Source of the DNA: Acidobacteria bacterium 13_1_20CM_3_53_8
GTDB taxonomy: Bacteria; Acidobacteriota; Blastocatellia; Pyrinomonadales; Pyrinomonadaceae
Length of the DNA: 63,207 bases
Assembly (NCBI GenBank): GCA_001920415.1
Contig: MNJR01000017.1
Span: forward strand, 121,457-184,663
Direction: 5' to 3'
The stretch's first letter is position 1, and each line of letters starts with the position of its first letter. The position numbers were made by a program, and so were the translations under genes. Below are positions 1 through 63,207 of this stretch, piece by piece. Below the pieces are notes generated by a model, which had not been told where the DNA came from, made no database searches, and worked only from the letters and a program-made list of their open reading frames with translations.

Positions 1-60
1 CCACGCGCCGCCAGCGGCGACCGCCAATCCTTTCTCGAAATGTTTGATGAATGTATTCAT
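1..60 (-). CDS. Start of a minus-strand gene cut by the window edge
   Basis: An ATG at position 60 reading leftwards opens a frame that stays open to base 1. It gives 20 residues that begin MNTFIKHFEKG and then become small and hydrophobic. A GAGGA ribosome-binding stretch lies about 6 bases upstream of the ATG. Too little is present to name a function. The Ala/Gly-rich run after the basic start could be the beginning of a membrane segment. The gene would be divergent from the small genes that start at 285. Confidence 0.4.
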   Translation of the reverse strand, partial: MNTFIKHFEKGLAVAAGGAW

Positions 61-284
61 GCTACTTCCTCAAGAAAGCGTGTGGCGCGCGCGTGTTCTT
101 CGCGGCAAACAATAGCGCTGAAATCTATTCGAGGCAACTCGCGCCGTATAGTAATGTCATGGTCATGGAAATATGATGCCGACGAATGTTGGTCTCTATT
201 TTCAAACAATGGCACTACACTCTTTTCGCTCTGCTTGGTACACTATAGAAAACGATCTGGAAGATAATGTAAGGAGGGATGATT

Positions 285-473
285 ATGGCACGCGCTCAAA
301 CATGGGCACGGAACATCAGTAAGAAAATAAAGAAAGCTGCCGCGCCTGACAAAATTGCTGCTAACACAATCGTGAATGATGAGCCGTTAAAGAGGCTGAA
401 ACGTCGTGCTGAAGACTTAGGTCTGATTCTACACGCGCAGACTGGCCGAAAATTGAGAGGCAGGAAGAAGTGA
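285..473 (+). CDS. Small basic hypothetical protein, 62 aa
   Basis: The protein is Lys/Arg/Ala-rich (MARAQTWARNISKKIKK...GRKLRGRKK) with no recognised domain. Two in-frame ATGs exist at 279 and 285. The AAGGAGG site at 271-277 leaves 7 bases before the ATG at 285 but only one before 279, so 285 is the better start. The composition suggests a nucleic-acid-binding or cytoplasmic helical protein, but this is inference only. The stop overlaps the GTG start of the next gene, so the two are probably translationally coupled. Confidence 0.6.
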   Translation: MARAQTWARNISKKIKKAAAPDKIAANTIVNDEPLKRLKRRAEDLGLILHAQTGRKLRGRKK

Positions 474-967
474 TTTTGAGAAACTCCATCCTGTGGCTCT
501 TCGTGTTGATGGCCTGCGCGACTTCAGGTTACGCGCAAGGCACGACCGCATCACAACAGTCCGAAGCTCTACGCGCTCAACTCAGAGACGTTCAAGCCAA
601 AGAAGCTGAACTACAGACACGATTGCAGCAGATAGACGAAGACCTCAAGCCAGAGAACATTGATCACTCCATAAGCCTCATAGGTACTACTCACCCGGAA
701 ACTTTGCGCGACGAGCGACGCCGTCAGCTAGAGAACGAAAGAAGGAGCGTGCAATCGCAACTGGATCAACTGGCCGAGAGTCGCACACGTCTCGAAAGAA
801 CCATCGCGGCCATTGACGCCGAATCTTATCGTCAGGGCGCTCAGGTTGATAATACTTATCAGCAAGGGAGCACAACGCACACAAGCAATTCAACAAGAGG
901 CAATACGACAAGCGTTAAGAGACGGCAGCATGTACGCAGACGACGCTCGCGCCGTCACTCATACTGA
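470..967 (+). CDS. Secreted coiled-coil hypothetical protein
   Basis: The 165-aa product has a clear N-terminal signal peptide (hydrophobic LWLFVLMACATSGYAQ, probable cleavage after YAQ). A long Glu/Arg/Gln-rich helix at residues 28-125 has heptad character typical of periplasmic coiled coils. The tail is Ser/Thr/Asn-rich and ends in a very basic cluster (RRQHVRRRRSRRHSY). The start is a GTG that overlaps the previous stop in a GTGA junction; a TTG at 476 is an alternative. No family is recognised. A periplasmic or envelope structural role is the most that can be inferred. Confidence 0.6.
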   Translation: MILRNSILWLFVLMACATSGYAQGTTASQQSEALRAQLRDVQAKEAELQTRLQQIDEDLKPENIDHSISLIGTTHPETLRDERRRQLENERRSVQSQLDQLAESRTRLERTIAAIDAESYRQGAQVDNTYQQGSTTHTSNSTRGNTTSVKRRQHVRRRRSRRHSY

Positions 968-969
968 AG

Positions 970-1089
970 AAGTAAAAAGGTAAAAGGCAAAAGTAAAAAG
1001 TGAAGAGACGCCTTGCAGGCGTCAATTATAAATTAAAAATGGCTTCCTCCTAACTTTTGCCTTTTACCTTTTTACTTTTGCCTTTTATA
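970..1089. repeat. Word-type inverted repeat, AAAAGGTAAAAGGC family
   Basis: The left arm reads AGTAAAAAGGTAAAAGGCAA and the right arm carries the complement (CTTTTGCCTTTTACC TTTTTAC). The loop holds a small palindrome, ACGCCTTGCAGGCGT, followed by AATTATAAATTAAAAAT. The same loop recurs near 41.09 kb and, inverted, near 23.75 kb. The right arm ends just before the ribosome site of the SDR gene, and translation through it gives a spurious N-terminal extension. Confidence 0.8.
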
Positions 1090-1104
1090 GAAGGAGCATC
1101 TGTA

Positions 1105-1875
1105 ATGCGTTTGAAAGATAAGGTGGCTCTCATTACGGGAGCAAGCAGCGGAATTGGTAAGGCCATAGCAACTCGCTTTGCAGAAGAAGGCGCGCACGTC
1201 GCAGTCAACTATCGTCCCGGTGGACAATCGGACGCTGACGCCGCGCAAACTGAAGCCGCATCGTTTGGGCCAACGTCAATAGCCGTCGCAGCCGACGTGA
1301 GCCGACGCGAAGATGTAGAGCGCATGATGTATGAGGTGGTCGCTAAATTCGGTCGGCTAGACATAGCCATTAATAATGCGGGCATAGAGATAAAGAGAGC
1401 TTTTCTGGAAGTAACGGACGAAGAGTGGAACAGGGTCATCAATGTGAACCTCTTCGGCTCGTATCTGGTCAGCCAGGTGGCCGCGCGCCAGATGGTCAAG
1501 CAGGGCTATGGCGGCAAACTTATCTTCATCTCCTCTGTTCACGAAGACATTCCCTTTCCCGAATTCACAGCCTACTGCGCGTCCAAGGGCGGCGTGCGCA
1601 TGATGATGCGCAATCTTGCTATGGAGTTAGCGCCATACAAGATCAACGTAAACAACATTGCGCCGGGTGCCATAGCAACGCCAATCAATCAGGCTGTGCT
1701 TGCTGACCCTGTGGCTATGAAGAATGCTGTCAGCGAAATTCCCTGGGGGCGATTCGGCAGGCCGGAAGAGGTCGCTGCGGTCGCAGTATTTCTAGCCAGC
1801 AATGAGGCAGAATATGTTACAGGCAGCACCTACTACGTTGACGGTGGTTTGACTCAACAGGTGACGCTCTACTGA
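1105..1875 (+). CDS. SDR-family oxidoreductase, glucose 1-dehydrogenase-like
   Basis: This 256-aa short-chain dehydrogenase/reductase is expected to oxidise a sugar or alcohol with NAD(P). The Rossmann cofactor motif [10 protein letters not shown] lies near residue 13, NNAG near residue 88, the catalytic Ser in FISS near residue 140 and the YCASK Tyr/Lys pair near residue 157. The C-terminal GSTYYVDGG is typical of the glucose 1-dehydrogenase-like subgroup. The start at 1105 is preceded by AGAAGGAG at 7-9 bases; the frame upstream is only repeat sequence. The next gene starts 23 bases downstream and encodes a glycosidase, so co-transcription and sugar oxidation after glycoside hydrolysis are plausible. 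Substrate is not determined. Confidence 0.85.
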
Positions 1876-1898
1876 TTGGCTCATATGGCTCAAGCCCT

Positions 1899-4586
1899 AT
1901 GACAGAAGAAGAGAGAAGATTAACGGAAGCCCGCGACCGCGTTCGCAAGTGGAAGATGTGGGGGCCGTATCTTTCGGAGCGCGCGTGGGGCACTGTGCGC
2001 GAAGACTATTCGCCACACGGAACGGCGTGGGATTATTTCACGCACGATCACGCGCGCTCGCGCGCCTATCGCTGGAACGAAGAGGGCTTGGCGGGAATCT
2101 GCGACGAGAGTCAGGCTCTATGCTTTTCGATAGCTCTGTGGAACGGCGCAGACCCTATCCTGAAGGAACGCGCCTTCGGGTTGACGAACAGCCAGGGGAA
2201 TCATGGCGAGGACGTTAAGGAGTATTACTACTATCTTGACAACACTCCTACGCACTCCTACATGAAGTGTCTTTACAAGTATCCGCAGCGCGCATATCCC
2301 TACAGCCAGTTAATAGAAGAGAACGCTAGGCGAGGCCGCGAAGGGTCGGAGTATGAATTGATTGACACGGGCGTCTTCGACGATGACAGCTACTTCGATG
2401 TCAGGGTAGAGTACGCGAAAGCTGCGCCGGAAGACATTCTGATTCTCCTTACAGTAACAAATCATGGACAAGAGGAAGCGCGACTGGATTTAATTCCGAC
2501 GCTCTGGTTTCGCAACACATGGTCGTGGGGCAGAGACGACCGACGACCCATAATTTCCGCATCGTCCCAAGAAATGATAGCAACGGCTGAGACCTCGCAC
2601 GAGGCTGTGATTCACGCAGAGCATCACAGGCTTGGCAATTATTATCTGGTCTGCCAACGGGTCGCGGGTGCTCAGCCCGAACTGCTCTTCACTGAAAACG
2701 AGACAAACGCAGCGCGACTCTACGGCGCTCCGAACTCTTCGCCTTTCGTCAAAGACGGTATCAATGACTACATCGTGCAGGGACAGACAGACAAGGTCAA
2801 TCCGTCGAATGAGGGGACGAAAGCTTGCGCGCTTTACCGCTTGACGATTGGCGCGGGTGAAACTGAAGAAATTCGTCTGCGGCTCTCGACCTTGCAGCCG
2901 CAGTCGGAAGCGCTAGGCGCTCCGTTCGACAATACTTTTGTCGCGCGCAAACGGGAAGCAGATCAGTTTTATTCAACGGTCGCGCCTGAAGGTTTGTCCG
3001 ATGACGCGCGCAACGTGCAGCGGCAGGCGCTGGCTGGTTTATTGTGGAGCAAGCAATATTACAACTACGATGTTGAGATGTGGCTTAATGGAGACCCTGT
3101 GCAGCCCGCTCCGCCGCCTGAAAGATGGGAGGGACGCAACCACGATTGGCGACACCTGAACAACTCCGAAATAGTCTCTATGCCGGACAAGTGGGAGTAC
3201 CCCTGGTACGCTGCATGGGATTTGGCTTTCCACTGCATCTCGCTCTCGCTGGTTGACCCGGACTTCGCCAAAGATCAACTCATACTTCTTCTGCGTGAAT
3301 GGTACATGCACCCGAACGGTCAACTGCCAGCTTACGAATGGGCGTTCGGCGATGTGAACCCGCCCGTTCATGCGTGGGCTGCGCTCAGGGTTTATGGAAT
3401 CGAGAGACGATTGCGCGGCGCGGGCGATACTAAATTTCTTGAGCGCGTCTTTCACAAGCTATTGATTAACTTCACATGGTGGATTAATCGCAAGGATGTT
3501 CAGGGAAGAAATATTTTTCAAGGCGGCTTTCTTGGCCTGGACAACATAGGCGTCTTCGACCGCAGCGCGGGATTGCCCGGCGGCGGATACCTCGATCAAT
3601 CCGACGGCACAAGCTGGATGGCTATGTACTGCCTGAACATGCTCTCCATAGCGTTGGAGCTGGCGCGCCATGATGACACTTACGAAGATGTAGCAACGAA
3701 ATTCCTGGAACACTTCTTCTACATCGCTCACGCTATGAATGATCGTCCAGCCGTGCGCGGCGATGACGGTATTGACCTATGGGATGAAGACGAGGGTTTC
3801 TATTACGATGTGCTTCACCTGCCGGACAAAAGCCACCAGTTTGTGCGCGTGCGCTCACTGGTCGGATTGATCCCGTTGCTTGCAGTCGAAACTATAGATT
3901 CTGAATTGCTGGACATGCTTCCAGATTTTCGTCATCGTCTGGAATGGTTTCTCTCGCACCGTCAAGATCTCTCGAAAGACATGGCTTCGGTGACAAGAGC
4001 GGGAGAGCAGGACAGGCGACGCTTTGCGGTCGTCAACACAGACCGCCTGCGCAGTCTCTTATCTAAGATGCTTGACGAGAATGAATTTCTATCGCCTTAC
4101 GGCATTCGTTCAATCTCTCGCTATCACTTGGAACACCCGTACCGTCTGACGGTAGATGGGACGAGCTATGAGGTCAGCTATCAACCCGCAGAGTCTCGCT
4201 CAGGACTTTTTGGCGGTAACTCAAACTGGCGCGGCCCCATCTGGTTTCCCTTAAATTATCTGCTAATAGAAGCTCTGCAAAAGTTCGACTATTTCTACGG
4301 CGAGAGTTTTACGGTCGAATGCCCCGTCGGGTCAGGTCGCATGCTAACGCTCTGGCAGGTGGCTACTGAACTTTCCCAAAGACTCATAAGCATCTTCACG
4401 CGCGACGAGAGCGGACGCCGCCCGGTCTTCGGCGGCAACGAAAAGTTTCAATCCGACCCAAATTTTAGGGACCTCATACCCTTCCACGAATATTTTCACG
4501 GCGATGACGGCGCAGGTCTGGGCGCTAGCCACCAGACGGGCTGGACTGCCCTTGTAGCAAAGCTAATTCAACAGAGCGGAATTTAG
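1899..4586 (+). CDS. GH63/MGH1-type glycoside hydrolase
   Basis: This 895-aa cytoplasmic protein has no signal peptide and resembles the glucosidase-type (alpha/alpha)6-barrel of family GH63. An N-terminal region of about 400 residues, including [16 protein letters not shown], is followed by the barrel. Conserved stretches include [15 protein letters not shown] near residue 430, [15 protein letters not shown] near residue 775 and [13 protein letters not shown] at the C-terminus. Related enzymes hydrolyse glucosyl- or mannosyl-linked compatible solutes such as glucosylglycerate. The exact substrate cannot be read from sequence. It lies directly after the SDR gene with no obvious ribosome site of its own, which suggests coupling. 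Family call is firm, specificity is open. Confidence 0.85.
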
Positions 4587-4780
4587 AGAAGACTATCGAG
4601 ATAATCTGTGTGAATAACAAAAGATAATGCAACTCTACAAAAGATGTACGCTTCGCCATGTTAGAGCTTTAGCACGGAGGCAGCCAGAGTAGCGTGTTTC
4701 GTTAGCCGCCGATTGATAAGAGTCATTATACCTGCTTGAGTGAGGGCAGCTACTAAGAAGCAATTAGCAATAAGCAAAAG

Positions 4781-4818
4781 AGAGCGCCCGCCAATTATAT
4801 CTAACTCGCGGGCGCTCT
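4781..4818 (-). terminator. Intrinsic terminator downstream of the EF-hand gene
   Basis: An 11-bp perfect stem (AGAGCGCCCGC with GCGGGCGCTCT) encloses a 16-base AT-rich loop. Read on the minus strand it is followed by CTTTTGCTT. It lies about 17 bases after the stop of the gene ending at 4835 and would terminate the minus-strand group 8.1-4.8 kb. Confidence 0.7.
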
Positions 4819-4834
4819 GAATCTGGAGTGAGTT

Positions 4835-5962
4835 TCAGTGCGTGACCAAGAATACATCCCAAGCCCACTTCGCAACGCTTGTGTGCTGCGTGTCCAGTAC
4901 CTTCGCACGATACCGGAATTGATTGCCATATTGGTCAATCTTCTTCGATAGTTTGTACTTGAGGTCTATAGCATTGACGCTCAACTCTGCCAGAGTGTGT
5001 AACTCCTCTGGCTCTGATATGCCATTGTGATTCGCATCTTGCCAGAGTCGTAAACTTGAGTAGATGTCATCATGGCTGTCAATCACTCCATCATTGTTGC
5101 CGCCGTTCGCTGGCTTATCGTACTCGGCCAAGGCTAGGAAACCGTTAGGATTCTCCGTCTCAGTTTGCTCAGTGAAGTTGCCGAACAGTTCTGCTCCGTT
5201 ATCAATCATGCCATTGTCGTTACGGTCTAATGAAAGCCATGCATCATCTGTTCCAGCGACAGTCCAGCCTATATTGTCTTGCGCGCCATCTGCGTCTATG
5301 TCGAAACTAACTCCGCTTCTTGCATCTGTGAGCTGGAAGCCATTGCCTGCTATATCAATTAAGACGGGACTGGAACTGCAATATGATTCTGTAGTGCATC
5401 GGCATACGCGGTCGCACCAATATTGAAAATTCTCACAGTCCCAGGGGTTGCCTGCATCAGGCGAGCAGACGCAACTAAGTGAATCATAATCGTATATCTG
5501 CAAACTATTACACGATGAAGGCGCAGGCGGGCATGCTCTTTCACTTTCGGCGTGAAATCTAGTTGCATTACAGTATGTTTTGTTTTCAATGTGCTTTATT
5601 AGGGCGTAAGGGGATTCTACCAGTGTAGAGTCGGCCCTATCCCAAATTCCATCGTTATCTGGTGTGGTGGTCATGTAAACCTTATTATGCATTTGGAAGC
5701 CCGGACAAACTGTGTAGATCCATTGGTCAGCCACTATCAAAAGGTGCTCAGGTTCACACCGAGCTTCGCAGAAGCACTCGGCTGTTAAATCAACCAGCAT
5801 TCTATCGCAAGGTAGGTACGCACTGACACTCACAATAATAGCTGATGTTTTTAGAATGTAAGGTGAGAGCAATAATACAGTTATCATTATCAGAAAGATT
5901 AAATTTCTAATAATGATCTTGCTTAATAAAATTCTCCTAAGAATTTCTATGTATGAACGCAT
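4835..5962 (-). CDS. Membrane-anchored Cys-rich protein with EF-hand-like C-terminal domain
   Basis: The 375-aa product has an N-terminal membrane segment ([18 protein letters not shown]), then a Cys-rich middle of about 140 residues (at least 15 Cys), and a C-terminal calcium-loop region. [31 protein letters not shown] and [12 protein letters not shown] are EF-hand/dockerin-like loops. This C-terminal arrangement ([15 protein letters not shown]...) occurs at the end of large secreted repeat proteins. Here it is attached to an unfamiliar Cys-rich region. GGAGG lies 9 bases before the ATG. It is probably exported, with the Cys pairs oxidised, which would fit the thioredoxin-like neighbour encoded just upstream. 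Function is unknown. Confidence 0.7.
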
Positions 5963-6030
5963 AGTGATTCGCCTCCGTTATTAAGCAGGTCAGAGATGAT
6001 GCAGGTGAGTTAGCGAGGATCAGACGACTA

Positions 6031-6555
6031 TCACCTATTTACATTAATGGCATCAAGAATCTGTTGTTCAACTCTTTCAGGAAGTTTACCTACCCAAAAA
6101 TCAATAATGATTCCCTTACTGTCGAGTAAAATGATTGTGGGAGTGGCGTCTATACTGTAAGCGTTAAGTTCAACAGACGGAATAGCCTCTAAAGAAAGTT
6201 GATTCTGTTCTAGAAATTGATCTGCTACTTGTTTGGTCTCAGGAGATAAAGCGAGAATGCGGGTAATTTTATTATTGCCCTGAGATTCAGCAACTTGTTT
6301 GTAGAATGGAAGACTTTCCCTGCAATAACCACACTTTGAACTTAAAGCTATTACTAAGGTCTGTCGTGAAGCGCTGTAATCAACCGCAGGTAGTTGCGCA
6401 AACTGCTTGCCTTTTTGTAATCCGCTATTGAACTCTGTTTTTGAACCCTTAGAGAAGAAACTTACAGCGAGAAGACTTAATATCAATATTGAAACCGCCA
6501 GAACTGCTATATTCGTAGCTGTTTCTAAATAAGCTCTTATCTTTGACTCTTGCAT
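6031..6555 (-). CDS. Membrane-anchored TlpA-like thioredoxin-fold protein
   Basis: The 174-aa protein has one N-terminal transmembrane helix (residues 14-34) followed by a thioredoxin fold facing the periplasm. The redox motif is CGYC in SSKCGYCRES near residue 75, and the cis-Pro loop is DATPTIILLD near residue 137. This matches TlpA/ResA-type thiol:disulfide oxidoreductases that reduce or rearrange disulfides in exported proteins. The GGAGGT ribosome site is 6 bases before the ATG. It sits between a Cys-rich exported protein downstream and a membrane-anchored unknown upstream, which may be its clients; that is inference. Confidence 0.8.
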   Translation of the reverse strand: MQESKIRAYLETATNIAVLAVSILILSLLAVSFFSKGSKTEFNSGLQKGKQFAQLPAVDYSASRQTLVIALSSKCGYCRESLPFYKQVAESQGNNKITRILALSPETKQVADQFLEQNQLSLEAIPSVELNAYSIDATPTIILLDSKGIIIDFWVGKLPERVEQQILDAINVNR

Positions 6556-6588
6556 GGATCTACCTCCCTACGAATGTATATAAAAATC

Positions 6589-7548
6589 TTATGATCTTCG
6601 TAAGCTGGCCCATGGTCTGTCTAGTTTCTTAACCAATAGCTGCACAGCCTCGGTATTACCAAGGTGTCTTGCTATATTCAGAAATTCTTCAGCGAATCTC
6701 TTTTTGTTATATTTGTAATAATCAGACGGTGTGGAGTTGAGACCAATATCAACCTCTGGAGCAGCTTCCAATACTTCGAGTGATCTAATTATCTCGTCTG
6801 CGGATTTTCCCTGCTGAATTCCTTTTTGTATATCAACCAATAAATCATGCCTTGCATCAACTTCAGCCTTAACTGCTTCAAAGAATCCCGTTTCGTTTGG
6901 GCCTGCGAATGAGCCATCATCAAAAAATACTCCATCTAGTGAGATAGTTATGCTTGTATATCGAGATAGCTCGGCGTTAAGTAGACTTAAGACTCTAGCT
7001 TCACTTGGATTCTGCTCGATTACGCCTGAATCACTACTCACCGTTAAGTGCCAACTCCTGGATTGTTGTCGGTTCTCAGTCCCCCCTTCTAATGGTTCGG
7101 GTTCCGCTATTTGAGAAAAGAACCAAGTTGAGTGAGGCTTTATTACTTTTGGAGCATTGGCGATAGCACTTGTATGGCTAAACGCTCCTTCATCCATTAA
7201 AATCCAATTGGCTAGGTATGAACTTTCTTTGTAGATAACGGTCCCGTCAGATTTCATACACGCCCACCTTAACTTATAAGAGACGATTGGCCGATTACCG
7301 CTATGCTTGATGAAAATCGAGAAAAGCTTCAGGGCTTCGATGGGTGCATCGGGGTTTTTCTTTTGGAAGGCAGTCATTAATCCATCAAATGATGGATCAG
7401 CGGGTGTAATAATTTTTATACCGTGTTCTGGCAGATCCCTGACATGAAGTTTCACGTTCACGGCTTGTGCTCCTCTACCAAGGAAAAAACTCACAACCAA
7501 GATTACAGGAATAACAAGAGTAACTAATATGAAGATAAGTTTTCGCAT
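6589..7548 (-). CDS. Membrane-anchored hypothetical protein, 319 aa
   Basis: An N-terminal hydrophobic segment (FILVTLVIPVILVVSFFLG) anchors or exports the protein; there is no lipobox Cys. The rest is soluble and mixed alpha/beta, with a strand-rich part at residues 30-210 and a helical C-terminal third. No family is recognised. GGAGGT lies 5 bases before the ATG. It is 33 bases upstream of the TlpA-like gene on the same strand, so the two are probably co-transcribed. The base composition here is more AT-rich than in the flanking genes, hinting at a distinct origin. Confidence 0.65.
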   Translation of the reverse strand: MRKLIFILVTLVIPVILVVSFFLGRGAQAVNVKLHVRDLPEHGIKIITPADPSFDGLMTAFQKKNPDAPIEALKLFSIFIKHSGNRPIVSYKLRWACMKSDGTVIYKESSYLANWILMDEGAFSHTSAIANAPKVIKPHSTWFFSQIAEPEPLEGGTENRQQSRSWHLTVSSDSGVIEQNPSEARVLSLLNAELSRYTSITISLDGVFFDDGSFAGPNETGFFEAVKAEVDARHDLLVDIQKGIQQGKSADEIIRSLEVLEAAPEVDIGLNSTPSDYYKYNKKRFAEEFLNIARHLGNTEAVQLLVKKLDRPWASLRRS

Positions 7549-7898
7549 CGGTTACCTCCAAGGATAGTGACGACGAAATGCTTTTCAAAAGAAGGGTGTA
7601 AGATTAAGCAGGAGCAAGACTCTTTAAGGAATGAGGCTCTAGCTTAGCTGAGAAATTACGAATACTTTCAACTTACGGCTGAACCGTAGCACACGATAAG
7701 GATTAAAATCTGTGACTTGGAGTACGCATGACTGTGACGGTCATCACCCGTTGAAGAATTGTTTACAAGAGACGGACTCGGTGGAGTAAGGCTCTTGCTT
7801 AGTTGAGAACTATACGTCCGTAAAGACTTTGAGAAATAAAAACCTGCGAGGCGCGGGAACTCTACTCTCGCTTACCTTGAGAGTCAAGAAATTTCTTT
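7549..7898. other. Gene-free leader region with an imperfect direct repeat
   Basis: No convincing coding frame was found. Two related stretches, GGCTCTAGCTTAGCTGAGAA near 7631 and GGCTCTTGCTTAGTTGAGAA near 7791, lie about 160 bases apart. They differ at two positions over this core and might be operator-like sites or a decayed duplication. The region is AT-rich and lies between a possible small peptide gene and the three exported-protein genes on the minus strand. Confidence 0.4.
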
Positions 7899-8084
7899 CT
7901 ATAGGAAAGTTGCATCTAAAGGACTTAACGCACACTGCAACTTTTTGACATCTTCCCTTGTCTCATTCAAACGAAATAGCGAGGCCGCATTGCCCACCCT
8001 GTTAGCGTAACAGCCTCGCGGCGACACTGTACGATGCTCTAGGCTACGGCGGCGTGCTAGGCGAGCGGGCGCGGTTCGGCTCAT
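7899..8084 (-). CDS. Possible 61-aa peptide with strong ribosome site
   Basis: An ATG at 8084 is preceded by GGAGGT at 6 bases, the same spacing as the downstream minus-strand genes. The peptide has a basic N-terminal half (RLARRRSLEHRTVSPRG) and an uncharged to mixed C-terminal half with two Cys. Within the coding DNA, GCGAGGC and GCCTCGC form a 7-bp stem around a smaller TGTTA/TAACA hairpin, so the signal could instead belong to a structured leader RNA. No family is recognised. The ribosome site is the only strong support. Confidence 0.35.
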   Translation of the reverse strand: MSRTAPARLARRRSLEHRTVSPRGCYANRVGNAASLFRLNETREDVKKLQCALSPLDATFL

Positions 8085-8289
8085 TTAATTACCTCCAAAT
8101 CGGTTGCGGGAACTGTTGTGAAAATGGGAACTGGTAGCATGAGGTAGTGTGAAAGGTTGCAGCCACTTTTGTAGAAATGGCCGAATTTTGGTTTATAGTT
8201 GCTTGAACTTTTGGAATTGACAACCTTCGTGCGCGGAGACTGAAAAAGAGAGACGCCTGTTCGCGTTCTTTCGGTCTATGGTCTATCAG

Positions 8290-9765
8290 CTAAATCCCTT
8301 CCGTCAGCTTGCGAAAGTGATAGCCCATAGCCGCCAGCCTCACAGCATGCGCAAAGTTTCGGCGATGAGAGATGAGACTGTTTTTTATGTAGCGCCAGAA
8401 CTCCACGCGCTCGCGGTCACGAACGCCTAGCGTGAGGGCTACGCGCGCGAATGCCACTATATCGTTGATAAGACGGTTACGACTCGGCTCAGGCTCCTGA
8501 GTCAAATGCGATAGACAATCTAGCGCGCGGCTGTAATATTCCCCAGACCTGTAGATGGTGCGCAGTATACGCTGATAACCTTCTATGAGACGCGCTGTAT
8601 CCATTTGAGGGATAAAATTCAGAGAGCCGTCTGTGTTGTTTCCAGTGCTCTCTTTCAGAAGTCTTCCTTCGCGCTCCAAACGCCGCCAGAGTTGCGTGTC
8701 AGGAAGCGCTGTGAGCAATCCGACCATAGCGAGCGGAATAGCGCTCTCGCGTATAAAATTTATCTGCCGCTCGAAGATGTCTTCAGGGTCGCTGTCAAAG
8801 CCTACTATGAAACCGGCCATCACTTCGATACCGTAAGATTGAATCTTTCGCACAGATTCCAGCAGGTCGCGCCGCGTGTTCTGTCCCTTCTGCGCTTCCT
8901 TCAAGCTCTCTTCCACAGGCGTCTCTATTCCAAGAAAGACGCGGCGAAAGTTTGCGCGCTGCATCATCTTAAGAAGCGCATCATCTTCGGCCAGGTTCAC
9001 GCTCGCCTCCGTGATGAGAGAGAAAGGATGATTGTGACGCTCCGACCATTCGACAAGTTCAGGCAGCAGGCGTTTGACGTTTCGCTTGTTGCCTATAAAA
9101 TTGTCGTCAACGATGAAGACCATACCGCGCCAACCCAAAGAGCGCAGAGCGTCTAGTTCTGCAATCATCTGTTCGTTAGACTTTGTGCGCGGCACTCGCC
9201 CGTAGATTTCTATTATGTCGCAGAACTCGCACTGGAAAGGGCAGCCGCGCGAATACTGTATGCTCATAGCGCTATAGCGCGAGAGTTCAGCTAAACGAAA
9301 ATCTGGAACGGGTGTGTTGCTGAGCGCCGGTCGCTCGGCGGCCTGATAGATGTGCCGGGCGATTCCAAGCTCTAGGTCGTGCACGAATTCCGGCAGCGTC
9401 GTCTCTGCCTCGCCTATGAAAATGTGGTCGGCATACGGCAAATGTTCCGCGCTGGTAGAGACGTATGGCCCGCCGACTACGACTCGTCGCCCGCGCGCTT
9501 TACACAATCCGACGACTCGCTCCAGCGAATCTTTCTGCACAATCATAGCGCTGGTGAAGACTATGTCCGCCCATTCTATGTCCGATTCCTTGAGCCGTCG
9601 CACGTTCATGTCCACTAGCCGCCGCTCCCAACTTTCAGGCAGCATGGCCGAAACGGTCAGGAGACCAAGCGGCGGGAAGGCAGACCGTTTGCCTTCAAAC
9701 GATAGCGCGTGCCGGAAGCTCCAATAGGTTTCGGGGAATTCCGGGTAAACAAATAGCACCTTCAT
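8290..9765 (-). CDS. B12-binding radical SAM protein with DUF4070-like tail
   Basis: The 491-aa enzyme begins with a cobalamin-binding-like Rossmann domain (residues 1-140; [30 protein letters not shown]). A radical SAM core follows with the 4Fe-4S motif CPFQCEFCD (CxxxCxxC) near residue 180. The C-terminal region resembles DUF4070. Related proteins carry out radical methylations or carbon-skeleton reactions on unactivated carbons; the substrate here is unknown. AAGGAG is 9 bases before the ATG. It lies downstream of a Crp/Fnr regulator on the same strand with a gap of about 180 bases, so control by that regulator is possible. Confidence 0.85.
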
Positions 9766-9948
9766 CGCTCCAGTCTCCTTGATTTTGACGCTCGCCGGGG
9801 CTTGTGCACGCGTGTGAATTAGTGTGTGACAACTTCCGTGGGATTAGAACGGGTGAATTGAGTTACTGCACGCGCGCCTGACGCTCGGCTGCATCCGACT
9901 TCTCGCGCCGCCAGCGCAACATCTTCACTCACTGGCTTGTAAGTTGAC

Positions 9949-10662
9949 TCAGGGTCTGGCAGAGCGGCCATTAGCTTCACTTTTGACCATGCTATAACAC
10001 TCGCAGGTAAATTCTTCAAGCTCTTTGCGCTTCAAGATATTGATGCGACCTCGTGAATAGCGTATCAATCCCTGCGATTGCAGGCCAGTTGCGGCGCTGC
10101 CCACACTTGCGCGGCGCGTCCCCAGCATCTTGGAAATAAACTCCTGCTTCAGCGGCAACACGTCAGAATCCATCTGGTCGTGGCACATCAATAACCAACG
10201 CGAGAGCCGCTCTTCCACAGTGTGCAGACGGTTGCAGGCGGCAGTCTGCGCGACCTGCTTCATGAGTGTGCGAGTGTATAAAAGTAGTTGAGTGAGAAGC
10301 GGACTGTGGCCTCTCTTTAATCCCTCTTTGAAGATATCCGATCTCATACGCATAGCACTGCCCGCAATCTGCACGACGGCCTCTTCGTAAGCAATATCGT
10401 TGCCCAACAGAACAGGGATGCCCACCATTCCATCTCGCCCTATGAGACCCACTTCTATGGTAGCCCCGTCTTTCATGTGCGTGACAAGAGAGATCACACC
10501 TTCGCCGGGGAAATAAACATATTCGATGACATCGCCTGACTTATAAAGACTCACGTCAAGAGGCAGTGACATGAACTCCAGATCAGGGAGCAAGCGTTCA
10601 TACTCTTTGCGAGGTAGAGCAGCGAGAATTATGTTGTTGATGGGAAGACGCGTTCTGGTCAT
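9949..10662 (-). CDS. Crp/Fnr-family transcriptional regulator
   Basis: The 237-aa protein has an N-terminal cyclic-nucleotide-binding-like beta barrel (residues 15-130; VSLYKSGDVIEYVYFP, IEVGLIGRDGMVG). A C-terminal winged helix-turn-helix follows (residues 150-225; LPLKQEFISKMLGTRRASV). The cNMP phosphate-binding Arg/Ser signature of CRP is not obvious and no Fe-S Cys cluster of FNR is visible, so the effector is unknown. The subgroup with GRDGMVG is common in Acidobacteria and Proteobacteria. It is likely to regulate nearby minus-strand genes or respond to redox/stress state; this is inference. Confidence 0.85.
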   Translation of the reverse strand: MTRTRLPINNIILAALPRKEYERLLPDLEFMSLPLDVSLYKSGDVIEYVYFPGEGVISLVTHMKDGATIEVGLIGRDGMVGIPVLLGNDIAYEEAVVQIAGSAMRMRSDIFKEGLKRGHSPLLTQLLLYTRTLMKQVAQTAACNRLHTVEERLSRWLLMCHDQMDSDVLPLKQEFISKMLGTRRASVGSAATGLQSQGLIRYSRGRINILKRKELEEFTCECYSMVKSEANGRSARP

Positions 10663-10715
10663 AAGTTTATTTCCTTAATTCAAATACCTATCATCAATAC
10701 CAATTTCGATAGCAC

Positions 10716-10901
10716 CTATTCGAGATAGTGTTCGCTTAACCTGGCTTGCAACGCGGTCGGCACTGTCTTCCAACTGGCAATGCAGAGCGCCTTGAGCATC
10801 AAGTCATCCGAAGATGACACGCGGGAGAACAACCATCGTCCAAGTCTCTCCTCATATCGCCAGCGATAATAGGGGCCATCGGCGCGTCGGCTGTAGAACA
10901 C
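10716..10901 (-). CDS. Small hypothetical protein, about 61 aa
   Basis: The frame starts at a GTG (MFYSRRADGPYYRWRYEERLG) and ends SEHYLE. It is Tyr/Arg/Trp-rich and looks like a compact folded domain rather than a chance frame. The frame stays open about 25 codons upstream (ending ...STDECVKHG before the GTG) without an ATG, so the true start may be an unusual codon further upstream. No ribosome site is clear at the GTG. It sits between the Crp/Fnr gene and a decayed zinc-ribbon gene, in a zone of small genes. Confidence 0.45.
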   Translation of the reverse strand: MFYSRRADGPYYRWRYEERLGRWLFSRVSSSDDLMLKALCIASWKTVPTALQARLSEHYLE

Positions 10902-10983
10902 GCCATGCTTGACGCACTCATCTGTGCTTACAGGGTTGATATAGACTACGGTTTGCGTTGCAATCGCTTCAGGTCTTTAGTTC

Positions 10984-11090
10984 CTAAAATAGTTTCAGCA
11001 CGTAGATGAAACCCGCCGTGTCCAGAGCGGCGATGAAGACTATGTGCAGCCAACTTATCGTTCAAGCGGCGGCAGACCGCGACAGCGCAT
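10984..11090 (-). pseudogene. Decayed paralogue of the zinc-ribbon/TM small protein
   Basis: On the minus strand, TISWLHIVFIAALDTAG ending VLKLF and a stop aligns well with SWLHIIFITAFAVTG ending IRVF in the intact gene at 11896-12048. The N-terminal zinc-ribbon part appears only in a different frame (MRCRGLPPLER then stop) and lacks the second Cys pair. This looks like a duplicated gene broken by a small deletion. An assembly error in this region cannot be excluded. Confidence 0.5.
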
Positions 11091-11151
11091 GCGCAGTTTG
11101 CCCAGCGGAAGCGCGCACTCCAAGACAACAACGCATCTCAAACCTCGCTCG

Positions 11152-11481
11152 TCAGCCCTCAGTAACTTTTAATAGCTCGCGGCCAGGGGCTTCATGCACA
11201 TACCGTCGTACAAGCTCTTTTAGCTGCGGCGCGCCATCAAAGTGCGCGTACTGTGCGAGCACGCTCGTGACCAATCGTTGATAGATGAGAAGCATGTGTC
11301 CTGCGTCGCAATCTTCTATGCTCTTGCCCGGCACGCCTCCGGCTTTGCAGACTCGCCAGTACACGGCGCGCATCAGGGCGGCCTCGCCGCTCAAGATACC
11401 GCGACTTGTTAGAATGCTTGTGCGGTCGCGCCACACGCCATCACAGATTTGCCTGAACTTTTCTGAGTTTATCGTGTCCAT
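11152..11481 (-). CDS. Hypothetical protein, 109 aa
   Basis: This soluble, mostly helical protein starts with ATG at 11481 and has no signal peptide or membrane segment. The sequence (MDTINSEKFRQICDGVWRDR ... LLKVTEG) is well balanced in composition and contains four Cys-free helices and two isolated Cys. No domain is recognised. There is no strong ribosome site, though codon-position bias looks genuine and no competing frame is better. It is encoded downstream of the omega-like gene on the same strand. Confidence 0.55.
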   Translation of the reverse strand: MDTINSEKFRQICDGVWRDRTSILTSRGILSGEAALMRAVYWRVCKAGGVPGKSIEDCDAGHMLLIYQRLVTSVLAQYAHFDGAPQLKELVRRYVHEAPGRELLKVTEG

Positions 11482-11556
11482 AAATAATCAATCTGGTTGA
11501 AGCCAAGTTTCAGCTTGCGGCCAGATCAATCAAGGCTTCTCCAAAGCTTGAGGTTG

Positions 11557-11814
11557 TCAAGTACCGCTCTTCTTCTGCTCTTGCTCGGTTATCGTGAAAG
11601 GTACGAGTCCTCGCTTTACTTCTTCTAGAGCGATGCTTACGTTTCTGCGCCGGAGCGGGTCTGCATCAATACGAGGATGCGCGCCGTGAAGAAGTTGTTT
11701 ATTTCTTAAAGCCGCCACGACGATTAGCCTGTACCTTGAATCTATTCCCGGCCACTGTTGTTCGTCCGCGGCTGCGTTGAAGCCGTTGCTTCCAGCTTTA
11801 TGCGATTTAGTCAT
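11557..11814 (-). CDS. rpoZ: RNA polymerase omega subunit-like protein
   Basis: The 85-aa protein contains the omega core: DSRYRLIVVAALRNKQLL, then RIDADPLRRRNVSIALEEV. Omega helps assemble and stabilise RNA polymerase by clamping the beta-prime C-terminus. The length fits the family. The usual neighbour gmk is absent; the gene stands among small unknown genes, so it may be a second, divergent copy rather than the housekeeping rpoZ. The N-terminal 25 residues are not conserved-looking. No good ribosome site is visible before the ATG at 11814. Confidence 0.75.
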   Translation of the reverse strand: MTKSHKAGSNGFNAAADEQQWPGIDSRYRLIVVAALRNKQLLHGAHPRIDADPLRRRNVSIALEEVKRGLVPFTITEQEQKKSGT

Positions 11815-11895
11815 AATGTGCTTTAAGCTCCCATGCTAGCGGTCTCTACTCGAAAGGCGCGGCTGCGGCGGCCTCTTCGCGCTCTCTACTTCAGA

Positions 11896-12048
11896 TTAAA
11901 AGACCCTTATCAGAAAAAAGATACCCGTCACAGCGAAAGCGGTAATGAAGATAATATGCAACCAACTCAGCGCAGATTGATGGCAGTAAGGGCATCGTGT
12001 CTCCCACAGTCGCAGTCTCCTTTCACAGCGATGACAATATAGTTTCAT
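11896..12048 (-). CDS. Zinc-ribbon protein with C-terminal membrane helix, 50 aa
   Basis: The start at 12048 is supported by GAGGT 5 bases upstream. The protein begins MKLYCHRCERRLRLWETRC and has two CxxC pairs (CHRC and CPYC) that form a likely zinc ribbon. A hydrophobic helix (IIFITAFAVTGIFFLIRVF) closes the protein at its C-terminus. Such proteins are usually tail-anchored with the zinc ribbon in the cytoplasm. The function is unknown. A broken paralogue lies at 10984-11090. Confidence 0.65.
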   Translation of the reverse strand: MKLYCHRCERRLRLWETRCPYCHQSALSWLHIIFITAFAVTGIFFLIRVF

Positions 12049-12116
12049 CTCAGACCTCAATCTCATTTCGCGCCGCCCGCGTGTGCGGTCGAATCCTACG
12101 GCGCGCAACTCTTTTC

Positions 12117-12359
12117 TCACCCTTGACTGAACACACGCCCCCATCCCGTACCCGCACAGGTCAGGCAGGGGTTAGCTGCGTCGCGCTTGCCTGAGCCTCC
12201 GCATTGCTGGCAACGCCCCGATGGCTGAGCCACAGAGACATTGCCCTTACCGCCGCAGACCAGACACGAAATCACGTAACCGACTGAGACGGCCCACTGC
12301 CCAGTCCCTGTGCACCAAGCACAGGTTTGCTGCGCGTAAACACTCTTTGGCTGGCTCAT
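12117..12359 (-). CDS. DnaJ-type zinc-finger protein without a J domain, 80 aa
   Basis: Four Cys pairs are visible: CAWCTGTG, CLVCGGKG, CQQCGGSG and CLTCAGTG. This is the CxxCxGxG repeat of the DnaJ central zinc-finger domain. There is no J domain and no C-terminal substrate-binding domain, so it is a free-standing zinc module. It might bind unfolded protein or help assemble a partner; this is inference. AGGCGG lies near the ATG at 12359. It is encoded upstream of the zinc-ribbon membrane protein on the same strand. Confidence 0.7.
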   Translation of the reverse strand: MSQPKSVYAQQTCAWCTGTGQWAVSVGYVISCLVCGGKGNVSVAQPSGRCQQCGGSGKRDAANPCLTCAGTGWGRVFSQG

Positions 12360-12903
12360 CTTCTACCGCCTCTCGAAATGCAGAGGAAAGTAGATAAGAG
12401 ATGAACGAAACGATTAGCGTGGACGCACCTTTGCGCCTTATCAGGTAAAGAACCTGAGAGCCGATTTTCGATTGAATCCTGGGGTGCTGTGAATGTAAGC
12501 ATCAGGTATCTCCTCAAGTGGTCGCGTGTGTAAATACAGCAGACGGCACAAGGAGAAGGGCGACGAGCGCTGTATCCCGATGTCGAGAGTATATTTTCTA
12601 AAGAACAGTCAGTAACTTACTGAAAAAGATTATACCACAGATACGTACGCCAGCGTGCATAGGGGTCGCAGATGCAGGGGCTATTCAAGAATGAATAGCA
12701 GTAGAGTTGCTAACTCGCCAACGCAGACCAGAAGAGAGCGAGAAGATTATAGAGAGAAGAATAAAGCATTTCGAATTTCAGATATGAAATCTTTTCTGTA
12801 ATCTTCGTGCTCTCTACGGTCTGCGGTGGTGAACTGCCTTTATCATTTCACTCGAAGGATGAATAGTCTATATAGCAAACCCGGCTGGCGCTTCTCTCTC
12901 TAC
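12360..12903. other. Gene-free 540-bp region with inverted repeat
   Basis: No coding frame is supported. A short hairpin TCAGGT/ACCTGA lies near 12440. A longer inverted repeat at 12722-12826 pairs CGCAGACCAGAAGAGAGCG-type left words with TAATCTTCGTGCTCTCTACG-type right words, similar in style to the word-based repeats seen elsewhere. The region probably holds the 3' end signals of the desaturase operon and the promoter of the zinc-finger genes, but no clear promoter was found. Confidence 0.45.
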
Positions 12904-13170
12904 CTAGCCTGTGAACGGCTTTTGTGCGGCGCCGTTTCTGGAACGGGAGCGAGCCGTCCGGCTCGTATCGGTTAAATCTCCTATGTTCCAGTGAGTGGGT
13001 CGCCCGTTAGAACGAATCCGCCCCGAATCATCGGATTCGTACAGGTGAACGCCGGAAAATTCCCAGCCGACAGGAGTGTAGAGAATATATCCGCCACGAA
13101 AGACTGCGTGTATGACGAATTCTCTTCCATCAGGCAGAGCGTAGATGCCTCGCTCTCTAAGCTCTTTCAT
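12904..13170 (-). CDS. Small hypothetical protein downstream of the desaturase
   Basis: The start at 13170 (MKELRERGIYALPDGREF) is preceded by AAGGAGG at a short 3-base spacing; upstream in-frame ATGs lie inside the desaturase and look less likely. The 88-aa protein has a compact beta-rich N-terminal part with FVIHAVFRGGYILYTP and a basic, Ser/Arg-rich disordered tail. No family is recognised. The start overlaps the end of the desaturase gene by 14 bases, so the two are probably translated from one mRNA. Confidence 0.6.
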   Translation of the reverse strand: MKELRERGIYALPDGREFVIHAVFRGGYILYTPVGWEFSGVHLYESDDSGRIRSNGRPTHWNIGDLTDTSRTARSRSRNGAAQKPFTG

Positions 13171-14062
13171 AAGCCTCCTTCGATCCCATATCAACGGAGT
13201 CATGCTGCAATGCTGTAGAGACGCCATCCAGGCGCACACGTTTTATAGCCTTCGCCAACCTGAAGAGTTGCAGAAGGCGTATGCCCCACCAGTTAAAGTC
13301 AATCTCATACCAGGCTAGACCATGACGAGCCGAAGTCGGGTGCGCGTGATGGTTGTTGTGCCACCCTTCGCCGAAAGTCAGCAGCGCCACCCACCAACTG
13401 TTGCGCGAATCCTCGCCAGTGTGGAATCGCTGCTTGCCCCAAAGGTGCGTAGCCGAGTTAACCAGCCACGTAGTGTGCAAGCCTATAGTAACGCGCAGGA
13501 AAATTCCCCACATCATCATGCCCCATCCGCCAAAGTATAGAAGCGCAAGCCCTGTGATAATCAACGGCATGAAATATAGACGGTTGAGCCAGACGTGAAA
13601 ACGATCCTTCATCAAATCGGGAGCATAACGAGATAGCACAGCCTTATCATGTTGCTGCGCAGTACCTTTGAGAATCCATCCTATGTGCGACCACCAGCGT
13701 CCATCACGCGGGCTATGCGGGTCGCCTTCACGATCTGTATGAGCGTGATGTATGCGATGCGTGACGACCCAGTTGACAGAGCCGCCTTCCAAGGTAAGCA
13801 TCCCGCAGATAGTCAGGAAATATTCGACCACTTTCGGCACTTTGTAGCCGCGATGCGTCAAGAGACGGTGAAAGCCCATGCCTATGCCAAGGCTTCCCGC
13901 GACCCAGTAGAGTAGGACGGCGGCAACGATTGCCTGCCAACTCCAGAAAAAGAGCGCGGCTACTGCGCCCACGTGAAAAAGGGAGATAAATATAACGTTG
14001 AGCCAGTTGATACCAGTTTTTCGCTGATTCGTTGTTACCTCAACCTGTGCGTTGCTCTTCAA
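13157..14062 (-). CDS. Fatty acyl-CoA desaturase (delta-9 type)
   Basis: This membrane di-iron desaturase introduces a cis double bond in a fatty acyl chain. The three histidine boxes are HRLLTH, HRIHHAH and HNNHHAH, in the right order. Hydrophobic pairs flank them (FISLFHVGAVAALFFW and MPLIITGLALLYFGGW). GGAGG lies exactly 6 bases before a TTG at 14062 (reads MKSNAQVEVTT), which I prefer; a GTG at 14110 overlapping the upstream stop would add 16 residues. It is the third gene of an overlapping minus-strand operon. A role in membrane fluidity is expected. Confidence 0.9.
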   Translation of the reverse strand: MKSNAQVEVTTNQRKTGINWLNVIFISLFHVGAVAALFFWSWQAIVAAVLLYWVAGSLGIGMGFHRLLTHRGYKVPKVVEYFLTICGMLTLEGGSVNWVVTHRIHHAHTDREGDPHSPRDGRWWSHIGWILKGTAQQHDKAVLSRYAPDLMKDRFHVWLNRLYFMPLIITGLALLYFGGWGMMMWGIFLRVTIGLHTTWLVNSATHLWGKQRFHTGEDSRNSWWVALLTFGEGWHNNHHAHPTSARHGLAWYEIDFNWWGIRLLQLFRLAKAIKRVRLDGVSTALQHDSVDMGSKEAYERA

Positions 14063-14106
14063 TTCAATCCTCCGACGATAACAATTCACGGCGCGCTCGC
14101 TCTTGG

Positions 14107-14334
14107 TCACGGCACATGCTCAAACTCTGTCATGGAGTGCTGCCCGACCAGACCCGCTAGCTCGACTCGCCCGTTCTCAAGCACACGCGCCACAGTAAAT
14201 GTGCGCTCATCAGGCTCGCGTCCCGGCATAACTTCGGCACGGAACGTAAGCTTCATGCCCTGCTTGGCCCAGCCATTCAGAGGCGCGCGTTCATCCTGCG
14301 GTGAACGAGTTTTCCGATTCTTACGCTTGAACAT
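14107..14334 (-). CDS. Small beta-rich hypothetical protein, 75 aa
   Basis: The start at 14334 (MFKRKNRKTRSPQDER) lies inside the end of the preceding gene, a 14-base overlap. After a basic disordered head the sequence becomes beta-strand-like: MKLTFRAEVMPG, ERTFTVARVLENGRVEL. This pattern suggests a small SH3-like barrel. No named family is recognised. The stop overlaps a GTG of the desaturase frame. The operon order is zinc-ribbon/CarD-like, this protein, desaturase, small protein. Confidence 0.55.
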   Translation of the reverse strand: MFKRKNRKTRSPQDERAPLNGWAKQGMKLTFRAEVMPGREPDERTFTVARVLENGRVELAGLVGQHSMTEFEHVP

Positions 14335-14677
14335 GCGAATGTATAAGACGACGCATGCGATCAGCAAAGAGCACATCTATCTTCTGCGGCTCGATGAGCG
14401 CCGTAACTTCGCCTATTCCGAAAACAGGATGCGTCATGATCTGTCCAGTGCGATACGTGCGCATACGGTCATAAGGCGCACTCGCCTTCGCCGAAGAGCG
14501 TCCGCCCACCAGTTTCACGCCGCTTTTGAACGAACTGCGTGTGCTGCATTTCGGACAATCCACGCGCGAAATCTGACCTCGTTTATTCACGGATGCGACA
14601 ACATGACCGCGCTCTTCATTACACACCACGCACAATTTCTCCACCCGATCACCAACTGCAAAAGTCTGCTTTTCCAT
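14321..14677 (-). CDS. Zinc-ribbon protein with SH3-like C-terminal motif
   Basis: The 118-aa product has a Cys4 zinc site (CVVCNEE near residue 17 and CPKC near residue 41). A C-terminal segment reads THPVFGIGEVTALIEP, then KIDVLFADRMRRLIH. That HPxFGxGxV...VxFxDxxRxLxH pattern occurs in small SH3/CarD-like beta barrels that contact nucleic acid or polymerase. AAGGAG is 4 bases before the ATG. It is the first gene of the desaturase operon. A regulatory role is plausible but not shown. Confidence 0.6.
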   Translation of the reverse strand: MEKQTFAVGDRVEKLCVVCNEERGHVVASVNKRGQISRVDCPKCSTRSSFKSGVKLVGGRSSAKASAPYDRMRTYRTGQIMTHPVFGIGEVTALIEPQKIDVLFADRMRRLIHSHVQA

Positions 14678-14690
14678 AAAACTCCTTTTT

Positions 14691-14764
14691 AGTAAATGGT
14701 GAATGGTAAATGGTAAATGGTGAAAAGCCTCTTTCTATTTACCATTTACCATTTGCCATTTACC
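14691..14764. repeat. Word-type inverted repeat, AATGGTAAATGGTAAATGG family
   Basis: Three left words (TAAATGGTGAATGG, TAAATGG, TAAATGG) are mirrored on the right by ACCATTTACCATTTGCC and ATTTACC. The loop is about 15 bases. The structure sits between infA and the zinc-ribbon gene, both on the minus strand. It could act as a hairpin in the intercistronic RNA. Confidence 0.75.
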
Positions 14765-14765
14765 T

Positions 14766-14987
14766 TCATTTGTATCTGTAAGTAATACGCCCTCTTGAAA
14801 GATCGTAAGGCGACAGTTCAACGCTAACGCGGTCGCCAGCCAGAATGCGTATAAAATTTTTGCGCATCTTGCCGGAAATCTGCGCGAGCACGACGTGCTC
14901 CGTCCCGTCAAGTCGCACTTTGAAGAAAGCGTTGGGCAGCTTGTCAACCACAACGCCTTCAGCCGGAATCAAATCTTCTTTAGCCAA
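14766..14987 (-). CDS. infA: Translation initiation factor IF-1
   Basis: IF-1 binds the 30S A site during initiation. The S1-like OB fold is visible: [19 protein letters not shown], then [18 protein letters not shown] and [15 protein letters not shown]. The best start is a TTG at 14987 with AAGGAG 9 bases upstream; it gives a 73-aa protein beginning MAKEDLI, exactly the canonical IF-1 opening and length. A longer frame from 15065 adds 26 unconserved residues and lacks a ribosome site. It is encoded 84 bases after the DEAD-box helicase gene on the same strand, an informative pairing of RNA-related functions. Confidence 0.9.
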
Positions 14988-15071
14988 GTCTGGGTTCTCC
15001 TTCTTTGGTTTAAGCCGCGCGCCACAGTTTATCTGAGCCGAGCGGCGCGCGCCTGAGTTCGTCAATCAAAT

Positions 15072-16289
15072 TCATCTAGCGCGGCGCGGGCGAAACGAAC
15101 GTCGCCCGGTCGTGCTCACGCGACCGACATGCGAAAACGATTTCGCGCCGCTTACTACAGAGGGCGGCGTGCCGCCAAAAGTTGGCGACCACACGCGCTT
15201 GACCTTCTGGCCTGTGAGCCTTTCGATGTCGCGCATAGAGAATTCTTCGGCGGGCGTGACGAGCGTAATCGCGCGCCCGGTTTTTCCAGCCCTACCCGTG
15301 CGACCTATGCGATGAACGTAATCTTCCGGCGCTGCCGGCACGTCGTAGTTGATGACGTGCGAGATTGCGTCAACGTCTATGCCGCGCGCTGCGATGTCTG
15401 TTGCGACAAGGACGCGCGTGTGTCCCGTTTTGAAATCTCTGAGCGCCTGTTCGCGCTGAGGCTGCGTGCGGTCTGCGTGTATGCGATTAACTTTGTGCTC
15501 GCGCGCGCTGAGAATGTGCGAGAGACGTTCTGCGCCGCGCCGTGTGCGTGTGAAGACTAGCACGCGCTCGAAGCGTTCACGCTCCAGCAGGTCTAGCAGA
15601 AGCGCAGTCTTGGATGCCATCTCGACAGGGTAAGCGGTCTGCTCGACCATAACGGGAGGGCGACCGCGTTTGTTCACTTCGACAAGTTCGGGCTGGCGCA
15701 TAGTCGAGCGAGCAATCTCTTCAATCGCGTTCGACATGGTTGCGGAAAAGAGTAAGGTCTGCCGCTTCACAGGAAGACGTGCGAGCACGCGCCGTATAGA
15801 AGGCCAGAAGCCCATGTCCAGCATACGGTCTGCTTCATCCAGCACCAGCACTTCCACTTGCGAGAGATCAACTGAGCCGCGCTCCATGTGATCTAGAAGG
15901 CGTCCCGGCGTAGCAATAACGACCGATGCGCCGCGCCGCAAAGCATCTGCCTGTCGTCCCAGCCCGGCTCCGCCGATGATAGAGACGCAACGCGCCCCCT
16001 TTTTCGGCGCAAGCTCAAGGTAGTTTGTCTCAATCTGCAAAGCGAGTTCGCGCGTTGGCGCGAGTATGAGCACGCGCACACCCGGGCGCGGCGTATCACC
16101 AATCCTTTGCATGATGGGAAGCAGAAAGGCTGCGGTCTTGCCCGTGCCTGTTTCGGCGCAGCCTATGAGGTCTGCGCCCTTGAGTATGATGGGGATTGCC
16201 TCTCTTTGAATGGGTGTGGGTTCTGTGTATCCGATGGCCTCACAGTTGCGCACGAGCGCCGCTTTGAGTCCGAGTTCAGTAAAATTCAT
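15072..16289 (-). CDS. DEAD-box ATP-dependent RNA helicase
   Basis: The 405-aa enzyme unwinds RNA. Motifs are complete: Q motif with PTPIQREAIP, motif I AETGTGKTAAF, Ia PTRELALQ, Ib TPGRLLDH, II DEAD in LVLDEADRM, III SAT in LFSATMS, then ARGIDV and HRIGRTGRAGK in the second RecA domain. The C-terminal tail is short, Ser/Arg-rich (GRRSFRPRRAR), like RhlE. The ATG at 16289 reads MNFTELGLK; the frame further upstream is repeat sequence. The gene lies between the RRM protein gene and infA on the same strand, which suggests a role in cold or RNA-structure adaptation. Confidence 0.92.
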   Translation of the reverse strand: MNFTELGLKAALVRNCEAIGYTEPTPIQREAIPIILKGADLIGCAETGTGKTAAFLLPIMQRIGDTPRPGVRVLILAPTRELALQIETNYLELAPKKGARCVSIIGGAGLGRQADALRRGASVVIATPGRLLDHMERGSVDLSQVEVLVLDEADRMLDMGFWPSIRRVLARLPVKRQTLLFSATMSNAIEEIARSTMRQPELVEVNKRGRPPVMVEQTAYPVEMASKTALLLDLLERERFERVLVFTRTRRGAERLSHILSAREHKVNRIHADRTQPQREQALRDFKTGHTRVLVATDIAARGIDVDAISHVINYDVPAAPEDYVHRIGRTGRAGKTGRAITLVTPAEEFSMRDIERLTGQKVKRVWSPTFGGTPPSVVSGAKSFSHVGRVSTTGRRSFRPRRAR

Positions 16290-16390
16290 TCGTTCCTTTT
16301 CGCGTCGCTCAAAGAAAATTCTTGAGCCGCGCTTTTCTGTTGATAAAATTAAGCGCCCCCGGCTTTCATGTTTTGTTGCCAGGAGCGCTG

Positions 16391-16499
16391 GTAAGTCAAA
16401 AGTAAAAAGGTAAAAGGCAAAAGGAAGGCCGCAAACCACTTTTAATTAAAATGTTTTTGTCCTCACTTTTGCCTTTTTACTTTTACCTTTTGACTTACC
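16391..16499. repeat. Word-type inverted repeat, AAAAGGTAAAAGGC family
   Basis: The left arm GTAAGTCAAAAGTAAAAAGG is matched by TTTTTACTTTTACCTTTTGA on the right. The loop contains CCACTTTTAATTAAAATG, related to the loops near 27.9 and 31.1 kb. The repeat lies between the RRM gene and the helicase. Its right arm supplies the TAA stop codon of the RRM gene. Confidence 0.85.
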
Positions 16500-16863
16500 A
16501 TCTAGGCGTGCGGTCGTTGCCGCCGCCGAAGTCGCGCGAGCCGCCGCGATTACCACCGTAACCGCCTCGTCCACCACCGCCGCCGCCACGATTGCCGCCG
16601 CCGAAGCCGCGATTCTCACGAGGCTTTGCTTCATTGACATTCAGGTTACGACCGTTGACTTCCTTGCCATTGAACTGCTCAATGGCCTTCTGGCCTTCTT
16701 CTTTGGAAGACATTTCGACGAAGCCGAAGCCGCGTGAACGTCCCGTCTCTCGATCTTCCACAACGGAAGCGGATTCGACTGTGCCTGCTTGCGCAAACAG
16801 TTGCTGCAAATCATCGCTCGAAGTTTGGAATGCGAGATTGCCGACGTAAAGTTTCATAGACAT
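16495..16863 (-). CDS. Glycine-rich RRM RNA-binding protein
   Basis: The 122-aa protein has one RNA recognition motif: RNP2 is LYVGNL at residues 5-10 and RNP1 is RGFGFVEM near residue 44. A Gly/Arg/Asn tail (residues 83-122) carries RGG-like repeats. This matches bacterial RNA-binding proteins that are induced by cold and act as RNA chaperones. It has an AGGA ribosome site somewhat far from ATG at 16863, or could start two codons later. The helicase gene lies just downstream on the same strand. An untranslated leader of up to 380 bases precedes it and may be regulatory. Confidence 0.9.
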   Translation of the reverse strand: MSMKLYVGNLAFQTSSDDLQQLFAQAGTVESASVVEDRETGRSRGFGFVEMSSKEEGQKAIEQFNGKEVNGRNLNVNEAKPRENRGFGGGNRGGGGGGRGGYGGNRGGSRDFGGGNDRTPRW

Positions 16864-17245
16864 AAATATAGATGTTCCTCTCCTTATAGATCAGGAGTGT
16901 TAAGAGAAGCTGCGAATCAAAGTTGGCTTCGGAGTAACGGCAGTCAGCGAAGGCTCTCAGTTCGAGTGCTCATAATGAGCAACTTCTGCAGGTTGAATTC
17001 GGCCCGCTCTCGAACTATCCAAAACGCTGCCGTCCATATTCATCACGGAGGGCGCATCACCGTTGATACTCAAGAGAAGGAGTAACTGAGAACTATGATG
17101 CACTATATGGGCACATAGTTGCAAGGAAGGAGAGCCTTTCCGCTTTAATAATGGGGGCAACGTTTCAAACAATGTGAGGGCACGCGCCCTCTGTTCTAGC
17201 GGCTCGTTTTAACTTTCCTCTTAATTTCCTCTACAATCTTTCGTC
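16864..17245. other. Divergent intergenic region, 382 bp
   Basis: The region separates the leftward RRM gene from the rightward broken MmeI-like gene. No coding frame is convincing. It may contain a long 5' leader of the RRM gene, as in other cold-responsive RNA-binding protein genes, but no defined element was recognised. A palindromic stretch GAGGGC...GCCCTC lies near 17176-17194. TACAAT occurs 7-8 bases before the ATG at 17246, too close for an ordinary leader. Confidence 0.35.
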
Positions 17246-17809
17246 ATGCCTCATCAAGCAGATTTAAGAGAGGTTCAGGAATTCATAGTGCGCTGGAAAG
17301 AGTCCGGCGCGGCTGAGCGTGCGAACTGTCAATCTTTTCTAAGCGAACTGTGCGATGTGCTTGAAGTGGCGCGTCCACAACCTGCGCAGGCCAAGGATGA
17401 GCAGAACGCTTACGTCTTCGAGCGCGCCGTCACTTTTCACAACGGCGACGGCAGCACCAGCACGGGGCGCATTGACTTATACAAGCGCGGCTGCTTCGTG
17501 CTTGAAGCCAAGCAGGGCAGCGACCGTTCGCAACCGGGCACGTCTTCGCACGGGAATATAGCGGAGTCAACAAAGAGCAGCAGAACACGCAGAGGCACGG
17601 CGGTGCGCGGCACGCTAGGATGGGACGTGGCTATGCGCAGCGCTCGCGGTCAGGCCGAAACAATATGTGCGTGCGCTGCCAAGATGCTCATACCCAAATT
17701 ATTGTTGTTCATCGCGCGTAGAGATGCTATAAGCACGCTATGTCTGTTACGTTCTCAAGAAACAAACAACTCGGCGGTTTATTCAGCGAGCCAGTGCAAG
17801 GTACGTTGA
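17246..17809 (+). pseudogene. 5' fragment of an MmeI-like type IIL restriction/methyltransferase gene
   Basis: The first 150 residues match the N-terminus of MmeI-like enzymes that combine nuclease and methyltransferase. [19 protein letters not shown] is the family opening. The PD-(D/E)xK nuclease core is visible in [19 protein letters not shown], with D and ExK intact, followed by [13 protein letters not shown] and ARGQAE. After ARGQAE the expected YARALP continuation appears only in another frame (YVRALP), and the frame then decays. All methyltransferase and target-recognition motifs are missing. The 3' end of the same family lies at 19.68-20.28 kb. The last 70 bases overlap the following gene. 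Confidence 0.75.
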
Positions 17810-18705
17810 ATAAGCTCGACGCTGCCAAACTTGACCCGCTAGCACCCGCGTGTCTCTATGAACACCCGAACGGCGCGTTATGGGTTGGGGATGCTATCCT
17901 ATGGCTGCGGTCGCTCGAATCTGAATCAGTTGATTTAATCTTTGCAGACCCACCGTATAACATCAAAAAAGCTGAGTGGGATACTTTTGAATCACAACAA
18001 AAGTACGTTGATTGGTCGCTGTCATGGATTGAAGAGGCTGCGCGCATTCTAAAGCCGACAGGCACGCTTTACGTCTGCGGCTTTTCTGAGATACTTGCTG
18101 ATTTGAAGTTACCTGCGCAGCGATTCTTTCGCGGCTGCCGTTGGCTTGTGTGGCACTATAAGAACAAAGCGAATCTGGGGTCTGATTGGGGGCGTTCGCA
18201 CGAAAGCATCTTACATCTCAGAAAGAGCAAAGATTTTACTTTCAATGTTGACGACGTGCGAATACCTTACGGTGAACACACGCTAAAATATCCGCAACAC
18301 CCGCAGGCCGTGACTAGCTTATACGGTAAAGGAAACAACAATAAGAATCAGGTCTGGCAGCCCCACCCAAAAGGGGCCAAGGCGAAAGACGTTCTCGAAA
18401 TTCCGACAACCTGTAACGGGATGCACGAAAAAACAGCCCACCCAACGCAGAAGCCCGAAGAGCTATTAAGGCAATTTGTTCGTGCGTCATCCAACGTCGG
18501 AGATTTAGTCGTTGATCCGTTCTTAGGTTCTGGGACTACCGCTGTCGTTGCCGAACAATTAAAGCGCAAGTGGAAGGGCTGCGATAAGAGTTTGGATTAT
18601 TGCCAGTGGGCCGCGCAACGCATTCAGCTTGTAGAAGATTGGCCTATCGAAAAGTGGATTCAATACGACAGAGCCAATGCGGAACGAAGAAAATCTATCC
18701 GCTGA
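17740..18705 (+). CDS. Site-specific DNA methyltransferase (type II, beta-class)
   Basis: The 321-aa enzyme transfers a methyl group to adenine N6 or cytosine N4. Motif IV is ADPPYNI near residue 69 and motif I is DPFLGSGTT near residue 268. DPPY preceding the SAM motif, with the target-recognition region between, identifies the beta-class. [14 protein letters not shown] near residue 243 is typical. The coding frame starts at ATG 17740, within the end of the broken MmeI-like frame. A restriction endonuclease gene follows with a 29-base overlap, so it should protect host DNA from that enzyme. Confidence 0.9.
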
Positions 18706-19690
18706 CGCTATGCCAACAGTTGAAGTCTTACAGGCGAGCGTACAAGACAAAACAGGCTTCACCGAGCTTGAGCACTACCGGAGACTCGGCGTAGCGTTCC
18801 TAACCTTCCTTGCCAGAGCAAACCTTACACGCATCATCTCGCCTACGCCACCGCACAACTATATCTTCTATCAATACGGCGCAACGCAGGCCAACAAAAT
18901 AACGCGGCCTCTCAATAGCAATCTGTTCATCGAATCGCCTCTCGCCTTCGCAGAAGCCTTTGACAGATTCATCGCGTTCTTAGCTGACCTGAAGAAATTT
19001 CAGGAGAAGACAGCAGCACGCAGAAGCGCCAAAGCCTACCTTGCTTCTAACGAAATTAATAGAGTCATCTACACAGCGCAGCAGTCAATTGGTAGCATTG
19101 GCGATTCATTCAGAGACTCAAATCAAGCGCGGAAGCGCATAGGACAACTCTTCGAGCGTTTGATAAAGTTCATCATCCTTGAAGTAGGCTTGGAGTGTGA
19201 GCCGCGCACGATTAGTGTCCCTGTACCGAATTATCTGGGTTATGCGATGCCCTATGAGCTTGACGTAGTTTTCTCGCGCAATAAGGCCGTGATTGTCTCG
19301 GAGAGGAAGACTATTCACCCGATGGAGATTGTCGGCTCTGTGAAAACGACGAGCAAAGATAGGATTGATAAAATCTTTCTCGACAAGTATCTGCTCGCAA
19401 AGATGCTCGGAAGAGATATTCCGGTCGTCGCAGTCTTCCTGCACGATGTTCAGCGAGCAAAGAAGGGCAACAGTATCTTCGGCATAGCTTCGACTTTCAA
19501 GACGAATCACTTCTTATGCTACTCGCTTGTGCTCAACAAGCTTGACGGTGTTTATTATGTTGACCCCAGGCCAGAGATGGTTTCAACCGAACGACTGCGC
19601 GAGCAAATCAGCGACTTCCAACACTTTTTGACAGCCGACCTATGGGCGCTCTCCGCGCCTGCTCCTACTAAGCTCGACTCAGAGACTTGA
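18677..19690 (+). CDS. Probable type II restriction endonuclease
   Basis: The 337-aa protein follows the methyltransferase and overlaps its 3' end, the usual arrangement of a type II system. A PD-(D/E)xK-like site is suggested by [20 protein letters not shown]: a strand with E/D then ExK about ten residues later. [19 protein letters not shown] follows the site and is a conserved-looking helix. The first ATG is 18677; another at 18710 (MPTVEVLQ), just after the methyltransferase stop, is equally possible. Neither has a clear ribosome site, fitting translational coupling. The recognition sequence is unknown. Confidence 0.75.
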
Positions 19691-20285
19691 AGATTTACTC
19701 AGGCGCGCGCATCGCAAGCGGCAGCAGGCGCAGCATCCCACGCTCACCATCACGGATATGTACAACGTGCTTGAGAAACTGCGCCGCGATGAACCGCTCA
19801 CGATGCGCGAGCGCGCGACGCACGAGCAAGGTCTGGTCTCAGTCCTGAAGCAGATTCACGACGAGCTTGACGGCGCTGTCTTTGACGCCTACGGCTGGCC
19901 TGTCACGCTCACGGATGAAGAGATACTGGAACGTCTAGTCGAATTGAATGCCGAGCGCGTGCGTGAAGAACGCTCTGGCATGGTGCGCTGGCTGCGCCCG
20001 GAATTCCAGAAGCCATCGGAAGGAGTCGCCGCCACGTTCGGCGAAGAGTTTGCTGCCGTGCCCGCCGCCGCAGCCAAACAGGAGAAACAGCCCTGGCCCA
20101 AATCAATCCCCGAACAGGCTCGCGCCGTGCGCCAGGCTCTCTCATCGCAACGCGGCGTCGTCATACCGCAACAACTAGCCCGCGCCTTCACACGCGCCCG
20201 CGTCGAACGCATAGAGGAACTGCTACAAACGCTCGTCTCTCTAGGACAGGCGCGTGAAGTCAGCGAGGGACGCTATACCTCTTAA
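19680..20285 (+). pseudogene. 3' fragment of the MmeI-like gene
   Basis: The frame matches the C-terminal part of MmeI-like proteins: [17 protein letters not shown], then [34 protein letters not shown] and VRWLRPEFQ. It ends in the usual short winged-helix-like tail ([14 protein letters not shown]). The first in-frame ATG is 19758, but similarity starts upstream, at about 19680 inside the end of the endonuclease gene. No MTase motif or target-recognition domain is left. With the fragment at 17246 it brackets the restriction pair precisely. It might still be expressed as a 175-aa remnant. Confidence 0.75.
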
Positions 20286-20291
20286 CCCATG

Positions 20292-20502
20292 TTACACAGA
20301 AAGTGTTTTATACCAGATTGCAAAACAAAATAAGGAAGAGCGGGGGCAAGCCCGCCTTCCTTACCAGTGAGATTAATAATCTAGAGCTTTGGAATTTAAA
20401 GCGCTCAACTCCCATAACCTCATAGGTTGGGAAGGCGGGCTTGCCCCCGCTCTTCCTTCCTTATTTTATTGTGCAATTCGATATTACACAGAAAGTGTTT
20501 TA
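20292..20502. repeat. GC-rich hairpin element flanked by 19-bp direct repeats
   Basis: A long inverted repeat pairs AAGGAAGAGCGGGGGCAAGC with GCTTGCCCCCGCTCTTCCTT. The inverted repeat is enclosed by identical 19-base copies of TTACACAGAAAGTGTTTTA at 20292-20310 and 20484-20502. The direct copies look like a target-site duplication or the ends of a small mobile element. There is no open reading frame. It lies just after the broken MmeI-like gene. Confidence 0.7.
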
Positions 20503-20509
20503 GTAGATT

Positions 20510-20776
20510 CGATAACCCAGTCTGCGTAAGCAGACGATAGATTGTTAGCCCCTGACGCAGCGAAGCGAAGTCTGGGGTATGAGATTGAGAATATAGTTAG
20601 AGTCTGCGTAAGCAGACGGCAGAAGGAAAGGATGACAGATATGTCTGAGCAACATAAACATCTGCCGTCTGCTTACGCAGACTCTGTTTGATGTGATGAA
20701 TGACCACAGACTCCGCCCTTGCGGGCTTCGTCTGTGGCTACACTCTATCGTCTGCTGACGCAGACTGGGTTATGGT
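20510..20776. repeat. Nested multi-hairpin repeat of GTCTGCGTAAGCAGAC units
   Basis: The outer arms are GATAACCCAGTCTGCGTAAG and its near-complement ending CGCAGACTGGGTTATG. The inner arms pair AGAGTCTGCGTAAGCAGACG with CGTCTGCTTACGCAGACTCT. The 16-base palindrome GTCTGCGTAAGCAGAC occurs near 20526 and 20602, with related copies near 20667 and 20748. Further hairpins (CACAGACTCCGCCCTTGCGG) lie between. The layout is a cloverleaf: outer stem with internal stems. Confidence 0.75.
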
Positions 20777-20783
20777 CTATCGC

Positions 20784-22121
20784 TCAAACCACACGCCGCA
20801 TCAACATCTGCCTTTCATCCACGACGCGCTGTAGCTTGCGCCCTCCGCGCAGGCTTCCGCGCGCAAAGACATTGACCTTCAGATCGTAAAGCTTCATCTC
20901 ATGGTTTCTCCAGAAATCCGCGAACCGCTCGCGCAAATTCGCGCGAACTCTATTTTCAATCTCACCTTGATGTCTCAAATCCTCCAACTCTACGCTCAAC
21001 TCAATCACGTCGCGGCGGCCATCATTCTTGATTACGGCCTGCCAATCCGCGCCCGGCGCGAGCGCGTCACTCAAGATTTCCGCAAACACCCAAGGGCCTA
21101 CGTTTCCCATCCCGCACACAACCATCTCGTCTGCGCGCGCGCGAATCTTTCCAATGCGTTTGGCAAAGAGTCCGCAGGCGCAAGGCTCGTCAACGAGTCG
21201 CGTGATGTCGGTCGAGCGATAGCGTATGAGCGGCATAACGTCGCGCGTGAGCGTCGTGTAAACAAGCTCGCCGTAACCTTCTTCGTCCTCGTCCACAACC
21301 TCGAAGATGAAGTTCAGATCGTTGCGATGATAACCATTCTTCTGCTTACACTCTACGCCGATTGCGCCGAAACTTTCCGTCTGCCCGTAGTTGAGATAAA
21401 GCGGCGCGCTCCACACACGCTCTACCATATAGCGTGCAGTCTCCGTGATGTTCTCGCCACCAGCGAAGAGGAATTTCATAGGCCAAGCGCCGCGCGCTTC
21501 AGCAATCTCCGAGAGACGCACCATCCACGATGGCTCGCCGAAAATTACATTCGGACGATAGAAGCGCGCTCGCTCGTAAAATTCCAGAGGCTCAATCTTG
21601 CCTGCTTCGACATGAAAGCAGTTGATGTACTGGAATGCGGAGCGAACGACGACGGGCGAAATCCAGAAAGAGCAATCGAACGCGCTCAAGACTCTATCCT
21701 CTCGCCGCAAGCACAACAGATGAAGCGCGAGCGCGCTGGTGCGTCCGATTTCATTAATCTCCTTCTGCGAGAAGAAAGCGCGCTTCACTACGTGCGAGGT
21801 CGTACCCGTCGTCTCAAACGCAGTATCGGCATGACCCGTTAGAAACTCTTCTGCGCCATGCGCACGCAAATCCTCGCCCGTAGTGAAAAAATCGCCGAGT
21901 TGCGACGGATGCTCTATCTTGCGCAAGTTGATGCCATATCGCTTGAATTGCTCACGATAAAAAGAGGAGCGCGTCGCAGCCAGCCTTAAAGTTCGCCGGA
22001 ATCTAGCACGCTGCATAGCTTCTATCGCGGACGAGGGCAGTGAGCTTAACAACCCTATGGCGCGTCGCGGCTCCATACGCAACGCTATGCGTTCAACTTG
22101 CTCGATTGTTTTTGAAAGCAT
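20784..22121 (-). CDS. PaaK-like adenylate-forming enzyme (phenylacetate-CoA ligase family)
   Basis: The 445-aa protein matches the PaaK/CapK family of carboxylate-activating enzymes. The nucleotide-binding loop is TTGTTSHVVKRAFFSQ near residue 108, the aryl-acid/ATP region contains LYLNYGQTESFG near residue 246 and the hinge segment reads RYRSTDITRL near residue 305. It should adenylate a carboxylic acid and pass it to CoA or another acceptor. No carrier protein gene is nearby. It is the last gene of the minus-strand cluster that starts at 29.7 kb and may load an acyl group on the cluster product; that is inference. Confidence 0.8.
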   Translation of the reverse strand: MLSKTIEQVERIALRMEPRRAIGLLSSLPSSAIEAMQRARFRRTLRLAATRSSFYREQFKRYGINLRKIEHPSQLGDFFTTGEDLRAHGAEEFLTGHADTAFETTGTTSHVVKRAFFSQKEINEIGRTSALALHLLCLRREDRVLSAFDCSFWISPVVVRSAFQYINCFHVEAGKIEPLEFYERARFYRPNVIFGEPSWMVRLSEIAEARGAWPMKFLFAGGENITETARYMVERVWSAPLYLNYGQTESFGAIGVECKQKNGYHRNDLNFIFEVVDEDEEGYGELVYTTLTRDVMPLIRYRSTDITRLVDEPCACGLFAKRIGKIRARADEMVVCGMGNVGPWVFAEILSDALAPGADWQAVIKNDGRRDVIELSVELEDLRHQGEIENRVRANLRERFADFWRNHEMKLYDLKVNVFARGSLRGGRKLQRVVDERQMLMRRVV

Positions 22122-22135
22122 AAATAAAGTCTGGA

Positions 22136-22238
22136 GTCAGATTAATTTTGGATTTTAGATTTTGGATTTTCGATTTAAAAGCTTTTGCGCTTCTTCCAAT
22201 CGAAAATCCAAAATCTAAAATCCAAAATTAATCTGACT
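22136..22238. repeat. Word-type inverted repeat, GGATTTTAGATTTTGG family
   Basis: AGTCAGATTAATTTTGGATT begins the left arm and AATCCAAAATTAATCTGACT closes the right. The loop is AAAGCTTTTGCGCTTCTTCC. A near-identical loop (AAAGCTTTTCGCTTCTTCC) is found in the repeat at 35.7 kb. It separates the PaaK-like gene from the aminotransferase gene in the cluster. Confidence 0.85.
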
Positions 22239-22243
22239 TTCTT

Positions 22244-23662
22244 CTAACATCTGTCTTTCGCGCATCGGCGAATCAGTTGTTCGATGAGTTCGACGGACAA
22301 ATCTATTTCTTCTTCCGTCATGTCGAAGCACGGCGCGAGCGTCAGTACGTTCTTGTAATAGCCGCCGATGTCCAGCACCAATCCCATCCTTGTCCCGCGC
22401 GCGTCCAGATCGCCTTTCATGCCTTCGGCGAACATGCGGTCGGCCAATTCGCGGTCGGGTGTGTATCCGTCCTCGCAGCAAATCTCTATGCGCAGCGCCA
22501 TCCCCATGCCATCCGTGTCGCCTATGACTTTCGTATAACGGCGCTGTAGCTCTTTAATTTGTGTTAGAAAGTAAGCGCCCTTGCGTTGCGTAATCTCTTC
22601 GTAATTCTCTTCCTCCATCATGCGCACGGCTTCAAGAGCGACGGCAGTGCCGAGCGTGTTGGAAGAGAACGTAGAATGGGTCGAGCCGGGCGGAAACTTT
22701 TCGGGAGAGATCAACTCTTCGCGCGCCCACAGACCAGATAGCGGGTTCAAGCCATTCGTCAGAGCTTTGCCGAAAACTATTATGTCCGGCTCAACATTGA
22801 AATTCTCTATAGCCCAGAATTTCCCTGCGCGATAAAAGCCCATCTGAATCTCGTCGTCAACGAGCAGGATTTTGTGCTCGTCCAAGATTTTCTTCAGCGC
22901 AGGGAAATATTCTGGCGGTGGAATAACGTAACCGCCCGTTCCCTGAATCGCTTCGACGTAGAAGGCGGAAAATTCCGTCTCTCCCGTTTTCGGATCATAG
23001 AAAGAGTTGTATTCGGTCTCGAAATTTCTGGCGAACTGGTCAACGCAGTAAAGCTCACAGCTCTCGCGCTTTTTTCCATAAGGACAGCGGAAGCAATAGG
23101 GGAACGGCACGAAATGCGCGCGGTCTGAAAAATGTCCGTAGCGGCGGCGATAGCGATAACTCGATGTGATGGCCGAAGCGCCCAGCGTGCGACCGTGATA
23201 ACCGCCCATGAAAGCGAAGACCAGATTCTTGCCCGTAGCGTTGCGCACAATTTTCAGGGAGTCTTCAATCGCCTGCGAGCCTCCAACGTTGAAATGCACG
23301 CGCCCCTGTAGCCCGAACTTCGATTCGTTGAGTCGCGCGATAGAGGCCGCAAGCTCTACCTTTTCTGTATGAAGATACTGGCAGGCGAGTTGCGGCAATT
23401 TATCAACCTGATCTTTCAATGCTTGACCAAGACGCGGGTTCGCGTAACCGAAGCTCGCAGCCGAGTACCACATCTGCAAATCCAGATAAGGCGTGCCCTC
23501 ACGGTCATAAAGATAGTTGCCCTCGCAGCGCTCGAAGAATTTCGGCGGCTCAAGGTAATGAACCGTATCGCCCCACGAACAATACTTGCGCTCCATCTCG
23601 CGCAACTGCTCTTCATCAGTGATTCTTGTTAGCTCAACCAACTCTTTGAGTTCCGTGCTCAT
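22244..23662 (-). CDS. Class-III PLP-dependent aminotransferase
   Basis: The 472-aa enzyme belongs to the acetylornithine/GABA-type fold I aminotransferases. The phosphate-binding loop is NVGGSQAIEDSLK near residue 125 and MGGYHGRTLGA near residue 150. The Asp that binds PLP nitrogen is in LLVDDEIQMGFYRAG, and the Schiff-base Lys is in IIVFGKALTNGLNP near residue 296. A Cys-rich insert (CFRCPYGKKRESCELYC) is unusual and could bind a metal. The start is ATG 23662 (MSTELKELV). It presumably makes an amino sugar or amino acid for the cluster product; donor and acceptor are unknown. Confidence 0.88.
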   Translation of the reverse strand: MSTELKELVELTRITDEEQLREMERKYCSWGDTVHYLEPPKFFERCEGNYLYDREGTPYLDLQMWYSAASFGYANPRLGQALKDQVDKLPQLACQYLHTEKVELAASIARLNESKFGLQGRVHFNVGGSQAIEDSLKIVRNATGKNLVFAFMGGYHGRTLGASAITSSYRYRRRYGHFSDRAHFVPFPYCFRCPYGKKRESCELYCVDQFARNFETEYNSFYDPKTGETEFSAFYVEAIQGTGGYVIPPPEYFPALKKILDEHKILLVDDEIQMGFYRAGKFWAIENFNVEPDIIVFGKALTNGLNPLSGLWAREELISPEKFPPGSTHSTFSSNTLGTAVALEAVRMMEEENYEEITQRKGAYFLTQIKELQRRYTKVIGDTDGMGMALRIEICCEDGYTPDRELADRMFAEGMKGDLDARGTRMGLVLDIGGYYKNVLTLAPCFDMTEEEIDLSVELIEQLIRRCAKDRC

Positions 23663-23695
23663 AAAAGTTCTGTCAGTCTCCTCATATGATTTTGA

Positions 23696-23800
23696 AGAAG
23701 GAAAAGGAGAAGTTAGGACAAAGTTTGCGGCTCCAATTTTTAATTTATAATTCACGCCGCAGGCGTGCCTACACTTTTGCCTTTTTACTTTTGCCTCTCT
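23696..23800. repeat. Partly decayed word-type repeat, AAAAGGC family
   Basis: The right arm is typical (CACTTTTGCCTTTTTACTTT), while the left arm is altered (AAGGAAAAGGAGAAGTTAGG). The loop holds TTAATTTATAATTCACGCCG and CAGGCGTG, an inverted version of the loop at 1.0 and 41.1 kb. It lies between the aminotransferase and phosphatase genes. Confidence 0.7.
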
Positions 23801-23801
23801 C

Positions 23802-24530
23802 TTAAGCGCTCAACGCTTCGGCCAGATTTGAAATACTCGAAGAATCCAAGGGCAGCCCTGCCACCAGATAGGCTGCGACTTCGTCCAACTCATCGAAAGG
23901 CGCGTACTCGATTCCTTGCGCCCTGCAATATGCCGCCAGACCGTTTTTGGCGAAGACGAGAGAAGCCGACTCCATAGCGTAACGGTCGGAAAGTCCGTCG
24001 CCTACGAAAATCGAGGGCGCGTCCTCGCGATTCAAGAGTCGCATCACTGCGGGCTTGCAAGTCGCGCAACCGTGAGCGCAAGTTTGTTGAAAGAACGGAA
24101 AGCTTGTTCGCCACCAGCCGTGATCATCAATTTCAAGATGACTGGCGCAGATGCGCGTGTGGCGCAACAGACTTTCAAGTTGAAGTTGCGGTCGTTCCAG
24201 TATGCGACCGATGCAATAGTCAAAGCCGTCGCTGATAATGTGAGTGGCAATCTCGTGCCGTGCGCAAATCTCAAGCAGCAGAGCGAACCCTTCATCAACT
24301 TGAATCGAATCAATCAAGTCATCAAGCTCTCTTCTAGTTGCGCGCACGAGCGCCATCTGCGCACGCAAACAGTCGCGCGAGCCAAGGCGTCCGGCGCGCC
24401 ATTGCTTCTCAATTTCAAGCCAGCGCTCGTCCGCGTAATTTTCCAGAATCACGTCAATCACATCCCTGCGTGTGATAGTGCCGTCAAAATCCATGAAGAG
24501 CATAGGACGCTTTTCTTCTTGTTCTAACAT
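23802..24530 (-). CDS. HAD-superfamily phosphatase (MtnX/SerB-like)
   Basis: The 242-aa protein has the four HAD motifs: MDFDGTITRRDV near residue 14 (nucleophile and acid Asp), ISDGFDY near residue 100, a Lys in the CATCKPAVM region, and FVGDGLSDRYAM near residue 185. It is most like the MtnX/phosphoserine phosphatase branch (HAD-IB). A CAHGCATC stretch resembles a metal-binding insert seen in some MtnX proteins. GGTG 7 bases upstream favours ATG 24530; an ATG at 24551 overlaps the preceding stop. It probably removes phosphate from a cluster intermediate. Confidence 0.8.
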   Translation of the reverse strand: MLEQEEKRPMLFMDFDGTITRRDVIDVILENYADERWLEIEKQWRAGRLGSRDCLRAQMALVRATRRELDDLIDSIQVDEGFALLLEICARHEIATHIISDGFDYCIGRILERPQLQLESLLRHTRICASHLEIDDHGWWRTSFPFFQQTCAHGCATCKPAVMRLLNREDAPSIFVGDGLSDRYAMESASLVFAKNGLAAYCRAQGIEYAPFDELDEVAAYLVAGLPLDSSSISNLAEALSA

Positions 24531-24547
24531 CAATTCACCTTTCGCTT

Positions 24548-25279
24548 TCATGCAGCATCATCAATGGCGAGCAGTTGTGAAAGCGGCACAACACAGAGGC
24601 CGCGCTCTCTTAGTCCATTGATGATGCTGGGCAGAGCTTGGACTGTTTCTTTCCTATCCCGGCGTCTCTGGCTATCGCCGTCGTGCAGCAGAATGATCGA
24701 GCCAGCCCGCGCATTTTTCAGCACGTTGCGCGCAATCCTTTCTGCATCAAGTTTTTTCCAGTCGAACCCTGCAACCGTCCATTGAACCGTGCGCAGATTC
24801 ATCTCCAGCGCTGCCGAAAAATATGCTGGTGTGCGAACACCGCATGGAGGACGCGAGAAGCGTGGGCGCACTCCAACTTTTTCCATAATCACATCCTGCG
24901 CTCGTCTCAATTGGCTGCGTGTCTCTCGCGCGCTGCGATAGAGGTAGATCGGATGGGAATAGGAGTGATTCCCTATTTCATGTCCCTCCGAACGCGCGCG
25001 ACGCGCAACGTGCGACAGAGTTTCAACCTGTTGACCGACCATAAAGAAGGTCGCCCGCGCGCCAGCAAGCCCAAGCGCATCTAGCACAAACTCTGTGTCA
25101 TCGGATGGCCCGTCATCAAACGTCAGTGCAACTGATGAAGTATCCGTGCGGCCATGCCAGACCGTCTGCCCCAGCCATTGCGAGCGCACGGCATAGGTCG
25201 CGTAGTAACCGACGCCCGCGCCGAAGGCGACTGGAATCGCGCTTGCTATTAAAGAAAGGTTGAAAGTCGTTAAGCTCAC
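24548..25279 (-). CDS. Polysaccharide deacetylase (NodB/CE4)
   Basis: This enzyme removes N-acetyl groups from sugars. The CE4 motifs are present: TFDDGP (catalytic base and metal Asp), HSYSHP (metal His pair), RPPCGVRTP and LLHDGD. An N-terminal hydrophobic segment (SLIASAIPVAFGAGVGYYA) suggests a membrane anchor or signal. I prefer the GTG at 25279; a TTG at 25306 would add nine residues derived from AAGTTTCAAGTTT repeats. No good ribosome site is seen at either. It is adjacent to two MGDG-synthase-like glycosyltransferases, so a GlcNAc-containing lipid or glycan could be its substrate. Confidence 0.85.
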   Translation of the reverse strand: MSLTTFNLSLIASAIPVAFGAGVGYYATYAVRSQWLGQTVWHGRTDTSSVALTFDDGPSDDTEFVLDALGLAGARATFFMVGQQVETLSHVARRARSEGHEIGNHSYSHPIYLYRSARETRSQLRRAQDVIMEKVGVRPRFSRPPCGVRTPAYFSAALEMNLRTVQWTVAGFDWKKLDAERIARNVLKNARAGSIILLHDGDSQRRRDRKETVQALPSIINGLRERGLCVVPLSQLLAIDDAA

Positions 25280-25327
25280 AACACAATAAAGGGTTTCAAG
25301 TTTCAAGTTAGAAAGCCTGTCATACGC

Positions 25328-25555
25328 GAGCGTTGGATTTCAGCCCGCGAGAGCGGGCGACAGCATAAAGCCCAGTGCGTTAGCGCTCTCGTTGGAGTTA
25401 CAAGAAAATATCAATAGAGCTATCGAAGATAGCGACAGCCGTTTTATTGATATGGGCTGTCGCCCGCTCACGCGGGCTTGATAATCTTCTTTGCCATCTT
25501 CTCCCAGCACTTACGTGCTGGGCTTTATGCTGTCGCCGTCTAAAGACGGCTTAAA
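25328..25555. repeat. GC-rich multi-hairpin repeat
   Basis: Hairpin-forming words are AGCCCGCGAGAGCGGGCGAC, its partner GTCGCCCGCTCACGCGGGCT, and a second pair, CATAAAGCCCAGTGCGTTAG with CAGCACTTACGTGCTGGGCT. Smaller stems sit inside. The right edge overlaps the end of the glycosyltransferase gene, so its C-terminal DGDSIKPST is encoded by repeat sequence. The organisation is like the elements near 20.6 and 29.8 kb. Confidence 0.75.
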
Positions 25556-26728
25556 ATCATTGGCTGCGTAACATGCTTGCTTCTGCCCGGAGAGCCATCC
25601 TGCGATTAGCGCCGCAGAATCCTTTCCCTTGCGCGCACGCGCTTTCGAGCGCATGACATTCAGCTTCTCCTTATGCTCCATCAGGTGCGAGACCGTTTCA
25701 ACCATCTGGTCAACAGTGCGTACTGCGTGACCCACGCCCCACTCGTCAAGCAGCTTGTATTGCACACGCTCAGAGCCGGGCGGCGGTTCAAGCGCTATGA
25801 GCGGAAGTTCCGCCGCGATGGCCTCATCGAAAGTATTGCCGAGCTTGGAGACCAGTAGATCAGCCGCGCGCATCAACTTCACTACATGCTCTGTCCAACC
25901 CAGAACGCGCAGAGAATCATTTTGCATGCGCCGCTGCAAGCGGCTACGAAGACGCGCATTGTGTCCCGTCAGAACAACTACTTGAAGCTTGGGCCGCTGA
26001 AGTCGTAGCAACCGGTCGGCTATCTCTTCAATGCGGCCCAGGCCACAGCTACCGCCCGCCACCAAGATGAGCGGCAACTGTGGGGCGAGCTTGAGCCAGC
26101 GGCACACGTCGGCACGCTCCTCTTCGCGCCGGGCATGTGCTCCGAAACCTGACTCTAACGGCACGCCCCACACTCGTATGCGCTCTGGCGTAGCGCCGTG
26201 CGCAATCAATTCATCGCGCACTCGCGCGCTCGCAACGCAAAACAGATTCACTTCCTCTCGCACCCAGGCCCTGTCCGCATCGTAGTTGACGTTGACGGCC
26301 ACAAGCGGCACGTCATCAAGCGAGAGGTCGCGTTTGATTAAAGCAGCGATCTCGCAGCAACCGACCTCTGTGGCTATTAGCGCGCTCGGTCGAATCGAAC
26401 GCGCTAACTCGAAGAGACGCCGCGCACCGCGCCTGTAATACCATTCGGGGCTGGTGTGCGTCTGTTTCTTCTGATACTTATCCATTCGATCCCAGGCGGT
26501 CGGCGCGTGACGCACGAGCCACATGTAAGCCGTGACATGCGTGAAGCGCGCAACGCGCGTCATGTAATCTGCAACATCAACTACGAACACTTCTGCCTCT
26601 GGCCTATCGGCGCGTACTTTCAACGCAATCGCTTCAGCCGCGCGCGTATGCCCTGCGCCGTTTGAGATGGTCAGAATCAGCACAGGGCTAACCTTGCGCT
26701 CTTCATCCTCTTCTACCCGCAAACTCAA
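25511..26728 (-). CDS. MGDG synthase-like glycosyltransferase (GT28)
   Basis: The 405-aa protein belongs to the MurG/MGDG-synthase group. The N-terminal glycine loop is ILTISNGAGHTRAAEAIA near residue 17. The second Rossmann domain begins LPLILVAGGSCGLGRIEE near residue 215, and the sugar-nucleotide region contains ADLLVSKLGNTFDEAIAAELP. It probably transfers a hexose to a diacylglycerol-like acceptor at the membrane. Its ATG overlaps the stop of the next upstream glycosyltransferase (ATGA), so both are made together. The canonical SKPGG motif is replaced by SKLGN, which may alter donor binding. Confidence 0.82.
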   Translation of the reverse strand: MSLRVEEDEERKVSPVLILTISNGAGHTRAAEAIALKVRADRPEAEVFVVDVADYMTRVARFTHVTAYMWLVRHAPTAWDRMDKYQKKQTHTSPEWYYRRGARRLFELARSIRPSALIATEVGCCEIAALIKRDLSLDDVPLVAVNVNYDADRAWVREEVNLFCVASARVRDELIAHGATPERIRVWGVPLESGFGAHARREEERADVCRWLKLAPQLPLILVAGGSCGLGRIEEIADRLLRLQRPKLQVVVLTGHNARLRSRLQRRMQNDSLRVLGWTEHVVKLMRAADLLVSKLGNTFDEAIAAELPLIALEPPPGSERVQYKLLDEWGVGHAVRTVDQMVETVSHLMEHKEKLNVMRSKARARKGKDSAALIAGWLSGQKQACYAANDFKPSLDGDSIKPST

Positions 26729-27867
26729 GCCGTCATCCTCTGCCTAATTTCTGATTCAACTCTTTCGCCAAGCGCCAGCCGCGCAACATCAACGGCGGCA
26801 CGGGGCTTGGCAAGTTGTCTTGAGTGTAAAGACATTGAAGCGCGCAACTCTTCGTCTCGCAGCAACTCTTCAACCGAAGCGGCTGTCTCACGCGCGCCGT
26901 GCGTAATGATGCCCGCCCCCGCAGAGGCGAAGCGTTCCGCATTCAGAGTCTCAGGCCCCGGTATGCCGTCGAATATCACTACGGGTAGACCGCACAGCGC
27001 GGCCTCGGCCAAGGTGAGTCCGCCCGGCTTCGTCACCAGAAGGGTCGCGGCCTTCATCAAGGCCGCGACATCTTCAGTCCAGCCGAGCACGCGCAATTCC
27101 GTATTGCGGCCTGACGGAATCCACGCGAGTCTTTTGAGCGCACGCTCATCACGCCCGGCGATTGCTACTATGCTCATCGGCAACTCGCTTTCGCACAATC
27201 GCCCTGCAATCTCGTGCATGCGCGTTGGCCCCATTCCGCCGCCCATCAAGAGCACCAGCGGCAACTCGTCATTTACGCCGTGCGCGGCTCGTGTCTCTAG
27301 CTCGTCATGCGTGCTGCGAAAGCTCGCATCGGTTGGAATGCCGCAAACCACAACTTTCTCAGGCTTAGCGCCCCACACGCACAATTGATCGCGCACGCTT
27401 TCATCTGCGACCGCGTAAACGTCAACTTCCGGCTTGACCCAGATAGGCTCAGCTTCGTGATCCGTGATGACATTGACGATGCGCGCTTCGGTTAAGCCTG
27501 TACGTTTCGCAATGACGGCCATCTCGCAGGCAGCGACTTCGACGGCCACGATGATGTCCGGCTTGAACCACGCAATCTCGCCAAAAACTTGAGGGCAGCC
27601 GTAACGAAAAGCCCAAGGCGGCGCTGTTTGTTCACTCCTATGCGCGACGCGCGATTCAAAAAATTTCTTCCAGAGCGCTGGCGCATAACGCACCATAGCC
27701 CAGTAGGGCCAAACATAAATGGCGCGAAAGAGCCAGCGACAATCTTCCAGCGCATCAATCACACGAACAACAGCCTGCGGCGACTCTCTTTCCAACTCTT
27801 CCGCAACAGCACGCGCCGCGCGCACGTGGCCTGAGCCGAACGACAATGTGAGAACAAGTACGTTCAT
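26725..27867 (-). CDS. MGDG synthase-like glycosyltransferase (GT28), second copy
   Basis: The 380-aa protein is a second MGDG-synthase-type enzyme. The N-terminal loop is VLTLSFGSGHVRAARAVAEE, the middle loop is LMGGGMGPTRMHEIAG near residue 205 and the donor-binding motif is LLVTKPGGLTLAEA near residue 285, which is complete. Substrate is probably a lipid acceptor and a UDP-sugar. Together with the overlapping downstream paralogue it suggests a two-sugar head group. It follows a word-type repeat at its 5' side. Confidence 0.85.
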   Translation of the reverse strand: MNVLVLTLSFGSGHVRAARAVAEELERESPQAVVRVIDALEDCRWLFRAIYVWPYWAMVRYAPALWKKFFESRVAHRSEQTAPPWAFRYGCPQVFGEIAWFKPDIIVAVEVAACEMAVIAKRTGLTEARIVNVITDHEAEPIWVKPEVDVYAVADESVRDQLCVWGAKPEKVVVCGIPTDASFRSTHDELETRAAHGVNDELPLVLLMGGGMGPTRMHEIAGRLCESELPMSIVAIAGRDERALKRLAWIPSGRNTELRVLGWTEDVAALMKAATLLVTKPGGLTLAEAALCGLPVVIFDGIPGPETLNAERFASAGAGIITHGARETAASVEELLRDEELRASMSLHSRQLAKPRAAVDVARLALGERVESEIRQRMTA

Positions 27868-27981
27868 AAGGAAAAAGGTAAAAGTAAAAAGGTAAAAGGC
27901 AAAAGTGCGGCAGAAGCCAATCTTTTAATTAAATGTGGTTTCAGCCTTCCTTTTGCCTTTTACCTTTTTACTTTTTCCTTT
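27868..27981. repeat. Word-type inverted repeat, AAAAGGTAAAAGGC family
   Basis: Left words: AAGGAAAAAGGTAAAAGTAA and GGTAAAAGGCAAAAG. Right words: CTTTTGCCTTTTACCTTTTT and ACTTTTTCCTTTC. The loop, GCCAATCTTTTAATTAAATG followed by GGTTTCAGCCTTCC, is the inverse of the loop near 31.1 kb. It separates the ABC permease from the glycosyltransferase genes. Confidence 0.85.
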
Positions 27982-27995
27982 CATCTTGCCTTTCA

Positions 27996-28736
27996 TCATT
28001 CCTCTCTCCATCTCATCAGTCTGAATCCGAGAGAGAGCGTCAAGACGGTCATCAGTGCGAGCGCGAGTAGCTCAGCGCCTATTTGTGAACTGCCGGAGAG
28101 CGTTGTCTGCACGGCGCGTGCTGCGAAAGTTGTCGGCAGCCATTGCGAAATGGCGCTCAACGCACGCGGCATAGCCTGCGGCGAATAGTAGACGGGCGCT
28201 AGGAAGACCAAGCCTGCGCCGAGCGAGTCCGTCAACAGTGATCCTTCGCTAAACGAGCGCGCACGCGCCGCTATGATTACGCTCAGACCGCACAGGCAGA
28301 GCATTGTGACTAGCACGACCAGGCCGAGCGCAATGAAGCTGATATGTGCGCGCACATTGAGCACACGCGCAACAACGAGCAGCGTGATTGTGCCTAGCGC
28401 GGCCTGCGCGAGCGCGAACAGGAGCACGCCAAAGATGTAAGACGAAGGCGCGACGGGCAGCGTCGCAAAGAGTTTCAAGCGCCCTGTGAAACGATTTTCC
28501 AGAAGTAGATAGCCTAGCCAACTCACGGAAGTCATAGAAAGCGAGAAGACTATCGAGCCTGCAAGAAAGCGCAGCCGCTTCTCATCCGAAATTTCCTGAG
28601 CGCCGCTCACCGCTACGGCGAAGAGATACATAGCAGTTGGAAAGACTAGCGCCGCGAGCACGAACGGGCCTGCCTCTGCGCGAAGGCGCGCTAGATGAAT
28701 GCGGAAGACGCAGAGCGCGTCTGTCACATGCTTCAT
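27996..28736 (-). CDS. ABC-2 type transporter permease
   Basis: The 246-aa membrane protein has about six hydrophobic segments: FVLAALVFPTAMYLFAVAV, FSLSMTSVSWLGYLLL, LFALAQAALGTITLLVVA, FIALGLVVLVTMLCL, a middle GAGLVFLAPVYYS loop and ALALMTVLTLSLGF. This is the ABC-2 (drug/polysaccharide exporter) layout. Its ATG overlaps the TGA of the ATPase gene (ATGA), so the two subunits are co-translated. It probably exports the product of the neighbouring cluster; that is inference from position. Confidence 0.85.
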   Translation of the reverse strand: MKHVTDALCVFRIHLARLRAEAGPFVLAALVFPTAMYLFAVAVSGAQEISDEKRLRFLAGSIVFSLSMTSVSWLGYLLLENRFTGRLKLFATLPVAPSSYIFGVLLFALAQAALGTITLLVVARVLNVRAHISFIALGLVVLVTMLCLCGLSVIIAARARSFSEGSLLTDSLGAGLVFLAPVYYSPQAMPRALSAISQWLPTTFAARAVQTTLSGSSQIGAELLALALMTVLTLSLGFRLMRWREE

Positions 28737-29689
28737 GCGCTCTCTCCTTCCGCGCCATCCTTGAAGCGTTCGCCCGTAAGCGTGAAGTAGATGTCTTCTA
28801 GCGAGGCGCGCGAGAGCGCGTATTCTGAAAGTCGCTCGCGCGCAACGTACTCTTGCGCTTCCGAAAAAGTCGCAAAGTAACGGATGAAGGGTTCGCTCAG
28901 TGGATCAAACGGATCGCTATGGCTCACGCGGTAACTTCTCGCAAGACGCGCGAAGAGTTTGTCTAGCGAGTCGAAGGCAAGAAGTTGCCCTCCTTCGATA
29001 ATGGCTATACGGTCGCTCAATCGTTCGGCCTCTTCCATGTAGTGTGTCGAAAAAATAATAGTCGCGCCTTCAGCTACAACACGGCGCAACACCTGCCAGA
29101 CACTTTGCCGCGATGCAGGATCAAGACCCGTCGTAGGCTCATCCAGCACTAACAATGGAGGACGACCCATGAGCGCCAACCCTATGAGGATTCGCCGACG
29201 TTGCCCGCCTGAGAGCAGGCCGACGCGTCTATTTATCTCCGCGCCGAGTCCGAGTTCATCTGCGATGTCGAATGCCGCGATTCGCGCTTCGCGTTTAGAG
29301 AGAGCTTTGAAGCGCCCGAAGAATTCAAAATGCTCGCGCACCGTTAGCGTCTCGAACACTCCGGCTTCCTGCGGAGTGATACCCATCATTCGCTTGGCGC
29401 GTTGCGGTTCAGCCACAGCGTCAACACCAAAAATTTCAATCTGGCCGGAAGTGGGCTTTAACTCCGTCGTCAACTGACGCAGGAACGTAGTCTTGCCCGC
29501 GCCGTTTGGCCCAAGAATCGAGACGACTTCGCCGCATCTGACATCCAGATCAATTCCGCGATTCGCAGCCGTTCCGTCGCTGTATCGTTTAATCAATCCG
29601 CGCACACACACAACAGCCGCCTCTTCCTCGCGCTCACGATTGGAAGTTTGGGCCTGGCTTTTAGCGAGCAAAGACTCGTTTGTGCTCAT
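28733..29689 (-). CDS. ABC transporter ATP-binding protein
   Basis: The 318-aa ATPase has a Walker A motif GPNGAGKTT, ABC signature LSGGQRRRI, Walker B LLVLDEP and H-loop FSTHYMEEAE. It is of the drug/ABC-2 exporter type, with a C-terminal extension of about 80 residues. The start at 29689 (MSTNESLLAKSQ) is 9 bases from AGGA; the ATG at 29698 is directly adjacent to it and unlikely. It is the first gene of the cluster reading from 29.7 kb. It pairs with the permease at 27996-28736. Confidence 0.92.
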   Translation of the reverse strand: MSTNESLLAKSQAQTSNREREEEAAVVCVRGLIKRYSDGTAANRGIDLDVRCGEVVSILGPNGAGKTTFLRQLTTELKPTSGQIEIFGVDAVAEPQRAKRMMGITPQEAGVFETLTVREHFEFFGRFKALSKREARIAAFDIADELGLGAEINRRVGLLSGGQRRRILIGLALMGRPPLLVLDEPTTGLDPASRQSVWQVLRRVVAEGATIIFSTHYMEEAERLSDRIAIIEGGQLLAFDSLDKLFARLARSYRVSHSDPFDPLSEPFIRYFATFSEAQEYVARERLSEYALSRASLEDIYFTLTGERFKDGAEGESA

Positions 29690-29728
29690 GGCGAACATTC
29701 CTAATTGAGTAAAGCGTGTATATTAATG

Positions 29729-29937
29729 AGCCGCGCCAGCGGCGCGAGTGAATTTAGCCCGGCTTTGAAAAGCCGGGAATCGCAACATCCGCCGCGAGCT
29801 ATTGCGTCGCGCGAGCGACGATTGAATTCTTCTTCAATCCTTTCTCAATCGTCGCTCGCGCGACGCCTATCAAATTTTGACGCGCTCTCCCGGCGTTGAA
29901 ACGCCGGGCTAAAATCAACAGCGCCGCTGACGCGGCT
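29729..29937. repeat. GC-rich multi-hairpin repeat, copy A
   Basis: Successive palindromes are AGCCGCGCCAGCGGCGC, CCCGGCTTTGAAAAGCCGGG, a long stem pairing GCGTCGCGCGAGCGACGATT with AATCGTCGCTCGCGCGACGC, then CCCGGCGTTGAAACGCCGGG and GCGCCGCTGACGCGGC. The elements form a series of stems with a symmetric order. Copy B at 32898-33094 is the same element in reverse orientation. No coding frame is present. Confidence 0.85.
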
Positions 29938-29952
29938 TATTCATGTCACTCT

Positions 29953-30957
29953 TCAATTGAGTTGCAGAAAATCTACAGCAGAGCGAATCGCCGTCAGCGG
30001 GCTGTTGCGATAAGCGGAGACTTCGTAGGGGCAACCTATCTTGCAACCCTTGCAGAAGTCCCACATCTTTGTTGACTCGGCTATCAGTTTTCGCACCTTT
30101 GGCGATTCGTAAATCTCCCTCAAACTCATATCAGGCGCGCCGCGATGCAGACTGACAAACGCGCACGGGAATTGAATAGAGCCATCCGGGCGCATGTTCA
30201 CAAGATGCGAGGCCGAGCGGCACGGAAATTTTTTCGTGAATCCGTCGTTGCGATAGAACTTGTAATAGTCCGTGTAGAAGCGCACGCACTTGAATTCTTG
30301 TTTGAGATTGGTGACATAGGCCGCAACTTTATCCAGAGCCTCCCTTTCAAGCTCCACGTTCTCGGTCTGCCATGTTGTGCGCACGACGTTGTGAACGGCT
30401 TCGGTGTGAAGCAGCAGGTTGCGCTCCTGGCAGTAGCGTGCGAGCAACGGAAGGTCATCAAGATTTTCAAGATCAACGGCGGCGTTAATTTGAATTGTGT
30501 TGTGCCGGAGTTTCCCCAGAATGTAATCGAGCGCCGAGAGGATTGTCGGCAAACCGTCAATGCCGCGCCGCTTTGCAAACTTCTCGCGGTCTAGCGTGTC
30601 TATGGAGATTTCTAGCTGGTCAAGTTGTACGCAAGCCTCTGCATACTTTTTCAGCGCCAACCCGTTAGTCGGCATGGAGGTGAAGAACCCCTTGCGCGCA
30701 GCGTATTCTATGTAATCCGGCACATTCGGATTCATCAAAGGCTCGCCGCCTGAAAAGCTCCAAGCGAAGACGCCGAAGTTTGCAGCCTCGTCCATGCGCG
30801 CAAGGACGCGCTCGCGCACGGCTCTATCTTCCGCCTGCTGGTTCTGCCAGATGGCGCAGTAGCCGCACTTCATGTTGCAATGCAGCGTGGTTTCAAACAT
30901 CACCATGAAAGGAAGATTGAAACCATGCCGCAACTGGCGCAGCGCATTCCTCAGCAT
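29953..30957 (-). CDS. Radical SAM protein with SPASM-like C-terminal Cys cluster
   Basis: The 334-aa protein has the 4Fe-4S radical SAM motif CNMKCGYC (CxxxCxxC) near residue 27. WSFSGGEPLMNPN is the SAM-binding GGE strand. A C-terminal group of Cys (CRSASHL, CAFVS, CKGCKIGCPY) probably binds an auxiliary Fe-S cluster. It resembles HpnH-like and SPASM-type enzymes; the substrate is unknown. The start at ATG 30957 (MLRNALRQLRHGF) has a weak ribosome site; sequence upstream is repeat. It lies between a GC-rich hairpin repeat and a word repeat, so its link to the transporter cluster is uncertain. Confidence 0.85.
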   Translation of the reverse strand: MLRNALRQLRHGFNLPFMVMFETTLHCNMKCGYCAIWQNQQAEDRAVRERVLARMDEAANFGVFAWSFSGGEPLMNPNVPDYIEYAARKGFFTSMPTNGLALKKYAEACVQLDQLEISIDTLDREKFAKRRGIDGLPTILSALDYILGKLRHNTIQINAAVDLENLDDLPLLARYCQERNLLLHTEAVHNVVRTTWQTENVELEREALDKVAAYVTNLKQEFKCVRFYTDYYKFYRNDGFTKKFPCRSASHLVNMRPDGSIQFPCAFVSLHRGAPDMSLREIYESPKVRKLIAESTKMWDFCKGCKIGCPYEVSAYRNSPLTAIRSAVDFLQLN

Positions 30958-31055
30958 CAAACTTTTCTTCACAAACCTCTGCCCTCTATGCGAGCTAAAT
31001 ACAAGCTTTTGTGGAGTGTAAGTTAGACTGTGGAAGATGAATGGAAGATAAATAG

Positions 31056-31178
31056 AGAAGGTAAAAGGCAAAAGGTAAAAGGCAAAAGGAATGCTGAAAC
31101 CATCTTTTATTAAAAGATTGGCTTCCGCCGCACTTTTGCCTTTTTACTTTTACCTTTTGCCTTTCCTTTGCCTTTTCA
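31056..31178. repeat. Word-type inverted repeat, AAAAGGTAAAAGGC family
   Basis: The left arm has two copies of GGTAAAAGGCAAAA. The right arm carries CTTTTGCCTTTTTACTTTTA, CCTTTTGCC and TTTCCTTTGCCTTTTC. The loop is GCTGAAACCATCTTTTATTA followed by AAAGATTGGCTTCCGCCGCA and reverse-matches the loop at 27.9 kb. It lies upstream of the radical SAM gene and of the CBS gene. Confidence 0.85.
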
Positions 31179-31209
31179 GTTCATTCTTCCTCACGAAAAT
31201 TGTTCAACG

Positions 31210-31238
31210 CTGACATCCTGGCGCGAAGCGAGTATAAT
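31210..31238 (+). promoter_or_regulatory. Sigma70-type promoter upstream of the CBS gene
   Basis: CTGACA at 31210-31215 and TATAAT at 31233-31238 are 17 bases apart, one mismatch from the consensus -35 and a perfect -10. The predicted start near 31245 gives a leader of about 140 bases for the gene at 31385. The promoter lies to the right of the word repeat, so the repeat is not part of the transcript. Confidence 0.7.
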
Positions 31239-31384
31239 CCTTCCATACGTTCCCCTGTGTTGAGCAGAAGAAGCCAAGGCGCGGCCATTTCCGTCTTAAG
31301 CGAGATTGACCGAGCGGCGGGCCTTCGTCTGAAATTTCTGGCGAAAGGTGAAGTTATCATTTAACAAACGGGGAGGAGAGTTTT

Positions 31385-32335
31385 ATGGCAAGGTATAGAG
31401 ACGACGACGAGAGCTATTACGGCAGGCGCGGCCCATCGCGCGGAGGATGGGGCAGCGAAGAACGTCTGGACACAACGCGCGGAGATTATGATCGCGCCGC
31501 CAGGTTGAGAGACCGCGACGCGAGCATAAGGGACGCTGGCTACGATGATAGTTACGGCGCGCGTGACCGCACTCTCGGCGGCGGGCGCGATTACGGACGC
31601 TACGGTCGCGGGCGCTACGGCGAGCGCGCGGATTACGAACGCGACGAGCCGCGCTACGGAATGGGCGAAATAAATCGCAGGGACTACGGGCGCGGTTATG
31701 AACGCGACTACGAGCGCGACGAAGGCGATGGTCGCTCGCTCTGGGAAGAGGGGCGCGATTACATGAATCGCACTTTCGGCGGGCGCGAGCGCGGTCGTCG
31801 CACGGGGCGCTCACGCCTGCGCTGCCGCGAGATAATGACGCGCGATCTAGCGGTCGCCACACGCGATACGCCATTGATTGACGTTGCCGCGATGATGAAG
31901 GACGAAGACACGGGCGTTATTCCTGTTGTTGAGTATGACGGCACGGCCATCACGTCAGGTGATGCCAACGATGCTGGCAACACTCGCACGGCGAACGGCA
32001 TTCGCGGTCACGGACACCTCGTAGGTCTAATCACAGACCGCGACATAGTGGTTCGCTCAATCGCTGAAGGCAAAGACCCGCGCACCACTCGCGCCGAAGA
32101 GATTATGACGACCGACATATCAACGGCCAAGCCTAACGACCGTGTGGTTGATGTGATACGCAAGATGGGCGACAAGCAGGTTCGCCGCATTCCAGTCGTA
32201 GGCGACAACGGTCAATTGCGCGGCATGATCTCTATGGCAGACATTGCGCTTGAAACCGAAGAGGATACAGAACTGGCCGACGCCCTTGAAGAAATCTCAA
32301 GCGGCTCGTCCTTCTGGAACAAAATTTTTGGCTAA
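31385..32335 (+). CDS. CBS-domain protein with long RGG/YGR-rich N-terminus
   Basis: The 316-aa product has a 140-residue low-complexity head rich in Arg, Gly, Tyr and Asp (RDYGRGYERDYERDEG and GGRDYGRYGRGRYGER). A C-terminal tandem CBS pair follows (residues 145-300): CREIMTRDLAVATRDTPLID, HLVGLITDRDIVVRSIAEGK, AEEIMTTDISTAKPNDRVVD and LRGMISMADIALE. CBS pairs sense adenosyl ligands and change conformation. The RGG/YGR head resembles phase-separating eukaryotic proteins but is unusual beside CBS domains. GGGGAGGAG is about 6 bases before the ATG. The promoter at 31210 probably drives it. Confidence 0.85.
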   Translation: MARYRDDDESYYGRRGPSRGGWGSEERLDTTRGDYDRAARLRDRDASIRDAGYDDSYGARDRTLGGGRDYGRYGRGRYGERADYERDEPRYGMGEINRRDYGRGYERDYERDEGDGRSLWEEGRDYMNRTFGGRERGRRTGRSRLRCREIMTRDLAVATRDTPLIDVAAMMKDEDTGVIPVVEYDGTAITSGDANDAGNTRTANGIRGHGHLVGLITDRDIVVRSIAEGKDPRTTRAEEIMTTDISTAKPNDRVVDVIRKMGDKQVRRIPVVGDNGQLRGMISMADIALETEEDTELADALEEISSGSSFWNKIFG

Positions 32336-32344
32336 GTAAAGGCG

Positions 32345-32457
32345 GTGATAAGTGATAAGTGATAAGAGAATTTGGAGTCAAAAGATAAAAGCTTATAGCT
32401 AACAGCTATTAGCTTTCTTCTCTTTCTTATAACTCATCACTCATCACTTATCACTTC
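32345..32457. repeat. Word-type inverted repeat, GTGATAAGTGATAAG family
   Basis: The left arm is GTGATAAGTGATAAGTGATA and the right arm ACTCATCACTCATCACTTAT followed by CACTTC. The middle has a second inverted word pair (AAAGCTTATAGCT/AGCTATTAGCTTTC). It lies between the CBS gene and the Hsp20 gene. A shorter relative of the unit occurs at 37.1 kb. Confidence 0.8.
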
Positions 32458-32461
32458 ATAA

Positions 32462-32839
32462 ATGGCTGAATCAATCGGGCGATATTTTCTGCTGATGCCT
32501 GTGAACCGCAGGCTGCGGCCTTCGCAGCGTCTGTGGTGTCCTGCGGCTGACGTTTACAGGACGAATGATGGATGGATTGTGAAAGTTGATCTGGCGGGCG
32601 TCAACGCTGAGGACATAGAAGTTAGTTTGAGCGACCGCACGCTGGTCATTAGCGGCGTGCGCCGCGACGCATCCTGTGGTGAAGGCGTGACGACCTACCG
32701 GCTAGAGATTACTTACAGCAGATTTGAAAAGGCGATTCGCTTCCCCTGCAACATAGAGGACGCGCATCTTGCGCGAGATTACAGGGACGGTCTTTTAATC
32801 CTGCACCTGCGCCGCAGCAACACGGAGGATTGCGATTAG
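32462..32839 (+). CDS. Hsp20/alpha-crystallin small heat shock protein
   Basis: The 125-aa protein is a holding chaperone of the small heat shock family. The alpha-crystallin domain is recognisable by PAADVYRTNDGWIVKVDLAG, VSLSDRTLVISG and FEKAIRFPCNIEDAHLARDY, ending with DGLLILHLRR. The C-terminal I-x-I motif that mediates oligomers is absent: the protein ends RRSNTEDCD. It lies ahead of Lon, with about 290 bases and a repeat between, so it may be co-regulated with heat stress, but no sigma32 or HrcA site was seen. Confidence 0.88.
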   Translation: MAESIGRYFLLMPVNRRLRPSQRLWCPAADVYRTNDGWIVKVDLAGVNAEDIEVSLSDRTLVISGVRRDASCGEGVTTYRLEITYSRFEKAIRFPCNIEDAHLARDYRDGLLILHLRRSNTEDCD

Positions 32840-32897
32840 CCGCAGCAAGTCATCGAGGGCACTCCCTTCAAAATAGGATGAAGCGCGTGCACAAATC

Positions 32898-33094
32898 AGC
32901 CGCGCTAGCGGCAATGTGATTTTAGCCCGGCGTTTCAACGCCGGGAGAAAGTTAAATTTGATAGGGCGTCGCGCGAGCGACGGTTGAGAAAGGGACGATT
33001 CAACCGTCGCTCGCGCGACGCCGATGCGAGGAATATTATTTTATTCCCGGCTTTGAAAAGCCGGGCTAAATTCAACAGCGCCGCTAGCGCGGCT
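32898..33094. repeat. GC-rich multi-hairpin repeat, copy B (inverted)
   Basis: The reverse complement of this element closely follows copy A (29729-29937): the same series GCTAGCGGC, CCCGGCTTTTCAAAGCCGGG, GCGTCGCGCGAGCGACGGTT paired with AACCGTCGCTCGCGCGACGC, CCCGGCGTTGAAACGCCGGG, CCGCTAGCGCGGC. Variation between the two copies is largely in AT-rich linkers and in paired substitutions. It lies between the Hsp20 and Lon genes. Confidence 0.85.
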
Positions 33095-33133
33095 GGTTTG
33101 TGTACATACCTTGAATAAGATTAAAGAGAGAAC

Positions 33134-35695
33134 ATGCCTGAATCAGAGAACACATCAACACGGACTAGAGGAGTAGAGACGCCGCAGGATGAACAGGCGC
33201 AGCGTCAAACGGCTGAGACGCCAGATGCGTCGCCGCAAGATGAAGCTAAGCGGTCGGAGAAGCCAAAGCAGCAGGAGGCTATTCCTTTCGAGGTCGCAGT
33301 GCTGCCTTTGCAGAACACAACGTTGTTTCCTGAAACGATTGTGCCGCTCGCTGTGGGACGACCGCGCTCTATCGCTGCGGTCGAGTCTGCGCTTGCGACC
33401 GAAGAGAAGTTTCTGGCCTGCGTAACCTTGCGCAAGCAGGACGTGACGGGGCAGGACGCAACACAAGCAGACCTCTTTGACGTGGGCACGCTCGTCATCA
33501 TCAAGCGCATGGAGCGCATTGACGACGCGCTGCACATGGTCGTGCAGGGCACAGAAAGAATCAAGATTGAGGCGTGGATTCAGGAGCAGCCGTACCTTCG
33601 AGCGCGCGCTCGTATTCTGCCTACGCTTCAGATCATAGACACAGAAGCAGTCGAAGCCATGAAGCGAAATCTTCAGGCTCTGATACAGCAAGCGCTTGCT
33701 ATGATGCCGCAGATTCCGCCCGAAGTGCGTATGGCCGTGATGGCGACGAACGAGCCTGTGCGTCTGGCCTATTTCCTAGGCTCTATTCTCACATTGGAAG
33801 CCGAGCAGGAGCAGAAGATGCTCGAAGCTAACACTGCGGACGAGCTACTGCATCTTGCGCACAACTACCTAGCGCGCGAAGTCGAGATCATGCAGATTCG
33901 CTCGCGCATAGCAACGGAAGCGCAGAGCGAGATGAACAAGGCGCAGCGCGATTACATACTGCGCCAGCAGTTGCGCGCCATTCAGAAGGAACTCGGCGAG
34001 GATGAGGAGGGCGGCGAGCGAGCGGAAGCAGAGATGCTGCGCGAGCGGCTTGAGAAAGAGGATTTGCCTGAAGACGTGCGCAAAGAGGCCGACCGCGAAT
34101 TGCGGCGCATGGAAAAATTGCCCGCCGCCGCGCCCGATTACCACGTCATACGAACTTATCTTGAATTCATACTAGAACTACCTTGGAAGAAATCAACGGA
34201 AGATAAGCTGGATTTGAACGAGGCGCGCAAGATTCTGGACGAGGATCACTACGGGCTTGAAGATATAAAGGAACGCATACTGGAATTTCTCGCGGTCATC
34301 AAGCTACGTCCAGAAGCGAAGAGTCCTATACTCTGTTTCGTTGGCCCACCGGGAGTTGGAAAGACAAGCCTTGGTCGCTCGATTGCTCGCGCTCTTGGCC
34401 GTCAATTCGAGCGTATGTCTCTGGGCGGCGTGCGCGATGAAGCTGAATTGCGCGGACACCGACGTACTTACATAGGCGCTATGCCCGGTCGCATCATTCA
34501 ATCCATACGGCGCGCGGGCGTGAACAATCCTGTAATGATGCTGGACGAGATTGATAAGCTAGGCGCTGATTATCGTGGAGACCCTGCGTCGGCTCTTCTT
34601 GAGATTTTAGACCCGCAGCAGAACAATAGTTTCCGCGATCACTACCTTGACCTGCCTTTCGATCTATCAAAGGTCTTCTTCATTGCGACCGCGAACCAGC
34701 TTGGGCCAATCCCTGCGCCTTTGCGCGACCGCATGGAGATTATCTATCTCGCTGGCTACTCCGATCATGAGAAGCTTCACATAGCTCGCCAGTATCTTGT
34801 GCCGCGACAGGTCAGGGAGAACGGTCTTAACGAAGAGCGCATAACCATCACGGACGACGCTATCAAGCTTATAGCAGAGCGATACACGCGCGAGGCTGGC
34901 GTTCGCCAGTTGGAGAGAACTATCGGAAACATAGTGCGCAAGGCTGCATTGAAGGTCGCACAGGGCGAGGTTGAAAAGCTGACGGTTGACGCAACCGACG
35001 TGAAAGGTTTTCTTGGGCCACCTCGTTTCTATCCCGAACAGGCGCGCAAGGAGTTGCCAGCAGGCGTGGCGACCGGATTAGCGTGGACTGAGATGGGCGG
35101 CGAAGTTCTATTCATAGAAGCGACGCTGTTGCCGGGCGGCGCTGGCCTGACTATCACAGGACAGTTGGGCGACGTTATGCAGGAATCCGCTCGCGCTGCG
35201 CGCTCATATCTCTGGTCGCACGCAGCAGAGTTCGGCATTGACCCTGAGATGTTCAAAGGCTACGGCGTTCATCTACACGTGCCCGCCGGTGCTATTCCAA
35301 AAGATGGGCCAAGCGCTGGCGTTACTATGTCTGCGGCGCTTGCATCGCTCTACACGGGACGGCGCGTGCGACCCGATACAGCCATGACGGGCGAGATAAC
35401 TCTCTCCGGCCTGGTCTTCCCCATCGGCGGAATTAAAGAGAAAGTTCTGGCGGCGCATCGCGCTAGCATCAGGCGCGTGATAGTGCCTGCGCGCAACGAG
35501 GCCGATCTTGAGGATGTGCCAGAAGACGTGCGGCGCGAGCTTGAAATAGTTCTGGTCAACAAAATAGGCGAGGCGATTGACGCCGCGCTTGAGCGGCTTG
35601 TCTCGAATCCTCCGCCGCCGCCCGTGAACGATACAGCGCGCGACAGAGCGCAAAACCAGCTTGAGCCTGAGCCTATGAGAGTCAAACGAGCATAA
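33134..35695 (+). CDS. lon: ATP-dependent Lon protease
   Basis: The 853-aa protease degrades misfolded and short-lived proteins. It has an extra charged N-terminal head (~50 residues), the LonN domain ([17 protein letters not shown]), a coiled coil, AAA+ Walker [10 protein letters not shown] near residue 402 and Walker B DEIDKLG near residue 470. The C-terminal protease has the catalytic Ser in [10 protein letters not shown] near residue 725 and Lys in [13 protein letters not shown] near residue 768. The C-terminal 40 residues ([12 protein letters not shown]...) are a disordered tail. It is a standard single-gene unit with a GC-rich repeat upstream. Confidence 0.97.
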
Positions 35696-35700
35696 AAAGC

Positions 35701-35829
35701 AGATGTCAGAAAAAGTCTGGAGACAGACTTATTTTCGATTTTAGATTTTGGATTTTCGATTTAAAAGCTTTTCGCTTCTTCCAATCGCAAATCTAAAATC
35801 GAAAATCAATCTGACATCTAATATCTGCT
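35701..35829. repeat. Word-type inverted repeat, GATTTTAGATTTTGG family
   Basis: The left arm begins CAGATGTCAGAAAAAGTCTG and continues with TTTTCGATTTTAGATTTTGG. The right arm has CAAATCTAAAATCGAAAATC, then ATCTGACATCTAATATCTGC. The loop is TTTAAAAGCTTTTCGCTTCT, almost the same as at 22.17 kb. It separates lon from the antiporter gene. Confidence 0.85.
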
Positions 35830-35834
35830 TTAAA

Positions 35835-37113
35835 GTGAAGACGCGCAAAATTTCATTCGTCGTCGCGCCGTGCGTGCTTCTGGTGTTGTCGGCTGCGCAA
35901 GCTCTATGCGCGGACGCAACCGCTTCAGCGCAAAATCCGGCGAATACGGATGCGCGAACGGTAGGACTTGACCCGCACGTGCTTGTAGGCGTGGCCGTCA
36001 TCCTGCTCGTTGCAAAGCTCGGCGGCGAATTTTTTGAGAGAATGAACCAGCCAGCCGTTTTGGGCGAACTGCTTGGCGGCATAGTAGTAGGTAATCTCAT
36101 GCTCGCGGGCTTCACGGCAGCCGAATCGTTGAAGACAGATGTTGTTATAGGCGCGCTCGCAGAGATAGGCGTCATACTGCTTCTCTTCGAGGTTGGTCTG
36201 GAATCGAATTTAGAAGAGATGCTGGAAGTCGGCTGGTCTGCGTTGCTCGTGGCGATTGTCGGCACGACCGCGACGCTCTTTCTGGGCTGGGGCGTTGCAG
36301 CATACTTCCTGCCTCAGTTGCCCAGAGTCGCACATCTCTTCATAGCGGCTTCGCTTTGCGCTACGAGCGTAGGCATAACGGCGCGCGTGCTCAGAGACAT
36401 GGGAAAGCTTGCGACTAGAGAGGCGCGCATCATTCTTGGCGCGGCGATAACGGACGACGTTCTTGGACTTCTTATCTTAGCGGTCATGGTCGGCGCAGTT
36501 AAAGCGGTCGGGACAGGCTCGCCCATCTCTCTGTTAAGCGTAATTGTAATCGCCGCGAAAGCAGTAGCATTCATCGCGGGCGCTATCATCTTTGGGCGAT
36601 TCGTCGTGAGGCAATTGTTCAGAAGTGTCGGGCGCTTTGAAGTTCGCGGTCTGCTTCTTTCAGTCTGCATAGCCTTCTGCTTTCTGGTCGCGTGGGCTGC
36701 TGCTAAAGTTGATCTGGCACCTATAATAGGCGCGTTCGCCGCAGGACTTGTGCTGCGTCTTCTTCGTTCTAGTAGGAATAAGAGTGGACTTGCGCGCGCT
36801 CATGCGATCAGATTTTCTGGGCATGGCGCTAGCTCTCGCGCTCGCGGCAATCATAGGCAAGCAGTTCTGCTCGCTCGCCGTCGTCGAAAGAAAAATTAAG
36901 CGTCTCGCGGTCGGATTCGGTATGATGCCGCGCGGCGAAGTTGAGCTAATATTCGCTGGATTAGGAATGACGCTCATGCTGCCCGCAGCTAGCGGCGCAA
37001 GCGAGCCTGTCATCGGAGCGCAAACCTACGCCGCCATAGTGCTCACCGTGATAGTGACGACGCTCGCAACACCGCCCGCGCTCAAGTGGGCAATGAGAAG
37101 AAGTGATAAGTGA
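35835..37113 (+). pseudogene. Broken cation/proton antiporter (CPA2 family)
   Basis: The first frame starts at GTG 35835 and gives a signal-like head followed by helices of a Na+(K+)/H+ exchanger: EFFERMNQPAVLGELLGGIV, EIGVILLLFEVGLESNLEEM, AITDDVLGLLILAVMVG and DLAPIIGAFAAGLVL. It then leaves the family. The continuation, VFFVLVGIRVDLRALM, through MPRGEVELIFAGLGM, occurs only in the next frame from about 36750. The connecting loop of about 30 residues normally found between GLVL and VFFVLVGIRV is missing, so a deletion changed the frame. Unless this is an assembly error, the exchanger is inactive. Confidence 0.8.
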
Positions 37114-37117
37114 TAAG

Positions 37118-37196
37118 AGCAGTTTTAAGTTTTAAGTTTTAAGTTAAAAGCTTTTCTCTGAAAACTGAAAACTAAAAACTGAAAACTGCTCTTATT
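37118..37196. repeat. Word-type inverted repeat, AGTTTTAAGTTTTAAG and GAAAACTGAAAACT words
   Basis: The left part has three AGTTTTA units after AAGAGC; the right has ACTGAAAACTAAAAACTGAA ending CTGCTCTT. The arms pair imperfectly, as if the two sides had come from two related word families. The centre is AAAAGCTTTTC. The repeat ends directly before the GGAGG ribosome site of the next gene. Confidence 0.75.
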
Positions 37197-37208
37197 ATGG
37201 AGGATGTA

Positions 37209-37511
37209 ATGGCGACGAAGAAGGATCAGCAGAAGGTTGGGAGACCAGCGAAGCCGCGCGGGCAGCAGATGGGGACGGCGGGAAACCCGGATCAGAACCG
37301 CGAGGCTATGAAGGAGACGCCCGCGTTGCGTGGGCGACGAAAGCGCGCGAGCAAAATGTTCGCAGACAAATCGTCGCAACACGTAGCTTCGGATGCCTCG
37401 AAGCCCAGCACGAACCAGCCTTCGGTTCCGGCTGCGATACCTTCGGGAGTTAAGATGGGCGACGCGGGCGGCGAACGCGAATTTAAGCAACGACAGAGAA
37501 AGCGCAAATAA
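37209..37511 (+). CDS. Basic, AT-hook-like small protein, 100 aa
   Basis: GGAGG 5 bases before the ATG at 37209 supports this start. The sequence is basic and disordered: MATKKDQQKVGRPAKPRG. VGRPAKPRG resembles the AT-hook core (GRP flanked by basic residues) that inserts in the minor groove of AT-rich DNA. A second basic region, RGRRKRASKMF, and a tail EFKQRQRKRK follow. No other domain is visible. A nucleoid-associated role is a reasonable guess, given the surrounding AT-rich repeats. The gene lies 20 bases upstream of the next one. Confidence 0.6.
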   Translation: MATKKDQQKVGRPAKPRGQQMGTAGNPDQNREAMKETPALRGRRKRASKMFADKSSQHVASDASKPSTNQPSVPAAIPSGVKMGDAGGEREFKQRQRKRK

Positions 37512-37531
37512 AATTTTCGATAGGAGCTATC

Positions 37532-38473
37532 TTGAATATGAAGATTCAAAAAATTGTGAAGTCCTCACGCGCAGGTTTAGTCCTGGTGATGCTTGGCACG
37601 TTCGTCTGCTTTCTGCTCTTCTCGACCGACAGAGGCAGAGCGCTGGCGCGAACTCAAGGTGAGCGTGCAATGTTGGTGCTGGCCGTCTCGAACGATTCTC
37701 CATCGGGTATGGCGGAAGCGCAGCTTGACCCAGTGGTTATTGTCGAGCAGGGTCGTTTCACAGACCCGCGCATGAACGACGACGAGCAGGCGCAGAATCG
37801 TTTTGTCCAAAAATACCTGCAAGCCGGAGCGAAGTATTACCTTACCTTTGGCGGAGCAAGCGTCGGCACTATAGCTATCAAGTCGTCAAATCGCGGCTGT
37901 AACGCAATCAATGCAATCGGCTCAGTACAAGCGGACGCGGCGGCGCGTGGTCGTATTCACGGCCAAATCAAAGGGCTGGCCGTCAACTACATCGCGCGCG
38001 CGAGCGCAAACGTCACGCGCCGCACGCCCACGCCAGCAGAGCGCACGGCGGCAATCAATATTGCCAAGACAACTTTCCAACAACACGGCGCGGTCGCGGA
38101 ATCCTTAGCGAAGCTGGACGTAATCAACCTGACTGCGATTGACGCGGATGGCGATGGCCGTTCTGAACTGATTGGAAGCTTCAGCGTTCCCTTCCGCACT
38201 ACAGGTATCAAGCGTTACCTCTTCCTGATACTTGAGCCTGAAGGCGCAAACTTTAAGACCGGACTTGCTAATTATCAGTTCTATAACAATCAGGAGACAG
38301 AGACTTACGAATCCGGGAAAGAACTTCTGGTTGATTACTTAGACATGAACGGCGACGGCGTGGCAGAGATAGTAAGCATAATCAACGGCTACGACGCCTA
38401 CGGCTACAACATCTACCAGAAGAAGAACGGTCAATGGAAGAGCGTCTACAGCGGCGGCGGCGACGCCTGCTAA
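37532..38473 (+). CDS. Exported protein with FG-GAP-like calcium loops
   Basis: The 313-aa protein has an N-terminal membrane segment (AGLVLVMLGTFVCFLLF). Two aspartate-rich loops, DADGDGRSELIGSF and DMNGDGVAEIVSI, look like FG-GAP/VCBS calcium-binding repeats. The remainder is mixed with no named domain. AGGAG is 5 bases before a TTG at 37532, and 11 before the ATG at 37538; I use the TTG. It probably acts in the periplasm or at the cell surface. It is close behind the AT-hook gene, so both may be in one transcript. Confidence 0.65.
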   Translation: MNMKIQKIVKSSRAGLVLVMLGTFVCFLLFSTDRGRALARTQGERAMLVLAVSNDSPSGMAEAQLDPVVIVEQGRFTDPRMNDDEQAQNRFVQKYLQAGAKYYLTFGGASVGTIAIKSSNRGCNAINAIGSVQADAAARGRIHGQIKGLAVNYIARASANVTRRTPTPAERTAAINIAKTTFQQHGAVAESLAKLDVINLTAIDADGDGRSELIGSFSVPFRTTGIKRYLFLILEPEGANFKTGLANYQFYNNQETETYESGKELLVDYLDMNGDGVAEIVSIINGYDAYGYNIYQKKNGQWKSVYSGGGDAC

Positions 38474-38563
38474 GGGATGAGGGATGAGGGATGAATAAGA
38501 ATGAGTGGTTGCGTCAACATGCAATTAGCTCAATTCCTATTCATCCCTCATCCCTCATCCCTT
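38474..38563. repeat. Word-type inverted repeat, GGGATGAGGGATGA family
   Basis: The left arm is three copies of GGGATGA and the right arm is TTCATCCCTCATCCCTCATC followed by CCTT. The loop is GTGGTTGCGTCAACATGCAA, which itself contains a short hairpin (GTTGCGTCAAC). It lies between two convergent genes and could be a bidirectional terminator. Confidence 0.8.
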
Positions 38564-38564
38564 C

Positions 38565-41006
38565 TCACATTCCTGCCTGCGCGCGGAAAGTTGTGTCGGG
38601 CACTGCGAGGTTGAATTTAAGTTCATGAACGCGTATGACTATGTCGCCCATAGCAAGGTTGCTGGTGACGCTCTTGAAGGCGACCATCACGCCGTCAACG
38701 TTGCGATAGTCGCTGAAGTCTGAGCGCACTGGAATTTCTACGTCGTTCAGGAAAGTTGAGGACTCGCGCCTGAGAAGCAGGAAAGTTTTTGTCGAGTAGT
38801 AGTCCGTTATGATTGTACCCGCCGACGCAGTTTTCACCACGACGTAAGCATCTTCATCGTTGATCTTCGTAACGCGCTTGATTGTGATTGATTTATAGAG
38901 CATCTTCCAGTCGAGCGCGCCATAAAAATCTGCTGCGACGCGCGCGTTGGCAAGCTGGCGTCCCGCGTATGCGCGCGCCGGTAGGAAAGTGGCTTGCGAT
39001 TCGCCGTTCGTCCCGTTGAAATATTCAAACATCCTTCCGATTTTCTTGCCGAGCGCCATAAGCGTTATATCTGTCGCATACGATGCGGGCGCTCTTGCGC
39101 TAGTCCTTCCCTCGCCCGTCACGCCTTGATTCTCGTAATCAATATCGAAAGTCGAGACGGAAGAGTTGTGCTTGCGCAAGTTTGCTTCGCCGCCAAGCGC
39201 TGCGATTGCCTTCGTCATCAACTCTTCGACTGTGATGGTCGCGGCTGCGTTCTGCTGGCGTCGAAAATTGAACTCGCCTTCGGGCTGCTTGATCGTAAGA
39301 CCTATGATCTTGCCATGCTCATCGCGCTTGATAGTTATGGAGTAGGAGTCAGGCAGATTCTTAAAAGCCAGTTGGTCGCGCCCGCTCTCGCGCACAGGAT
39401 AAGGAGGCTGCATAGGCGCGATTGCCATGACCTCATTATCCTGCTCTCTTATCTCAAGTATAGCTTCGGGAGATTGCTCGAATTCGTAAGAACCTATGGC
39501 CTCTCTGAGCAGGTCTGAAATTGGCGCGTGCTCTGCATGCTGCTGCGTGCTGTCAGTCGCTTTCACCTTCGGCAGCACAAAACTCCCGTTCGGCTGTTCC
39601 AGCAGCATCTCTGTTTCGCCGTTCTCAGTCGTTCTGAATGTCGCGTAAAAACCGGGAGGCGCTGGTTCGGACAATCTGTATTTGCGCCCGCCCAGATTTT
39701 CGAGCGGGTAGACGGGCTGATTCGGAACAGTCATTTCAAGATGGCCGTTGCGAAAGGCGACTTCGATGTTGAATCCGGCCTGCGTCATCTTGTAGCTACC
39801 TGCCTCGCTCTGCGGGTCAATGGTTGCGCCGCTCGAAACGGTTGGCACATCTCCAACCAGATTGTTCCAGACGTTCTCCATCAAAGAGCTTCCCATTGCC
39901 GAGTAACTAACGTTCGTGAGAAGGACGAAGCCAAGTTTTTGATCCGGCATCATTGCCACCTCAGCATTAAAGCCGTCAATGTTGCCGCCGTGATGCACAA
40001 TCTTGTGTCCTCGCCATTGGCCCAAGAACCAGCCCAGCCCGTAGTCTTCGCCTAGCGCGCCGCTAATCTGTTTAGTCCAGAGTTCATTGAAGCTTCCTTC
40101 GGAGATGAGCCTGCGCCCGTCTCGCATGCCACCGGCCAGAAGGAAGCGAAGCCACTGGGCCATATCGCGCGCGTTCGAGTTTATTGCTCCAGCCGGAGCG
40201 CTGGCCGTAATCGGTCGCATGGGCACGCGTCGCGTCTGGTTTATCTCGGAGTTATGCTCGTAGCCAAGAGAATGATCCGCAGCCCTCTCTATTTCCTCAA
40301 CAGTCACGTTGGTTGACCTCATGCCGAGCGGCTTGAATATTCGCTCCGTTACAAGGCGCTCCCAACTAGTATTTTGCGCGCGCGCGATTGCTTCGCCCGC
40401 AGCCGTGTACATAACATTCTGATACTGAAATCGCTCGCCAAGTTTCGCAGTGGGCTTCGCTACTCCAGCGACGCGAATCAACTCTTCGCGGTTGAGTTGA
40501 TTGGTAACCATAGCGAGGTCTGTGCGGGTCAAGCCCGAACGGTGCGACAGCAAATCTCTTAAAGTTATCTTCGCATCAGCCTCCGGGTCGCGCATTTTGA
40601 AGTAGGGGAGAAATTTTTTCGGCGAATCCTCAAGAGAAATCTTGTGGTCATCAACGCTCATCATCGCCGCCATAGCCGTGAAAGCTTTCGTCGCAGAGCC
40701 AATGGCGAAGATCGTGTCCGGCGTCACAGGCAGGTTGTGCTCAACGTCGCGCAGACCGAATCCCTTAATAAAGACGACCTGATCGTTCTTTACAATGACT
40801 AAGGACAGACCCGGAATGCCAAGCTCTCTACGTTTCGCTTCAACGAACCGTTCAATCGCGGCGAGCCTCGTAGATAGATCGGAAGAGACATCGGAGCGCG
40901 CTGTGGCTTGAGACTGTAACGCGAGCGTCGAGGCTGCCAGGGGCGGCGAGAGATTTACAACAAGAAACAGAGAAATGAATAGATGAAGAAAGCGTCTGCG
41001 AAACAT
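38565..41006 (-). CDS. Exported serine hydrolase (beta-lactamase/class C type) fused to a LolA-like domain
   Basis: The 813-aa protein starts at ATG 41006, preceded by GGAGAATCAATCAA, with a signal peptide (FISLFLVVNLSPPLAAST). A beta-lactamase-like domain at about residues 35-390 has the SxxK Ser in GSATKAFTA, YQN in FQYQNVMY and HHGGNIDGF near the third motif. A DUF3471-like module (residues 420-560) follows. The C-terminal 230 residues (EELMTKAIAALGGE ... AVPDTTFRAQAGM) resemble LolA/DUF4292 lipoprotein-binding domains. It probably acts on peptides or esters in the periplasm; substrate unknown. Confidence 0.85.
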   Translation of the reverse strand: MFRRRFLHLFISLFLVVNLSPPLAASTLALQSQATARSDVSSDLSTRLAAIERFVEAKRRELGIPGLSLVIVKNDQVVFIKGFGLRDVEHNLPVTPDTIFAIGSATKAFTAMAAMMSVDDHKISLEDSPKKFLPYFKMRDPEADAKITLRDLLSHRSGLTRTDLAMVTNQLNREELIRVAGVAKPTAKLGERFQYQNVMYTAAGEAIARAQNTSWERLVTERIFKPLGMRSTNVTVEEIERAADHSLGYEHNSEINQTRRVPMRPITASAPAGAINSNARDMAQWLRFLLAGGMRDGRRLISEGSFNELWTKQISGALGEDYGLGWFLGQWRGHKIVHHGGNIDGFNAEVAMMPDQKLGFVLLTNVSYSAMGSSLMENVWNNLVGDVPTVSSGATIDPQSEAGSYKMTQAGFNIEVAFRNGHLEMTVPNQPVYPLENLGGRKYRLSEPAPPGFYATFRTTENGETEMLLEQPNGSFVLPKVKATDSTQQHAEHAPISDLLREAIGSYEFEQSPEAILEIREQDNEVMAIAPMQPPYPVRESGRDQLAFKNLPDSYSITIKRDEHGKIIGLTIKQPEGEFNFRRQQNAAATITVEELMTKAIAALGGEANLRKHNSSVSTFDIDYENQGVTGEGRTSARAPASYATDITLMALGKKIGRMFEYFNGTNGESQATFLPARAYAGRQLANARVAADFYGALDWKMLYKSITIKRVTKINDEDAYVVVKTASAGTIITDYYSTKTFLLLRRESSTFLNDVEIPVRSDFSDYRNVDGVMVAFKSVTSNLAMGDIVIRVHELKFNLAVPDTTFRAQAGM

Positions 41007-41047
41007 TTGATTGATTCTCCGAGAGATTTCAGATGAAGAGAAAAGAG

Positions 41048-41201
41048 AAAGGAAAGGTAAAAGGTAAAAGGCAAAAGGCAAAAGTGTGGACACGCCTTGC
41101 AGGCGTGAATTATAGATTAAAAATCAGAGGCGAAGGCTTTGTCTTAACTTTTGCCTTTTTACTTTTACCTTTTACCTTCCCTTTGCCTTTTTACTTTTGA
41201 C
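41048..41201. repeat. Word-type inverted repeat, AAAAGGTAAAAGGC family, longest copy
   Basis: The left arm starts GGAAAGGTAAAAGGTAAAAG and continues with two GGCAAAA words. The right arm has CTTTTGCCTTTTTACTTTTA, CCTTTTACC and two further TTTGCCTTTTTACTTTTGAC units. The loop contains ACGCCTTGCAGGCGTGAATT, followed by ATAGATTAAAAATCAGAGGC, as at 1.0 kb. It lies directly after the serine hydrolase gene's start and before korB's stop. Confidence 0.85.
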
Positions 41202-42347
41202 TTATTCTACTATCCAAGTGTCGCCGCTGTTGATGAGCTTCTCCAGGTTGCCCATGCCCTGCTTTGCGATTGCGGCGTCAATCTGTCCTACCAGCAATTC
41301 TTCGTATGTGGCGCGTTCGACTGTGCGGAAGATTCCGACAGGCTGCGGAAACTCGCCGCCTTCGTGATACTCCATGCGCGCGAGCATGAATGCGACAGAC
41401 GGATCGTGCAGCGTCATGTCATGTACCAGAATCTCATCTTCAGTAACGCCGTTCTCGCCTATCGTCACGACTTCGGGAAGCGCGCCCTTCATGCGTATGC
41501 CTTTGTTTCTATCTTTCCCGAAAATCATAGGCTTGCCGTGCTCAAGATAAAGCACGTGATCTGTGCGTACGCTTCTGTCTGCGAAGGAATCGAACGCGCC
41601 GTCGTTGAAGATGTTGCAGTTCTGATAGACCTCTATGAACGAGACGCCCTTGTGTTTAGCCGCAGCCTCGACCATAGAAGCAAGATGCTTCACGTCTATG
41701 TCAATGGCGCGCGCGACGAACGTGGCCTCGCTTGCAATCGTAACCGACACAGGATTCAACGGATAATCAATCACGCCCATAGGCGTTGACTTAGTCTTCT
41801 GACCGAAGACGGACGTAGGGCTGTACTGTCCCTTCGTCAAACCGTAAATGCGGTTATTGAAAAGTATGATGTTGAGATCAAGGTTGCGGCGAATCGCGTG
41901 CATGAAGTGGTTGCCGCCGATTGATAGAGCATCGCCGTCGCCCGTTATGACCCACACGCTCAAATCAGGGTTAGCAGTTTTGACGCCCGTAGCAATCGCT
42001 GGCGCGCGACCATGAATCGAATGAAAACCGTAGGTGTTCATGTAATAAGGAAAGCGGCTTGAGCATCCTATGCCGCTCACAAACACCATCTTCTCGCGCG
42101 GTATTCCGAGTTCAGGCATAACCTTCTGCACGCTGTTCAAGATCGCGTAGTCGCCGCAGCCCGGACACCATCGCACCTCCTGATCGGAAGTGAAATCGGC
42201 TTTCGTCAACTTACCCGGCGGCGGCGCAGCCTTACCAGCAGTCACAGAACCCGGCTCGCTCTCCGCCGCAACGCCGCTCCCGACGTTGCCCGCAATGCCA
42301 CCTACATCCATCTTGTTTTCGTTTGTTCCATTACCGTTTGTGCTCAT
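41202..42347 (-). CDS. korB: 2-oxoacid:ferredoxin oxidoreductase, beta subunit
   Basis: The 381-aa subunit binds thiamine diphosphate and transfers electrons from a 2-oxoacid (probably 2-oxoglutarate) to ferredoxin. The TPP motif is GDGDALSIGGNHFMHAIRRN, ending with NN at NIILFNNRIYG near residue 165. Fe-S ligands appear in WCPGCGD near residue 60, GIGCSSR near residue 90 and YQNCNIFND near residue 238. The N-terminal 45 residues are a Gly/Ala-rich linker. The alpha subunit lies 1.2 kb upstream on the same strand, separated by two unrelated genes. The stop codon lies at the edge of a word repeat. Confidence 0.92.
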   Translation of the reverse strand: MSTNGNGTNENKMDVGGIAGNVGSGVAAESEPGSVTAGKAAPPPGKLTKADFTSDQEVRWCPGCGDYAILNSVQKVMPELGIPREKMVFVSGIGCSSRFPYYMNTYGFHSIHGRAPAIATGVKTANPDLSVWVITGDGDALSIGGNHFMHAIRRNLDLNIILFNNRIYGLTKGQYSPTSVFGQKTKSTPMGVIDYPLNPVSVTIASEATFVARAIDIDVKHLASMVEAAAKHKGVSFIEVYQNCNIFNDGAFDSFADRSVRTDHVLYLEHGKPMIFGKDRNKGIRMKGALPEVVTIGENGVTEDEILVHDMTLHDPSVAFMLARMEYHEGGEFPQPVGIFRTVERATYEELLVGQIDAAIAKQGMGNLEKLINSGDTWIVE

Positions 42348-42349
42348 CT

Positions 42350-42988
42350 CTATTCCTCATTCCTATTCAGTCTAGCCTGTTCTATGGCGCGACACAGTTC
42401 TAAAAATTTCTCCCGCACGTAAGGGTTAAGCCGCTCTGCGAACTCTGGCTTGAGATTGCGTAGCTTGATTAGCTCCTGCACGTCCGCCAAATCTTTCAAG
42501 CGGTCGGGCGCGGTCATGCCGGAAGCGAGTTTGAGTTCAATTAACTTTTCCAGCGTGACAATCTGAATGCCGTCAATATCAACCGACGCCGTTGACGGAA
42601 CAGGAAAGCTCACGGGCTTAGGCTTGCCATCGCCCGGATATTCGCCAGCCGCTATCAACTCTATAGGGATGCCATCGCGCGTTGAACGCAGTCTTTTCTT
42701 CGCGCCCGGAAAAGCTGGCGCGTAACCCAGGCCGATAAGCTCACGATGAAATTTTTCCAATCCTTCCGGCGTCAACACAAGATCAATATCCTCGGTGAAT
42801 CGCGGGTAACCATAAGCCATCAGAGCGACCGCGTCTATGATCATGTAATCAATGCCGTGCTGCTCTAAGTCTGCACAGAGACGCGCCAGCGCATTGTTTA
42901 GCTCTCCCTTTCCCATGAAATAGCGCAGCCCTTCCGCGTACATGTCGTGAATAGAACGAGACTTGATGTTTGAAGCAGAAGCAGTCAT
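42350..42988 (-). CDS. Nucleotidyltransferase, AbiEii/DUF6036-like
   Basis: The 212-aa protein has a minimal nucleotidyltransferase fold. ALMAYGYPRFTEDIDLVLT contains the D-x-D metal site (EDIDLV), preceded by the helix VALMAYG. VTLEKLIELKLASGMTAPDR with DRLKDLADVQELIK resembles the C-terminal helical part of AbiEii/AbiGii toxins and related DUF6036 proteins. Such proteins transfer nucleotides to RNA or protein targets, and some act as toxins. It overlaps Uma2 by 4 bases (ATGA) and ends 2 bases before korB's start. Both are inserted between the Kor subunits. Confidence 0.78.
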   Translation of the reverse strand: MTASASNIKSRSIHDMYAEGLRYFMGKGELNNALARLCADLEQHGIDYMIIDAVALMAYGYPRFTEDIDLVLTPEGLEKFHRELIGLGYAPAFPGAKKRLRSTRDGIPIELIAAGEYPGDGKPKPVSFPVPSTASVDIDGIQIVTLEKLIELKLASGMTAPDRLKDLADVQELIKLRNLKPEFAERLNPYVREKFLELCRAIEQARLNRNEE

Positions 42989-43542
42989 ACGGCGAAAATT
43001 TCAGCGATGGCGATTTGGAATCCGGGCACAACATCGCCGCCGTCAAGCGTGTCTTTCTCTGTTAGAGTAACAATGTCTGTAAGCGAACGATAGACAGTGA
43101 CGGTTTTCAGCTTTGGACTAACGACCCAAACCATTCTCGTGCCAGCTTCCAGCCACTCCGCTACTTTCTCTTCAACTTCTCTTACAGGGTCGCCCGGACT
43201 TGTAACTTCAACTGCCAAATCAGGCGCGCCAATCCAGTAACCTTTCGCTTTAGCTGCCCTTTGCGCGCGCTCTTGCCGAACGAAAGCTACATCAGGTGCG
43301 CGCACAGTGTCGGGCTTGCTTTTAAGTTGGAAGCCTGTCTCTGCTGCATAGACCTTGCCGAGTTTGTTGTGTTTGACATGACTATGAAGCGGCCCCGCGA
43401 TGTTCATTGCTACTTCGCCATGCTTATGCCCGGCAGGTGACATACGCCTTAACTCTCCTTCGATGAGTTCATAACGGAAGCCATCATCTGGCATCTCGAA
43501 CAACTCGTCGGCGGTCATCAGTTTTGTTTCAGTCGTACTCAC
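42985..43542 (-). CDS. Uma2-family (DUF820) PD-(D/E)xK endonuclease-like protein
   Basis: The 185-aa protein has the Uma2 layout: [20 protein letters not shown] at the N-terminus, [13 protein letters not shown] for the first Asp of the nuclease site, and [20 protein letters not shown] with the ExK-like strand near residue 125. The C-terminal [20 protein letters not shown], then [11 protein letters not shown], is also typical. Uma2 proteins are common and their function is not established. The ATG overlaps the korA stop (ATGA), and its own stop overlaps the nucleotidyltransferase start. Its position is hence tightly knit into the operon. Confidence 0.85.
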
Positions 43543-45401
43543 AGATACTCCTCGACCTTGCGCACAATCTCTCGAATCTGGAATGGTCGGCCTTTGACTT
43601 TCGAGAAAGCAACTGCATCAACCAGATATTTCGCGCGAATCATAGTGCAAAGTTGGCCCAGGTTCATTTCAGGCACAATCACCGTCTCGAAGCTGCGCAG
43701 GACTTCGCCCAAGTTTTTCGGGAAGGGATTCAGGTGGCGAAGATGCGCGCTAGACACGCTCTTGCCTTCCTGCTGCAATTTTTCAACGGCGGAAGTTATA
43801 GAGCCGTAGGTCGAACCCCAGCCGAGCACTAGAACCTTGCCAGTCTTCTCGCCAAAAATTTCTACGTCTGGAACATCTTGAACGACGCGATCAACCTTCT
43901 CCTGTCGCATCTTGACCATGAAGTGATGATTGTCTGGATCGTAGTTGACGTTGCCGGTCTTGTGCTGCTTCTCTATGCCGCCGACGCGGTGCTCAAGTCC
44001 GGGCGTGCCCGGAATCGCGTAGGGACGAGCGAGCGTCTGCTCGTTGCGCTCGTAGGGCATGAAGCTCTCAGGGTCTGTAGCGAATTTAATTTCAATCTTC
44101 GGCAGATCGCTAATCTGCGGAATAGCCCAGGGTTCTGCGCCGTTGGCAAGGTATCCGTCCGAAAGATAGAAGACAGGCGTCATGTACTTGAACGCCAATC
44201 GAACGGCTTCAATAGCCATGTGGAAGCAGTCGGCTGGAGTTGCGGGCGCAATCACAACCGCAGGACACTCGCCGTTTCTTCCCCAGACGGCCTGAAAGAG
44301 GTCTGCCTGCTCCGTCTTTGTAGGCAGTCCGGTGGAAGGCCCTCCGCGCTGCACGTTGATGATGACGAGCGGCAATTCCGTCATCACAGCAAGACCGATT
44401 GCTTCCTGCTTCAAAGCGACGCCCGGCCCAGACGTTCCGGTCAAACCGATGTGGCCTGTGAACGACGCGCCGATTGCAGCGCAGACAGCAGCGATCTCAT
44501 CTTCGGCCTGAAAAGTTTTGACGCCGAAATTCTTGTGGCGCGACAGTTCGTGAAGGATGTCGGACGCTGGCGTTATAGGATAAGAGCCGTAGAAGAGAGG
44601 ACGCTGCGCGAGTTGTGAAGCAGCTATGAAGCCAAGCGCCGTGGCTTCGTTGCCGGTAATCTTGCGATACTTGCCCGGCGCAATCTTAGCCTTCTTCACA
44701 GTGAAGTGCGTGGTGAAAACTTCCGTCGTGTCTGCGAAGTTGTATCCGGTTTTTAGGGCAATCTCGTTCGCTTTCGCAATCTCAGGTTTACTGGAAAACT
44801 TCTCATGAATCCACCTGGCTGTCTGTTCCATAGGGCGATCATAAAGCCAGTAGAGCACGCCTAGCGCGAAGAAGTTCTTGCAGCGATCCATCTCCTTGCG
44901 CGACATCTCGACCTGACCCTTCAGGGCGTTCAGGTTCAGCGTAGTTATAGGCAGACGATGAACGCGATAGCCTGAGAGCGTTCCATCTTCGAGCGGGTTC
45001 GTATCATAAGCGGCGTACTTCAGATTCTCCTTCGTGAAAGAATCTTCATTGATGATGAGCGTGCCGCCCTCTTCCAAATCGCCCAGGTTGACTTTCAACG
45101 CCGCAGGATTCATGGCGACCAGAACGTTCGGCTGATCGCCGGGCGTGCGTATGTCGCGGTTGCTAAAGTTCAACTGGAAACCGGAAACGCCGGGAAGACT
45201 TCCGGCGGGCGCGCGAATCTCCGCCGGAAAATCCGGCAGCGTGGAGATGTCGTTGCCTACGACGGCTGAAGTGTTTGTGAATTGTGTGCCCGTGAGCTGC
45301 ATGCCGTCGCCGGAATCTCCGGCAAACCGTATGGTCACGGTGTCCAACTCTTCCAGATGTTTTTCGATTTGGTCTACTGGCGGTTCTATGACTGTGCTCA
45401 T
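43539..45401 (-). CDS. korA: 2-oxoacid:ferredoxin oxidoreductase, alpha (fused gamma-alpha) subunit
   Basis: The 620-aa subunit has a gamma-type domain at residues 20-190 ([29 protein letters not shown]) followed by the alpha pyrimidine-binding part ([36 protein letters not shown]). ITPASDILH and GTSGPG are family-specific. The KorAB complex makes or uses reduced ferredoxin from 2-oxoglutarate or a similar acid. I chose ATG 45401 (MSTVIEPP); a longer frame to 45467 has no ribosome site. It is the first gene of the operon; the operon continues through Uma2, nucleotidyltransferase and korB. Confidence 0.92.
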
Positions 45402-45865
45402 TGCTCTCTCTAGTCCTCTTCCAAGCCGTGCACCCTTGAAGCGTGTGAACACGGGCGCGCACCGCAAAGACGGCGCGCGAGAAATTCTCCACGTTCGGGA
45501 CGCACTAAAATCTTAGCACAGAAGCAAGGCTCATGCCTTGTCCGAAAGAGCTATGTTTCAGCCTGTCTCACGAAAAATTCGGGGAATATGCCCCAAACGC
45601 TTGCGCAGAATTTCGCGGCGAATTGAAGAGGTGAGACAGAGAGGCTTCTCTTGAAGAATCATAAAGAGCGCGCCACTCTTTTCTGTAATCTCCTCATTTC
45701 TGTTGACTACCCTGGCCGCACGGTTATAATGGTGTCATTCACCTCAGGTCCTCAGATTCGGCGAGAGCCTGAATTTAGCCGCAATGCTACTTCCTCGTAG
45801 GTAGTCAACTTCTTCCGATCTATCTGTAGCCTATCGCGGCACCCTCAACTCTTCAGGAGGAAGAC
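45402..45865. other. Divergent region between korA and the small exported protein
   Basis: No coding frame is supported in these 464 bases. The region contains the promoter listed at 45703. Several short hairpins exist (AGGCTCATGCCTT near 45529 and CTGTCTCAC/GTGAGACAG around 45560-45640). A long leader of about 130 bases is predicted upstream of the gene at 45866, including CGTAGGTAGTCAACT, a partial inverse of AGTTGACTAC at the promoter. Confidence 0.45.
45703..45730 (+). promoter_or_regulatory. Sigma70-type promoter upstream of 45866
   Basis: TTGACT at 45703-45708 and TATAAT at 45725-45730 are 16 bases apart, a near-consensus pair. Transcription would start near 45737, giving a leader of about 129 bases for the exported protein at 45866. 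Confidence 0.7.
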
Positions 45866-46330
45866 ATGACCAAATTTACTTCCAGAATATTCCTGACACT
45901 TACAGTGCTATTTCTGTTCTCGGCAACCGCGCTTGCCCAGAGCACGCACAGCGTCTGGTCAATCAAGCCGCTTGCTGTGACTGATGGGCAGACAGGAGCG
46001 CATTACAGCGCTTTCTCCAGCGGAAACATGGCGACGGCCTGGACTGAAACGACCAAGGATGCCTATTTCCGCGCTGTGGCCGTTATCAACCCTAACCTGA
46101 AATACGACTTCCGTCTGGTAAATACGACTGCGAACACCACAGCCGATATGATTGAAGGACTGTATGACATCAGGCGAAACGGCGTGATGGTCTGCCATCT
46201 TTGCGTCGGCAGGGCTTACAGGCTAAGCCTGCCCGTTGGCAACTACTTCAAGCTCTACGTAGGCACTCCTGCTGCCTATGCGGAGAGGTGGCACTACAGC
46301 GGATACATTACCAGCCGGTTCGATTTCTAA
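45866..46330 (+). CDS. Exported hypothetical protein, 154 aa
   Basis: A classic signal peptide (FLTLTVLFLFSATALAQS, cleavage after ALA) is followed by a 125-residue beta-rich domain. YFRAVAVINPNLKYDFRLV, GVMVCHLCVGRAYRLSLP and FKLYVGTPAAYAERWHYS have the amphipathic strand character of a small beta-sandwich. A CxxC (CHLC) is present in the middle. The ribosome site AGGAGGAAG is 6 bases before the ATG. No family is recognised. It is convergent with the cysteine desulfurase gene downstream. Confidence 0.65.
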   Translation: MTKFTSRIFLTLTVLFLFSATALAQSTHSVWSIKPLAVTDGQTGAHYSAFSSGNMATAWTETTKDAYFRAVAVINPNLKYDFRLVNTTANTTADMIEGLYDIRRNGVMVCHLCVGRAYRLSLPVGNYFKLYVGTPAAYAERWHYSGYITSRFDF

Positions 46331-46382
46331 AATCTGACCGGCTTGCTCATTTGGCTTCGCTCTTCGGCGCGCCGCCGAAGAG

Positions 46383-47558
46383 TTACGCCTTGTAAGGCGA
46401 CATCTCTGCCAGGCGATTGATAATGCCGGGCAAACGGCTGAGTGTGTGTTCAATCTCGCTTTCAGTATTGTAACGTCCGAGCGAAAATCTGATAGAACCT
46501 TGCGCGCGCGAGTACGGGATTTCCATAGCGCGAAGCACAGCCGAAGAGACATGCGACTCAGCGTTGCAGGCCGAGCCAGTAGAGACGCATATTCCTTCTT
46601 CATCAAGATGCGCTAGAATGCTCTCGCCTTCCGTGTACTCGAAAGAGATGTTCGCGGTATTCGGCAGACGTTTCTCTCGGTCATTCGTTCCGTTCAAATG
46701 CGCGTTCGGTATTTTCCCTAAAACTGTGTCTTCCAATTTATCTCGCAGACGCCTGATTTCATCATGAGCGCCGCCCGATTGGGCCAACTCGCACGCTGCG
46801 CCCAGCGCGACGATGTACGGTACGGCCTCTGTGCCCGCGCGACGACCGCGCTCCTGTCCGCCACCTATGATAAAGGACGGAAGACTCAAACCTTTTCTGA
46901 TATAGAGCGCGCCCACGCCCTTCGGTGCATGAAACTTGTGGCCTGAGAGAGCGAACAGATCAATCTCCGTTTTTTGGAGATCAATAGGAACCTTTCCAAC
47001 AGCCTGCACTCCATCAACGTGAAAGAGCGCGCCCGCTTTTTCATGCACAATCTTTCCAATCTCTTCAACAGGAAACAGCACGCCCGTCTCGTTGTTCGCC
47101 AGCATCATAGAAACAACAGCCGTGTCTGGCCTGAGAGCCGCGCGCAAATTTTCAAGATTGAGCAAACCATAGCCATCAACACCGAGCCACGTCACCTCGT
47201 AACCTTTTTCCCCTAAAAATTCGCACAGATTCCTGACCGCCTCGTGCTCGACCGCAGTTGTAATGATGTGCCGCTTCTCAGCATTCAATTCAAGCGCGCC
47301 GCGAATAGCCCAGTTGTCCGACTCAGACCCGCAAGACGTGAACACAATCTCGCCTGAATCGCTCGCGCCGATTAAAGCGGCAACCTGCTCGCGCGCACGC
47401 TCCACGCTTCGCCGCATCTCGCGCCCGAACGTGTGTGCCGAAGACGGGTTGCCATAAAGCTCGTTCAAAAAGGGGCGCATCGCCTCAAAAACTTCGGGCG
47501 CGACGCGCGTTGTTGCGTTGTTATCAAGATAGATGAGTTTTTCGCTTTGCATGCTCAT
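46383..47558 (-). CDS. Cysteine desulfurase, NifS/IscS-type
   Basis: The 391-aa PLP enzyme takes sulfur from cysteine for Fe-S cluster building. The opening YLDNNATTRVAPEV, the PLP Lys in FALSGHKFHAPKGVGALYIR near residue 205, and the catalytic Cys loop STGSACNAESHVSSAVLRAM near residue 328 identify it. The SAC motif Cys is present. The long active-site loop agrees with NifS-like forms. The scaffold gene lies 6 bases upstream on the same strand, so a dedicated Fe-S assembly pair is likely. A symbol is not assigned because NifS and IscS cannot be told apart here. Confidence 0.92.
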   Translation of the reverse strand: MSMQSEKLIYLDNNATTRVAPEVFEAMRPFLNELYGNPSSAHTFGREMRRSVERAREQVAALIGASDSGEIVFTSCGSESDNWAIRGALELNAEKRHIITTAVEHEAVRNLCEFLGEKGYEVTWLGVDGYGLLNLENLRAALRPDTAVVSMMLANNETGVLFPVEEIGKIVHEKAGALFHVDGVQAVGKVPIDLQKTEIDLFALSGHKFHAPKGVGALYIRKGLSLPSFIIGGGQERGRRAGTEAVPYIVALGAACELAQSGGAHDEIRRLRDKLEDTVLGKIPNAHLNGTNDREKRLPNTANISFEYTEGESILAHLDEEGICVSTGSACNAESHVSSAVLRAMEIPYSRAQGSIRFSLGRYNTESEIEHTLSRLPGIINRLAEMSPYKA

Positions 47559-47564
47559 TGAAAA

Positions 47565-48149
47565 TTATACTCGCGCGTCTTTTGTTCTCCAGTAGTCATC
47601 CAGAATATCTTGAATGAGCGGCTGGCACGAGCCGCACCCCGCTCCGGCGTGGCAGGCGCGCGTGACCTGTTCGACTGTGCGCAAAGAGTTTGATTGAATG
47701 ATGGTCTCGATTCTGCTTTCCGAAACGCCGAAGCAGGTGCAGATGAGCGCTTCTTCGCCAGTCCATTCTTCGAGCGTGGTCTGCCGGTAATTGACGGCAG
47801 CCGCGTGAAGCGCTTCGCGGCAGAGTGCTACGCAATGAGATTTATACGGCGGCACGCAGCCTAGCTCCCGCATAATTTCGTCTTCATTTAGCGCGGCTGC
47901 TTCGCCCATTTTCATCCCGCGAATGAGTTCAGTCGTGAGCGAAGCGGAGGCTATGAGGTAGCCGCAGCCTGTCGCTTTGAATTTCGCGTCTGCAATCCTT
48001 TGAGTTGCCGAATCAACTTGCAGAGTAAAACGAAGGAGCGCGCCGCAGACGAACGAGCCTGCGTTGCCAACGGCTTCCGCGCCTGAAATTTCGCCGACGT
48101 TGCGCGGGTTTAGGAAATGTTCCCTAACGTGCTCAGGATAGAAAGGCAT
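47565..48149 (-). CDS. NifU-like scaffold with Bfd-type [2Fe-2S] domain
   Basis: The 194-aa protein combines an IscU/NifU N-terminal scaffold (HFLNPRNVGEISGAEAVGNA, Cys in FVCGALLRF and ATGCGYLIA, SHCVALC near residue 105) with a C-terminal BFD-like [2Fe-2S] module (ICTCFGVSESRI, CHAGAGCGSC). The C-terminal NifU thioredoxin-like Nfu domain is missing, so this is a two-domain form. It builds transient clusters with sulfur supplied by the desulfurase encoded directly downstream. The ATG at 48149 opens the frame. Confidence 0.9.
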   Translation of the reverse strand: MPFYPEHVREHFLNPRNVGEISGAEAVGNAGSFVCGALLRFTLQVDSATQRIADAKFKATGCGYLIASASLTTELIRGMKMGEAAALNEDEIMRELGCVPPYKSHCVALCREALHAAAVNYRQTTLEEWTGEEALICTCFGVSESRIETIIQSNSLRTVEQVTRACHAGAGCGSCQPLIQDILDDYWRTKDARV

Positions 48150-48533
48150 AGCCGAATCTGAATTTTCATTCTAAATCGAAGCGCAGAAGATTTGGACACG
48201 GAAAACAGTTGATCCACGAAACCACACGAAGCAACACGAAAAGGAGATGAGAATTGTTAGCAAGGCTTTCTTCGCGTAATTTCGTGTTGCTTCGTGTGAT
48301 TTCGTGGATCATTTCTCACAGTCTGTAAGTATAGCGCGTTTGATTTAGTCAATCGTGTTCGCTCGAAGAGCCTAAACTTGCAACTTATGATTGTCAAAAG
48401 GCATCTGAGAGAGTCCCGTGAGGAATGACAAAGGGCGCGCGTTACGGCATAATAGTTGGTTGATGTTTTGGTCGGAATAGTTGACTATATAGATAGAAAC
48501 GTAATTAAGAGAGTCAAAGACAAAGAAACTTTT
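48150..48533. other. Divergent region between NifU-like and Mrp genes
   Basis: The 384 bases contain the inverted repeat at 48211-48310 and no supported coding frame. Upstream of the Mrp gene lie TTGATG...GGAATAG and AGTTGACTATATAG near 48479, either of which might be part of a promoter but neither is a clear pair. No IscR-like operator was recognised. Confidence 0.4.
48211..48310. repeat. Inverted repeat of CACGAAACCACACGAAGC words
   Basis: GATCCACGAAACCACACGAA on the left is paired with TTCGTGTGATTTCGTGGATC on the right, with GCAACACGAAA and its complement inside. The arms are a near-perfect 30-bp inverted repeat built from short reiterated CACGAA words. It lies between divergent Fe-S biogenesis genes. 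Confidence 0.85.
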
Positions 48534-49616
48534 ATGACCCAGGTATCTGAACAGAACGTGCTGGAAGCCTTGCGGCAGGTCAAAGACCCGGACTTGCACA
48601 AGGACATAGTGGCGCTCGGATTTATAAAGGATTTACGGATTGAAGGCGGCGCGGTTTCGTTCCGCATAGTGCTGACTACACCAGCCTGCCCCGTGCGCGA
48701 GCAGATGGAAGACGAGGCGCGCACATTTGTGAGCGCGATTCCGGGCGTTGAGTCCGTACAGGTGACTATGGACGCGGAAGTGCCGAAAGGTCGCGGGCTT
48801 GGCGAGAAAGTTTCCGTGCCCGGCGTGCGTAACATCATAGCCGTCTCTTCAGGCAAAGGCGGCGTCGGCAAATCAACCGTCGCTGTGAACATGGCCGTGT
48901 CGCTCGCTCTTAACGGAGCGCGCGTTGGATTGATGGATGCAGACGTTTATGGTCCGAACGTGCCTATGATGCTTGGGGCGAGTAAGGCTCAGCCAGTGGT
49001 CGAAGGCCGACAGCTTCTGCCCGTAGAAGCTTATGGCGTGCGTCTGATGTCAATGGCCGTGTTGAAGCCGGGCGACGAACCATTGATTGTGCGTGGGCCA
49101 ATCTTGCACGGGCTTGTACGCCAGTTTCTCTCTGACGTGAAGTGGGGCGAGCTTGATTATTTGATAGTTGACATGCCGCCGGGCACTGGCGACGTGCAGT
49201 TGTCTCTGGCTCAACTCGTGCCAGTGCAGGGCGCAGTGCTTGTCACAACTCCGCAGGAAGTTGCGCTCGCAGATGTGCGACGCGCGTTGCGAATGTTCGA
49301 GACTGTGGCTGTGCCGATCCTTGGCGTCATAGAAAACATGAGTTACTTCATAGCGCCTGATACCGGCACGCGTTACAATATTTTCGGAGAGGGCGGCGGG
49401 CAGAAACTTTCTAAAGAATACGGCGTGCCATTTCTTGGCGCAGTGCCTTTGGGAATTGAGGTGCGCGAGGCTGGCGACCAAGGAGTGCCGGTAGTTGTGA
49501 GTCAGCCTGATTCGCCGCAATCCCAGGCTTTCCGGCGCGTGGCGGAAGAGGTTGCACGACAGGTTTCGATTGAAGCTATGAAACCAGAGCTTGTGGTCTT
49601 GGGCAAAGCTAGGTAA
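48534..49616 (+). CDS. mrp: Mrp/NBP35-type Fe-S carrier ATPase
   Basis: The 360-aa P-loop ATPase loads or carries Fe-S clusters. A DUF59/MIP18-like domain forms residues 1-80 (NVLEALRQVKDPDLHKDIV, LTTPACPVREQMEDEA). The deviant Walker A is SSGKGGVGKSTVAVNMAVSL near residue 107, with DADVYGPNVPMMLG after it and DMPPGTGDVQLSL in the middle. The CxxC of cytosolic homologues is not clearly present. The ATG at 48534 (MTQVSEQNV) is used; the upstream frame is not conserved-looking. It is divergent from the NifU-like gene and upstream of HesB. Confidence 0.9.
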   Translation: MTQVSEQNVLEALRQVKDPDLHKDIVALGFIKDLRIEGGAVSFRIVLTTPACPVREQMEDEARTFVSAIPGVESVQVTMDAEVPKGRGLGEKVSVPGVRNIIAVSSGKGGVGKSTVAVNMAVSLALNGARVGLMDADVYGPNVPMMLGASKAQPVVEGRQLLPVEAYGVRLMSMAVLKPGDEPLIVRGPILHGLVRQFLSDVKWGELDYLIVDMPPGTGDVQLSLAQLVPVQGAVLVTTPQEVALADVRRALRMFETVAVPILGVIENMSYFIAPDTGTRYNIFGEGGGQKLSKEYGVPFLGAVPLGIEVREAGDQGVPVVVSQPDSPQSQAFRRVAEEVARQVSIEAMKPELVVLGKAR

Positions 49617-49683
49617 CAGTTTTCAGTTTTTAGTTTTCAGTTTTCAGTTGACAAGCGAGACGGAAAACTTAAAACTTAAGAGA
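49617..49683. repeat. Word repeat of AGTTTTCAGTTTT units
   Basis: Two to three units of AGTTTTCAGTTTTTAGTTTT occur directly after the Mrp stop, followed by GAAAACTTAAAACTTAAGAG as a weak complementary arm. It is a shorter relative of the copy at 51.25 kb. It lies in the Mrp-HesB junction. Confidence 0.7.
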
Positions 49684-49711
49684 GTCTTAATAAGGAGAAA
49701 GAATAAAAGAG

Positions 49712-50068
49712 ATGTCAGCGACAACAGTTCCAACAGTAGCGATTAACCTCAGCGCGAATGCGGCTGAGGAAGTGAAGAAGTTTATGTCGGACGAAGAGGG
49801 CTTGCCTGAAACGGCTGGCCTGCGCGTGCGCGTGATTCCGGGCGGGTGCTCCGGTTTCCAGTACAGCTTGAACATTGAAGAGGAGTCGCGTCAGGGCGAC
49901 TATATCATGGACGAGCACGGCGTGCGCCTCTTCATCGATATGTTCAGCGCGCAGTATTTGAACGGCGTAGTGATTGATTACGTGACGAACGTTATGGGTT
50001 CGGGCTTTACCTTTACGAACCCGAACGCAACGGGAAGCTGCGGCTGCGGCTCTTCGTTCACGGCGTAA
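49712..50068 (+). CDS. HesB/IscA/ErpA-type A-type Fe-S carrier
   Basis: The 118-aa protein is an A-type carrier that delivers Fe-S clusters to apo-proteins. The three cluster Cys are in VIPGGCSGFQYSLNIEEE near residue 49 and SCGCGSSF at the C-terminus. The core length and spacing are family-typical. The N-terminus, TVAINLSANAAEEVKKFMSD, is a short helix. It lies 95 bases after Mrp on the same strand, which supports a shared Fe-S role. The ATG at 49712 follows AAGGAGAAAG after a loose spacing. Confidence 0.93.
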   Translation: MSATTVPTVAINLSANAAEEVKKFMSDEEGLPETAGLRVRVIPGGCSGFQYSLNIEEESRQGDYIMDEHGVRLFIDMFSAQYLNGVVIDYVTNVMGSGFTFTNPNATGSCGCGSSFTA

Positions 50069-50229
50069 ATTTTAAGAGATTAAAGAACAACGGCGCGCGT
50101 GCGCGGGGTGGCTCGCTTGTCAGCGATCTTCTTTTGTGAAGATGCGGCAAGCGAAGCTTTCGCGCATTCGCGCTATTTCTTTATAACGCGCCGGGTTCTC
50201 AAATGAACCCTCTAAGACGGAGGTGAGTG

Positions 50230-50766
50230 ATGAAAACAATCTCGCATGTGGGCGCAATCTTTCTGATTCTCCTTTTTGGAATTGTCAGCGCAACTCCGGC
50301 TCAGAGCGTGGGACAGATCACAGAGATTTCTCTGTCCCGGACGGCTTGTTTCGGAAGATGCCCGGTGTACGAGGTGATTCTGCGTGCCGACGGGACTGCC
50401 ACCTACATCGGTAGACGCTTCGCCCCGCGCACAGGCACGTACAGAGGCAAGATTTCTAACCGTGGTTTCAATAAGCTTGCAAAGCTTCTGACGGCGCGAA
50501 ATTTCTTCAATTTTGAAGATCACTATGCGGTTCGCGCGACAGACCTCCCCAGTGCCACCACCAGCGCTCTGCGCGACGGCGTGCGCAAGAGCGTGCAAGA
50601 TTATGGCCCCGGCTTTGAAGAGGACATGAGAAGGAATGGACAACCGACGGAGCGCGAGCATGCGCCCGCCGGATTGCTTGAGATAGAGAGGGCGATTGAT
50701 GCTGTGGCCGCGCGCATCAAATGGGTGAAAGTTAGTGACGATACCACTGCGCCTTCGCACGAATGA
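50230..50766 (+). CDS. Exported DUF6438 domain protein
   Basis: The 178-aa product has a signal peptide (HVGAIFLILLFGIVSATPAQ). The DUF6438-like core opens ITEISLSRTACFGRCPVYEV, with the CxxxC pair, and then ADGTATYIGRRF. The family occurs in Bacteroidetes and Acidobacteria, with unknown function. GGAGGT is 5 bases before ATG 50230; a GTG at 50227 is less favourable. The next gene, a GNAT acetyltransferase, starts 6 bases after its stop. Confidence 0.78.
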   Translation: MKTISHVGAIFLILLFGIVSATPAQSVGQITEISLSRTACFGRCPVYEVILRADGTATYIGRRFAPRTGTYRGKISNRGFNKLAKLLTARNFFNFEDHYAVRATDLPSATTSALRDGVRKSVQDYGPGFEEDMRRNGQPTEREHAPAGLLEIERAIDAVAARIKWVKVSDDTTAPSHE

Positions 50767-50772
50767 TTGAAG

Positions 50773-51258
50773 ATGTTAAAGCTCGTTCAGGCAGAGTCGG
50801 CGGAACAGTTAGCAGAGGCTCGAAAACTTTTTCTTGAGTATGCAGAGTGGCTGGGCATCTCGCTCTGTTTTCAGAATTTCGATGAAGAAGTGAATGGCTT
50901 GCCCGGCAAGTATGCTCCGCCAGAGGGTCGTCTGCTGCTCGCTCTGTTTGATGAAAAAATCGCTGGCTGCATCGCTCTCAGAAAAATCTGTGACGGCGTG
51001 TGCGAGATGAAGCGGCTCTTTGTCAAGAAGGAGTTTCGCGGCAAGGGCATAGGCCTTGCTCTGGCACGCGCGCTCATTGAAGAGGCGCGCCATGCGGGCT
51101 ACGGGCGAATGCTTCTTGATACGCTGCCGTCACAGATGTCCGAGGCGGTCGCAATGTACCGCTCGCTCGGCTTTCATGAAATTGACCCTTATTACTTCAA
51201 TCCGGTCGAAGGCGCGCTCTTCATGGAAAAAGTGTTAAAAGCAGTTTTCAGTTTTTAG
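50773..51258 (+). CDS. GNAT-family N-acetyltransferase
   Basis: The 161-aa protein is an acetyl-CoA-dependent acyltransferase of the GNAT fold. The acetyl-CoA loop is KKEFRGKGIGLALARALIEE near residue 87. A short C-terminal segment (KVLKAVFSF) is derived from the AGCAGTTTTCAGTTTT repeat, so the gene now ends inside the repeat. YGRMLLDTLPSQMSEAVAMY and SLGFHEIDPYY complete the fold. Substrate is unknown. It directly follows the DUF6438 gene. Confidence 0.82.
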   Translation: MLKLVQAESAEQLAEARKLFLEYAEWLGISLCFQNFDEEVNGLPGKYAPPEGRLLLALFDEKIAGCIALRKICDGVCEMKRLFVKKEFRGKGIGLALARALIEEARHAGYGRMLLDTLPSQMSEAVAMYRSLGFHEIDPYYFNPVEGALFMEKVLKAVFSF

Positions 51259-51334
51259 TTTTCAGTTTTCAGTTTTCAGAAAGAAGAGCGAAATGCTTTT
51301 ACTGAAAACTGAAAACTAAAAACTGAAAACTGCT
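51240..51334. repeat. Word-type inverted repeat, AGTTTTCAGTTTTCAG family
   Basis: The left arm AGCAGTTTTCAGTTTTTAGT and right arm ACTAAAAACTGAAAACTGCT are exact complements over 20 bases, with further AGTTTTC words inside. The loop is AGAAAGAAGAGCGAAATGCT. Its left arm overlaps the end of the GNAT gene and provides its stop codon. Confidence 0.85.
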
Positions 51335-51410
51335 TTCACCCTTGCCCTTCCGCCTACGTTTGTGCCACATTCTCATTGCAATTCAAACGAACAATCAGGA
51401 GTGGGACGAG

Positions 51411-51743
51411 ATGCCAAAGGTAGAGGCGCAGACTGCGCAGGGTGAGAAAAGTTTCGAGACAGATGAGGGGAAGAAGTTGGTGCTTGCGATTGAGGACGCT
51501 GGCATAGATATTTTGCATAGATGCGGCGGCAACGCGAAATGTACTACCTGCCGCGTGGAGCTTTTAGATGGTGACGCGGGCCAGATGCAGGAGCTTGAGC
51601 GCAATCGTCTGGCGATGGAAGTAGGGCTGGCCGAGAACGTGCGGCTCTCATGCCAGATTCGAGTCCACGACGACCTGAAGGTGCGCGTCATCAACCAGTC
51701 GAGCGTGACAGGCTTGCCGCCAGGGCCAAGACCGCTTGATTAA
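51411..51743 (+). CDS. [2Fe-2S] ferredoxin, plant/adrenodoxin type
   Basis: The 110-aa electron carrier has the Cys pattern CGGNAKCTTC, followed by the fourth Cys in RLSCQIRVHDDL. The fold opens VEAQTAQGEKSFETDEGK and closes with KVRVINQSS. The ATG at 51411 is 9 bases from AGGAG; the frame upstream is not coding. It could supply electrons to or from KorAB or to biosynthetic enzymes; the partner is unknown. It lies between two inverted repeats. Confidence 0.9.
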   Translation: MPKVEAQTAQGEKSFETDEGKKLVLAIEDAGIDILHRCGGNAKCTTCRVELLDGDAGQMQELERNRLAMEVGLAENVRLSCQIRVHDDLKVRVINQSSVTGLPPGPRPLD

Positions 51744-51825
51744 GTCTGGAGTCTGGAGTCTAGAGTCTGGAGTCAAAAGCTAAGAAGTTTTTCTTCTTCT
51801 GACTCCAGACTCTAGACTCCAGACT
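51743..51825. repeat. Word-type inverted repeat, GTCTGGAGTCTGGAGTC family
   Basis: AAGTCTGGAGTCTGGAGTCT and its complement AGACTCTAGACTCCAGACTT flank a 30-base A/T loop, AAAGCTAAGAAGTTTTTCTTC. It follows the ferredoxin stop by one base. Fragments of the same words (AGTCTGGAGTCAG) occur at 22.13, 35.71 and 55.74 kb, linking this family to the GATTTTAG family. Confidence 0.85.
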
Positions 51826-52040
51826 TGCTCTTGTCACTGCTTTTATGTGGTGCTAATCTTCGCTGGTATTAGACGCAACGCAAGTAAAAACGGAAATCAG
51901 ATCGGCATGAAGGTTCTTTGCTCGATAAGTGAAGATCGCCTCAAGTCGGTTCGATGAAAAAGATGTGCGCCTGCTTGTACGCTCTTTTGCTGAAGCGAGC
52001 GCGCGTTTCAGTTCACACTTATAAAAGTTTCGGAGGACGT

Positions 52041-52823
52041 ATGCTAATCGAGTCGGTTGCTCATCATCTTCCCGTGAGCCTGGCAATATTGCAGGGTGGT
52101 GACATCTTTCATCCGCCGCAGTCCATAGAGATTCCAAGAATCTTGCTGCGATGGCTTCACTTCCTGGCGGGCATCACGTGGATTGGGTTGCTCTACTTCT
52201 TCAATCTCATCAACGTTCCGTTTCAGAAAACGATTGATGCGGATACAAAGCGCAAGGTTAATCCAGAACTTCTGTTGCGCTCTCTGTGGTGGTTTCGCTG
52301 GGGCGCGCTCATCACTGTGCTCGCAGGCTTTGCCTATTACGCTTCGTTCATACTGTCTAGCGAAGCGCGTAACGCTGGCGAGAACCCGTGGATACTTCTG
52401 CTCATCTGGCTAGTGATAGTGCTAGTCACCTACGCAATTCTCTACGGTCTCTATCAAGTGCCTGCGCTTACGAAGGACGGGCGCGTGCTCGCCGTGGTGA
52501 TTGCTATCTTAGTGATAGTGATGTCCGTGATAGTCGTATATGTGCTAGGCAATGCGAGCAGTATTCCGGGGAAATATCTTGGCAACAAATCGCTCTCGAT
52601 AGGCGTTGGCGGTGGCATTGGCATACTGATGCTCTTGAACGTGTGGGGCATCATCTGGCCTGCGCAGAAGCGAATCCTGGCGGCCACGCGCGAGGGCACG
52701 GCGGCTGACCCCGTCCTGGCTAGAAAGGCTTTTCTGGCTTCGCGCACCAACACATGGCTTTCGCTTCCTATGCTGCTCTTCATGGGAACATCTCACGGCG
52801 ATTGGATCATCTTCGGGAAATAG
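52041..52823 (+). CDS. Membrane protein, urate hydroxylase PuuD-like
   Basis: The 260-aa protein has six to seven hydrophobic helices. ILLRWLHFLAGITWIGLLYF at residue 36 begins the first helix; the His and Trp resemble haem or metal contacts of PuuD. Other helices include ALITVLAGFAYYASFIL, LLLIWLVIVLVTYAILYGLY and VVIAILVIVMSVIVVYVL. The C-terminal domain of PuuD (cytochrome c) is missing. GGAGG is 4 bases before the ATG at 52041. It is presumably a redox membrane protein; a urate role is unproven. Confidence 0.72.
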   Translation: MLIESVAHHLPVSLAILQGGDIFHPPQSIEIPRILLRWLHFLAGITWIGLLYFFNLINVPFQKTIDADTKRKVNPELLLRSLWWFRWGALITVLAGFAYYASFILSSEARNAGENPWILLLIWLVIVLVTYAILYGLYQVPALTKDGRVLAVVIAILVIVMSVIVVYVLGNASSIPGKYLGNKSLSIGVGGGIGILMLLNVWGIIWPAQKRILAATREGTAADPVLARKAFLASRTNTWLSLPMLLFMGTSHGDWIIFGK

Positions 52824-52932
52824 GCGGAAGAGACGCGGAGAGAAAACGAATTGACGAGACCGCGATAGTATCTAACTTCTTTATCCTCTCTTTCGCCGCG
52901 TCTCCTCGGTCCCCGCGTCTCCGCGTCTTCTT
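52824..52932. repeat. Word-type inverted repeat, GAGACGCGGAGAG family
   Basis: AAGAGACGCGGAGAGAAAAC is loosely mirrored by CGCCGCGTCTCCTCGGTCCC and CGCGTCTCCGCGTCTTC. Arms pair imperfectly. The related repeat at 53.72-53.87 kb has the same words. The pair of repeats flanks the SOD gene. Confidence 0.7.
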
Positions 52933-53082
52933 ACGCTGCTTCGCAACACTAAAGCCTCACGCTCTCCATTCATTCGTAAAATTTTAAGAGCAGTTATTGA
53001 ACGAAAGACGCTCCTCTTTTCGTCAAAAGAGAATCATGCATGTGCTCCTGTTTCTAGCCATAATCTGAAGGAGGTTGAAGAG

Positions 53083-53718
53083 ATGGATTCAGGCAAAGTG
53101 TATCAGCCCAGACAATTCAACTTGAGCGGGTTAAGCGGCATCTCTGATAAGACGCTGGAGATGCACTTCAAGCTGTACGAGGGCTATGTGAAAGAGACCA
53201 ACAATCTGACAGAAAAGATCAACGAGTTCATAAAGGATGGGCGCGTAGATAAGGAAGAGATGCCAGCGTATTCGGAACTGACCCGTCGGCTCGGTTTCGA
53301 GTACAACGGCATGGTCTTGCACGAATACTATTTTGGGAACATGAAGCGAGGCGGCTCGGTTGACCCTGAGAATAGTTCCAGATTCTTCAAAGCTGCTGAA
53401 GAATCTTTCGGCAGTTACGACATCTGGAAAACCGATTTCGTGAGCGTAGGCAAGATGCGCGGCGTGGGCTGGGCAATCTGCTACGAGAATCCTGAGAACG
53501 GACGCTTGTCGAATCACTGGATAACATTGCACGAGACGGGCAACGTCGCAGGCTTTATTCCTGTATTGGTGATGGATGTGTGGGAGCACGCATTCATTCT
53601 GGACTACAAACCTGCGGATAGACCCAAATACATCGAAGCATTCTTCTCGAACATTGATTGGGAAGAGGTCAACGGGCGATTGAGAGCGAACACGGGCACG
53701 CAATCCAAGTCTGCGTGA
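53083..53718 (+). CDS. Superoxide dismutase, Fe/Mn family
   Basis: The 211-aa enzyme removes superoxide. Probable metal ligands are His in EMHFKLYEGYV near residue 27, His in LHEYYFGNM near residue 85, and Asp and His in VMDVWEHAFILDY near residue 165-169. The motif HNxxFW of classical SODs is replaced by LHEYYFGNM, as in a divergent acidobacterial group. AAGGAGG is 8 bases before the ATG. It ends exactly at a GAGACGC word repeat. No OxyR/SoxR-like operator was recognised. Confidence 0.88.
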   Translation: MDSGKVYQPRQFNLSGLSGISDKTLEMHFKLYEGYVKETNNLTEKINEFIKDGRVDKEEMPAYSELTRRLGFEYNGMVLHEYYFGNMKRGGSVDPENSSRFFKAAEESFGSYDIWKTDFVSVGKMRGVGWAICYENPENGRLSNHWITLHETGNVAGFIPVLVMDVWEHAFILDYKPADRPKYIEAFFSNIDWEEVNGRLRANTGTQSKSA

Positions 53719-53869
53719 GAAGAGACGCAAAGAGAGACGCGGAGAGTGGGAGACGCGGCGACCGAGGCGAAAAGAGTAGCTGGAGAGAAGTTAGATATTA
53801 TTCCCGTCTCGTCAATCTGTTTTCTCCCCGCGTCGCCGCGTCTCCCACTCTCCGCGTCTCTTCTTCCGG
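53718..53869. repeat. Word-type inverted repeat, GAGACGCGGAGAGTGGGAG family
   Basis: The left arm is AAGAGAGACGCGGAGAGTGG then GAGACGCGGCGA; the right arm is CGCCGCGTCTCCCACTCTCC then GCGTCTCTTC. The 30-base arms pair well. It begins at the stop codon of the SOD gene and ends in the promoter region of the lipoprotein gene, where TATAAT lies at about 53895. Confidence 0.8.
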
Positions 53870-53933
53870 CGTCTCTTCTATATCCGGTTTGTACTATAAT
53901 TCAGAAAACGCAATCTTTAATTCTGGAGGGAAC

Positions 53934-54956
53934 ATGAGAACACTCGAACGCGGAACGCTTCTGTCTTTCGCGCTTCTAGCTTTGTCGGCTCTTCTAATTG
54001 CTGGCTGCACTACCGCTGATGATAATTCGCAGACGACTACGACGACGAACGTGAACGCTCCAGCCGCTTCGCCTTCGCCCTCGCCGCAGAAACTTTCGGT
54101 CGTGCCCCGCCCGCAGAAGATAGCAGACCAGCAGGCTCAGCGTGGCGCTGAAGAGCAGGCCAAGCCCGCTTTGAAAATCTTAGAACCGCGCGCGGGGCAG
54201 ACCATCACAGGCTCGACCGTGAATCTGAAACTCGCTTTGAGCGGCAATCCTCTTAATGGCTACAAGCCGCACAAGAACCCGAACGGCATGGGCGACCACA
54301 TTCATGTCATACTAGACAATCAGCCTTACGAGGCTTACTACGAGATTGACCAGGGGCCGTTCGAGTTGCGTAACGTGACCGAGGGCAAGCACACGATTCG
54401 AGTCTTCGCTTCGCGCCCCTGGCACGAGAGCTATAAGAATCCTGAGAACTTTCAGATTGTGACTTTCACAGTGAAAGGCGGAGGCGATGCGTCGCGGCCT
54501 ACGACAACGAATTCCGGGCAGGTGATGGCAAACAACAACGCGGGCGCGCGCAGCAACGCGAACTCTACGGCGAACACCGCCGGAAATGCGAATGCTCCTG
54601 TGCAGCACGAAGGGCACGACATGGCCGCAAGCACTGCGGGCGAAGTTGACCCACGAAAACCTCTGCTCACCTACAGCCGCCCGAAGGGCGCGTACACGGG
54701 CGAGGATGCAGACCCTATAATGATTGATTTCTGGCTCTCTAACGCGAAGCTGCAAGGCGAGGGCGGCGAGTACCGCGTGCGCTACATGATTGACAGTGGC
54801 GACGCGCAGTACATAGACACTTGGGCGCCCATCTGGCTAACAGGCTGGGTAAACGGCAAGCACACCATCAAGCTGGAACTAGTTGACCGCAGCGGCAATG
54901 TTGTTGACAACGGCGGCTACAACTCGACCACGCGCGAGATAACTGTGACGAGATAA
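53934..54956 (+). CDS. Lipoprotein with two beta-sandwich-like domains
   Basis: The 340-aa product has a lipobox, LLIAGCTT, with Cys near residue 25 for lipidation. A Pro/Ser/Gln-rich linker leads to a domain opening LKILEPRAGQTITGSTVNLK and continuing GDHIHVILDNQPYEAYYEID; a second part starts LLTYSRPKGAYTGEDADPIM. The two halves (HTIRVFASRPWHE and HTIKLELVDRSG) resemble each other, suggesting an internal duplication. GGAGGG is 3-4 bases before the ATG. It probably faces the periplasm. Function unknown. Confidence 0.72.
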   Translation: MRTLERGTLLSFALLALSALLIAGCTTADDNSQTTTTTNVNAPAASPSPSPQKLSVVPRPQKIADQQAQRGAEEQAKPALKILEPRAGQTITGSTVNLKLALSGNPLNGYKPHKNPNGMGDHIHVILDNQPYEAYYEIDQGPFELRNVTEGKHTIRVFASRPWHESYKNPENFQIVTFTVKGGGDASRPTTTNSGQVMANNNAGARSNANSTANTAGNANAPVQHEGHDMAASTAGEVDPRKPLLTYSRPKGAYTGEDADPIMIDFWLSNAKLQGEGGEYRVRYMIDSGDAQYIDTWAPIWLTGWVNGKHTIKLELVDRSGNVVDNGGYNSTTREITVTR

Positions 54957-54959
54957 AAA

Positions 54960-55065
54960 TAAGTAAAAAGTAAAAAGGTAAAAGGCAAAAGTTAGGAGGA
55001 AACCATTTTAATAAAAAGTTGGCTTCCCCACACTTTTGCCTTTTTACTTTTCCCTTTTGACTTTC
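54960..55065. repeat. Word-type inverted repeat, AAAAGGTAAAAGGC family
   Basis: AAGTAAAAAGTAAAAAGGTA and GCAAAAG on the left pair with CTTTTGCCTTTTTACTTTTC on the right. The loop GTTAGGAGGAAACCATTTTA with TTGGCTTCCCCACA is a relative of the loops at 27.9 and 31.1 kb. It lies between convergent genes (lipoprotein and response regulator). Confidence 0.85.
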
Positions 55066-55072
55066 CTTCGCC

Positions 55073-55585
55073 TTATTCTTTTTTCAGTTGCGTGATTAGG
55101 TCAAGGAGCGCCATCGGATTGATTGGCTTCGTGAGATGCGCGTTGAAGCCGGATTTTAGCGCGCGTCCACGATCATCGTAGGCGGAGAAGCCCGTGACGG
55201 CTATGAGCGGCGTGCTGCTGTATTCCGGGAGCAGGCGCAGAGCTTCGGCCAATTCGTAGCCGTTCATGCCCGGCATGCCTATATCGGAAACTATAACGTC
55301 GAAGTGTTCGGAGCGAGCCGCGTCAAGCGCTTCGTTAGCAGAATAGGCCATCACCGCGTCATAACCTGCGTGGCTAAGAAAGAGCGCAATCATCTCGGTC
55401 ACGTCCGGCGCATCGTCAACCACGAGCGCACGCTGTTTCGACTCGTCAGTGTCTGATATATCCTCTTCAAATATCTCGCGGTCTCGTCCTCCGTTCGAGC
55501 CATTTCCGTACAGGCTCTGAATAATCGAAAAAGGTGGCTGATTGCCGACTGGGGCGTCGGGCGTCCGGTTAACGAGGTGGCACAT
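55073..55585 (-). CDS. Response regulator, single receiver domain
   Basis: The 170-aa protein has a receiver domain at residues 50-168: the acidic pair in ALVVDDAPDVTEM, phospho-acceptor Asp in VIVSDIGMPGMNGYELAE, Thr in LIAVTGF and Lys in AHLTKPINP. There is no output domain. The N-terminal 48 residues (PPFSIIQSLYGNGSNGG) are unconserved. It resembles the receiver at the end of the hybrid kinase encoded upstream on the same strand and may relay or compete for its phosphate. The start is uncertain because no ribosome site is seen. Confidence 0.85.
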   Translation of the reverse strand: MCHLVNRTPDAPVGNQPPFSIIQSLYGNGSNGGRDREIFEEDISDTDESKQRALVVDDAPDVTEMIALFLSHAGYDAVMAYSANEALDAARSEHFDVIVSDIGMPGMNGYELAEALRLLPEYSSTPLIAVTGFSAYDDRGRALKSGFNAHLTKPINPMALLDLITQLKKE

Positions 55586-55623
55586 AATTTACAGCAAACT
55601 CACGGAATCGTCTAGCCAAAAAC

Positions 55624-55746
55624 AGTCAGGGGATTTTAGATTTTAGATTTTAGATTTTGGATTTCGTTGATAGCGAGAGGTGCGCTGCTCCTAATCGCCT
55701 GCCTTCAATCGAAAATCTGAAATCCAAAATCTAAAATCCCCTGACT
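55624..55746. repeat. Word-type inverted repeat, GGATTTTAGATTTTAG family
   Basis: GTCAGGGGATTTTAGATTTT on the left is matched by AAATCTAAAATCCCCTGACT on the right. The loop is GTTGATAGCGAGAGGTGCGC. The right arm encodes the last residues of the hybrid kinase (GVRGF) and its stop. It separates the kinase from the response regulator. Confidence 0.85.
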
Positions 55747-58700
55747 CCAGACTGTTTATCAAGCATCTGCCTGATCAGCTTTATCAACTCCACAGGGTCA
55801 ACGGGCTTCGGCAGGTGCTCGTCGTATCCTGCGGCGAGAGCAGTGTCCGCGTCACGTTGCGTAGCGTAGCCTGTCAGCGCTATCGCCGGAACTCGCGCGA
55901 AGTTGGGCATAGAGCGCAGGCGGCGCATCAATTCGTAACCATCCGTTTGCGGCATGCCGATGTCAGACAATATCAGATCGAATCGAGCGTTGCGCGCGGC
56001 TCGAAGCGCTTCTTCCGCAGACTCGCAGAGCGTCACATCATAGCCGTGCGATTTGAGCACGACGCCTAGCATAGCCAGCGTGTCATCAGCGTCGTCAACG
56101 ACCAGAACGCGCGCGCCCTCATGGCTGTCTGATGCGGCTTCCGCTTTCACGGTTTCAAGAGATCCGACTTCAATCGCTTCTGTGAATCTTGGCAGATAGA
56201 CGGTGAAGCGGCTGCCGCGCCCTGCGCCAGAGCTTGTGGCTTCAATCTGGCCGCCGTGCGTTTCTACGAAGCTCTTGACGAGTGCTAGACCTAGACCAAG
56301 ACCGCCGTGCGCGCGCGTCTTAGAGCTATCGGCCTGACGAAAGCGGTCGAAGATGTGAGGCATGAAGTCCGCGCTGATGCCCTGCCCTTCGTCCTCTATA
56401 CAAACTCGAACTTCGCGCTCCGTTGCCGCGCACGTGACGCGCACGTGGCCTCCTTCGTATGAGAACTTCACGGCGTTCGACAGAAGATTCCAGAAGATTT
56501 GCACCAAACGAGTCTTGTCACCCACGACCGAAATAGAATCGTCCCAATTGCTGTAAGAGACATCCATTTGAATGTTGCGCTGCTCGGCCTGTGGGCGAAC
56601 GGTTTCGATTGCTTCGCGTATGGCCGCGTCCAAATGCACGGGCGCTAGATCGAACTGCATCTTGCCGCTCAAGATTGCTGACATGTCCAGCAGATCGTTG
56701 ATGAGACGTGTGAGTGATTGCGAATTTCTTTCGACGACGCCGAGCGCATGAGCAAGTTCTTCGTCCGTGCTCATCATCCCGCTTCGCATCATGTGAACCC
56801 ATCCTATGATGGGCGTGAGCGGCGTGCGCAATTCATGAGAGAGCGTTGCCAGAAACTCATCTTTGGCTCGACTCGCCTCTTCTGCAACGCGGCGCGCTTC
56901 CTGCGTCTCGCCAAAAAGAATTGCGTTGTCAATGGCTAGTGCGGCGCGGCGCGCAAGCACTTCGGCCAACTCTATGTCCTGCGGCGTGTAGCGTCGCCCG
57001 CTCTCCGCCGTGATGAAAGTGATTGCGCCGATTGCGCGCCCGCGACTTATGAGCGGCACGATCATGGAAGACTTCAGACCAAACTTTTGAAGCGCAGCGG
57101 CCTGCTCCAGGTTATCCGACATAGCAGCTATCTTCTCCGGCGTTATGTCATCGTAGACCAAAGTCTTGTGCGTGCGTATAGCCTGCGGGATCGTGTAATC
57201 CGCCGCAGGGTTCAGGGGAAAACGGCGCTGCATCTCGCGCCAAGCCTCGGCCTTCGCAGGGTCTGCGTGCGCGACCATCATTCTATCTATAGAGCCGTTG
57301 TCGCTCACCATATCTACCAGACAGAAGTCTGCCATGCGTGGGACGGCCAGGTGCGCTATGTTCTCAAGGATGACGTGATAGTCTAGCGAAGAAGTTAGAA
57401 GATGGCTCGCCTCTACCATGAATTGCAGAGACTCCTGTGCGCGCTTCTGGTCGTCAATGTCTGTGCTGGTGCCGAACCACTTGACTATCTCTCCGGCATC
57501 GTCGCGCATGGGAAGAGCGCGACCCAGATGCCAACGGAAGCTACCGTCCGAAGCTCTACGGAAGCGATACTCTATCTCGTAGCGCTCGCCCGTCTGAATC
57601 GAGTTGGCCCAACGCTTTATGCAGCGCTCCACGTCCTCGGGGTGAATAATATACTGCCAGTTCCAGCCCTGAGTTTCTTCCAGCGTAAGCCCTGTGTATT
57701 GCATCCAACGTCTGTTGTAGTAATCAAGATAGCCATCGGGTCGCGCCGTCCAGACTATCTGCGGCATGGAGTCTGCTAGATAGCGATAACGTTGCTCGCT
57801 TTCGCGCAGTGCGACTTCGGCGTGCTTGCGCGCCGTGATGTCGCGCAATACGCCGGTGAAGAAGTGCCGACCATCTTGTATGAACTCCGCGAACGAGATT
57901 TCCAGCGGAATCTCCTGCCCGCTCTTGTGCAGACCGGGCAGTTCGACCGCCTCCCAAGAGATATGGCGCTGGCCGGTCTCTACGTACCGGCTGATGCCTG
58001 CCCTGTGCAGATGGCGCAGGTGTTCTGGTATCAACATGGTCAGCGACGCCCCCTGCATCTCCTCCACTGTGTAGCCGAAGATTTTCTCGCCCCCGCGATT
58101 GATGAACAGTATCGTGCTGGTTTCGTCAATCGTGATGATTGCATCAGAGGCCGTCTCTGCAACGGTGCGGAAATGCTCTTCGCTCTCGCTCAGGGCGGCC
58201 TCTGCGAGCTTGCGCTCCGTGATGTCCGTGTTGGTTTCCAGAACTGCTGAAGACGACTCAGAACCATCTTTCTGTAAAAGCTGGCGACTCCTAACGACTA
58301 TCTGCCTACCGTCTCTGGTCGTATGCGTCAATTCGCCGTCCCACCATCCGGTACTTTCAAGCTTTTCTCTAATCTGTTCGAGCGGTTCGGGGTGAAGGGT
58401 TTGAAGCAGCTCGTGAGTCTGGCGATTGATGGCCTCTTCGGCCTTCCAGCCATAGAGCGCCTCTGCCCCTTTGCTCCAGAAAGTGATTATGTCGTCAACG
58501 TTGCGTACGATGATGGCGTCGGGGCTGAGATCAATGAGCGCGGCCTGCTTCCTCATCTGATCCTGCACAAGCTTGCTTCCAGTGATGTCTTCGACTACGC
58601 CTACGCTGTACTTTGGCGCGCCCGAAGAATCACGAACGGACGATGCTGTTATCTTGACCCAGACGATTGAGCCATCCTTGCGCACGTAGCGCTTCTCGAA

Positions 58701-58982
58701 CGCGTAGGTCTGTAGCTCGCCCTTCATCATCTTTCGCAGCAGGTTCATGTTTGCGTCCACATCATCCAGATGCGTTATCTCCTGGAACGTGCGACCTATA
58801 AGCTCTTCGCGCTTGTAGCCGACTATGTCGCAGAGCTTCTGGTTGACGTTGAGGAATTTGCCATCAAGGCTTATGTGCGACATGCCGACTGCGGCCTGCT
58901 CGAACGTGGCGCGGAAACGCTCCTCTGTCTCGCGCAAAGCGTCTAGCGCTTTCTGTTGTTCGTTAGCCTCTTCCAACTGCAC
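55731..58982 (-). CDS. Hybrid sensor histidine kinase with four PAS and one GAF domain
   Basis: The 1083-aa kinase has four PAS modules at about 17-131, 145-260, 265-385 and 390-510 (for example FRATFEQAAVGMSHISLDGK and ERYEIEYRFRRASDGSFRW). A GAF domain at 530-680 precedes HisKA with the phospho-His in ATLSHELRTPLTPI near residue 715. The ATPase domain has NLLSNAVKFS, DEGQGIS and GGLGLGLALVKSF. A C-terminal receiver has DLILSDIGMPQTDGYE. There is no membrane segment, so it is a cytoplasmic sensor. GGAGG is 3 bases before the GTG at 58982. The C-terminal five residues come from a repeat. Confidence 0.92.
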   Translation of the reverse strand: MQLEEANEQQKALDALRETEERFRATFEQAAVGMSHISLDGKFLNVNQKLCDIVGYKREELIGRTFQEITHLDDVDANMNLLRKMMKGELQTYAFEKRYVRKDGSIVWVKITASSVRDSSGAPKYSVGVVEDITGSKLVQDQMRKQAALIDLSPDAIIVRNVDDIITFWSKGAEALYGWKAEEAINRQTHELLQTLHPEPLEQIREKLESTGWWDGELTHTTRDGRQIVVRSRQLLQKDGSESSSAVLETNTDITERKLAEAALSESEEHFRTVAETASDAIITIDETSTILFINRGGEKIFGYTVEEMQGASLTMLIPEHLRHLHRAGISRYVETGQRHISWEAVELPGLHKSGQEIPLEISFAEFIQDGRHFFTGVLRDITARKHAEVALRESEQRYRYLADSMPQIVWTARPDGYLDYYNRRWMQYTGLTLEETQGWNWQYIIHPEDVERCIKRWANSIQTGERYEIEYRFRRASDGSFRWHLGRALPMRDDAGEIVKWFGTSTDIDDQKRAQESLQFMVEASHLLTSSLDYHVILENIAHLAVPRMADFCLVDMVSDNGSIDRMMVAHADPAKAEAWREMQRRFPLNPAADYTIPQAIRTHKTLVYDDITPEKIAAMSDNLEQAAALQKFGLKSSMIVPLISRGRAIGAITFITAESGRRYTPQDIELAEVLARRAALAIDNAILFGETQEARRVAEEASRAKDEFLATLSHELRTPLTPIIGWVHMMRSGMMSTDEELAHALGVVERNSQSLTRLINDLLDMSAILSGKMQFDLAPVHLDAAIREAIETVRPQAEQRNIQMDVSYSNWDDSISVVGDKTRLVQIFWNLLSNAVKFSYEGGHVRVTCAATEREVRVCIEDEGQGISADFMPHIFDRFRQADSSKTRAHGGLGLGLALVKSFVETHGGQIEATSSGAGRGSRFTVYLPRFTEAIEVGSLETVKAEAASDSHEGARVLVVDDADDTLAMLGVVLKSHGYDVTLCESAEEALRAARNARFDLILSDIGMPQTDGYELMRRLRSMPNFARVPAIALTGYATQRDADTALAAGYDEHLPKPVDPVELIKLIRQMLDKQSGVRGF

Positions 58983-59303
58983 GCGCCTCCTTATTGTAAA
59001 GTTTTGCGTCGCGCGCCAGAGCCAGCGTCTTAGGCAGAAGCGGCGGCAACACTATAGCCGTTGCGAGCGCACGCGACCGCTTACTTATGCTTCGTATAAA
59101 AGTTCCGGCGGGGTGCGCCCGGATGAGCGTAATGATTCCTTGCCAACGTTGCAACGAAAAATTATCCCTTTCGTTTCTCCCAGTCAACTTTAAGTTCATT
59201 CAAACCAGAAGAGACCATTCAACCCCCTTAGCGAGCTTAAGCATTTCCCTTTGCGCCTTTGCGAGAAACTGCAATTTACATGAATCTTAAGAATTAATAG
59301 AAT
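58983..59303. other. Gene-free region upstream of the hybrid kinase
   Basis: No frame is convincing. On the minus strand a 78-codon frame overlaps the kinase start (from 59199) and includes FIRSISKRSRALATAIVLPP, which might be a remnant of a lost N-terminal sensor region, but it is in a different frame from the kinase. The rightward side contains no clear promoter. Confidence 0.35.
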
Positions 59304-59441
59304 TTAGGAGTTACGCAGTTGAATGAGCATATCAGTACCGCCTGCGGTAGCGGGCGGGTGATTGATGTGATGACTACCCGCCCGCTACCGCAGGCGGTAC
59401 TGACATTTGCTGCACTTTACTATCAACTGCGTAACTCCTAA
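59304..59441. mobile_element. MITE-like palindromic element
   Basis: The 138-bp element has perfect 19-bp terminal inverted repeats, TTAGGAGTTACGCAGTTGA and TCAACTGCGTAACTCCTAA. Inside is a second inverted repeat of 27 bases, starting CAGTACCGCCTGCGGTAGCG. There is no coding frame. The ends resemble those of small non-autonomous elements in other bacteria whose tips carry GGAGTTACGC. The outside bases are too AT-rich to identify a clear target duplication. Confidence 0.7.
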
Positions 59442-59687
59442 GAATTGAAGGTTCACGCTGTAGAAGCAAAGATAAGAGATAAGCTCGCTAAGATGATTTC
59501 TTAATCAGCTCTTAATTCTATTGCTCGTGTGTTTGAAACTTCTCTGCAATTTTATGAGCATCGTGCGCGAGTTCGTCGCTCCGATTTGGTGGTTTGCGTG
59601 CTATATTATCGAGCAAATGAATCATTAACAGTGCGCTACTAACTCTCGCGGCGCACACTATTCTGGTTTCAAGGAGAGAAAAGGATC

Positions 59688-60173
59688 ATGGCAACTAAAA
59701 AATCGGCCAAAGGCGGTTCCCGCAAAGGGGGCGGATCGAAGAAAAGCTCTTCGGGCAAGAAGGGTTCTTCCGGCAAAAAGGGCGGTAAGAAATCTGCCGG
59801 CAAGAAACGAGCGGGCGGCGGCGCTAAGAAATCAGGCGGCAAGAAATCTGCCGGTAAGAAGGGCGGCGCGGCCAAAAAATCTTCGGCCAAGAAAGGTGGA
59901 TCGAAAAAGGGTGGAAGTAAGAAGGGCGGCGCTAAGCGTGGCGGAAGTAAGAAGAGTTCCGGCAAGAAAGGCGGCGCGAAGCGCGGCAGTAGCACAGCGT
60001 CTAAACTGCGCAGAGTCGCAACCAGAGTTCTGACCGGCGCGGTTGCCGGAGCGGCGCTGGGCGCAATCTCCACAGCCATCCCGCCGCTACAGGAAGCCGC
60101 AGGAGTGGCGGAAGAGAACCTGCCATCTGGTGGCGGGTCAGAGAGCGGCGGCAAGAATAAAGGTAATCAGTAA
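59688..60173 (+). CDS. Histone H1-like Lys-rich protein with hydrophobic C-terminus
   Basis: The 161-aa protein has a 100-residue Lys/Ser/Gly/Ala-rich head built of repeats such as SGKKGGKKSAGKKRAGGG and KKGGSKKGGSKKGGAKRGG. Like Hc1/H1-like proteins it should bind DNA or RNA by charge. The C-terminus differs: SKLRRVATRVLTGAVAGAAL is followed by GAISTAIPPLQ, a weakly hydrophobic helix, and an acidic Gly/Ser tail. CAAGGAGAG lies upstream of the ATG at about 10 bases. It ends with a clear terminator. It may be a nucleoid protein with membrane contact; the latter is inference. Confidence 0.8.
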   Translation: MATKKSAKGGSRKGGGSKKSSSGKKGSSGKKGGKKSAGKKRAGGGAKKSGGKKSAGKKGGAAKKSSAKKGGSKKGGSKKGGAKRGGSKKSSGKKGGAKRGSSTASKLRRVATRVLTGAVAGAALGAISTAIPPLQEAAGVAEENLPSGGGSESGGKNKGNQ

Positions 60174-60195
60174 AGAACGAAGGCGAGCTAAAAGA

Positions 60196-60236
60196 GAGCA
60201 GTCGGATAGTCGTTGACCGTCCGGCTGCTCTTTTTT
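60196..60236 (+). terminator. Intrinsic terminator of the H1-like gene
   Basis: GAGCAGTCGGA pairs with TCCGGCTGCTC (11 bp with one G-T pair), loop of 13 bases, followed by six T residues. It is 23 bases after the stop of the H1-like gene and would end that transcript before the convergent lipoprotein gene. Confidence 0.9.
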
Positions 60237-60351
60237 CATATAGCGAGCAATTTTCGGCTGGCTGTTATCAAGAGCAAGAATGAGATTTCGGTCTCTCATC
60301 CTTGCTCCTGTCATTCGCAGCAATCCGCCTTATCTCACGCCAATCTCCCGG

Positions 60352-61083
60352 CTACGGAGTTGCCGAGGACGACGGCGTAGGCGAAGCCAGGTGTCTGGTT
60401 GCCTTGACCGGAATGTTTATCTTGCACATCCCGTTTGGAGGCACGGCTGGACAATCCTGGTTGTTGATTAAGACATGCTTAATCTTGCTGGTGCTGACGC
60501 AGTTCGAGAAGTGGCTCGGCTGTCCCGGCCCATTAGCAATTCCCGGGTACTCGCGCGGGTCGAAAGTTATATCGACGCCTGTCGTCGTGCTGTTTATGGT
60601 GATGTTCTTATTCGCGCCGCCGCCGTCAATCACAATCGTTGCGCCTTGCGGGTACGGACTCGGAGTCGGACAAGCCGGAGGCGATGGACTCGGCGATGGA
60701 CTCGGCGATGGAGATGGCGACCCGAGATGGCACGCGCCCAGGTGCTCGCCCGGTTCAACCGTCACCGCCCCGTCTAATCGGCAACCCGTGCATGTGAACT
60801 TCCCTGGGACGCTCGGATTAGGCACCCAGTAAGTGGGATCGAGAACGATGTCAATCGTGCCGCCGTTGATGATGATTGGCGTGTCAATCTCATCTCCTGC
60901 GTGAGTTGGAATCGGACTCGTCGCGGGCGACGCCGAAGGCCTCTGATTCGTGTTGTACTGATTCGAATTTGTCTGCGGGCCGGGGCATCCGGTTATTAGA
61001 GCCACAAGCGCAAGGGCTATTATGCCTGCGAGGTAGCGTGTGATGCTAAATGTCTGGAACCTGTCTCTCTTTTTGGGATTCAT
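60352..61083 (-). CDS. Hypothetical lipoprotein with SP-repeat linker
   Basis: The 243-aa product has a signal and lipobox (LVALITGCPGPQ, Cys near residue 33). Two short beta-rich parts, IIINGGTIDIVLDPTYWVP and ATIVIDGGGANKNITINSTT, flank a linker of seven SP units. Several Cys pairs (CTGC, CHLG, CVS, CPA, CKI) may form disulfides. AAGGAG is 7 bases before the ATG. It starts 19 bases after the TPR gene stop, so both are likely in one operon. No family is recognised. The SP repeat in the DNA is a run of GGCGAT-type units. Confidence 0.7.
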   Translation of the reverse strand: MNPKKRDRFQTFSITRYLAGIIALALVALITGCPGPQTNSNQYNTNQRPSASPATSPIPTHAGDEIDTPIIINGGTIDIVLDPTYWVPNPSVPGKFTCTGCRLDGAVTVEPGEHLGACHLGSPSPSPSPSPSPSPPACPTPSPYPQGATIVIDGGGANKNITINSTTTGVDITFDPREYPGIANGPGQPSHFSNCVSTSKIKHVLINNQDCPAVPPNGMCKINIPVKATRHLASPTPSSSATP

Positions 61084-61102
61084 GTGATCGCTCCTTTGGG
61101 GA

Positions 61103-63207
61103 TTAGGGTGAGTTCATTGGTTTTACAGCAACTACTTCGCTGAGTTGTTTGCGCAGGTACTGCACGTCTGGCCTGTTAAGATAGCTTCTGTAATTATCAC
61201 TTCCCCACTTTTGCTCTAGCTGCACCAGCAAGTCTGAAGCTCGCGCAACAGAGCTTTGTGCGCTGGCCTGATCGCCCATCTTCAGGCTGGCGAGCGCGGC
61301 GACGAGCCACGCACGCCATTCCAACTCTTGATGCGCGTATCTGGCAAAGCTCTGCTGCGCCTCTACGGCTCTAGCCAGAGCACCTCGCGCATCGCCCGCT
61401 TCCAGCAGTGCGCGTGAAAGAGCCAGCGATGCTCTTGAAATGCGCCAGGGGTCGCCAGAGCGCGAAGCTATATCAAAAGCCTCCTGGCATAACTGTTTCC
61501 CTTCGTTCTTTGCTCCCGAAAGTGATTGCGCCAATCCTAGAGCGAGCTTGGCCTCGAAGGTGGTATCTTCTGATTGATTGCCCACCAGAGTAAGAGCCTC
61601 TTGCGCATAGGCTTTAGCTTCCGGGAAACGACGCTGGCTGAGCGCTATCTCCGCTTCTATCTGGCTGAGTGCGGCCATGTATGTTTTAGAGTAGCCGCCG
61701 CTCGAAAGTGTCTTTGCCTGATTCAAGGCGTCGCTGGCTTCACTGTAACGACCGAGCCGCCAGAAGATGTCTGCGCGGTTTATAAGGGCTGGAATAATCT
61801 TTTGCGGGTTGTTCAATGACCGTGCAGCCTCAAAACTCTGCTCAAAGTAGTTGAGCGCATCTGGATACTGCCCCTGTCGCAGCTTCACAGTGCCTATTCC
61901 TTCTTGTGCGAGTAGGACTTGAGACTGATCTGCCACTTGCCTGGCCGTTACGAGCAACTGTTCGAAGGCGCGCAATGCTGCGTCGTAATCGCCCTTCTGG
62001 CGATTGGCGCGCGCAAGTAAAGTCAGCGCACTGAAAGTCTCCATGCGATAGCCGCCCTGCTGGTAGAAAGGGAGCGCTTGCTGGATATATGCTATGGCTT
62101 CGTCCGTGTGGCCTTGCGTTACGCTCAGGTTTCCGAGAGAAAGCAGTGCGCGCGCTTCGTTAAGACGACCCTTATAGCGACGCGCGAATTCGAGCGCTTG
62201 CTTGAAATACTTTTCCGCTTCGTCGTAAGCGCCGCGCAGGAAGAAAGTGTTGCCCAGACTGATGAGTCCGTTCGTCGCCAGATTCTCAAGGCCGTTCGTT
62301 CTAGCCAGATCAATAGCCTCTGTAGCAATCTGTTCGGCCTGCGGCGTGTTGCCTTCGGCTGAAGAAAGAGTGCTTAATTGAAGCAGCGTTTTGATCTGCT
62401 GCGAGAGATTGTTGGTATTGCGCGCAAGGTCTAGCGCCTTCTGCAACTCTGCTCGCGCTTCATTCAGATGATTACTGTTATTAAAGAGCGTGCCGCGCTG
62501 GTAAAAGACTTCCGCCTCTCCTTCCACATTCGATAGAGTTTGATAGATGCTCTGCGCTTTGGCGAAGGCCGCATCCGACGCGGCCATGTTCTGCTGCCGA
62601 CCATAGAGCACGCCCAGGCGCAGGTATGCGGCTGCCGCCTGCGCGTCCAACTCCGTCGCCTTCACGTAAGCCTCAATAGCTTTAACCGCATCGCTGTTCT
62701 TCTCATAAGCTCTGCCCAGATCAATAAAGGCGTAAGACTTCTCCGAGTCTGGCGCACTCTCGGTTATTGAGCGGTAGCTTTCAATCGCGCCTGCGAAATC
62801 GCGCGAGACCGTCTGCGTTATCGCCTGAAGGTATAGAGCGTCGAGCGCAGGAAGAGCCGAGCGGTCTGGCACGAGCGAGCCTGCGAGCAGAATTTCATCC
62901 TTCGCTCGATCCGCGAAATCCAGTTCAGTGAGCGCTTCGGCAAGACGCGCATGAGCCAGCGCAAACTTGCTGTCCGTATTAACTGACTGCTCAAGAATCT
63001 TGCTGGCCTTGTAATAAGTACCGTCGCGCAGCGCGTTCGTCCCTTCACGATACCAGCGCATGGCCGCGTCCGAGGGCTGGTGCGTTCTGCCGCGCGTCCA
63101 GTGATAGATGCCCCACGCGCTCAGCAAGACTACGGCGAACGCGGCGACGAATGCGAAGAGCGAGATGCGCGGACGGCGCAGCACTTCGGAAACTGTTGTG
63201 AGCGCGC
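61103..63207 (-). CDS. TPR-repeat protein, 5' end outside the window
   Basis: The frame is open to the right edge (ALTTVSEVLRRPRISLF), so the coding sequence starts beyond base 63207. A membrane helix (AFVAAFAVVLLSAWGIYHW) is followed by about 620 residues of tetratricopeptide repeats, for example FALAHARLAEALTELD, AAAYLRLGVLYGRQQNMAAS, ALLSLGNLSVTQGHTDEAIA and SALTLLARANRQKGDYDAAL. In Acidobacteria this organisation is typical for the extracytoplasmic part of Ser/Thr protein kinases, with the kinase domain before the helix. The kinase part would be encoded outside. The protein probably senses or scaffolds partners at the envelope. Confidence 0.85.
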   Translation of the reverse strand, partial: ALTTVSEVLRRPRISLFAFVAAFAVVLLSAWGIYHWTRGRTHQPSDAAMRWYREGTNALRDGTYYKASKILEQSVNTDSKFALAHARLAEALTELDFADRAKDEILLAGSLVPDRSALPALDALYLQAITQTVSRDFAGAIESYRSITESAPDSEKSYAFIDLGRAYEKNSDAVKAIEAYVKATELDAQAAAAYLRLGVLYGRQQNMAASDAAFAKAQSIYQTLSNVEGEAEVFYQRGTLFNNSNHLNEARAELQKALDLARNTNNLSQQIKTLLQLSTLSSAEGNTPQAEQIATEAIDLARTNGLENLATNGLISLGNTFFLRGAYDEAEKYFKQALEFARRYKGRLNEARALLSLGNLSVTQGHTDEAIAYIQQALPFYQQGGYRMETFSALTLLARANRQKGDYDAALRAFEQLLVTARQVADQSQVLLAQEGIGTVKLRQGQYPDALNYFEQSFEAARSLNNPQKIIPALINRADIFWRLGRYSEASDALNQAKTLSSGGYSKTYMAALSQIEAEIALSQRRFPEAKAYAQEALTLVGNQSEDTTFEAKLALGLAQSLSGAKNEGKQLCQEAFDIASRSGDPWRISRASLALSRALLEAGDARGALARAVEAQQSFARYAHQELEWRAWLVAALASLKMGDQASAQSSVARASDLLVQLEQKWGSDNYRSYLNRPDVQYLRKQLSEVVAVKPMNSP

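Follow-up and report, generated by a model that had tools for sequence, protein, structure and literature searches.

Four coding stretches on the + strand lie within positions 17246-20285 of the 63,207-nucleotide stretch of DNA that was analyzed (hereafter the window): an N-terminal open reading frame (N ORF), a DNA methyltransferase gene (MTase), a restriction endonuclease gene (REase) and a C-terminal frame (Table 1). Together they make up a type II restriction-modification (R-M) pair seated between both ends of one MmeI-like gene. As an earlier note on this DNA had pointed out, reading frames overlap at both joints, by 70 bp on the left (N ORF and MTase) and by 59 bp on the right (REase and C frame); the MTase and REase genes themselves overlap by 29 bp. 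The GC content of the pair is 49%, and that of the remnants on either side of it is 59-61%. The source assembly is a draft of 155 contigs (95.9% complete, 3.9% contamination), and the joints are known from this draft assembly alone.

Table 1. Features of the locus, in window coordinates, with the evidence for each.
Feature	Coordinates	Strand	Evidence
5' remnant, MmeI-like (type IIL/IIG) gene	17246..17686	+	MmeI_N; PDLC03627 positions 3-131; tblastn of intact relatives; residue positions
Left joint, 53 bp, 43% GC	17687..17739	.	Alignment fades; GC; TGCTATAAG at chance frequency over the window
Type II DNA methyltransferase	17740..18705	+	PF01555 3.5e-51; PDLC03371 4.1e-65; M.MboIIA 2.6e-37
Type II restriction endonuclease, CCGG-family fold (predicted)	18677..19690	+	PDLC03436 1.8e-56; conserved residues; model; Kpn2I Z 25.7
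Right joint zone, 49 bp	19658..19706	.	From the end of REase homology to the start of clear MmeI-like homology
3' remnant, C-terminal region of MmeI-like gene	19707..20285	+	PDLC03627 positions 958-1135; 77% identity to L041; frame limits

The N ORF (17246-17809, 187 aa) holds the first ~145 residues of an MmeI-like (type IIG/IIL) enzyme. Pfam MmeI_N matches it in part (E=3.4e-14), as does the start (positions 3-131) of PDLC03627, a PADLOC model for type IIG enzymes that is 1136 positions long (E=1.4e-39); over the final ~49 residues the likeness to MmeI is not clear. The PD-(D/E)xK nuclease domain is present and is frameshifted near its end. Its predicted nuclease residues are D77, E87 and K89 (codons at 17474, 17504 and 17510), the counterparts of D70, E80 and K82 in MmeI, where the spacing from D to E is the same (PMC4833311). 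The earlier note had read an MmeI-like opening with an intact D/ExK site at this end of the locus, and both are there. The decay that it had placed just before the insertion comes down to one frameshift: as far as 17659 the MmeI-like sequence keeps to a single frame, and past the shift, near 17660, a few residues (QYVRALP) continue the MmeI-like sequence in the new frame. A gene of the same subfamily elsewhere (L045, from G072, 4014-7543) is likewise broken into two frames close to where its nuclease domain ends; there a frameshift is the only lesion, and no insertion was seen.

At the other end, the C fragment (19707-20285) comprises the last 192 residues of an MmeI-like enzyme and corresponds to positions 958-1135 of PDLC03627 (E=6.5e-56). 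Pfam MmeI_C stays below its cut-off on this fragment (E 0.064, 13.9 of 27 bits), and it is likewise unlisted by Pfam for three intact relatives of the gene (L041, L042 and L043). The open frame as such extends from 19632 to 20285 (217 codons), with its first ATG at 19758. The fragment is the C-terminal end of the family, as had been proposed, with a start other than the proposed 19680, clear homology beginning at 19707.

The three intact relatives come from other genera of the same family (L041 from G048, L042 from G017 and L043 from G007). Compared by tblastn with positions 17001-20500, each gives two collinear pieces on the same strand, with no match at E<=0.01 between the two. The identity of L041 (1,154 aa) in this comparison is 67% in the N piece and 77% in the C piece, and in a search of the window's own genome it is 72% over residues 7-137 and 77% over residues 963-1154. 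The fragments belong to a single family, being the two ends of one model (PDLC03627) and of L041, and the check proposed in the earlier note, alignment of both ends to full-length relatives, finds one contiguous block missing between them, at about residues 145-962 of L041 (~820 residues, 2.45 kb). Pfam divides L041 into MmeI_N (8-233), spacer (241-313), methyltransferase (404-697) and TRD (744-945). What has been lost is the remainder of the N-domain and the whole of the spacer, methyltransferase and TRD, and the right joint lies just past the end of the TRD in L041 coordinates. The helical spacer, methyltransferase and TRD are present in all three relatives and absent between the remnants, where the type II pair fills the gap, in agreement with the earlier description of missing methyltransferase and target-recognition parts.

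When L041 was searched against the draft genome from which the window comes, the MmeI-like centre was not found elsewhere; just the two known pieces were returned, and relocation of the centre within this draft genome was rejected. Because no recognition or methylation of DNA is possible without the missing domains, the MmeI-like enzyme is dead, and the older gene is a remnant, not a working type IIL/IIG member. The domain order of the intact relatives and the D..ExK of the remnant agree with what is described for MmeI and type IIL enzymes (PMC4833311); the window differs from these in having a remnant only, without spacer, methyltransferase or TRD.

The first gene of the pair carries a DPPY motif ahead of DPFLGSGTT, an order that we take to be that of the beta class, and its product is predicted to be an N6-adenine or N4-cytosine type II DNA methyltransferase. 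The closest PDB sequences are M.MboIIA (the best, 2.6e-37) and M.RsrI. No clear ribosome-binding site could be seen by eye upstream of its start. A truncated N-terminus was considered for this protein and dropped, since its homologues in L005 and L008 share the start position. In L005 and L008, inverted repeats of the form TTACAT...ATGTAA were noticed by eye before the MTase start, and these may be an operator regulating the pair.

The endonuclease has no Pfam or NCBIfam match and is recognized by the PADLOC model PDLC03436. Its sequence finds nothing convincing in the PDB (best E 0.097). The AlphaFold2 model (mean pLDDT 86.5) resembles Kpn2I (Foldseek 4.1e-10; 272 residues aligned with Z 25.7 and rmsd 2.7), with further structural matches to PspGI (Z 13.3) and, much lower, to other nucleases, NucC among them (Z 10.8). 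Both Kpn2I and PspGI belong to the CCGG family, whose PD...K...D/E site is permuted (PMC6344858). With these type IIP endonucleases the modeled protein appears to share a common fold and the invariant order D...K...D; it differs from Kpn2I and PspGI in sequence, with 16-18% identity in the structural alignments. The residues E160, D196, K223 and D236 are identical in 19/19 aligned REases, their D...K...D order fits the permuted site, and, as assigned from the sequence, they are the probable active site. Also identical in 19/19 is the run S226-K227-D228-R229; set against the R-(D/E)R motif of CCGG recognition, its D-R fits and the first R does not. This 19-row count leaves out L013, L020-L023 and L037-L040; in an earlier count of 28 rows, some of them broken or badly cut (such as L013, L020, L021 and L040) and some distant, just 3 residues reached at least 93%. 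Based on the fold match to Kpn2I and PspGI and on the residues identical in 19/19, we predict that the REase is probably active and that it may recognize a CCGG- or CCNGG-type core. An endonuclease family without a Pfam or NCBIfam match is now tied, by way of a model, to the CCGG-family fold.

At the left joint, similarity to the MmeI-like relatives fades after about 17686 into 53 bp of 43% GC, which may be either a leader of the cassette or degenerate MmeI DNA. A promoter-like TGCTATAAG is found there at 17725-17733, shortly before the ATG of the MTase; it was rejected as a promoter of the MTase's own, the motif occurring at chance over the window (29 found, against a mean of 24.9 in shuffles). 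At the right joint, most REase homologues stop at about DLW.LS, near residue 327, and the protein of the window is ~10 residues longer. Tails are also found in a few homologues (L012, L021, L024 and L038). Because the tail extends past most homologues and is disordered in the model (residues 330-337 below a pLDDT of 50), we read it as probably a scar of fusion, left by read-through into joint or remnant DNA. No direct repeat of at least 11 bases links the joints within 17400-19900, and no target duplication or flanking repeat of 11 bases or more is present at them.

The age of the event was approached through the changes accumulated in the remnants, polarized with pairs of intact relatives; without constraint, two thirds of the changes are expected at codon positions 1+2. 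On the branch of the window, these positions hold 45/117 changes with L041/L042 (p=7e-10), 38/85 with L041/L043 (p=4e-5) and 68/128 with L042/L043 (p=0.002). The branches of intact genes give 37/65, 77/134, 35/81 and 49/111, and an intact flanking gene has 38/98 on the window branch. Nothing in the changes at codon positions 1+2 points to a relaxation of constraint, so the remnants would not have drifted for long; such counts, which vary by comparison, argue against a long drift and give no closer date.

The pair recurs well beyond this locus. Homologous MTase and REase genes follow each other in this order on one strand in 27/27 other loci, of which 23 were taken from genome contigs and 4 are relatives; the titles of the records name Chloroflexi, Bacteroidetes, Armatimonadetes and others. 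An MmeI-like gene lies beside the pair in none of the 27 (E<=1e-5) in the flanks examined, which measured at most 8 kb at 23 loci and about 1.5 kb at L037-L040, a longer stretch around L037 (L077) being checked with both fragments. The neighbors of the pair vary among loci, with some sharing a context (L015/L016 and L021/L024), and some of the homologous REases are broken, for instance in L040. Searches with the REase gave two plasmid records (at 34.6%), found none in phages, and matched 3/396 genomes of the phylum at E<=1e-40, the window included. In the Chloroflexus loci L015 and L016, the M-R pair stands close behind a gene read as peptide chain release factor 1.

The C fragment matches 11/162 genomes of the class and the N fragment 12/119 genomes of the family (the window included in both), six of the latter weakly (E>1e-7). 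Among the six strong matches of the C fragment besides the window (E<=1e-50), four fall in frames of more than 1,000 codons and two (G079 and G001) in genes that run off the end of a contig; they were considered as further replaced genes, and 0/6 look so. No second case of the same chimera was seen in the tallies for the C fragment in the class, the N fragment in the family and the REase in the phylum. As only 12/119 genomes of the family match the N fragment, the MmeI-like gene was an accessory one.

The left flank, with a DEAD-box helicase and an RRM protein, has 79% DNA identity up to position 17128 to G012, the nearest relative by flanking genes; in the G012 stretch beyond this point neither fragment matches, and there is no MmeI-like gene. 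The right flank, from an AMP-ligase-like gene onward, matches another contig of G012, which ends there. In G012 the helicase/RRM pair is found beside other genes, and the desaturase lies elsewhere in another orientation. A homologue of the radical-SAM gene at 8290-9765 adjoins the AMP-ligase-like gene in G028, in the same order, and from this adjacency the interval at 9.8-20.7 kb looks variable within the family. A conserved slot was rejected as a description of the site: around the same flanking genes in G010, G012, G024, G028 and G029 neither fragment matched, the right flank of G012 being at a contig end. At 20333-20770, in the space that separates the C remnant from the AMP-ligase-like gene, two GGGGGCAAGCCCGCC-type sequences inverted relative to each other can be seen by eye, together with several hairpin-like repeats of the form GTCTGC..GCAGAC.

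We consider it highly probable that a mobile type II pair replaced the central part of an accessory MmeI-like gene by illegitimate joining, and that little drift followed. The site would first have carried a restriction-methylation gene of the single-chain, MmeI-like kind (type IIL); a mobile pair, MTase followed by CCGG-family endonuclease, would then have taken the place of its central ~2.45 kb, and ~440 bp at the 5' end and ~580 bp at the 3' end would have stayed as pseudogene ends. The joining was most likely illegitimate, because no repeat of at least 11 bases links the joints, and the REase frame would have run into joint or remnant DNA, gaining its ~10 residues. The event would be a recent one. 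In function the pair would be an ordinary R-M system, with an MTase that marks host sites and a REase that cuts unmarked invading DNA.

The same anatomy could have arisen in two steps, which we regard as possible and rather unlikely: the gene would have lost its centre first, or the pair would have inserted cleanly, and later deletions would have trimmed the dead gene to the edges of the pair. Each joint does lie very close to an end of the pair, which is what selection for the pair alone would produce, and the 5' remnant is already frameshifted; however, given the lack of an excess at codon positions 1+2 and the single frameshift, there was hardly time for many successive events. One-step replacement is not proven over insertion followed by trimming, because no relative with an uninterrupted MmeI-like gene at the same locus was found.

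The earlier note had gone further, suggesting that the pair exploits the locus of the older gene and that one defense system had taken over the genomic slot of another. Of the note's reading, what stands is one former MmeI-like gene that has lost its centre as a contiguous block, with an unrelated type II pair in the gap. That the pair draws on the promoter and position of the older gene, at a site that is a standing defense slot, seems improbable to us. The overlap of the N ORF with the MTase start, the lack of a clear ribosome-binding site before it (by eye) and a promoter-like site ahead of the N ORF at 17209-17237 would all be in line with such dependence. Yet promoter-like sites occur at chance (4 found, against a mean of 3.2 in shuffles), 27 other loci have the pair and, over the flanks examined, lack an MmeI-like gene, and no standing slot is evident, the left flank of G012 having no MmeI-like gene.

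It is very improbable that the fragments are functional small proteins, a stand-alone nuclease domain and a C-terminal protein, that aid the pair. The intact D77, E87 and K89, the C frame open for 217 codons and the third-position bias of the changes could be read in this way, but a shift breaks the N frame close to where the nuclease domain ends, no other locus arranged like this one was seen in the tallies above, and the bias may be a legacy of the time before the event. Least credible of all is a chimera of unrelated contigs, which the draft state of the assembly might suggest and against which stand the two ends of one gene family, collinear and on the same strand, set around a third element as chance would not set them, and outer flanks that form one region, their radical-SAM and AMP-ligase-like genes being neighbors in the same order in G028.

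Insertion of R-M systems into R-M genes, and replacement of such genes, is already in print, and the replacement that we propose here is a well-preserved new example, not a new phenomenon. An R-M complex inside another R-M system is described in Campylobacter upsaliensis (CupORF237P; PMC2630997), and a similar insertion in Helicobacter pylori (Nobusato et al., 2000, as cited in PMC2630997); as at our locus, one R-M gene complex lies inside another. The CupORF237P system, as presented in that paper, is a pair of R and M homologues, whereas the outer gene here is a single-chain MmeI-like gene with its centre gone, not just split. In Campylobacter cuniculorum, a PabI-family R-M system replaced a type II R gene, and in H. 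pylori hrgC replaced PabI, leaving ends of 78 bp and 88 bp (PMC4615327). These cases likewise involve the replacement of a restriction gene, and the end remnants around hrgC reveal the earlier gene; they concern other families, while the loss here amounts to ~2.45 kb and deprives a single chain of its domains for recognition and methylation. PMC3874152 reviews mobile R-M units (citing Furuta et al., 2010), with target duplication reported for some. The pair described here would likewise be a self-moving R-M pair, and differs in showing no target duplication of at least 11 bases.

The locus leaves the understanding of R-M mobility unchanged. Its value is that of a clean fossil in which one defense system appears to have been destroyed by the arrival of another, the victim being a single-chain MmeI-like enzyme whose lost parts are visible. 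A speculative extension, drawn from one case and to which we give little credence, is that displacement of this kind is directional: an addictive two-gene pair, whose loss kills the cell, would replace a non-addictive single-chain IIL enzyme, whose loss cannot be lethal because one protein does both the cutting and the methylating. If this were true, type II pairs would find easy landing sites in IIL genes, and replacements would recur one-way.

Elsewhere in the window, on the - strand at 42350-43542, an AbiEii-like nucleotidyltransferase and a Uma2 protein are encoded between two larger genes (41202-42347 and 43539-45467) that, read from their translations, look like two subunits of a 2-oxoacid:ferredoxin oxidoreductase.
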